This document shows positions 1 to 64,000 of a stretch of 64,000 nucleotides of DNA, piece by piece; position 1 is the first letter of the stretch, and each line of letters begins with the position of its first letter. Under the pieces are notes generated by a model that had not been told where the DNA came from, ran no database searches, and saw only the letters and a program-made list of their open reading frames with translations. Location of the stretch: positions 1,976,841 through 2,040,840 of the forward strand of contig RPFO01000082.1 of NCBI GenBank assembly GCA_009746045.1, read 5' to 3'. The DNA comes from Mesostigma viride. Its lineage: Eukaryota; Streptophyta; Mesostigmatophyceae; Mesostigmatales; Mesostigmataceae. The position numbers were made by a program, and so were the translations under genes.

Positions 1-75
1 TCGCGTTATCCGCGGACCGGCACTGAACGCAAATGGTTTTCACCTTTGCGGCGTGCCAAATAAGAATATACATGA
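1..75. repeat. Partial copy of a short dispersed repeat
   Basis: This stretch matches 32388-32464 with few differences (shared core GGCACTGAACGCAAA, then TTTTCACCTTTGCGG). The other copy is a 77-bp insertion with flanking direct repeats, so this is probably a second copy cut by the window edge. It has no coding capacity. The A-rich sequence that follows (about 80-166) is similar to 2085-2190. Confidence 0.6.
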
Positions 76-170
76 CCATGAAAAAAAAAATTCCTTAGGT
101 GCTATACACGATCTAAAAAATGCTTACAACGCGATATATCGCGTTCTAATTAAAAAAAAACACGGGTTAA

Positions 171-1869
171 CCCCTAAATGGGCAGAAATACTGCCGATGC
201 ATCGGCTGTAACTTCACAATTTTGCAAACCAGATGCCATCCAACCCACCCATATCCAATGGCTGTCCTTGGGGGCCAAGCATGTCCATGAGTTGCCCTTC
301 GGGTTGGTATATCACAACCTTACATATATGCAGGGTAGGCCATGTATAACTGCCGTCAAAGTCAGGGGGGTCAAGACGAGCGTTTTCATTTTTGGTAGAA
401 TGTGCATTTTGAATTATGTTGTAAGAGCTAGGCACCTACCACTTCAGGGATGATAAACAATTAGTTGCTGAAAAGTTTGAGCCATTGGGGTCATCATTTG
501 GGTGGGTATGCCAGCAGTTACACCCAGTACAGCCCATAGGGGTACCGTTGGTAAAAAGCAACCAAGGGGGTAGGAGTGGGCATACTACCTACTAATACCT
601 ACTAATATGGCCCCCAACCATGCCACACAATACATTTCCCTTCCACAATGATGGGGAAACATAACTGCATCATCACACTGCCCTTACATGGCACCTATGT
701 GCAGGTGCCACCTTGTCCATGCACGTAGGTAACGTGGTACGGATACCCTACGCAAGGCATGCATTCTAGGAGGCAGCCACCAACAAACTAGTGATTTTAA
801 GCCTATTTCAGCTTGCCCTAGCAAGGATAAACTAGGCCTAAGCTGCTATAGCTTGCCAGGTGATGGCCAGCACACCTGGTGGCACATGCTGACAATGGGA
901 AGCTTCTACTCACCGGTTACATGCTTGATGATGCCACAGAGACCAGCCAACTGCCTCACACTCATGCAATATGTGTGTGGGAAATGTATAACAAACATAT
1001 ATGGAGGTATTCAAACCCATACAGCATCTAAAACTTATCACCATCACACTGTGGCAGGTCAACTGACTGAGGGAAGCATCTAAGAAGGGTGTTTTAGAAA
1101 GGGGCCAGGCCAGGGTCAAGAAAGAGCATGAATAATGCAAAAAGAATGTGCTACACAAGCTAGAACGTATATATAAACGTCAAACATCGATAGGAAAACG
1201 ATGCTGAAGCTTTACCAGGCATGGATGGCGTTACCTTGGCCCAGGCGGTGGCCGCAAAATGGCGCATTTCGGCACACCAAAGTTGTGCAGCATGGTCGCT
1301 GGATTCGGCGATTTCTGGCCACCCTTGCACGTTTACGACTACTATGTATCATAAAAAGTACAAAGAAACCAATATATCCTTTAAAATACGCCGGAAAGGT
1401 ATTGCTGTCAACGTTTCTATCGTCCGGCCTGATCGCAGTTTTTTCCAGCAAGAACGCTGCCGACACCTATCAAATGGCATTCCCGCGAACCAAAAATTGG
1501 CCTGTGTGATCTTTAGGACGTATAAAATCAATTTCCTAAGTTTGGTCAGAAAATTCGAACGAAAACGTAAATGCCATGCGTGGGCGCAAGCCGCCATGGC
1601 CAGGTCGTCGTTTTCCGGAATGCACGTTCTACGTGAAAAAGTACCCTGACCCCTTGTACTTTGACCGGCCAGAACACCTCTATAACTTTGACAGAAGTAT
1701 GCAAACCCTAGTACCATGCTGTGAGGAAAATTATAAACTTTCGATCTTCTCAGCTAAACTTTTCCTAATTCTCAATAGTTTTCGCGGCATTTGGTCCCCC
1801 GAGAAGGGGCCGACGTGTCGGCTGTAACTCAGTTTTAGGCGGAAAATCGGCAGCCAGACCATTTAGGGG
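171..1869. mobile_element. TTAA-flanked inverted-repeat element (piggyBac-like, non-autonomous)
   Basis: Seen: the left end reads TTAA-CCCCTAAATGG (TTAA at 167-170) and the right end is its exact reverse complement CCATTTAGGGG-TTAA (TTAA at 1870-1873). Similarity of the two ends continues imperfectly inward (GCTGTAACT near both ends). No long ORF with a transposase signature lies inside. Known: TTAA target duplications and termini beginning CCC are the hallmark of piggyBac elements. Inferred: a 1.7-kb non-autonomous piggyBac-like element. Its left 1.45 kb is repeated at 24405-25852. Short ORFs here, such as 178-453, are judged spurious. Confidence 0.6.
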
Positions 1870-2084
1870 TTAAAGAACTGCACACGGTGCAGAGGCAAAA
1901 ATCCAAAGGACATCACTTTCAAATGTGCACCATGAACCAAAAGCCCACGTTTGAAAGAAAACATCATGTTACTGTAGCGACGCGACGGTGCATACATGTG
2001 GACAACGAATCCAATGCCAAGCTCAGAACCGCCTCTAAGGATATCTGGCATCACAGGGTTCAGATGCGCGGAAAACATTTCCAT

Positions 2085-2192
2085 GAAAAAACAATTTCAT
2101 TAAATGCTATACGCGTTCTACAAAAAGCTTACGACGCGATACATCGCGTTCTTACAAAAAAAAAAAAAAAAAAAAAAAAAAAAACGGGTTAA
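2085..2192 (+). repeat. A-tailed repeat end, similar to 80-170
   Basis: The sequence around TACGACGCGATACATCGCG followed by a long A run and CGGGTTAA repeats the arrangement seen at 80-170 on the other side of the TTAA element. It looks like the poly(A) end of a retroposed repeat. No gene is visible between 1874 and 2192. Confidence 0.5.
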
Positions 2193-2285
2193 TCAAAGAC
2201 GCGCTCCCGTTGGGGTCACGGACTAACGGAGTGTTAACCCCAATGTATGGATGGATGGACAAACAGTATTAACACTCCCGGTACA
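2193..2285 (-). mobile_element. LINE 3'-end fragment
   Basis: Read on the minus strand this contains GGGGTTAA, then a block around CCCCAACGGGAGC, the same order found at the 3' end of the minus-strand LINE (4110-4160). It is a 3'-terminal remnant without coding sequence. Confidence 0.5.
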
Positions 2286-4112
2286 GTATTCACGAGAATG
2301 GCTGACGGCGGTATGGCTGACGGCGGAGTTCAGATCTTTTGCATCTGAGCCCCAAATTCGGTCAGACCACTTGCATTCGATGCGCTTTTTTGAGACGCAC
2401 CCGCCAGTATAATCGGTTACAGCTGAAACGCAGTATTGCCGAAGTTATCACGTGACAGGCAGCTATGACGACCCGGCCTAAAGCAAAACGGGGTTTGGAA
2501 AAGGAGCTTACCGGCTCCCAGCCCAACCCGCTCGCCATCGTTCTTGCCCAGCCGCCTGGGCTCGCCAACCCACCGCCAGCAGCCCCATCGCCCGTGCAGC
2601 GCCTCGCCTGAGCCCAAGAAACCTCGCAAATGGAGCCAGTTCCTCCCCGGCGACCGACGATTCGGATTCACCGGGTGGCAAGAATTGTCGCCGCAGGAAT
2701 GCATTGAAGTTCTCCAGTTCCTCGAACAGGAGCGGAAGCTCTTCGTGCCCAACAAGGGGGGGGCGGCTATCGACTACAATGGAGACATGTCCTGGCTCTA
2801 TGCTTTGGACGAAGTACAACAACGCCTGATTATCTTGACCAGCCAATTCCAGATCCCCCTCGCCGACATCACCCGCACGCTCCGCACCCCAGCCCCCGCA
2901 CAGCCGGCAGCCCCATCGGCTTCCTCCCTCTGCAAGGATGACCTCCGCGCAGTGCTGGAGGAGCACGTGACCTGGCCGCTGGCCGAGCAGCTGACATCGC
3001 TGAGCACCACGCTCAACAAGGTCGAGGCCCGGGTCTTTAACGTGGAAACCAAGGTCGTCCACAAGCTACAACCCCAGTTCACGGCGCTACACACCGCGGC
3101 GCAGGCTTCGGAAACGCATGCTGCACTTGTCTCTCGCCTTAACCAGGTGGAGGGCAAGTGTGGCGTGCTCCTGAAGAAGCTTGAGGCCATCACCGCCCAC
3201 ACCGAGGCCCTGGCCACACAGGTCCCCAAGATAGCGGAGCAGACGGCCACCATTGCATCCCAGCCACCCCGGCAGGATGCTGGTGACCTCCCGCCGCTCT
3301 CCTACGCGGACCTGCTGCGGTCAGCGACCGCCTCCACCACCGACGCCATCGCCACAAAGCTCCAGGAGCTGGAGAACCACCGCCAGGCCCAGCAACGGGA
3401 GGTCACCAACCGCGCTCGCCGCGAGTGCCGAGTGGTGCTACGTCGCTTCCCCCAGAAGCCAGGTGAGACGTCAACCTCTCTTGCTGACGAGCTCAAGAAC
3501 CAGCTTCTTACCCTCATGGGCCTGGTAGGTGAGGTAGCACTGAGCGGGTGCCACCGCCTTCCCCACTCACGGGACAAGGCGGCTCCCCCACCAGTCCTAC
3601 TCACCTTCCCCTCCCCTGAGGATATAAGCAGCGGTTCCTCTCTCGTCGCAAGCGGTTGCACGACCTCACCTGGACGCTGGACGACGACCTCACCCCCGCT
3701 CAGCAACAGTGCTCAGCGACGCGACCTGTGGCCGGAATACCTCCGCCATAAGCAGGACCCCCAGAAGCCCAAGGTGTACTGGAGGGGCGGGGACCTGATG
3801 ATCAACCACAAGATGTGGACGCCCCCAGCGGGCTAGAATAGCAATAGCCCTAGATTGTAACCATTGGCGTCACTGCCGCTAAGGCAGCCATGCCTAGAAT
3901 GTTTGCCTAGCTGTGCCAACACACCTAGTCACGTGCCGCCAACGCACGGTACACAACCATGCAGCCATAGCCTTAGCCTAGTCCTAGTACAGCCATGCTA
4001 CGCCCTGGCTATGTGTATAGCCAAGCCATGCCTATAATGGGACCCCCCCATGGATGTTGCATTAAGAATTTAGCCATGCTATGCCATGCAGAGAGATTAA
4101 TTAATTAATTAA
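2285..4112 (+). mobile_element. LINE A: ORF1-only non-LTR retrotransposon copy
   Basis: The copy contains a 5' leader, an ORF1 (2465-3836), about 255 bp of 3' UTR and a terminal (TTAA)n tract at 4091-4112. No endonuclease or reverse transcriptase lies between ORF1 and the 3' UTR, although the related minus-strand element at 4091-9400 has them. Two other copies in the window (40255-41030 and 41963-44665) also go straight from ORF1 to the 3' UTR, so this looks like an ORF1-only derivative family rather than one random deletion. Confidence 0.75.
2465..3836 (+). pseudogene. LINE ORF1 protein, frameshifted
   Basis: The likely start is the ATG at 2465 (MTTRPKAK...), but that frame stops near 2611. 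The conserved reading continues in the frame open from 2544, so a frameshift lies near 2600. The protein has a Pro/Ser-rich N-terminus (SPEPKK), a long coiled-coil-like middle, a Tyr-Ala-Asp-Leu-Leu segment before the C-terminal domain, and ends with YWRGGDL...NHKMWTPP. Between about 3627 and 3720 the family motif RRKRLHDLTWTLDDDLTPAQ is in another frame, so a second, compensated frame change occurs there. ORF1 proteins of LINEs bind element RNA. Relatives here lie at 7863-9201, 42511-43935 and 40845-41030. Confidence 0.75.
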
Positions 4113-4289
4113 TTAGACTCGTGCTCCCGTTGGGGAGTCACGGAGCATTAACCCCGATGAATGGATGGATGGGTGCACACATTCCTACAGGTCTAGTCTG
4201 TCTACATTGGCTACATACTGCATCTATCTAACAACATTCTAACTACATCATCTATCTAGGCAGCCGCACGCTGCCCTAGGGGGAGCTAT

Positions 4290-7200
4290 CTAGCGTGCCT
4301 CCCGCGGGATTGCACACGCGGGCGCTTCCCCACTGGGGGGGGCTCGTTGTCCTCTATGACCTGGGCCCACTTGGCCTTGTCCATCATCTTCTTCCAAATC
4401 ACGGAGAGGCCTAGGCCCCCCATGTCCTCTACTAGCTGTTCTTTGAAGGTGCGGGCCTTGCGGCGTCTAACATCACTGCATGGGCCCAGCCCACGTCAGG
4501 AGGTGCCGGCCAGGCTGGGCTGGTCGCAGTCCTGCGGGGGGGCCACGTGAGGTGTCTACCTGGTTGGTGCGAGCTAGGTGCCCTACTAGCTGCAGGCGGC
4601 GTTGCTTAATTGTGCTGGTGATATAGGGCATGCCCTGGTACAGGTCCTCATTGCGGACATGAGCAGCATATCCTACTCTGAAAATGGAACGCAGCATGCT
4701 GGTGACCGCGCCGTCCAGCTTGCGGGCCAGGTCGGCGGTGAGGGTCCACGTCTCGGCGCCATACGTGAGAACAGGAAGGACGAGGACCTTGAACAGGTCC
4801 TGTTTCTCGATCTTGCCCAGGGGCTTGCGCCACAGGGCCCGGTACTGGCGTAAAGCGTGCCAGGCGAGGGAGATGCGGTGGTCCACATCACCTCGCAGCT
4901 AGGGAGCAGGCTGCCCAGCAGCTTAACGCGGTCCCGATACAGGACTCGAGAGCCGTCTAGGAGATAGAGGGGCGGCGCTGAGGTGGTGAGCCCAACCGCC
5001 AGGGCCTCTGTCTTCTTGCTGACCTCAAGCCCCACTGCACGGGCCTCGAGAGCCAGGCAGTCAAGCCATGTCTGCACGTGCTCAGTGTCCTCAAAGAGGG
5101 TGGTGTCGTCTGCGTAAATGATGTCTGCTAGCCGAATCTCCGTGTCCGCACCGCCATGCCAGAATTTGTTAGCAACCTGCACTCCTGGTTCCCTGCCCAC
5201 GATGCGGGCAAATCGCTTGCGCGCCTGAATCATTACGTATTCGACAACAATAATGAACAGGTAGGGCGACAGCACGCAGCCCTGCCACACACCCTTCTGT
5301 AAAGGGCATGGGGGCGTGGTCCCGTAAGAAGTGCGCACCGAAGTGGTGGACCCTTCATACAGGTTGCGGATGACAGCAATCAGGGGGCGGGGGATCCGGA
5401 ACAACTCGAGGATGTCCCAAAGCGCAGGCCAGAAAACCGAATCGAAGGCTTTGATGAAGTCCACCAGCACAAGGTGCAAAGGGGACTCACCAGGCTGAAG
5501 GCGTTGCAGTTCCTCCACCAGTCGGCGAGTAGCGAAGAGCGCCTGTACTGTGTTGCGACCTGAACGGAAGCCGTGCTGAGTCTCGCTGAGGTGACCGTCC
5601 AGGGCCGTGCGCAGGCGGTTCAGGATGAGCCGCATAAGAAGCTTGAGGGGGGCACTTTGAATGCACACCCCTCTGTAGTTGCCGGGGTCGGCAGGCGACC
5701 CCTTGTTCTTGTACAGCATCGTGCGAAAACTGTGTTGCCAGGCCGCTGGAGGTGGTTGCGACGACAGCAGAAGGCGGTTGCAGATGTCCCGGAAGAGCAG
5801 CATAACACCTGTGTCCTCGAATTCGGCTGCAAGTTTTACAACTGCGGCCGGAATCTCGTCAGAGCCGGTGGCTGCGTCATAACGCAGGCGCTGGACCGCC
5901 TCCGTGACCTCGCGAGAGGTGAAAGGAGGCATGTCAGACGGGTCGCCAAGTGGGCCGACCAGCGGGGGGACTAGGTAGTCCGCCGCTGACCTAGGCGGGG
6001 CCGGGGGCCCTGCGGGGCCGGCCAGGGCGGCCGGGCGGGCGGCGGCGGCTGGGAGCAGGGGTGGGGGCGGCGCAGCTGTCCCCACGACCTCGGCCGTGGC
6101 CGTGGCCCAGGTACGAAGCCGCTTGGCTGGGGCGCCGGGGACGTCGTGGCGGTGGGGCCGGCCGAGGCCGTCCGGGTGCCCGAGGCGCTTGTACCAGAAC
6201 CAGGCCCCCTTGCCGTCGTGCTTCTGCTGGCAGCTGCGCAGGTCCTTGACCATCTGCTGAGCATCTGCCTTCTCAGCCTGCTCGTAGGCGGCCCTCAGAG
6301 CTGCTTGCAGCCCAGGTTTGGCGAGCGGATCTCTGTTGCGGCGGAGCATCTGCCTGGCGGCGACCACTGTCGGTGCGTGACGGTGGACAGCAAGCTGCCG
6401 ACGCGGAGGCAAGGTGGGGAGGGTGCGGGCAGCCAGGCGATACTTGGCGGCGACACCACGGAGGATCACTGAAATATCCCCCGGCGGCGGAATGGCGTGT
6501 AACTGCTGTCGGCTGCCCCCGGCGTCGAATACGGCCAGGAAATCATCCCTGTGCGACATAGCGGCCTGCTCTTCTGCTGACATCTTGTCGGCATCCTTCA
6601 GCACAATCCGGAGCACTTTCAGATCTGGCTGAGGTGCCAGCTGTCGCGACGGTTTCACCCCAGGAAACCGCAATCTGATGCGAGCGAGCACGAGACGATG
6701 ATCAGATTCCACCGTGCTGACAGAATCTTGCAGGACGCGAGCATCGACAACTGAGGGGCGCTGAGCCCGACGTACGCAGACATAATCAAGGCACACCACC
6801 CGATCCGACGGCCCAAAAAAGGTGGCCAGCTGCTCAGCGGGGCGTGCGAAAGAAGCATTGCATGCAACCAGCGCAGATTCTGCCAGCAGATTCGCAAATA
6901 AAGGCGTGTTACCGTTGGCTGTCGTGTTGGTTGGGGAATACTGAGCGCCCCCAGTGCCAACTGGCAGCGTGGCGTTGGCGTCGAGCAGCATAACCAGGAA
7001 GTGCCGAGCTGGGATGTTGGCCTCCTCCTCCTTGAGGGCGTCGAAGAAGGCCTCACGTTCCGCCTGAGCTCGACCCGCATGTGGTGCATATCCCACGATA
7101 ACGGTTAGCGTGTGGTGTGAATGGCCCTCAGTGGCCGAAAAAGTGGCCACTAGCACACGCGGGGACCGCAGCACGATGGACTGGAGCTGCTCTGATGCTG

Positions 7201-7497
7201 CCGGCGAGCACAAGAGGCCCACACCACCTTGGCCCGGCGCGTCGCCGCCACCATAGTGGAACCGCCAGCCTGCACGCAGGTCGTCGACCAGCAGACCGTT
7301 GACCGCGTGCTGAGGGTCAACGGTGCGTCGGTGCTCCTGGACTCCAAGAACAGCGATCTTGTTGTCGGCGCACAGGGCGATCAGCTCGTCGACGCGTTGG
7401 CGTGCTGGGGTGCCGCCGCTCGTAGAAGGATCTGCAGGGAGGGTGCGCACGTTAAAACTAGCAATACCAAGAATGGGCCGTTGCCCTATTAGCGGGG
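4290..7497 (-). pseudogene. LINE ORF2: APE-type endonuclease and reverse transcriptase, frameshifted
   Basis: The conserved start is ILGIASFNVRTLP just upstream of the first GTG at 7450, so translation should begin upstream of that codon. The N-terminal part has APE/exonuclease III-like motifs (VQEHRRT with the catalytic Glu, LLDANA, SDHRLVL). The reverse transcriptase follows, with the GNYRGV block, the FIKAFDSV motif (first catalytic Asp), GVWQGCVLSPYLF and YADDT (catalytic Asp pair). Near 4895 a one-base shift moves the C-terminal region into another frame (4473-4886), and a second shift near 4475 moves the last about 60 codons to the frame ending at 4290. Without these shifts it would be roughly 1,050 residues, normal for a LINE ORF2. 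No RNase H was seen. Confidence 0.88.
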
Positions 7498-7573
7498 GGG
7501 TGGGGGTGGGGGTGGGGGTGGAGAAGGGTAGTGCTGGAGGTGGGGGTGGGGTGGGGGGGGGGGGGGGGGAGGG
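7493..7573. repeat. G-rich simple repeat (GGGGGT)n
   Basis: This is a G-run tract with GGGGGTG units ending in an uninterrupted G run. On the minus strand it forms the C-rich spacer between ORF1 and ORF2 of LINE B. Confidence 0.9.
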
Positions 7574-7862
7574 TGGCGATTGGGGTTAATGCTTGTCAAC
7601 GCATGGAGGCTTTCTTTCAGGACGGATATGCGTCGTCTCCGTCCTGGCTGGGGTCGCCGGCGTGTCGACTGGGCCTCATCCCGCTCAAGGCGGGCTAGGA
7701 GGCGTGTAAGGCTGGTAAATTGGCGGGAAGGTTGACCGTGGCGTGCCTGGCGACCTTGCATCCTGATCATGCTCGCACGGTGCGACATGAGGATGGAAAG
7801 GGGCTTGTTTATAAAGGCTGTGCCCAAAGCCTATTGTACCGCGAGGCCGCGAGGGTGTGCCC

Positions 7863-9201
7863 TTACCGGGCGCCATCCATACCCGGGACGTGCGTAGACG
7901 ATGATGACGCAGCTGGGGCGGGCCTGGGACGGCCCGACTTGTGCCGCTTGTTCGGAGCCTGCGCCTCCGTGCGCTGGCCGTTGATGAATAGCACGGGGGT
8001 GTCGTGGACGAGGCGGACGTAGACCTTCTGGCCATCCTGCTTGGCCTTGGTCGCCACGTCGCTGCCCAGCAGACCATTCTTGATGACTAGCTGGGCCGGT
8101 GAGAGGAGGTCGTCGAGGCTCGGCGCGTTCTTCCCGCCTAGGAGCTTGCGGGCCTGGAGTACCTTCACCTTGCTGGCCACATTCGCAAAGGTCACCCGGA
8201 TGGGGCCAGGCTGGCCCGCCATCCAGGCTGCCGACTCAATGCGGATGCGTTCGTTGCCCAGTTGCAGCCTGCCCACGATGAGGCTGTGGTACAGGCGTTG
8301 CGCTAGCATCAGGTCCGTTTCAGGCTGCTGTGCGACCTGGAAATACCGGACCACTATACTGCGTGAGCGCAGGTCCTCCTCGACCGCAGTCTTGTGGGCT
8401 GCAGCCCCCCTGCGTGCTGCATCTTCCATCAGGTTGGCAATGTCCGTCTGTTTTACCACGTTAGCATAGCTGGTGGTGCGGGGCTGCTGGCTGGGGAGGT
8501 GTGGCCAGGGCGGCCTTGACCTCGGCAATGCTGGTTAGGAGCGCAGCAGTGTCTTGACGGATAGCAGTGGACAAGGCGCCGAGTTGGGCAGCCATGTCTG
8601 CGACTTCCTTATTGAGCTTGTGCAGGTCTGCTGCTTCCGGGGAAGCATCGGGGGTGTTGGCGGTGCCGTGCTCGGCGTCCTTGAAAGCGGTAAAGAGTGC
8701 CCGGAGGCAAGGGGCCTGCGCGTGGCTCAAGAAAACAGAAAGTCGAAGCTGTGGCTCGTTCAAGTCGTCGATGTCGTCCACTGGAATGGTCCCGCCAGAG
8801 GCGTAAGGAAAATGTATCTCCTTGCCGGTGTCGTGCAGGTGGCGCAGGATAGCCTGCGCCTGCTCGGCGGTAAGCGAAAAGAACTGCTGCTCGTCGACAA
8901 CCTTGCCAGGCATGAAGGATGCTGGGTCGAACTCAGCGTCGTTAGCGTCGTCGTCGTCGTCGTCGTCGATGGCGTCGTCAATGGGGGTGTCTTTGGAAGA
9001 CGATGGCAAAGGGACCTGGCGATCCATCTCGTCGGGTGGGTTGACGCAAATCCGCTTGGAGGAGGCGGTAATGGCGGCCTCGCTGGCCCGGGGCTGCGTC
9101 GCAATGGTTTCCGCATCTGCAATTAGTTGCGTAATCGTGTTGGGCGCTGAAGCCTCCCCCTCGGAGAGAGTATGGGAGGCGGTTGACGGAGTTTCTGCCA
9201 T
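7863..9201 (-). pseudogene. LINE ORF1 of LINE B, one frameshift
   Basis: The N-terminal half runs from ATG at 9201 (MAETPSTASHT...) through an acidic Asp run to a stop at 8461. The C-terminal half (TSYANVVKQTDIANLMEDA...) runs in another frame to a stop at 7863. The halves overlap near 8461-8528, so a single shift splits the protein. The C-terminal half carries the conserved ORF1 domain (VVRYFQV, RIRVTFAN-like strand, LLSPAQLVIKNGLLG). It matches ORF1 of LINE A and LINE D in layout. The ORF1/ORF2 spacer is about 365 bp. Confidence 0.75.
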
Positions 9202-9404
9202 AGCTGGTTCCGGGAAAATACGAACCCTGCCTGTGCTGCGTTTTTTGATATTGCGCTAAATCTTGGGCGATGGCGGCTGAAAATTATATCATCGTGTTCG
9301 TCATCAAAAGACGCTTCTACTGCAATTTACCCGACCAAATTTCATGCCCGGATGTAAAAGTTATGAGCATTCTCGGCATCCATAGCTCGCCACACCGTAA
9401 AGCT

Positions 9405-9712
9405 ATGCGTGTACGTCACGATGCAGAGTCACGATGCAGAGAGATGCTCTCTGTCGAGAAGCCATGTCCTAGCTCTTGTATAGCCATGATGATCTTCCTC
9501 CCCCGTGCCAGGATCCCCCCCTTAGGCGGGTTGAACCTGAGACAGCATGGTGGTGCGGGTGCCCTGGTGCACCTAGAGCACGGGTAGCTTACATTCCCAC
9601 CCTTGCATGAAGTAGCCTAGGATGTATTTAAAGCCATATGCCCCTTCTCAGGGATATGTGCTACATTGACTCCCAACGGAGTGATGTTGATAATTAATTA
9701 ATTAATTAATGG
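9405..9712 (+). mobile_element. LINE E: 5'-truncated 3' end
   Basis: The order of blocks (GCAGAGAGATGCTCTCTG, TAGCTCTTGTATAGCCATG, CATTCCCACCCTTGC, CCCCTTCTC, ACTCCCAACGGAGT, then (TTAA)n at 9692-9712) matches the 3' UTR of LINE D read on its own strand. It is therefore a plus-oriented LINE tail without ORFs. It meets LINE C head-on at the (TTAA)n tract. Confidence 0.7.
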
Positions 9713-10396
9713 ACAAACAATACTACTGGTTCGATTGAATCTATCTAATGAAAGTAACAAGCCAAGGGACATGCCATGCAGCACTGAGGTAGTGCCAAGC
9801 CCTAGCGGCCACGCAGGGCATGCTTCTCATGGTGGGAGACGCGCTTCTTCCCCGCTGCGGGGAGATCACTGTCCTCTACAACCTGGGCCCAGCTGGCCTT
9901 GTCCTGCATCTTTTTCCATATCATGGAGAGGCCTAAGCCCCTCATGTCCTCTACAAACTGCTCCTTGAACGTGGTGGCAGCCTGGCGTGTCAGATCGCAG
10001 GGCCTGTCCCACGCAAGGAGGTGCTGACCTGGCTGAGCGGGCCGCAGCCTTGCGGTTGGGCCCCGCAACGTGTCTAGCTGGTTGGTGCGAGCCAAGTGCT
10101 CGGCTACCTGTAATCTAAGCTGTTTGTTAGTGCTAGTGATAAGTGGCATGCCCAAAATACAAATACTCTCTACCGAAACTTCTCTACGGATGTGGAATGC
10201 ACATCCTACACTGAAAATGGATCTAAAAATGTTCGTGACAGCCGTCCAGCTGCTTCTCAAGTGCGCCGGGGAGGATCCACGTCTTGGCGCCGTAAGTGAG
10301 CACCGGGAGAACCAGGACCTTGAACAGGTCCTGCTTCTCGTGCCTGCCCAAGGGCCCGTTATTGGCAGAGCGCGTGCCAGGCGAGGGAGCTGCGAT
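9692..10396 (-). mobile_element. LINE C: 5'-truncated copy with ORF2 C-terminus
   Basis: Up to about 10396 the minus strand is similar to the end of LINE B ORF2: the KLDG/TSMLRSIFRVG-like segment, HLARTNQ, LRPAQPG and the FKEQ-VEDM-GLGLS-IWKKM segment are all recognisable. The frame ending at 9802 covers 153 codons; the part upstream of 10260 is out of frame. It is 5' truncated, as is usual for LINE insertions, and is a dead fragment. Confidence 0.85.
9802..10260 (-). pseudogene. LINE ORF2 C-terminal fragment
   Basis: The frame ends at a TAG at 9802-9804. It is similar to the last about 150 residues of LINE B ORF2 (HLARTNQLDTLRGP, then KEQFVEDMRGLGLSMIWKKM). No endonuclease or polymerase motifs remain. 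It is a degraded retroelement fragment, not a cellular gene. Confidence 0.85.
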
Positions 10397-10615
10397 GCTC
10401 CCCCCTCTGATACCTCTAATGAGCCACCGCGGTGCTCACGATTAATGGCAACTTGTGCCCGAACACACCAAAAAAACTATTGGCAGTTCGCACAACCTCA
10501 GGCAGCCCAGTGCTACCAAGCCCAGTACGACCAGTACAACCCCATGGCCCCCCCATGAGGCCCGAACTAAAAATTTTCTGTTCCAGAGTGACCAAAAATA
10601 TGGTGTCAGCCAATA

Positions 10616-13600
10616 TCAGCTTTGTCCCTCGCAGCATGCCTCGCATCCCCACAGCTTCCGCTTCAAGCCCCGACCCTCCGGCTGACATTGGCCCCCCTCC
10701 CCCCCCAAAGGACGATCCTCCTGCAGCCCTGGCTGCACCTCCCCACTCTCTTCTTGCGCCAAGCCCGCGGCAACCACCCCATCCCGCCCCGCAATCACAC
10801 TCCCCTCCAGCCCCGCCCCACAACCAACCGCACTCTCCCCCGCGCATTCGACTGGAAGTGGCCCGGTCTCCACACATGCATGCCCCCCGCGCTGGCCCCC
10901 CTCGCGGCCCCCACACACGGACGTCGCCTCCTCCCCCGCGTCACTTGAAGAGAGCGCCCCGCTGGCTTCCCTTCTATCCCCACACGCGTGCGCGCCGCCC
11001 TCACATGGCTCCCCCCCATGGTTGCCCGACCCGCTCTTGGAGCTGGTTGCCCTCGGCCGCAGCTCCTGCATGATGCGCAGCGCGGCTAGGATGGACGTCT
11101 GGATGGAGCCCTCATCCACAATCATGCCCCCCGTGGGGTCGCGCAAGGGGTCGACCGGGGGCGGGGGGCCCGCCTTGGGGGGCAGCGAGATGAGGCCCAC
11201 GATCTTGGAGCCCTCACGCGCATGCTCTGGTGGTCAGGGAGAGTAGTTCAGGAAGGCATCCAGGGAAGGAAAACAGAGAAGATATGCAGAGAAGGAATGC
11301 AGGGTATGAGTTCAGGAAAGGTATGCAGGGAAGGTGCAGGAAGAGGGGATACCCGCGTAAGGAGGGGTGCATGGTGCCGGGGGGGAATTAGGTAAGGAGT
11401 GAACGGCAGGGAAGGGGGTGCGATCAGGGAAGGTGCGGCTGGGGAGGGGGTCAAGGGAGTTTGTGCAAGCAAGAGAGGAAGGCAGTGACTCCGGATGGTG
11501 CCAGCGGAAACAGGTCCGCGATCAGCACGACGGTAGGAAGATGGTGGCTTGGGTGAGAACCGTCGCGAGTCACAGACAAAGTCCACAAGGCGCGCAGACA
11601 CAAGTCCAGGCAAACAGCGCACAGAACACCCGTGAGCAACGGGTAGGCCAACGCAAATCCCCTTACACGTGGCCGCATGGGGGAAGGGGCCGTCGAGGTC
11701 CACCAGTCTGTCAGGCCACGAGGCCACACCCAGCTGTCGCGCTGCTACTACCCGTGGCAGGCAAAAAAAAACTTGGGTTGGAGCACGAACTGCAACCAGC
11801 TTGCAAAACGTCTTTCTAACAGCATACAGACGCAGGGAATTGTAAACGCAAAAAACGCCTCCTTGGTTCTTACACATGCAACCTTTCTGCTAAGCGTTAT
11901 GGGTAACCACTTGTGACACAGGAATCTTGCCACCCACCTCCTCCCGGCAGGTCCTGGAAGAGCTGGAACTTCTCCTCAGCCTCACGCATGAGCTGCGAAA
12001 GGAGCTCCGTGGTGCAGAACGGCTGCGGGCAAAACACACAGATTAACGCACAAACCCACAAAACGACACAGCGGCATCCCACACGTGAGCAAACACGGTA
12101 ATTCTCCTGTGATTGCCAACAGTATGACCACCGCTACTGTAGACCACAACGGAAACTCGCAAGGCTGAGGCTTGCGACATGCCCTGTCAAGCCATAGCCA
12201 CTTCTGTCAAGTGATGGCATGAGACATCAATACCAGCTCCAGTTCCAGGCCGCTGCATGGCAAGCTCAGCCAGGGATAGCAAATGCAGATAATTTCCATG
12301 CAGGCAAGCATACACTGGCAGTTCGCGCCACCATCCATCCCATGAGGCCGGTGACATGTGTGGATAAAGGGAGACTCAAAAACGCAGGGGAATGTCCGGT
12401 ATCCAGCGCGGCTTCTACTGCGTGAAAATGATGCCCCTTGGGAGAGTGAAACCAACACTGCTGGCTATAAACAACCGCACGGGTAAAACGGGCCGCCCTC
12501 CTCCCAAAAGCATATGATAAAACCAGAACGACACGAAGCTTGCAAAACCAAGTACGTAAGTCCTCCCCTAGACCATTGCATGCGGGGAACGCGGTAGCTC
12601 CGTAGGCCCCGCACCTGCTTGAGCACGTTGGCGAGGCAGGGCGAGCGCAGCACGAGGCCCGAGTGCTTGTCATGCTTCTTGAGGATCTTGCGCACGCCGA
12701 TGTAGTTGAGCAGGCTGTAGTTCTCGAGCAACACCTGCACGCATGCCCAGGTACAACACCCACGGGACACGCAGGGGCCAGGGTAAGGGTGAGGTGAGGT
12801 GAGGTGAGGTGAGGTGAGGTGAGGTGAGGTGAGGTGAGGTGAGGTGAGGTGAGGTGAGGTGAGGTGAGGTGAGGTGAGGTGAGGTGAGGTGAGGTGAGGT
12901 GAGGTGAGGTGAGGTGAGGTGAGGTGAGGTGAGGTGAGGTGAGGTGAGGTGAGGTGAGGTGAGGTGAGGTGAGGTGAGGTGAGGTGAGGTGGGGTGGGGT
13001 GGGGTGGGGTGGGGTGGGGTGGGGTGGGGTGAGGTGAGGTGAGGTGAGGGGTGGGGAGGTGAGGTGAGGGGAGGGGTGGGGTGGGGTGGGGTGGGGTGGG
13101 GTGGGGTGGGGTGGGGTGGGGTGGGGTGGGGTGGGGTGGGGTGGGGTGGGGTGGGGTGGGGTGGGGTGGGGTGGGGTGGGGTGGGGTGGGGTGGGTGGGG
13201 TGGGGTGGGGTGGGGTGGGGTGGGGTGGGGTGGGGTGGGGTGGGGTGGGGTGGGGTGGGGTGGGGTGGGGTGGGGTGGGGTGGGGTGGGGTGTTCGCTTG
13301 GGTCTTCGATGGGTTTTTGCTAGTGTGTTTGCTTGTGTCTTGGCTTGTGTGTTCCTTCGTGTTCGGTTAGGCGTTCGGGTTGAGGGCTTAGCAGTGAATG
13401 CGGGCAAGCGAGGGGGTTGGGGGGGGGGGCATCGAGCCATATCCTGGACGGATGCACGAGGTGTCCATCAACGCTGAAGTCCCCGGCCTAGTAAATAATA
13501 ACTAATAGCTAGCAGCGCGACAAGTAGCTAACTGCGCGACAAGTGACCGATAGATAGCATACCCTACCTCACATGGCTTGCTAGGAATGGACTGCCGCAC

Positions 13601-14672
13601 TTGATTACAGGAGAGGAAACACGTCATTCTTAGGCAGAATGATAGACTCTACACAACCACTGACACATGCAATGACTCACACAGGGTTCAGTCACATATA
13701 TTGACAAGGCATGCATGTCATGATGCCTGCATGGCAGGTGTTGCACCGCAGGTATATAAGTATGTAACTATATAAGCAAAGTAGTATGTAATTACATATC
13801 TAAGTAGGGAAGTTCCAGGTTTCTGGCCTGCACTGGTTGTCTCTTTGATATTTTATGGGAAAAGAAACGAAGGCCAACCAGATACAACAGATCCTTGGAG
13901 CCTGGCATCCATAGCAAACGTGACAGGTATCATATTTTCTTATGTATGTGAAGCATAATAACAAAACATCTTACCATCTCCCCATGGAAAAGCACAAATG
14001 CCTTCTTGAGAGCAATTACATCTTCTTTTGCAACATTCCCCCCCCTGGCAGCCGTTGCAATCTGCAATGAACGTAGACAACACAAGCGAAGAAACACATT
14101 GCATGAGAATCCCTGGCCATCCGGCAGATGGTAGGCGCGAGGCAAAGCCACGCAAACCACGAGGAAAGCACGAGGGGCGGAGAAGCACCACGAGGACCGA
14201 ACAACCACGGACGTGGCGGGGTCGAACATACCATTTTGCTCTGCTTCTCCTTAAGTGTCTGGAATGTGATGACGAAACCCTCCTCTTTGTCGATAAAAAA
14301 GTTATTGAACTTCTCGGTCTCCTCGTACAGCATGGAAACAAATTCTACCTCTTCTTCTGTCATGGGTCCCTCAACATGGGAACTCTCGGGCTGGTCCGCG
14401 CCTGAATGTATACGGGAGCAGAAAAAACAGATGGGAAAACAAGCTTTTGTTTCAGCGTCGACAACTGGGATAGCGATCAACTAACCTCGTTCAAATCCCG
14501 CGACACAGCAAGCCCAAGACGCACGATGCGCAGGCATACCGTGGAAAGCCGCAATCTCCGGAGATTGAAGTTTCTTGATGCTCTTTTTCAACTCCTTGTA
14601 CGATATGAACTGCGAACGCCACTCTGGAAGGCATAACTCTATCGTCCTACGAATCCGTTTACCGAACTTCAT
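10616..14672 (-). CDS. SPX-domain protein (phosphate / inositol pyrophosphate sensor)
   Basis: The six exons read from the minus strand are 14672-14538, 14390-14232, 14061-13975, 12734-12615, 12022-about 11942 and about 11226-10616. The first three introns and exons 2-4 keep phase 0. The start [18 protein letters not shown] and [11 protein letters not shown] is the classic SPX N-terminal helix with its lysine cluster. Exon 2 gives [20 protein letters not shown], exon 4 the third SPX block with the [10 protein letters not shown] lysine surface, exon 5 [18 protein letters not shown] domains bind inositol pyrophosphates and report phosphate status. After the SPX domain there is a Gly/Pro-rich tail of low complexity and no EXS, RING, VTC or transporter domain, so it resembles stand-alone plant SPX proteins. 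The acceptor of exon 2 and the end of exon 6 are less certain than the rest. Intron 3 holds a 0.5-kb satellite. Confidence 0.88.
12786..13293. repeat. Pentanucleotide satellite (GGTGA)n/(GGTGG)n
   Basis: The array is about 100 tandem 5-bp units, first GAGGT, then GGGGT after about 12990, with a short return to GAGGT near 13030-13070. It lies in intron 3 of the SPX gene about 50 bp from the acceptor. The G-rich strand is the template-opposite (plus) strand, so the SPX transcript carries C-rich RNA. Long ORFs across it are artefacts of period 5. Confidence 0.97.
13820..13850. repeat. Short dispersed motif, copy 1
   Basis: The core GGCCTGCRCTGGTTGTCT recurs at 32334-32352 and 42243-42262. All three are preceded by TTTCT and two of the three are followed by TTTGATA or CTTGATA. 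This copy lies in SPX intron 3. Function unknown. Confidence 0.6.
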
Positions 14673-15656
14673 GCTTGACTACTCTTCCGACCGGGCCAGT
14701 CTTGCAATCATCTATGTAGAGTTGTAGGTTAAAGTTATAAGTGTCAGTCTTGCAACCATCTACGAATGCATGCGACCAAACGAGGACCCATATGCTTGTC
14801 TTGCGTAAACTACGGCAGAAAGGTACCTTCGTTTTCGTGGCTATGGTGGCTGATTCCGCAGGCATCAAACGGTATCTTTGTCTCCAACTACAGCACCTTG
14901 TTATAAAACTTCCGTAAAAACGATGCTGGCATTAGCAAGGTATACGTTTTGTGCCGAGTTCCGCACCACGAAACGCTGATGCCCCACCTGCACAGGCGCA
15001 AACTCGTACTCATGTGACATGGCGAAGAATCCCGTGACACTTTTGTTGAAACGTGTCCGATTCCTATTTGGTTCACGGTCCCTTGACTCTGGCCTCTGAG
15101 ATAGATATTTTGGTACGACTGAGCTCCTTATTGGCGGGTCGTTGTCGGCACGATCCTGGATCTCAAGTATAGATCCCTTCATGATCGCACTTTTAATCAC
15201 GTGGGTAAACGGGTGGACGTTGATCGAAACTGCCACATTTTAACGACAGATGGCAGCCTTCAATGGTATCTTACTACCAACTTTTTTTATAGTCAGCACT
15301 CTGATTCAGCAAAACGGAGCAAAACGGATTCGTTATTTCGTTTGTGCAAATATCCGCCAGAAGTTGTTCTTAATATAGTGCATGACAGTGTAGCTATAGT
15401 GCACGATTGGCGTGGCCGGGTTCAAGCGAAGCAATCTGAACTTGAATTTGATCTTCTCCTTCTTCCCTTCCCCCCCCTTTCCCCCCTTCCCCCCTTCCCC
15501 CCTTCCCCCCTTTCCCCCCTTTCCCCCCTTTCCCCCCTTACCCCCCTTACCCCCCTTACTCCCCTTACCCCCCCCCCCCCCCTCCCCCCTTACCCCCTTA
15601 CCCCCTTAGCCCCTTACCCCCCTTACCCCCCTTACCCCCCCCCCCCCCCGCCCCAG
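14673..15656. promoter_or_regulatory. Divergent intergenic region between SPX gene and the plus-strand gene
   Basis: The SPX start codon (14672, minus) and the first recognised exon of the plus-strand gene (15657) face away from each other. The region must hold both promoters and any missing first exon of the plus-strand gene. No convincing TATA box was seen. 15466-15650 is a C/T-rich tract that looks like an extended polypyrimidine tract before the acceptor at 15655-15656. Confidence 0.45.
15461..15652 (+). repeat. Polypyrimidine simple repeat (CCCCCTT)n
   Basis: The units CCCCCTT/CCCCCTTA run up to the acceptor CCCCAG. They stay open in one frame as a proline-rich stretch, so a coding interpretation is possible, but C/T runs before acceptors are common in this window and an intron is preferred. 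Confidence 0.85.
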
Positions 15657-20906
<5,250 letters not shown>

Positions 20907-20929
20907 GTACGTGACACGTGCACACGTGG

Positions 20930-22130
20930 GTGGTGGATGGCCCGCGCTGGTGTGGGTGCTGGCATGCGCCCGGGCAGCGGCGTGCTGTGGCATGCCCGGG
21001 CGTGGATACTGGCCGGCGTGGACGTGGTGGTGGATGGCATGCGAGGGCGTGGTTGAGGGCCCGCGTGGGCGTGGTGGTGGATCAGGCGCGGGGGGCATGG
21101 GGTAGGGCCAGCGCGGGCGTGGCTGTGGGCGTGCGAGGGCCCGGGGGTTGTTAGCATGCCTGGGCGGGGTGGATGGCACGCGCGGGTGCCGCCGATGGCA
21201 TGCGTGGCCGCGGTGGTTGGTGGGCGTGGTGGCGGAGGGTGGCGTCCGTGGGTGTGGCGGTGGATTCCATTCGCGGGTGTGGTGGCTGATGGCACGCGCG
21301 GGCATGGTTGTTGGCGGCGTGCGTGGGAATGAAGGTTCGTGGCACGCGCGGGCATGATGGCTGGTGGGAGTGGGGGGGGCGGGGATGCTGGGGTGTGTGC
21401 TTTGTGGTTGCCGACAATCGTGGGTGTGGATACTGGCCTGCGTGGGCATGGTGGTCGACGGCGTGCGTGGGCCTATGGTTGATGGCATGCGTGGTCTGGG
21501 GGTGGCATGCGCGGGCGCGGTGGATGGCACACGTGCGCCGCGTGGTTGATGGCACGCGTGGGTGTACTTGCTTGCATGCGTGGACGTGGTGGTCAACGGC
21601 ATGCATGCGTGTGTGGTTGGTCACATACGTGTGCGTGGTTGTTGGCACACGTGGGCGTGGTTGCTGTCACGCACGGGCGTGGTGGTGGATGGCATGCGTG
21701 GACACGGCGGTTTGTTGCATGTGTGGGCCTGGTGGTCGGTGGTGTGCGTGGGTATGGCGATTGATGGCCCGCGGGGGGGGGGGGCCGTAGCCGATGGCAT
21801 GCATGGACATGTGGGTCACTGGCACGCGGGGATGTGGTTGCTGGCATGCGTGGGCGCGGTGGGTGGTGGCAGTGGCGGCGGTGGATGTCATGCGTGGGTG
21901 TCAATCAGATGGCATGCGCGGGTGTGCCGGTGGATGGCATGCGTGGGTGGTGTGGTGGGTGGCGTCCGCGGGGGGCCTGGGTGGCCGGCGCGTCGATGCC
22001 ATGGGTGGCATCCGCGGATGTCTCACATGGCAAGCATTGGTGTGTTGGTTTCTGGCGCGCGTGCGTGTGGTGGTGGGTGGCCTGCATGGGCGTGGTGGGC
22101 AGGGGCACGTGGTGGTGGGAGACGCGCCGC
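20930..22130. repeat. Degenerate GC-rich minisatellite of about 30 bp
   Basis: Loose repeats of GGCATGCGTGGGCGTGGTGG plus a TTGATGGC-like linker start about 25 bp after the donor at 20907 and continue to about 22130. Unit length and sequence vary widely. It would be a single 1.28-kb intron if the gene upstream splices to 22192. Open frames through it are not credible proteins. Confidence 0.85.
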
Positions 22131-22191
22131 CGTCACTTACCCACGCTCTGCTCGCGGGCCCCGTGGTGATGTCGTAAAACACTGTGTGCAG

Positions 22192-24237
22192 AATGGGACG
22201 CGCCGGACTGGCGAGCCGAGCGGGAACCACGCCGAGAATAGCATGGTGAACGTGCGGAGTTCCAGGTGCCAACACCCGACCAGGTGTGATGCGCGACCCT
22301 CGTTTGCGGAGCGCGGCGCCAAGAAGGCCCGGTTCTGCAAGAAGCACAAAGAGGATGGCATGGTGGACGTGGTGCATCCCAGGTGCCAACACCCGCCCGG
22401 GTGTGATGCGCAACCCTCGTTTGCGGAGCGCGGCGCCAAGAAGGCCCGGTTCTGCAAGAAGCACAAAGAGGATGGCATGGTGGACGTGGTGACTCCCAGG
22501 TGCCAACACCCGGGGGTGCGAGGCGACACCCTCGTTTGCGGAGCGCGGCGCCAAGAAGGCCCGGTTCTGCAAGAAGCACAAAGAGGATGGCATGGTGGAC
22601 GTGGTGATCCCAGGTGCCAACACCCGCCCGGGTGTGATGCGCAACCCTCGTTTGCGGAGCGCGGCGCCAAGAAGGCCCGGTTCTGCAAGAAGCACAAAGA
22701 GGATGGCATGGTGGACGTGGTGACTCCCAGGTGCCAACACCCGGAAGGGTGCGAGGCGACACCCTCGTTTGCGGAGCGCGGCGCCAAGAAGGCCCGGTTC
22801 TGCGAGAAGCACAAAGAGGATGGCATGGTGAACGTGCGGAGTTCCAGGTGCCAACACCCGACCGGGTGTGATGCGCAACCCTCGTTTGCGGAGCGCGGCG
22901 CCAAGAAGCCCCGGTTCTGCAAGAAGCACAAAGAGGATGGCATGGTGGACGTGGTGAATCCCAGGTGCCAACACCCGCCCGGGTGTGATGCGCGACCCTC
23001 GTTTGCGGAGCGCGGCGCCAAGAAGGCCCGGTTCTGCGAGAAGCACAAAGAGGATGGCATGGTGGACGTGGTGAATCCCAGGTGCCAACACCCGACCGGG
23101 TGTGATGCGCAACCCTCGTTTGCGGAGCGCGGCGCCAAGAAGCCCCGGTTCTGCAAGAAGCACAAAGAGGATGGCATGGTGGACGTGGTGAATCCCAGGT
23201 GCCAACACCCGCCCGGGTGTGATGCGCGACCCTCGTTTGCGGAGCGCGGCGCCAAGAAGCCCCGGTTCTGCAAGAAGCACAAAGAGGATGGCATGGTGGA
23301 CGTGGTGAATCCCAGGTGCAACACCCGGAAGGGTGTGAGGCGTATGCAAGATGGGGCGACGTGGGTAAACGCGCCGTCCACTGCGCGAAGCACAAGGAAG
23401 ACACCGCCGTCCCTGAGCCGCGACAACGGTGCAAGGCGGACGCATGCCGGGCCGTGGGCACGTACGCGGACCCGGATCATGGCGAGCGCTTCTGCGACGC
23501 CCACGCAGAGGCGGGCCACTGGCGGCTGACGGGCATGTGCGACGACTGTGGTCTACACTGGGAGTGGAGATCGGGGGTGCCCGTGGTCCTCACCCCAGCA
23601 GAGGGCAAGATCGCGGGCCAGCGACGGCCCCTTCACAACCGCTGCGTGTACTGCGACCCCGTCGTGTTCAACAATCATCGACACCGCGAGGAGTGGAAGG
23701 TGGCCGCTGCCCTACAGAAGGTGCGCATCGCCCGGTGGACGCTGGTGCACGACCGGCGGATCCACGGCGGCGAGTGCGTGGCGAGCCGGCCGGATTTCAT
23801 CATATACACGGATGGTGCCCACGTCGTCATCGTCGAGGTCGACGAGCACCAGCACCGCTCGTACGACCAGTACTGCGAGCTCGTGCGGCTGTTCAACCTC
23901 GGACAGTCGTGCGAGGGGCTGCCGCTGCTGGTCATCAGATACAACCCCCACTCGTACCGCAGCTCCGGGGGGAACTCGTCCACGGGGGACCGATGCCAGC
24001 GACGAGCAGCGACAGGCCGTGCTGCTGTCGTACGTGACGGCGTTGCTAGACAATTCGTACAACCCCCACGAGCGCAAACCGCAAGTGCACTGCCGAGCAG
24101 TGAAGCTTTTCTACAATGGATGGGATGACGACGCCATGACCGTGCCCACCGACGAGGGCCCCCACTGGCTGGACATCCAGCTAGTCGACAAGCCCTACGA
24201 GATCGCCTGCCTGGCGGAGGCGGCGATCGAGCCGTAG
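22192..24237 (+). CDS. EsV-1-7 repeat protein with C-terminal PD-(D/E)XK-like nuclease domain
   Basis: From a likely acceptor (GTGTGCAG at 22184-22191) an open frame encodes at least nine near-identical 39-residue units, C-x5-C-x16-C-x2-H-x12, each 117 bp, with the core SFAERGAKKARFCKKHKEDG. This spacing matches the EsV-1-7 motif (usually C-x4-C-x16-C-x2-H-x12) known from Ectocarpus virus EsV-1 and brown algal proteins. Two diverged units and C-x2-C pairs (CDDC, CVYC) follow. The last about 180 residues hold ASRPDFIIYTDG, IVEVDEHQHRSYDQYCELVR and VIRYNPHSYR, a PD-(D/E)XK-like core resembling uncharacterised proteins of large DNA viruses. Frame changes: a 2-base then a 1-base loss in unit 3 (about 22513, 22605) restore frame; one base is lost near 23318 and one gained near 23990. 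The stop is at 24235-24237. These may be errors or decay. Confidence 0.8.
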
Positions 24238-24400
24238 CTGGCGCGTCGCGCATGTTGTGTTGGGTAGTCACACGCTCGTGGATGTAGACCGACCGGTTTG
24301 GTTGTGCTGAACACCGGCCTCTTGTAAACCACACATGTGCCGAGGTGGCTGTCCTGATGCCTGCGAAAACGCCTAAATGGAGGACGCTGGGACCGTATAT

Positions 24401-25852
24401 TTAACCAATAAATGGGCAGAAATACTGCCGATGCATCGGCTGTAACTTCACAATTTTGCAAACCAGATGCCATCCAACCCACCCATATCCAATGGCTGTC
24501 CTTGGGGGCCAAGCATGTCCATGAGTTGCCCTTCGGGTGAGCTATCACAACCTCACATATATGCAGGGTAGGCCATGTATAACTGCCGTCAAAGTCAGGG
24601 GGGTCAAGACGCGCGTATTCATTTTTGGTAGAATGTGCATTTTGAATTATGTTGTAAGAGCTAGGCACCTACCACTTCAGGGATGATAAACAATTAGCTG
24701 CCGAACAGTTTGAGCCATTGGGGTCATCATTTGGGTGGGTATACCAGCAATTACACCCAGTACAGCCCGTAGGGGTACCGGTGGTAAAAAGCAGCCAAGG
24801 GGGTAGGGGTGGGCATACTACCTACTAATATGGCCACCAACCATGCCAAACAATACATTTCCCTTCCACAATGATGGGGAAACATAACTGCATCATCACA
24901 CTGCCCTTACATGGCACCTATGTGCAGGTGCCACCTTGTCCATGCACGTAGGTAACGTGGTACGGATACCCTACGCAAGGCATGCGTTCTAGGAGGCAGC
25001 CACCAACAAACTAGTGATGTTGAGCCTATTTCAGCCTGCCCTAGCAAGGATAAACTAGGCCTAAGCCGCTATAGCTTGCCAGGTGATGGCCAGCACACCT
25101 GGTGGCACATGCTGTCAATGGGAAGCTTTTACTCACCAGTTACGTGCTTGATGATGCCACAGAGACCAGCCAACTGCCTCACACTCATGCAATATGTGTA
25201 TGGGAAATGTATAACAAACATACATGGAGGTATTCAAACCCATACAGCCTCTAAAACTTATCACCATCACCCTGTGGCAGGTCAACTGACTGAGGGAAGC
25301 ATCTAATAAGGGTGTTTTAGAAAGGGGCTAGGCCAGGGTCAAGAAAGAGCATGAATAATGCAAAAAGAATGTGCTACACAAGCTAGAACGTATATATAAA
25401 TGTCAAACATCGACAGGAAAACGATGCTTGAGCTTTACCAGGCATGGATGGCGTTACCTTGGCCCAGGCGGTGGCCGCAAAATGGCGCATTTCGGCACAC
25501 CAAAGTTGTGCAGCATGGTCGCTGGATTCGGCGATTTCTGGCCACCCTTGCACGTTTACGAATACTATGTATCATAAAAAGTAAAAAGAAACCGATATAT
25601 CCTTTAAAATACGCCGGAAATGTATTGCTGTCAACGTTTCTATCGTCCGGCCTGATCGCAGTTTTTTCCAGCGAGAGCGCTGCCGACACCTATCAAATGG
25701 CATTCCCGCGAACCAATAATTGGCCTGTATCATCTTTAGGACGTATAAAATCGATTTCCTGAGTTTGGTCAGGAAATTCTGACGAACACGTAAATGCCAT
25801 GCGTGGGCGCAAGCCGCCATGGCCAGGTCGTCGTTTTCCGGAATGCACGTTG
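24401..25852. mobile_element. Second copy of the TTAA element, left 1.45 kb
   Basis: The sequence begins TTAA-CCAATAAATGG, two changes from the left end at 167-181, then follows 178-1637 closely until ...CCGGAATGCACGTT, where the copies diverge. The right terminal repeat is absent. It starts about 165 bp after the stop of the EsV-1-7/nuclease gene. Substitutions and small indels show it is not an assembly duplicate. Short ORFs inside occur in both copies but show no conserved protein. Confidence 0.75.
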
Positions 25853-26466
25853 TAAGTACTGTCGTTTCTGAGGGTGCCCACGGGTGCCGACTCAATAATC
25901 CAGGGCCTGCCAAGGACGCAGATGAACGGTTGGAGGAAACCCTACGGTGTACGTCAGATGTGAGGCTTGGGACACAACAACAACAACGACGGTGTAAGAT
26001 CTTACGGCAGATCCACCCCACTTCATTTTCACGTGCCCTGCAGGCTGGAGAAGTTTTTTACAGCTTCCAGCAGAAGAGAGTATGAATGCAGGCGGACAGC
26101 ATTACAGAGCTTTTCTTTGTAGGTAACCCGGTAAGTGGGTATTGCGGTAACCCGGTAATGGCAGTGGCTTGCCCTAGCTGGTTTGACCAGCCTTCTCCAC
26201 TGGCTTGGATGTTTTTTTGTTTCACATGAAGTCTTGGCGTAGACAAAAAGGATAAGTGGTAGGAACGATGGTTACCGCTTGACATGCGTTGCATTGCTTA
26301 TCCATTTCTCGTGCCTGCAACAGCCGTGGCAGTCTCCTCGATGCGCAGTAGAACAACCATGTACAGTAGAAAAATCGCACAGCCGCTGGCTGTACATATT
26401 ACTTGGATCTGCCATGCTTCCATCGCGTAAAAGTTTGGTGTCTTCGTAGCTGTGATTCACGGCCTC
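25853..26466. other. Upstream region of the CDC14-like gene
   Basis: No gene was recognised here. The sequence contains GGTAACCCGGTAA twice (near 26123 and 26145) and must include the promoter of the gene starting at 26467. No clear core promoter motif was seen. Confidence 0.4.
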
Positions 26467-29291
26467 ATGGCGGCACTTGATCCACTTGCGGATGCAAGCG
26501 AGGTCACACCAGGCAGGCTATACTTTATCCCGATCAAACGGATCGCATCCCTCCGGCATTCGCCTTTGGCGCGTGCAGGACATTGCTTCTGCGTCGATGA
26601 GGAACTGGTACGCACATTCAGCTGTGTTTCTCCTTTCGTGAATGCTTAGACAGAGCACGGTTATGCATTAGCATTGAATATGGAACGACCGTTACCTGCA
26701 AATATCTTGCCCCTACGTAGAAGCTTACCTCTGTTCCATGATAAGCCTTGCCCTACACAACAGAGCATACTCGCAGATAGTAGCTACAAAACTAATCTAG
26801 AGGCATAATTCGAATGCTATATAATGGACAGTCAGCGTACTAACATTGGTTGTCAGCCATGCCGGCCGGCGGCCTGGCTGAAGTTCAATAGCACTCCATT
26901 TGACAGGAACATTTAAACTTGGCGGGACAATGCGAGTTGACTGTTTGACTCTTACCTGGTAGTTGCTCGTGGGAGAGGTATGCAGAGGTTTTCTTGTTAG
27001 TCTGTGCTGCTATTGCCTCCAATCCAAGGTTGCCTGGAGGCCGAATCCATAGGCCAGTCCTAGCAAGCACTGCAGGAATTCCCTGAGACTGCCTTCCCTC
27101 CCACATTTTTTTTGGCTGGCATTCACTGGAAGCTTATATCAGCACCACGTGTGTGGGAACTCGGAGAGAGTTGAGCGACTGGGGGTCCCTTAGCAGCCAG
27201 GCAGGCACACACCATAATGTTGTTATCATCGTTGCCTTCTAGCGCGTTTGCTCAGATATATCATGTTTGCCGAAGGCAGCATGCTGCACCTACTGCGCCT
27301 GTTACATGCTGCTTCCGCTCTTGGATGGCTGCTTGCCGGTATCTCTGCTTAGAATTCGACCCCCTTCGCTAGTGCTTTCCTGACTGCACAGTAGCCAGCC
27401 TGGTGACAGCATGCCATGTGCTAGCAGGCTATCAGATCAGCCTAGCCGCGCGCAAACTGTGGCACAGCTTGGCGTTAGACAAGTATTTAGGCAAGTATTG
27501 CTAAAGTATGACATTGGCCCACTAGTGCATCAGTCCATGCATACTGTGCTGCATGACATGCGAACCTTCAATACACCACTATCCTGATATGCTCGTGATT
27601 TTACCTCAGTGCGGGACATGCATACAGTTTCGCGTGTCATGCGACCTCTCCATGCCTGGCTATTGTTTTGGCCGGAGTCTTCTCGTTCACGACTTCCTGC
27701 AGCTGCTTCCTTTCCTTTTGTGGCCTCCACCCACTTTGTATCAGATGCCTGCAGATAGTCAAGGCAGTGCCTTACAAAGCAGTAGGTTTCGGGGTGAATA
27801 TCAAGCAGGTCTCATTACAGTTGAACTCCCGGTGTTAAAAAACGTGTGTGATCACCCTCTTGCAGCCGCCCCATACCTTTCCAGCCTCGCTCAGCCTCGC
27901 CGCCTTGGTTGTTATGCAGCACTGCCACAATTTGTATTTCTGTGGAGATCGTAGATAGAAGTGGAAGAGGAAGAAGGGGTGGGGGTGGAAGAGGAAGAAG
28001 GGGTGGGGGTGGGAGTAATGGCTAATGATTATTACAGTTTTACTACGCAGGGCTCCCTTTGCCTGGTTCATAAAGAAGACTTCGTAGAAGAAACATAGCG
28101 GCATCTTGAACCTACCATCCCTACCAGCATTTGGGCTTTGCTTACACTCTCCCGTAACAGTGTAGGTCATGCTCTCTGTCATAGCGTCTCGCAAACTACC
28201 TCCACACTTCTTACAAATGGTTATTCTACTGTATGTCATCCTGGTTTCCGCATTGCCATGGCACGGCTCTGCGTACGGCAGGTATACCAGCCATTCTTCG
28301 CCGACTTTGGCCCCCTCAACCTGGGACAGACGTATCGCTACTGCGAGCTGCTGCGCCACATCCTCAAGGTAGGCAAGGTGCCACGCGCTGTGACCAGCAT
28401 GCGTGCCGGAGCTAGGTCAGAGCGGCGCTCCTGTGCACTTCCCATCCTCAAGGTAGGCAAGGTGCAGAGCAGCACGTTTCCTGGCAAGGATGGTTGCCAT
28501 GGCAAGCGTAGGGCCTCTCCCCATAATTGTATTCTAGACAATCTTCTGGTGGCCAGTTTCTCGAGCATCATGCTCAATCCTGATGCCAAAGCCGAGTAGT
28601 GCTGCCAGCGCTGCAAGGTGGGTGTTGGCCATTCTCCACACACGGCCTTGCCTCGGTAGCAAATTTTGAGTTGAGAGTAAGACCTTGTAAGAGCAAACTT
28701 GCCATTGGTGAGACTGGCACGTCCACTCTATGGTGTTGCATTCCACGCTGATGGCTCACCAAGAGATCCCAGGGGTGCACGGTCAGGACGGATATTTCTT
28801 AGAGACAGCAGCCAAAAGCTTGAAGAATTGAGAAGGCAGCCAAAAGTATATTGTCTGGCTCCTTAAAGACTTACCATGATGGTGGTTTGTGAACTCCCCG
28901 ATGGAGCGTGCGTTTATCTGGTTAAGAATGATGCTATGCTGATAGCCATGCGATACGCTCATGCTACCGTCATGCCACCTTTACGCTACTGGGATTCTGT
29001 GCCACCCTTACACTACCCTAATGCCACCCTTATGCCACCTTAGTGCCACCCTTACGCTACCCTAATGCCACCCTTACGCTACCCTAATGCCACCCTTATG
29101 CTACCCTAATGCCACCCTTATGCTACCTTAGTGCCACCCTTACGCTACCTTAGTGCCGCCCTTTGTGCTACCCCAATGCCACCCTTACGCTACTGTGATT
29201 CTCTGCCCCGCAGGACACCGCGGCCGAGGGCAAAAAGGTGTTCCACATCACGAGCGGGGACCCCCACAAGCTCGCCAACTCCGCTGTGCTG
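26467..29291 (+). CDS. CDC14: CDC14-type dual-specificity phosphatase, N-terminal exons only
   Basis: Three exons, all phase 0: 26467-26607, 28282-28368 and 29214-29291. They encode, in family order, PGRLYFIPIKR with FCVDEEL, then VYQPFFADFGPLNLGQTYRY, then KKVFHITSGDPHKLANSAVL. The second block is diagnostic of the CDC14 N-terminal (DSPn) domain. CDC14 removes phosphate from Cdk sites and acts in mitotic exit and cilium biology. The ATG at 26467 gives MAALDPLADASEV; an in-frame ATG at 26452 is an alternative. The C-terminal catalytic domain (HCxxGxxR loop) was not found downstream: the next recognised exons belong to a YidD homologue. Either exons were missed, the gene is broken, or the assembly is rearranged. 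Exon 2 end and donor are duplicated at 28442-28465. Confidence 0.82.
28940..29212 (+). repeat. Intronic minisatellite next to an acceptor (about 21-22 bp)
   Basis: Units of TACGCTACCCTAATGCCACC plus CT repeat about 11 times, with ATGCTAC and TTAGTGCC variants. The flanks TACTGGGATTCTGTGCC and TACTGTGATTCTCTGCC frame the array, the second being the polypyrimidine tract of the acceptor at 29212-29213. The array therefore seems to have grown from the acceptor side of this intron. Confidence 0.85.
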
Positions 29292-29698
29292 GTGAGCGGA
29301 GAAGTGTGCGCGGGTGGATGGTGTACGACCCAGGAACACACCCCAGAGAGAGCTGGTCTCCAACCCAGGCATACAGAAAAGATGTGCTGTGCTGCAGGCC
29401 CCGCCCTGCGTTTCAGTGGGTGGTGTCTTGGGTTACTGTTGCTCTATAATGCGCTGTTATGCTCCACGATGCGCTGTAATCGTTACAGTCTTGACAGAAC
29501 TAGGCTACGTTGCAATGGTCCAGATCCTCGTTATGGCAAGTGCATGCAGGTTGTGTCATTCATATGATAAGACAACTGGACTGCCTTATTGGATTAATCA
29601 TTCCCATTATATGCATACCTGAACATGCCATCGGTTGTGCCTGTATGGTAGTGATGACCCCTGCCCGCGTGGTGTGTAACATCCCACCCCACGGCCAG

Positions 29699-32079
29699 GC
29701 ATGATCTCTCCGCTCATCCCGTGGAGCTGCCGCTACATCCCCACCTGCTCCGAGTACGCCATGCAGGTGCGCTAGCATTGTTTTCTATGAGCGCAGGTGT
29801 GCGGTGGTGGAGTACGCCATGCAGGTGCACTAGCATTGTTTTCTATGAGCGCAGGTGTGCGGTGGTGGAGTACGCCATGCAGGCGCGCTAGCATTGTTTT
29901 CTATGAGCGCAGGTGTGCGGTGGTGGAGTACGCCATGCAGGCGGCTAGCGTTTTTTCTGGAGCAAGCATCAACAGAGACACAAGCGAGTCTCGTTCCTTG
30001 GATGAGCACGTTACGGCAGGTGCGCGGTGGTTAATGAGCACACACACACCATGCAGGCGCATGATAAGTAGTGACGCAGCTGGCACACGCCCCCTGATGT
30101 GCTGCGGCTGCACAGGGAGCAGCTCTACCCATGGCTACGGCTTTGCAATGCAAAGGGGTTGGTTGTTTTCCCTGCATGGTGTGTGTGCGCCACGGTTCGC
30201 CCATGTGGTGGCCAACGTTGAATGGTCCAGATTATGCTGCCCGTTGCCCTGGGAGGAAGCTCTCAGGGAATGTACCTTCAACGGTTGTGCAGCCAACGGT
30301 TGTGCAGCTGCCTTGTCAGTGCAACCCCACATCAAGAGGCCTTTTTTGTTTTTGTGCATGTACGTATCACGGAGACATGTGTGGGCCCGTATACGCCAGA
30401 AGGCATGCCTGTGGACTCGGGCTGTGTGCTTGTGCCGGCATGGGGGTGCACAAGAACGCAAGGGGGTGCACAAGAAGGAAAGCTTTAGAGAGGGCGAGAG
30501 TTACAGGATTATGTTCTTGGTCCCTTTGTGAGAACAAAGCAGGACAGGTTCGTTGTCAAGTCCCCTAGTGGTTATTTCAAGTTTCGGCTGGCACTATCAA
30601 ATGCCTATACACCCGGGTCTATTTGCCTAGTCACGACATGCACATGCCAGGCTTGTAGTTGTAACTCTTCGAGGTGCTAGCAACACTCCTGCATCGTTCA
30701 ATAATAAGATAACTACTGTTTGATTGTAGAGTACGAATAAGATTACTATTCATCTATCGGTCCTCACGTCACGTGTTGATTCCTGATCTCACACTCTCCT
30801 CCGTTTCCTTGCGGCCCTTCCCCCGCTCAGGCCTACGCCAAATATGGTGTGCTCAAAGGGACAGCCCTGACGGCGTGCCGGCTGTTGCGATGCAACCCAT
30901 TCGGTACGCGAACAGAGAACACTCGTACCGGTTAGCAATAGGGTACGACCTCTAAAGTGGACCTTTTGCAGAGAGAGCAGGGACACTAATCCCCCAACCA
31001 AATATGCAACCCATTCGGTACACGAACAGATAGCCGTGATAGCACTTGTCTCGGTTAGCAATAGGGTACGCGAACAGATAGCCGTGATAGCACTTGTCTC
31101 GGTTAGCAATAGGGTACGCGGACAGATAGCCGTGATAGCACTTGTCTCGGTTAGCAATAGGGTACGCGAACAGATAGCCGTGATAGCACTTGTCTCGGTT
31201 AGCAATACGGTACGCGAACAGATAGCCGTGATAGCACTTGTCTCGGTTAGCAATAGGGCACGCGAACAGATAGCCGTGATAGCACTTGTCTCGGTTAGCA
31301 ATACGGTACGCGAACAGATAGCCGTGATAGCACTTGTCTCGGTTAGCAATAGGGTAGGAACTCCAGCCCCTTTCAGACCTTTTGCAGATTGAACAGGGGC
31401 ACCAGCCTGCCGACGTTGTGTCTTGGCAACTGGCGTGGGCTGTTGGCTCCCTATGAACGTGTGGTATTTAAAGGTTGTCCGATGAGGATTTCTGCTCCCT
31501 GCCTCAGTCATAAGATTTACTTCCATTTAAAATGGCTTGCCGGCGCATGTCTGGTGCGCCTTTGCCATCGACAATCGCACCCACGCTATAACAGAACACC
31601 AAGACCTTATTACTCAAGCTAAATTATGTACTATGTACTAGATTGCAGCACGAACGTGCTGAGCTTCCCATGACTCCCTGGTCTCCCCTCTGGCCCTGCA
31701 AAATGACATCGACAAATGCTGTCGTGATCATTACAAAAGTTTGTCTTGCAGCTCGTGTAACAGGCGAGTGGTCAGCCGGCTGGAAGGGGTGTGTTTGCAC
31801 TGCTAATATACCAAGGAGACAACCAGCGCAGGCCAGAAATAGCTGCTAACATAGCACTGCAGCAGTTGTCTCAACGGTGCTTGTTGCAACTGCTTGAGTG
31901 GCTTGGTACCACTCAGGTTGTTATGGTAGCGGCTCACCACGATGCATGTCTAGTTTTTGTCCCCCCGCTGATGGGCTTGATTGTCACTTGTCTCACCCTG
32001 AAAATGTGCCCACTATGCAGGAGGATATGGATACGACCCTCCCCGGTGGATCGGCGAGCCACCCCCGCCCGAATTGTAG
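29699..32079 (+). CDS. YidD-family membrane protein insertion factor homologue
   Basis: Exons with matching phase: 29699-29766, 30831-30903, 32021-32079 (TAG stop). They encode MISPLIPWSCRYIPTCSEYA, then AYAKYGVLKGTALTACRLLR with CNPF, then GGYGYDPPRWIGEPPPPEL. This is the full conserved YidD (DUF37) core, including the CRY-x-PTCSEYA and RLLRCNPF-GG motifs with three cysteines. YidD assists YidC/Oxa1/Alb3 insertases; plant homologues are plastid-targeted. The upstream exon with the transit peptide and the usual FYKR-x-ISP lead-in was not identified, so the start is unknown. Both internal donors have been tandemly duplicated into their introns (29752-29941; 31004-31352), which is very unusual. 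The exon phases (2, then 1 plus 2) join cleanly. Confidence 0.85.
29752..29941 (+). repeat. 58-bp tandem array containing an exon end and splice donor
   Basis: Units start at 29752, 29810, 29868 and 29926. Each begins GAGTACGCCATGCAG, the last five codons of the YidD exon ending at 29766. The first two keep CAG-GTGC; the third and fourth have CAG-GCGC and CAG-GCGG. Confidence 0.95.
31004..31352 (+). repeat. 48-bp tandem array containing a splice donor
   Basis: The phrase GCAACCCATTCGGTAC from the YidD exon end (30892-30907) recurs at 31005-31021, and from 31017 a 48-bp unit GGTACGCGAACAGATAGCCG... repeats seven times with CGG/GGG variants. Every unit holds the GGTACGC donor context. Confidence 0.95.
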
Positions 32080-33148
32080 CTTTTGAAGTGTTGGCAATAG
32101 GAGAAGCGGCGCGGGCAGCTGCTTGATTATTTGCAGGCGGTCCCATTAGGGAGCTACGGGGGATTGATGAAAAGAAATGTATAATACAACGTATAAAGAA
32201 ACGTATACTATAATCTAACTGGTACACTTAGTATAATATACTCTAACTGGTCCGAATTGTCTGGTCTAGTGTATGCCCGGTGTTTGTTGCCTCGTTTACT
32301 TGGTCAGTGGCTGTTGGGGAGCATACTAGGTTTCTGGCCTGCGCTGGTTGTCTGGTGAATGGATGCCATCAACTATACATCAACTCAGATCGCGTTTTTC
32401 CGCGTTTTCCGCGGCCCGGCACTGAACGCAAACGGTTTTCACCTTTGCGGAGTGCCTGATCAGAATACATCAACTCAAGTTTACAATAAATACATAGTAG
32501 TATATTACAAAATAATACATATACAAACAGGCAACACACAGGGAGGGCGGGTGGGAAAACAAAAGAGACCGCGGCCATGAGCTAGGTGAGCAAGCTTTTA
32601 TCGTGTTTCAAGGCCAACGGCTCTCTACCAACGGCCAGATTCCGGCAACGGCCTCTAAACAGTTTTAGCCGTCAAGTTTTACTTCAGATATTGCTTGTTG
32701 CAAACCCGTCCGCAATCATAGATCTGTTAAGAGAACCTAGATGCAAAAATCCGTCGTCAAGGTACTCAGCACACCGTCAAGGTATGGGCCGCAACAATTA
32801 GGCCATATCATCCGTAATACTCGTACGCTAGAAGCCTAATCAACCTTATTACGATCACATCACCCAGCTCTATTTCACCTAGCATCAGCGGCTCCCCTTC
32901 CGTATCACTATAAAGAAACTATGTTCAGAGAACCCCGATTCTATTAACCGTGGAACTCCAAGGTAACCAGACTCTTTATTAAAACAATAAGTAGAGCACA
33001 TCGGGAAGTGGCCCTCAACTGGCCATCCTTACCCATGGGAACACTTTATGTCCAAAAAGGCTAGCCTTACCCTTACATCCCTCCCTGGCGACCCAAGCCA
33101 GGGGCAAAACAAAAACCGGTGGACGCATAAAACAAGAATGAAGGGAAC
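32080..33148. other. Intergenic region with small insertion and DIRS flank
   Basis: No gene was seen. The region contains the dispersed motif at 32334-32352, a 77-bp insertion at 32388-32464, and from about 32900 AT-richer sequence that may be the 3' flank of the minus-strand DIRS element. Confidence 0.5.
32388..32464. mobile_element. 77-bp insertion with 13-bp target-site duplication
   Basis: The perfect direct repeats ATACATCAACTCA lie at 32375-32387 and 32465-32477. The 77 bp between them match window positions 1-75. It is too short to encode anything and could be a very small SINE-like or MITE-like unit. Confidence 0.65.
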
Positions 33149-34170
33149 TTAAGAGGAAGGCAGAGAAAAGACGCTCCGCCAAATGCGCGGGGGGCAGGCG
33201 GCGATAGCCCAAACCAGGGCGTCAGGAAGGGTGAGGGCCAAGCTCCGGTGCAATCCCACATAGTGGGCGATGTCCAGTTTTGCTGCTGCGCCCGCGACCC
33301 CGATGCTGAATATCAGCCATGCTGCGCTGCCGCAAAAAATCATAGGTAGCCCCCCCATGACGCAGCCCGTGAATGGTAAACACCGTGTCGACCCCCAAAG
33401 CCTGCGCGGCCTGATGATGCCAAACCCGGCTGAACTGGGCATAATCGTAAGGGAACACACGCTCCCAGGCCGCCTTGCCACGCATACAAACCCGCAAGAG
33501 GGTCTCAGACATGACATCCTCGACCACCACAGATTGCACCGCCCCCTTAGCCGTCTTAGCTGACATCAGCAACAAGGCGCCCCGCTGCGAACCCCGCAAC
33601 CGAACATCAGGCTGCAAGCGCACATGGCCGACCAACAGGTTGAGCGCCTCCGATACCCGCAGGTATTGTTGGAAAATAACGATGACCATCATAGCCGCAC
33701 GAGGCTGCCGCGGGAGCACCATAGTACAAGCATTGAGCGCAAACGCAGCCTCCCATGGAATGGGGGGGGGGTCACGAGGGGGTGCCAACGTGCGCCAGCC
33801 ATGCAGCCAAAACACTTTGTGCCAAGGCCCAATCCCGCACCTCCCGGGGAAAGTACAGATTCAGGCCCATAAGCGCATTGACACACACAACTGGCGGCAT
33901 GTAACACCGTGAGTGCGCCCAAGCGACATACTCGCAATAGTATTCCTCAATCGTCAAGCCGCGCAACAAGCTGCCAGCCCGACCCCGCCGGCTCGCCCAC
34001 CATGCGAAAAAGGACCTACTAAGGCCCTGATGGGAAACCATCAAAGTAGCCGGCTTCACCTTGCCCTCAAGAAGGGTCAAGTAGCTAGCGCCAAGCCGAG
34101 GCCCGGGATTGGGATGAACACCCTCGCGAGTCAAATCGCGGACCCACCCGGCCACCGAGGCAGCCATGGA
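33149..34170 (-). pseudogene. DIRS tyrosine recombinase, frameshifted
   Basis: An N-terminal helical part (FFAWWASRRGRAGSLLRGLT, FPREVRDWALAQSVLAAWLA) is followed, after a frame change at a C run near 33765, by YLRVSEALNLLVGHV (catalytic Arg), then HGLRHGGATYDFLRQ (His-x-x-Arg) and IQHRGR. The expected nucleophile tyrosine is in another frame (AAAKLDIAHYVGLHR), reached by a one-base shift near 33290. Without both shifts this would be a complete recombinase of about 300 residues; as read it is inactive. Confidence 0.78.
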
Positions 34171-34740
34171 AAGCCCCCGCGAAGGCCCATCCGCAGGCTG
34201 AAGCTCACTTGGCGTCCAGACCCATTGTGAGCGGCTGCCGGTGACCAACGTAAGAGCGCACAACCGGCGGCATTGCTTGTTTAACCGGTACCTAAGAAGA
34301 GGAACGCCCTTTAGCCAAGCAGCCCAAAGCGGCAGTGGAGTCCACTAACCTCACCACCCGCTTCCCCCAGGTCCCGAGGTTCCGGGCCGAGCGCTCCACC
34401 CCCTTCACAGCGGCCCGCACTTCCTTCTCGTTGATGTGCATCAGTGGTCGAATCGCGCCAGCGACTCTTGATCCCTACGCGCCATCGCCCGTGGATGATG
34501 GCTCTTACCGCGGCCTTGGTCAAGGGTCTAGGCCCGGCATACATGGCCTCACCTGGGGTGAGGAGGGTTGGGTAACCCCGCACCTCCCGGGCCCGAGCTA
34601 GTTCCGTCACCTCAGCTGGGGCCATCTCAGCGTAGACAACCCCCTGCCCAAAACTAGACGCATCCGAAGCCACCACCACCGGAGCCAGGGCAGCCCCCCG
34701 GTCCACACGGAGCATGATCAAATCCTGAAGAAGCAACCCT
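34171..34740 (-). pseudogene. DIRS RNase H-like fragment, frameshifted
   Basis: The open frame to 34311 begins MLLQDLIMLRVDRG and contains PVVVASDASSFGQG, an RNase H first strand with its Asp. After about 34450 the family sequence (AAVKGVERSARNLGTWGKRV, then DSTAALGCLAKG) is in other frames, giving at least two shifts. No reverse transcriptase is present before it. Confidence 0.65.
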
Positions 34741-34745
34741 GAGCG

Positions 34746-35728
34746 GAGGTTACGCGTAGGTTACGTATCCTTCCGACTGTAGCAACTTGTCTCCGTCGTG
34801 TTTTTTGGTCCTCCTGGACTTTTTTGTCATTTGTGGTCCTCCCGAGTCCCGTTGCGTAGTTGCGTTTTCTTTCTTTGTGATGATTCTCGTTGCCCGTAAT
34901 ATTACCTACCAGCTATATCTGTGAAACAGCTTGGTACAAAAGACGCGAACCCAGGAACTCTTGCATCAATTCGCGGCTAATGCTGTACAGTAGGGGTCTC
35001 CTAAACTTCTGATCCCTATACCTTAACTAAAACTTTTCTGGAATTCTGGTTATGCGGTATGCCTGACGGAGGCTGCCTACATTCATAGCGCCGTAAAGGC
35101 GGATATATATAGTTTAAATTAAATACAAAGAGCGTCCTATCCTCATCTACTCGTCAATTGATGTGGATATGCTACATATATACTTAATGTGCTAAGCTAA
35201 AGGGCCTGTCGGAAGAGTGCGACCCAATATTTCTGAAAGTAGACATTTACAGTTCTCTGCTCGCCCAAGTCCCGACTCCCGGACCTCGTTCCTCATTCAA
35301 TAATGTATTATCTGCTAGCTCTTTCCGAGTATCCGTGTGTGTTGAGCTTTGCCATGTAGGCCCAATGATGAATGATCGACAACTACAAGCATTGGCCTCG
35401 GTTGCTCACCTGCGCCATAACGACCCTGCTCCGGTTCCCAGTTGCCACCGTCTTCGAGATAGCGGCATTCCATGCTTCTAAGGTCAATATGGCCCAACAG
35501 ATCTGCTTGATGTCATCTTCGCTGCGGCAGGATACTTCTGTCTCCAACTTTTGGCTTTCCAGGGGATACAAGGTCAAGGATTCTAATATTGTGCCGGTGA
35601 GGGACGGCGCACCTTGCATGCATGCCATCATAGGATAAGCGGAGGGAAATGTGTCTTTGCATAGTAATGCTTGTGTGCTCTATATAACCGTTTGGGACCC
35701 TCTCGCGTTTCGAATTTCGTCTTTACAG
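34746..35728. other. Region with no confident gene; possible upstream exon
   Basis: The region is AT-richer, with an open frame at 35372-35638. A candidate exon at about 35503-35573 would encode LLDVIFAAAGYFCLQLLAF and end in the right phase for the exon at 35729, but nothing else supports it. Confidence 0.3.
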
Positions 35729-37753
35729 GCTTTCTATCATCGCCTTCCTGGCCTGTCTCCAGTATTAAGTCCGACACGCCCCTGCATGCCGTGGAACTTG
35801 GCACCGAAATCTGTTCCAGTGACGCTGCTTTTGGGCTGGTCGCCCCCTCAGTGATCTGGTACGCTGCATGAATGCAAGATACTCACTGCACAATTCTTGT
35901 TTTCCTTGGTTTCTTGGGGAATGCACACAGGATGTCATTTTCCCATCCAAGGGCGGCTCTCTCCCTTTCATTATGGTTGGCTCCAACTACGACTCTCAGG
36001 CAGAGTGGACAAGGTAACTCTAAAGCGAAAGATGGTTTTCCGCTCGGATAGATTTCTACTCGGCTCAACGAGTAGAACCTCTGCTGCAAGCAAGCACTTT
36101 GCGTTGGAGCGTAAAAATCGCAGCTGTGTAGTCTGCAATGTCATGAAAGCCTGGTAGAACGGTTACCTAAGCCTCATTGACATGAAATATATCAACCAAA
36201 TCATCGGTCCTGATGCCGGGCTCCACCGTGTTGGCACGCTGTGGGCCACTTTGTTCGAGTGTTACTTTAGCTCATGTCCTATCGTTATTCGATTGTTGCT
36301 TTAGCCCATGTGCTATCGTTGTTGGAGTGTTGTATGAGCCCATGTCTTATTGTTAAACCTTTGAGTGTTGTTTGAGCCCATGTCCTATCGTTGTTCCAGT
36401 GCTGTTTGAGCCCATGTCCTAACGTTGTTCTAGTGTTGCTTTAGCCCATGTGCCATTGTTGTTCGAGTGCTGTTTGAGCCCATGTCCTGTCGTTGTTGGA
36501 GTGCATCGTCCTCACAGGATCGAGAAGATGGCGGACGGGTTCAAGTACTCGTACGTGGTCGTCATTGCGCCACCTGGCAGCGCGGCGCATGAGGAGTTTT
36601 TCCGACGATATGTCGAGTAAGTTGGTTTTTGGCGATATATATATTTATGGCAAGTAGGCTGTTTTGTCGAGGATGTGCCGAACAGGTTGTTTCTCCCTCA
36701 CTGTGTCGTGTATGCGATGGGGGGGGTGCCCCTGGGGGCATGGTGTTTCAGACCTGCCCCTTTCAGCTTTCCTGGATGTGTCAATGAGACAGCCAGCTCA
36801 GCCTTGACATTGCTCATCAATTCTATAAGAATGTGCGGTCATGCCTGCAGCCTCTACAATACGCTGCCTATGCGCATGGTAGTTTGGTCGGCAGTTCAAA
36901 CTTTTGATGGTATGTGTGTGTATCGCATGCCTTGACGTATGGGGTGCATGTGGAATGGGGGTCTACATATGTCACCTACGTTGCAAGCTAATAACGGCAT
37001 GGTTCCAGATCTTCCTGTCCACCACGCACTATGCGGTACGTGAATAGGCGTCATCCCTTGACATCAATCTGGATGAGTCTATGCAAGGGTGCAAGGTCAC
37101 AATAGCTGAGCCAATCGGGATGCTCCATTGTTTCCAGCTTGGTAAACCCTACCATGACTTTGTGCACACGTCCTTGTTTGAAGATAACAACCGTTTTCCT
37201 AGGCTTTCCTCCGTTGTCACCCGATCAGTCGCTTTATCGTGAATCCTGATGCTCAAGGACACATGATCTTGATAAATCTTGCATGTTTGTCTCGCTCCTT
37301 GTCATCCTGGTCAGGCGGCCATTCCTGCTCGGGAAGCCGTGCATCCTGGACGCTGACTCGATGGATGGCGCACTGCTGCTCATGCTGGACATTGTGAGGG
37401 GGTTTGCGGGCGCATGGCAGGCGCAAGCTCAAGCCCACGAGTCTGAGGTAAGCCTTCCGGAGCCCTGGGCACGCACCCTTCATCCCTCCAGATATGCGCA
37501 ATCCTGGCGGAGGAAATGTCGTGCTGCCACTAGGTTAACTCAGCCGTGCATGGGTGACGCTAGCATAGGACACTGGATCCCTGCGTTGCTGCCCAAAGCA
37601 TGATGCTTTGCCAAATGAGTCCAGGCATCAGTAATCGTGCTGCCAAATGCCAACGTCTGGATGGTGGGTGATGTTGTTATTGGAGCCTCGGTAGCCGCCT
37701 CTGCGTCCACCAGTCTGCTGATCACACAGCACAAGTGGGTCGGCCAAGAGTGA
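35729..37753 (+). CDS. Unrecognised multi-exon gene
   Basis: The exons chain without a frame break: 35729-35850, 35931-36013, 36518-36616, optional 27-nt exon 37009-37035, 37315-37447 and 37625-37753 (TGA). All have GT-AG borders. Fragments: TEICSSDAAFGLVAPS, DVIFPSKGGSLPFIMVGSNY, RIEKMADGFKYSYVVVIAPP, HEEFFRRYVE, LGKPCILDADSMDGALLLML and VWMVGDVVIGASVAASASTS. Hydrophobic strands such as SYVVVIAPP suggest a folded soluble domain, but no family was recognised. The start is missing. The 27-nt exon can be skipped without shifting frame. Confidence 0.5.
36245..36515 (+). repeat. Acceptor-side minisatellite of about 37 bp
   Basis: About seven degenerate units of TTTAGCCCATGTGCTATCGT plus TGTTCGAGTGTTGC end directly in the acceptor of the exon starting at 36518. 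Its last unit supplies the polypyrimidine tract region GTGCATCGTCCTCACAG. Confidence 0.85.
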
Positions 37754-39979
37754 GAAGGAATTATGTTTGTGTTGATGAAAGGAACAAGGGAAGCGTGGGC
37801 TGGGATGCCGGGGGGTGGGGCAAGGAGGGGGCGCAAGATGGGGTCACTGTGGGAACTGCCAGGCGTGCAAAGGGCAGTCTCAAGCTAGTATCAGTTGCTT
37901 GTGTCATCGCACTCGCATTCAACTTGGCATTGACACTACTGGTCCTAGTAGCACCTCCACGGTGGCATCTGACTATGCCACGGTGCCCATCATGAGGATT
38001 TCTGATGAGAGGTTTTAGTAAGTGGCTGTCCTGCTGGCACGGCTAGCGTCGTGGTCCCTGGGTTCCTTTTGCTGTCGCATATGTGGTCTTGTACACGGCA
38101 AAAGACAATATGCTGCATGTGAGGCCAGAGGTAGCGGTTATGCCAGAATGTTGATGGTCAGTTTCCTCTTACCTCGCCATGATCCCTGGTGCATGGTGGC
38201 CTCCGTGGTCGGTGTCTGCATGGCTCGCATGCCAAGTGCCATTTCTTCCCTTGAACTCCACCTGCCTGACTTTTCCATTTTTCAATGGACGCATCAACCA
38301 TGTTTTTGCTTACCAAAGAACCATTGCTACCATGTTGTTGCTTACCATGAAAACGCCGGTCTCTACAACCCACCATGCACCTTCCATTGCCATCGGTGCT
38401 GGGTGCATCCCGAAGCAAGAGCAAGCGGCCACGTCCCAGGGGGCCCTAGCGTCGGTGCTGCAAGCCATCCCTGGCCTCACGGAGCATGAGGCGGACATGG
38501 CAAGTTGCCCCTGTGTTTTGCTGACTGTCGTAGGGAAGACACCGCAGTACCTGACGGGCGGAACGTTGGGATGCGGGGAAATTGGGGTGCAGGATCAAGA
38601 GTGAGTTGGTGGGTGGGCATGCAGGTCGGGTTGGTGGGCGAGCTAGAGACTGTACTGGAGTAGTTTGATGGTACTAAAGTTGTACATGGCAAGGGGAGGG
38701 TGGAGGCTGGCGCCAGGGATCCTGATCCAGGATGCATGTGGGGATTGTAATTCTTCGAAAGCTTAGTATCTACGTGTGCGATGACTGATGAGAGCATACT
38801 GTTGACGAGGGCATACTTCTGGGTAGTGGGCAGGGAGGGTAGTTGTGTGGAAATATCACTTGCCTTAAGGATCTCTTGTCGAATGCGGCGCGCTTGGTAA
38901 TCCATTCTTCCCTAGCTGTCGGTTGTGATCGTGTGGAATCAACGTCGGCATGCGTGTCATGAGGGTACATAGGCCTAGTAATGAGGAAGGGTTTTCCATT
39001 TAAATGATTCCCATGCTTGCTAGTATTCAAAGTACTAGATAGTTGTCCTTCGTTTATGTTTTTTCACCCTTGCCAGTTCCATGGTTACACTTCATAATCT
39101 TAATTCAAATCATTACGTACGATAGCGCAATGTGCACCGTCAGTCATCGGGGAAATGATCTGCCATGCGCCATGCACCGCATATGTTCATAGTCGATTAA
39201 TCGGTCCAGATGCATTAATGGCACATCCATGATCTCATATCATGGATGTGCCGAACTAATGCATAGCACCTGTAGGTCTCTTTGCATATCATTTTGCTCA
39301 TGTAGGAGGAGCGTCGAAGCTAGAAATTACCTCAAGACCTTAAAATAAAGACACCCTTTTCTGTAAAACTTAATACATTTTTAATGTGGTGGAGATCAGC
39401 GGCTTTTACGATAGTTGTTATTAGAGTTTATTATCACGATTGACACGTACATGAACATGCGCTGGGCCCTCCGCCTTAATTGTTGCGCTTCTACCAAGCT
39501 GTGAAGAAGCGAGAAGTGACAATGCGCTACAAGCCTGTAAGTAGTTCCCATTAATTTTTGGTCCCCTAAACTTCAATGCCGTCCGGCCCCTTCTATGAGG
39601 CTGAGATCGAGATCGACAAGCTTAGGGCCAGGCTCTACGGTGAAGCCCCCGCGTACAGAAGTACATGTGCCATTGATGCATCATTTTATTGCACCCGGCC
39701 ATGTACAGATCTATACTTGTATGCGCCTGCCCAAGTTCAGGGTGCAGAGATAGTACTATGGGGCGGGTGTGCTCCGGCCCCCGGCGATGCTTGGTAGAGA
39801 AGCTTGGGCTCCCTCCCTCCGTCCTAGCTTCTAATGTGTATTATTATGGGTTGCTGGTACCTTTCTGCCGGTACCCCATGACGCAGTCACGTTTTTAAAA
39901 TTGTGAACCTGCTGTATGTCCTTCCTGATTTCCTGTGACGCCTTGTGCATGGGATAATGTGTTGCATCGCATGTAACAG
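37754..39979. other. Region with isolated exon-like segments only
   Basis: Segments with donor-like ends exist, for example ...IMRISDERF followed by GTAAGT near 38018 and KKREVTMRYKP followed by GTAAGT near 39538, and an open frame at 38386-38604. None shows a recognisable domain. An imperfect inverted repeat lies at 39211-39263. Confidence 0.35.
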
Positions 39980-40123
39980 CTGCTACATGCGTTTGGCTCC
40001 ATCAGCGATATCTTCAACCTGAAAAGCGTGGACGCGATCCTGGACAAGACGGCGCTCAGCTCGCAGCAGGCACACATCGTGCTGCAGTTTGTCCACGAGC
40101 TGAATATGCTGCATGTGCATTGA
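39980..40123 (+). CDS. Possible terminal exon of an unrecognised gene
   Basis: After the acceptor TAACAG an open phase-0 segment encodes LLHAFGSISDIFNLKSVDAI, then LSSQQAHIVLQFVHELNML and a TGA at 40121-40123. Amphipathic, helical composition and a clean acceptor favour coding. The upstream exons are uncertain (perhaps the segment ending near 39538), and no family is recognised. Confidence 0.4.
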   Translation: MLHAFGSISDIFNLKSVDAILDKTALSSQQAHIVLQFVHELNMLHVH

Positions 40124-40254
40124 CTCCAAGTACGAAATGTACACGTCCAGTTATGAAACTTGGCCCTTTCGTTGTAGAACATAGATCTGCCATGCACATG
40201 AGGGCATGTTTTCACACACAATTAATTAGCCACATGTGCATGATCACATCGATC

Positions 40255-41030
40255 AAGTAATTGGTAATTAATTAATTAGAACATAGCTCCGTGGGTCTCC
40301 CGAGCATATGTAACACATATCCCTGAGAAGGGGCATATGGGTTTAGTTAGTCTGGGCTACAACCTGCAGACCTGTGGAGGATGTAAACTGCCACCTAGTC
40401 TGGGTGCACAATGTTCACCTGCACTGGTCACGATGATGGATCATTAATAAGCACGTGACTGCGTCACGTGGGTGCCAATTGTACAGAGTACGAAAGGAAC
40501 CTTCAACCCTATATACACAGCGAGGAGGGAGGGCGCCCTAGCTTCTCTCACTGCCGCAGGTGGGCAGGCCACAGAGCGCTCTCTCCACGGCATGGTGCAT
40601 CATGCCGGGGCGCAACACTGTGGGTGCAATACAACCAGTGCAATACCATGTAGGTAGGCTGACGCATAGCTTATGCTACAAATGTGAGGTGGGCTCAAGA
40701 CATCGGCTAATTAAGGCGCAAGCTGATGGCCACAAGGTGCCAGAGCTAATTGAAGGTACTATATAACGCTGTGCGCTAATATCGTTTCAAGTGCTGTAAT
40801 GCCTAAGCTATCCCATCATCGATTGCCCCCATCTAGACAACTAGCTGGAGTGCTCTATCCTGGGGAAGCCCGGGGGGGCTTCCACAGTTTCTTGTTGACA
40901 TAGAGGTCCCCGCCCCGCCAGTACACTTTGGGCTTCTCGGGGTTGGTCTTGTGGCGGATGTAGTCGGGCCACTGATATCCCGGCGTTGCTGCTGCTGGGC
41001 TGGCGTCAGGTCATCGTCGTGATGGATCAT
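40255..41030 (-). mobile_element. LINE F: ORF1-only fragment with 3' UTR
   Basis: On the minus strand, the end of ORF1 (41030-about 40857: DDDLTPAQQQQ, then in a second frame KPKVYWRGGDLYVNKKLWKP) is followed by about 585 bp of 3' UTR and the tail (TTAA)n at 40260-40275. The 3' UTR blocks (CCCCTTCTCAGGGATATG) match those at 9405-9712. No ORF2 lies between. Confidence 0.7.
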
Positions 41031-41119
41031 ACCTAAAATAAGAAGGCCTGCATGGCATGCCGGGTGGAAGATGATTATATAGATAGGCTAGCTTGTCTCC
41101 TTGATAGGTATAGGCTATA

Positions 41120-41535
41120 TATATTCTTTACCGTGCTTGACTACGACGGGCAGGGTTGCCACCTGCTCATCGATGTCTCCGTGGCTCGGCCGCTCTCCGG
41201 TCGCCACATCCTCCGGGCGGCTGTGGATGCCGGCGCTGCGCTGCCGCTGTGGCTGAGCGCGACAAGTTTGCCTCCTACGGCAATGTGGGGCCCCACCGGG
41301 TCATCCCCTTTGTCCTTGAGGAGTTCGGGGCCATGGGCCCCAAGACAGCGGAGTTTTTCCACGAGTGCTGCCAGCGCCGTGAAGACCGCCTCGACCACGA
41401 GGGTCAGACCGTCCCGTGGTCTGCCCGCACGTGGTCCTCGTATTGGCGGCAGCGCGCCTGTCCCTCGCCCTCACTCGCACCGTGGCTGATGTGTTATTCC
41501 GCCGCACCCGGGCCGACTTTGTCGCGACCCATGCG
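41120..41535 (+). pseudogene. Retroelement polyprotein C-terminal fragment
   Basis: Two overlapping frames give LLIDVSVARPLSGRHILRAA and, after a shift near 41240, AERDKFASYGNVGPHRVIPF with VLEEFGAMGPKTAEFFHE; the end returns to the first frame (LALTRTVADVLFRRTRADF). I recognise this pattern (Asp, then Glu-x-x-Lys, then VPFVLE-x-G) as a domain found at the end of some algal reverse transcriptase proteins. No polymerase motifs precede it. It is a dead fragment. Confidence 0.5.
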
Positions 41536-42510
41536 GTCTAGATCCCGCCCTGGAGGCCTGCATGGTGGGCCGGCAGCGCGCTGTTGCTGCGTGTAGTTTT
41601 GTGATGTAGCTAGCTACTAGTTAGTTGTACCTTGTGCAGCTGGCGTGATCCTTGGATGTCCGTGTCAGATTCCTCTTAAAATTTCTCCAGGGTTCTTCTT
41701 TTCGGGGTTTTCCTTATGTTGCATGCCCATCTCACCTCCGTAATTTATCATTCTCAATAAATATATATTATTATTGGGAGGCGGAGCCACGTGCTGCTCG
41801 AGGGCCCAGGTATTGCGGAGAGTGGGTGCAGAAATGGACGGAGCCCAGATCTCGCCATATCAGAGCGCATGAGAAGGGAGTTGAGAAAGTGTGTTGGAGT
41901 TGGGGGCCAGCGGGGGCACCCGAACAGAGACCTGGTGTTAAACCATGTGCTTTCCGAGTCGATTAATTAATTAATTATTAGGAACATAACTCCGTTGGGA
42001 GTATATGTAGCACATAGCTCAGAGAAGGGGCATACATATGAGCCTATAATACATTCTAAGCCGTACTTCCTGCAAGGGTGGGAATGTAAACAACACTTGC
42101 TCTAGGTGCACTAGGGCACCGGCACCACCCAGAGTCTCGGGCAACGCCCAGCTAAGGGGAGCCCGTCATAGGTGGGAAGATCAGCATGGCTATACAAGAT
42201 AACGGCAGGCTCGAGCTACCATGGTCCGGATTCTCCCGATTTCTGGCCTGCGCTGGTTGTCTCCTTGATACAAGAGCTAGAGCGTGGCATCTCAGCAGAG
42301 AGCAGCTCTCTGCACGGGCACGGCATAACTAAATAAATTAAGCTAGGCATCATCTGGAGTGTGGTACATCATAGGCACAGTGACATCTACATGGCTAAAT
42401 ATAAGAAGTCCTAGCTCGTGAGTCAGCTGGTATAGAGCCTGCATTAGGAGGCTTACATGTACATGGCCACGGTCTATCTATTCGATCTGCACTACAACTG
42501 CTGTATTCCC

Positions 42511-43935
42511 CTAAGCTCCAGGGCGTCTGGAGTCGGTGGGGCCGCCGGGGGTCACCTGCCAGGGCTTGTGGCCGACGTAGATGGCCGCCCCCTTCCAGTA
42601 CACCGGCTGCCCCGCCTTGGTCTGCCGGAGCTCGAGGTAGGCCGACCGGCCATAGCTCCCGTTGCCGTTGTTAAGCTGCGCCAGGGTCAAGTCGTCGTCA
42701 AGGGTGAAGAGAGTCTTCTCGAGCCGCTTGCGGCGTCGAAGAAAAGAAATCTTGTCCGCCGGAGGAGCGGTGAGAAGGAGCGGGGGAGCCCCTGCCTTAC
42801 CCCGCGCACGGGGAAGGCGGTGGGCGACCGAGCTCAATCTCACTGGTCAGTAAGGCCCATGCGACGTACTATAAGAATTTCTCTCTCAAACGCACGTGCA
42901 AGCTTCTCGGAATTCTCACCTGAAGTCCTCCATGTCGAAGTTCTTGACAATGACGTTGAGGCTGCGCTTTGCGAGCTCGGCCTCCTCGCGGTCAGGTCGA
43001 GCGTCTGCTGAGCACTGGAGCTGTGCTGCGACGGCGGAGGTGGTGGAGGTGGCGTGCTGCTTAAGCATGTCCGCCCAGGACGGGATGGGAGGAGCATCGC
43101 CGGCCAGGCCAGCCGGGGCTGGCTTGGCGGCAATGTCCTTCACCGCCTGGGCGGTGAGGCCTGCGGTGTTTTGCAAGACCTCGATGGCGATAATTGGCGC
43201 TGGTCAATGTCGCGGAGCTGGGCGGTGATGGAGTCGGAAGGGGGGGGGGGGGTGGCGGCGAGGAGGGTGGCGGTGGCGCGGTGGCGGTCGGGCGGTGGCG
43301 GTGGCGGTGGGGATGGTGGGGAGCTCAGCAGCCAGCTTACGACCCAAAGCTAGCTTGCATTTCGCAAGCGAGGGGCGCCACGTGCTGTGAGAGGTGGTTG
43401 AGGAGGGTGAATTCGCCCAAGGGGACGGGTTGCCAGAGTTCCGCGGAAGAACGCTTAAGGATGGAAAAGCGGGCGGCAAGCTGAAGGCGCGGTCGCGACC
43501 AGCCAGACAGGTCACCTTCGCGGAACTGAAACGGGCCGTCAGACTGGCTGCGGAAGCATTTGTGGCGGTGGAGGCGCTGGCACAGGTCAAGAAGGGAGGC
43601 ATACGACCCGTAGAACAGGAGCTCCAACATCCGGATGTGTGGCTTGTCGAAATAGCCGGGTCTGTTGACGTCGAGAAGGTGGAAAATAACTCGTCAACGT
43701 CAAAGTCGACATCAGACCAGCTAGGTTCGGCTGGGCGGCTGCGTTTGGGCTCGGGCGAGGCTGAAGGCGAGGCAGGAAGCCCGGGAGGGGGCTGGGCGAC
43801 CACCAGTGCGCGACTAGTGTGACCGCGCTGCCTGCCGGACCTGAGGGCGAAGCTGCAGCCAAAGCTGCAGATCGACGTATTTTTATCGCCGAGCGCAGCC
43901 GTCAGGCTGCGTTGCGTCGATAAGCGTTTGCTCAT
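42511..43935 (-). pseudogene. LINE ORF1 of LINE D, several frameshifts
   Basis: Frames in order: 43935-about 43670 (MSKRLSTQRSLTAALGDKNT..., ASPEPKRSRPAEPSWSDVDF), about 43660-43337 (LLFYGSYASLLDLCQRLHRH), 43176-42916 (SWADMLKQHATSTTSAVAAQ, LNVIVKNFDMED) and 42843-42511 (RRRKRLEKTLFTLDDDLTLA, AGQPVYWKGAAIYVGHKPW). It matches LINE A ORF1 in order and in the SPEPK, DDDLT-AQ and VYW-G motifs. At least three frame changes, one at a G run near 43245, make it non-coding as read. Confidence 0.7.
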
Positions 43936-44665
43936 CGTATCTTGCGTAATAGCGTCGGAGAATTATATCAGCATGTGTGTCTTAGAAAGACGAAGCCATT
44001 GTGGTATTCACGACTAAATTCGGTGCTCAAACGTGAAAGTTATGAGCTCCGCCGTCAGCCATGGCTATCTCATGGCTCGTGGTCACCCAAGTATACGGGC
44101 TCGTGGATGACGCCTTCATGGATGACGAGTCGATGAGGCGGTCGATGCTGTCGAGCTAGATGGATGCACAGGTCGCAATTAAAGCGAAGCGTAGTCGATC
44201 CCCGAAGAAGAGGCAATGCAGAGCATGGCGCAGGGCCATGTTGGTCCAGTCGTGATCGTCGACTTTGAAAGGTTGGGGCCGAAAGCGCAGTTCTGTTGGG
44301 CTTGATATTCTGTTGGGTGACTGCGTTTGGGATCATGCAGGTGATGCCGAGGGCCGGCGATCGAGGCCACAGGAGCCGAGTGCACTACTAGTTAACGCTT
44401 GAGTAGTGCCCCCGCTGCCTGGCAGGGCGGGCGGAACTACAGCCGGAGCTGCAGGCGAATTTTCTTGCCTCATCGCAGCCGCCAGGCTGCGTTGCGTAGT
44501 CGAGTGTTTATCGTCATAATATTGCGTTTTAGCTTTGGGAAAATATATCAGTGTGTGCGTCTTAGAAAGACGAAGCGAGTGTGATATTCACGGCCGAATT
44601 TGGTGCCCAATCGTGAAAGTTATGAGCTCCGCCGTCAGCCATGGCTACCTCGTGGCTCGCACGGC
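43815..44665 (-). repeat. Tandem LINE 5' leader copies
   Basis: Two blocks about 575 bp apart share GCAGCCGYCAGGCTGCGTTG, TCTTAGAAAGACGAAG, GTGAAAGTTATGAGCTCCGC and CGTCAGCCATGGCTA in order. The first block directly precedes ORF1 of LINE D. A diverged relative lies before ORF1 of LINE B (9240-9400). Confidence 0.75.
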
Positions 44666-45281
44666 TCGTTCAGGATATGATGAGCTAGAATGATCGAATT
44701 ATTGGAGGTGGATCGACTAGCTTGCATGCATGTAGCCGTGGACATTAAAAATGATCGTTGGCTAACACCTTCATCGATCGATCCCTAGACGGTAGCTAAG
44801 AACAATCACATCATAGATGGTTGTCTCTTTGATATCATGTAGTTGTGTCAGTTTTAGTAGCTAGCTGTTTAAAAAAGAAGAAAAAATGGAAATTATCGAT
44901 CAAAAAAATTATTGGTACTTCAAGCTGTATACACGATCCCCTGCTTAGGCGGACATGCATCGCACCTACGCACGAAACGATCACACCTGTGCACTGATTC
45001 TTGCCCCCCCTGGCCGCTATTTATCTGTCCAGAACAAGCTGGCCAACTGCAAGCCATGAGGTGCCAAGTTCCTGCCCAATATTCGGCATGCAGGGTTTCT
45101 ATAAACACGAATGCAGCTGGCCATTGTTTCTGCTAATAAAATCATAAAGACCATTTCGTGTCTAGGCCAAGGCATGTCAACAATTCTCCCCATCCTTTGC
45201 TAACTGCAGTACTCTGGTCTTCTATGTTTCATGCCCTGAACAAATTGCCGGTGTTTGTCCATGTCCCATGACATTCACCGC
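44666..45281. other. Intergenic, 3' side of the helicase gene
   Basis: This AT-richer sequence lies between LINE D and the stop codon of the eIF4A3 gene. It should include the 3' UTR and polyadenylation region of that gene (minus strand). No ORF or RNA gene was recognised. Confidence 0.5.
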
Positions 45282-51740
<6,459 letters not shown>

Positions 51741-53327
51741 TCTTGATGGCTCCCGCCTTGCGGTATCTATGAGCTCAATGCCCCCCCCTCGCAAGGTTAA
51801 AACCGCGTAAGCAACAAAGACCAAGTATTTTAGAAATTTGGCTTCAGCCAAACGTCTATCACCCCGCAAAAGGCGACAGTGTGCTCGCCCAACTTCTGCA
51901 TGCACGTTCCGGCCGGGTTTGTTGGCCAACGCGGAAAGAAATTTCCGTCACCCGGGTGGCATGCCCGCCTGCCTGGTCGCCTCCTGCGAGCGTGTATGAA
52001 ACATCAGCGATTCAAGAAAAGGACTGGCTGCAACAAAGACGAGCTCCACGTAGGAATGTATCATAGTATCTAATTGAATTAGATACGAAGGAATCAGATG
52101 TTGTACTCTAAGTAGCCAGTACTTCGGGTTGTGTCCTCTCACCTGGTCAACAACAACCAAGAGGCGCGAAATTCGATCGGTCATTGCGGGAAAATTATTC
52201 TAGGTAGCGGTAACGTCAGGGTAATGAACGAATTTTCGCGCGAGGTTTACTTACCTTCCCTAAAATGGTAAAAAATGGGCTGGCCAATTAGCCATCACCA
52301 TTGCGTTTGCGTAGCCGCAATGGCGGGCGCACGTAGGAGGTGGATGGTCGGCCAAAGCACGTAGTTGATGGTTTGATATAGTTTGCAGCGTCCTGCTAAA
52401 TTGCAACAAAAATTTTATGCGGCTTAGGGATCTTTGGGATGGCTGCATGGCAGGTCGTTGGGGGAGTTACTAACCTTCTAATGCCTGTCTATGCAAGGCG
52501 TGGTGGGACCTCATTCTTTGCGACAAGGTCCTGCGAAAGCACACTATGACCTTCCTAAAGCCAGGTTGGTAGTTTTGTTCACTCGCAGAGAGCAATCCGG
52601 GGATCCAGTGAAAATGCCCTGCCGACGTATCGTAGTTGTTCATCGCGCCATAACACCTGCGTTGCGACCCTTTTACCCGTTGCCCACGCAGCTATGAAAC
52701 ACGAGCCACCAGAGCCGGAGGTGGTGTGTGGCTGCAGCCTTCCACCTTGTGTTCAAGGAAATATCCTTGAGAATTTCTTTAACCCTGCCATTCCTTATGA
52801 AGTTCATCTCTGCAATATATTTCTGGTTCTGGTTGTTCTGAATATGTGTGAAAAAATGAATTCCTTATCTGAGATTTCCTTAACCGGAGCATCACCTGGG
52901 GTTGCTCTCTAACCAGCACTCGTCCGCGGTAAAGTAATCCTGACCGTTAATTGGGCGGCATGGAACATCCAAGCGCCCCCGCAGCACGTCAAGCTACGAA
53001 TCTGCTGGTGGGGCGATCCAGAAGAGCCCTGCACAGGATGGTGCGTGGTGGATACTGGCATACCCACTGGCCCTACCTGTCCCTAGTTTAAGAATCTCCA
53101 GGGCCTGCTTTCTAGCAGCAGTCACTGTAATTGAAATAGTAGCACAGGATAGACGATTATTGGATCGTCACTGTAATTGAAATAGTGGCACAGGATTGAC
53201 GATTATTGGATCGTCATTGTAATTGAAATAGTAGCACAGGATAGACGATTATCGGATCATTTCTATGCTCTACTTGGAAAGGGCCGTGCTGTGGCAGTCA
53301 GCCCATCGCTTCTGGCCCCATCGCCCC
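51741..53327. promoter_or_regulatory. Divergent intergenic region between eIF4A3 and the EF-hand gene
   Basis: Both genes read outwards, so the region should hold two promoters. It contains a near-perfect palindrome GTATCTAAT-TGA-ATTAGATAC near 52069-52089 and three tandem copies of a 46-48 bp unit (CACTGTAATTGAAATAGTAG...GATTATTGGATCGT) at about 53124-53262, just upstream of the likely EF-hand gene start. Such positioned repeats could be regulatory, but nothing proves it. Confidence 0.5.

Positions 53328-64000
<10,673 letters not shown>

Follow-up and report, generated by a model that had tools for sequence, protein, structure and literature searches.

A multi-copy gene family of the green alga Mesostigma viride joins EsV-1-7 repeats to a putative Vsr/NERD-like nuclease domain

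The EsV-1-7 family (PF19114) is named after protein 7 of the Ectocarpus virus EsV-1 and includes the brown-algal protein IMMEDIATE UPRIGHT (IMM), which controls brown-algal development. In the literature found, as far as its accessible text goes, these repeats have no established biochemical function, and the accounts of IMM and EsV-1-7 make no mention of a nuclease in that text. An EsV-1-7 domain is also present at the N-terminus of TcMar-2_Ec32, a transposase of Ectocarpus (PMC12477816). Nucleases of the Vsr-like and PD-(D/E)XK types are described from mirusviruses, where they are homing endonucleases carried by introns (PMC12768974).

It is instructive to compare these systems with a gene found in a window of 64,000 nucleotides of Mesostigma viride DNA (the whole stretch that was analysed), which lies on a 5.1-Mb contig of an assembly of 440 Mb and 2243 contigs. 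The gene follows the C-x(4/5)-C-x16-C-x2-H-x12 plan of the EsV-1-7 family, in arrays, but unlike EsV-1-7 and IMM proteins its array is joined to a nuclease-like domain and it occurs in a green alga and in high copy number. The N-terminal position of EsV-1-7 is as in TcMar-2_Ec32, where it is carried by a DNA-acting enzyme of a mobile element; TcMar-2_Ec32, however, is a Mariner/Tc1 transposase, and the accessible part of its description mentions such a domain but no long array (PMC12477816). The likeness to the mirusvirus nucleases would lie in the predicted Vsr-like/PD-(D/E)XK type and in the probable association with viruses of unicellular eukaryotes, but those enzymes sit inside spliceosomal introns, unlike the Mesostigma gene, and the accessible text mentions no zinc array (PMC12768974). 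Among the literature matches listed, which leave subscription papers outside, no title or abstract opening reports a fusion of EsV-1-7 repeats with a nuclease. A brown-algal host was ruled out by the rbcL reading frame, which is of the green type. We take this frame to be form IB. Several full-length rbcL copies with equal scores are present on both strands (contigs C996, C602 and C900), and they would represent the plastid inverted repeat or duplicated plastid contigs.

The features of the locus are collected in Table 1. TRF finds a 117-bp unit in 9.5 copies with 92% matches (score 1889). Ten unit starts follow each other at 117 bp, one spacing being 114, and the pattern C-x5-C-x16-C-x2-H-x12 is read in a single frame in eight of the ten units, which confirms the tandem units described in the initial annotation. 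The EsV-1-7 identity proposed there is supported as well: Pfam EsV_1_7_cys (PF19114, curated cut-off 25 bits) matches positions 22228-23313 with 387.8 bits (E=7.1e-119), and the next frame (23313-23990) with 35.1 bits (E=1.2e-8) in two stretches, the first of which is the remainder of unit 10. The spacing of the first cysteine pair is C-x5-C in the array of the window subfamily as opposed to the canonical C-x4-C in the arrays of a second subfamily, S2. Pfam matches of the array to ribosomal L24 and SBP, both above cut-off, were taken as cross-matches to Cys/Lys-rich repeats.

Table 1. Positions of the gene, its domains and the surrounding repeats in the window
Feature	Position	Strand	Basis or remark
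Gene-bearing fragment of the dispersed repeat	18709..25880	+	most other copies examined extend further on both sides
EsV-1-7 array, ten 117-bp units	22234..23342	+	TRF, PF19114; unit 3 lies off the frame, and unit 10 contains a frame break
Remainder of unit 10, then a last, degenerate EsV-1-7 unit, next frame	23313..23510	+	PF19114
Two C-x2-C pairs, zinc-ribbon-like	23538..23654	+	sequence; four Cys invariant in the six sequences of alignment A1
Putative Vsr/NERD-like PD-(D/E)XK nuclease core	23682..23978	+	motifs; NERD E=0.0041, below cut-off
Core motifs	RPDF (Asp at 23793), E-V-D-E-x-Q-H (23835-23855), RYNP (23937-23948)	+	
C-terminal part of the gene, another frame, to the stop codon	23974..24237	+	continuous with the nuclease in intact copy L028
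Very abundant dispersed repeat R, adjoining the gene on its downstream side	24401..25857	+	solo copy at 167-1628

The C-x2-C pairs and the RPDF/VEVDEHQH/CELVR/RYNP core are present as first described, within 23532-23978. Their conservation was followed in two alignments, A1 with six sequences from three groups, and A2 with seven (the window, its subfamily, termed E, a group at about 78% identity, S2, and the metagenomic relatives L082, L083 and L084). R-P-D-F, E-V-D-E-x-Q-H and R-Y-N-P are invariant in all six sequences of A1; in A2, E-V-D-E-x-Q-H, an Arg and R-x-N-P are invariant in all seven, and the Asp is present in all six sequences that cover its position. L084 has Arg-Ile-Asp-Phe in place of Arg-Pro-Asp-Phe, and the last motif reads Arg-(Tyr/Phe)-Asn-Pro over the two alignments. 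The motif His is replaced by Tyr (EVDEHQY) in one inverted copy. An Asp and a Glu are thus conserved in the alignments, but with E-x-D where a PD-(D/E)XK-type active site would have E-x-K, and the His is as in Vsr.

Profile searches gave low scores for nucleases of the Vsr/NERD branch. NERD (PF08378) is matched by the window (18.0 bits, E=0.0041), by the 78% group (18.7 bits, E=0.0026) and by L028 (16.5 bits, E=0.012), all below the curated cut-off of 22.1 bits, and the Pfam scan gave no NERD match for S2, L082 and L084. Unrelated families score alike below threshold in the same scans, namely Peptidase_M14 (E=0.0094 in L028, where it surpasses NERD) and DUF7461 (E=0.0044 in S2), so the NERD match alone proves little. 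When the A2 profile was compared with 38 of the 46 coding sequences from a 50-kb stretch of Escherichia coli, Vsr ranked first (score 23.5, the next being 19.0); the alignment spans 17 columns on LPGRPDFVVDEYRCVIF, the active-site motif, with an hhalign probability of 6%, and two of 200 shuffled Vsr sequences scored as well. If the alignment is extended by eye, the Glu falls on Thr63 of Vsr and the His, six residues later, on His69; together with Asp51 these are presumably the active site of Vsr. The best phmmer match in the PDB was mt-SAF13 (E=0.066), profile searches of the PDB with the domain gave no match, and the best E-values in NCBIfam (0.12), PHROGs (0.24) and PADLOC (0.022) were not significant. 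The domain resembles the Vsr/EDxHD/NERD branch of the PD-(D/E)XK nucleases in the RPDF Asp, the acidic residue and the His at similar spacing, as well as in these weak profile matches; it differs from Vsr in having Glu in place of Thr, in the fusion to zinc arrays and in scores below curated thresholds. The PD-(D/E)XK assignment made in the initial annotation has found sub-threshold matches only (NERD at E=0.003-0.012, Vsr top-ranked), and we keep it as a plausible but weak prediction.

Across the genome, 62 matches to the nuclease-like domain were counted, in some cases several pieces of a single gene. Twenty-seven copies, the window's included, are 88-100% identical to the window domain over at least 155 of 185 residues, which together with the 92% matches between units supports the recent expansion suggested earlier, for the units and for the gene as a whole. 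A stop-to-stop frame with both the nuclease domain and EsV-1-7 units is found in 15 of the 27 (532-983 aa, a measure that overstates protein size). The third group, at about 78% identity (70% in the opposite copy), consists of inverted pairs on contigs C69, C336, C1170 and C856; three of its copies (L036, L037 and L038, on C69 and C336) belong to inverted pairs that meet tail to tail with hardly any spacer. Subfamily S2 has 11 copies with 41-49% identity to the window domain and its own C-x4-C EsV-1-7 array. The whole S2 domain is matched unbroken in eight copies and is broken in three. Five were read over their full length: L062, L063 and L066 each form one open frame (561-599 aa), while L064 and L065 have a break near the nuclease end. 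EsV-1-7 repeats as such have at least 150 scored matches in this genome, out of 500 candidates.

A scan of 84,980 prokaryote genomes gave three relatives, L082, L083 and L084, among 102 candidate stretches. L082, a 5.3-kb contig filed under a bacterial (Terriglobia) MAG, has a single ORF with eight PF19114 stretches followed by the nuclease-like domain (38% identity); all eight EsV-1-7 matches of this MAG are on one contig, and an ORF next to the fusion is that of an M16 peptidase. In L083 a single EsV-1-7 unit scores below threshold (20.7 bits), and the nuclease core is in another frame. In L084 (positions 2017-3441, PAUB01000010.1, filed under an Opitutaceae MAG) one ORF joins a C2H2 array to the nuclease-like domain (32% identity); seven fingers with TGEKP-type linkers are seen by eye, and Pfam zf-C2H2 matches at E=2e-21. 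In two-sequence BLAST comparisons with S2, L082 gave E=2e-38 and L084 E=3e-8. The three contigs are probably misbinned viral or eukaryotic DNA, and Capsid_NCLDV was not found in the three source MAGs. A search of the host genome with the L084 nuclease found nothing, but it is uninformative because it missed the known copies too. The family is similar in plan to engineered zinc-finger nucleases, with the zinc array N-terminal and the nuclease-like domain C-terminal, and L084 carries C2H2 fingers on the very same domain. The differences are that the Mesostigma/L084 family is natural, that its targeting is a prediction, and that its domain differs from the nuclease of the engineered proteins, which we take to be FokI.

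A change of arrays on a retained nuclease-like domain is also suggested by the repeat units. Units of the window subfamily (24 distinct units from three loci) have a mean identity of 54% with the 12 units of two nuclease-free host genes, as opposed to 38.5% with S2 (29 units) and 46.7% with L082 (5 units). It is this likeness, together with the C2H2-nuclease case, that leads us to suggest that arrays may have been exchanged while the nuclease domain was kept. In terms of selection, the window subfamily is near neutral, with a median dN/dS of 0.73 (162 of 190 pairs, dS above 0.01). Ratios of non-synonymous to synonymous rates, from codons seen at least twice, are 1.23 in E arrays and 0.94 in E nuclease domains (Fisher p=0.43), as against 0.41 in S2 arrays and 0.34 in the arrays of nuclease-free host genes. 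This sample has 143 units and 20 nuclease copies, L010-L016 being dropped as near-duplicates of the window copy, and the Cys/His columns cannot vary in it, because the pattern used to select the units requires these residues. The near-neutral ratio and the unit variation give no PRDM9/TALE-like signature, and diversifying selection of that kind on the array was rejected as not significant; twelve positions picked post hoc have a ratio of 2.15 as opposed to 0.75 in the other 27, a contrast that does not count as a test. The near neutrality of the E copies would be more in keeping with a population of selfish or dead copies than with a gene family of the host.

The initial annotation had further suggested capture from, or exchange with, a giant virus, and here the picture is mixed. 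The algal genome has at least 150 scored matches to the NCLDV capsid family out of 507 candidates, all scored ones over the cut-off, a sign that this green alga carries endogenous giant-virus-like DNA in very large amounts and many copies. Capsid matches often lie two or three together within 1.5-10 kb (e.g. on C1579, C1468, C446, C365 and C2223), and equal scores recur on different contigs. Three of the 11 S2 copies were examined for virus-like genes and had them nearby or on the same contig. Those on C1489 and C1475 share their contig with an NCLDV capsid gene, at about 78 and 51 kb, respectively. The third, at 493 kb of C777, has an ATPase with the P-loop GGGKTTL about 8 kb away (in Pfam only AAA_10, E=3.6e-5), presumably similar to the packaging ATPase A32; a DUF5764 gene (E=1e-22) and a gene with a SET domain are no further from this S2 copy than about 10 kb. 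No E copy was found within 0.9 Mb of the capsid matches listed (150 of the 507 candidates). The homologues that had been attributed to large algal viruses were not recovered: scans of IMG/VR and searches of phage collections, whatever their share of NCLDV, gave no relative, and plasmids gave no match. The single IMG/VR match to the EsV-1-7 pattern was antisense to an ORF that by eye is recombinase-like and was taken as chance. What stands of the virus-like claim is therefore indirect, namely these S2 neighbourhoods and the fusion on a foreign-looking contig in a bacterial MAG, and from this evidence we consider that the family is probably of giant-virus ancestry.

The window copy itself is a truncated, frame-broken fragment within a large dispersed repeat. 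Homology among E copies extends beyond the gene on both sides, and all 19 other copies examined past the left point at 18709 continue into a common flank (one is partly N), which rules out a clean mobile-element end there; with flanks that continue in other copies on both sides, the window holds a fragment of a large dispersed or duplicated unit. The adjoining repeat R, about 1.46 kb long and about 96% identical at many places in the genome, follows the nuclease gene, at least with its first part, in all 27 E loci compared (L009-L035), and of the 40 places listed for it 30 lack the gene, as does the solo position in the window. Beyond repeat R, seven of the 11 other copies examined have a further common flank that is absent from the window after 25880, and six of these seven flanks carry 207-bp repeats in an orientation opposite to those on the left. 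A 2A-like motif (DGDVESNPGP) lies in a frame several kb upstream of the nuclease gene at L059:4058-4400, within the shared repeat; this frame could be a 5' exon of the nuclease gene or part of another element. An F-box gene (E=1e-7) is found at L059:174-785 on the minus strand, in DNA common to several copies of the unit. The window also has a LINE-type ORF (4676-7585, minus strand), whose 970 aa include a reverse transcriptase and an endonuclease domain, and at 33225-34760 (minus strand) a weak tyrosine-recombinase match (E=0.003, below cut-off) adjoined by what by eye is an RNase-H-like stretch, possibly a DIRS-like element.

On sequence grounds, we propose a modular, natural family resembling zinc-finger nucleases, made of an EsV-1-7 array, a zinc-ribbon-like linker and a Vsr/NERD-like nuclease, and we would put this proposal only a little short of an even chance. 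The N-terminal array would anchor the protein to nucleic acid, with DNA as the likeliest ligand, and the C-terminal domain would cut where the array sits. The array is swapped among members (EsV-1-7 of the C-x4-C type, EsV-1-7 of the C-x5-C type, C2H2 fingers) with the nuclease-like domain kept, a layout shared with engineered zinc-finger nucleases. Giant-virus DNA was probably the vehicle by which the family arrived; one subfamily was amplified with its flanking DNA in the green alga, giving the 27 close copies.

There are several other ways of reading the locus. The window copy may be merely decayed or misassembled and give no product, a view to which we assign even chances. It has three frame breaks (inside unit 3, where it is compensated, in unit 10 at about 23.32 kb, and near 23.97 kb), its left end is cut, and a comparison over 1.7 kb with six near-identical contigs shows nothing but small indels in five of them, and one indel and about four substitutions in the sixth. 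However, indel-only differences among near-identical copies are also expected of an unpolished long-read assembly, and for this reason the true locus may be intact. It is almost equally conceivable, if slightly short of even, that the gene is a passenger in a large repeat amplified by a transposon, by tandem arrays or by segmental duplication, with no part of its own in the spread. In C224 the blocks shared with other copies reach, with interruptions, some 12 kb beyond the upstream side of the gene, taking in tandem arrays of 207 and 221 bp, a (TGGT)n tract, the 2A-like frame and the F-box gene; the right flank is common to seven contigs, the window included, up to about 28.1 kb at 100% identity, and reaches about 34.7 kb in C226 and C1689 and, with a gap, about 33.5 kb in C615, as in segmental duplications; and no terminal inverted repeat was found that pairs the ends of the truncated window fragment. 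Against this, open frames persist in 15 of the 27 copies, and a partial scan of the upstream ORFs recognised no transposase.

The activity may also be other than proposed. We think it unlikely that the array regulates, i.e. that an IMM-type EsV-1-7 regulator of the host has acquired a nuclease-like domain that is inactive or accessory. The same alga does have EsV-1-7 genes with His/Gln-rich tails and no nuclease in that frame (L004 and L008), the units of the window subfamily are closer to host units than to those of S2, and the E-type copies evolve near neutrality; but wherever an aligned sequence covers the proposed active-site residues they are conserved, the inverted copy that lacks the His being an exception, and the nuclease-like domain is also found on C2H2 fingers and on foreign-looking contigs. 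That the target is RNA, with knuckle-like zinc repeats and a nuclease that degrades host or viral transcripts, appears to us quite improbable. Short zinc knuckles often bind RNA, and the accessible text of the literature found establishes no ligand for EsV-1-7, yet in the relative L084 the fingers are of the C2H2 type and are joined by linkers canonical for DNA binding, and in Ectocarpus an EsV-1-7 domain is carried by a DNA transposase (PMC12477816).

If the modular nuclease is the right reading, its predicted DNA cutting might serve the spread of its own gene in a homing-like, selfish manner, competition between viruses, or the host. We further speculate, as a rather doubtful generalization, that giant viruses and the genomes they invaded carry natural zinc-finger nucleases in which one Vsr-like domain is re-targeted by exchange of arrays (the two kinds of EsV-1-7, or C2H2), as a selfish or weaponised cutter of rival or host DNA; EsV-1-7 repeats would in that case be a DNA-reading module. 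With a nuclease-like domain attached to the repeats, and with C2H2 fingers in their place in a relative, the DNA-binding hypothesis for EsV-1-7 becomes directly testable. If it is true, natural nucleases with interchangeable zinc arrays would be a possible new source of programmable DNA binders, and the family would be a new actor in the conflicts between giant viruses and algae.
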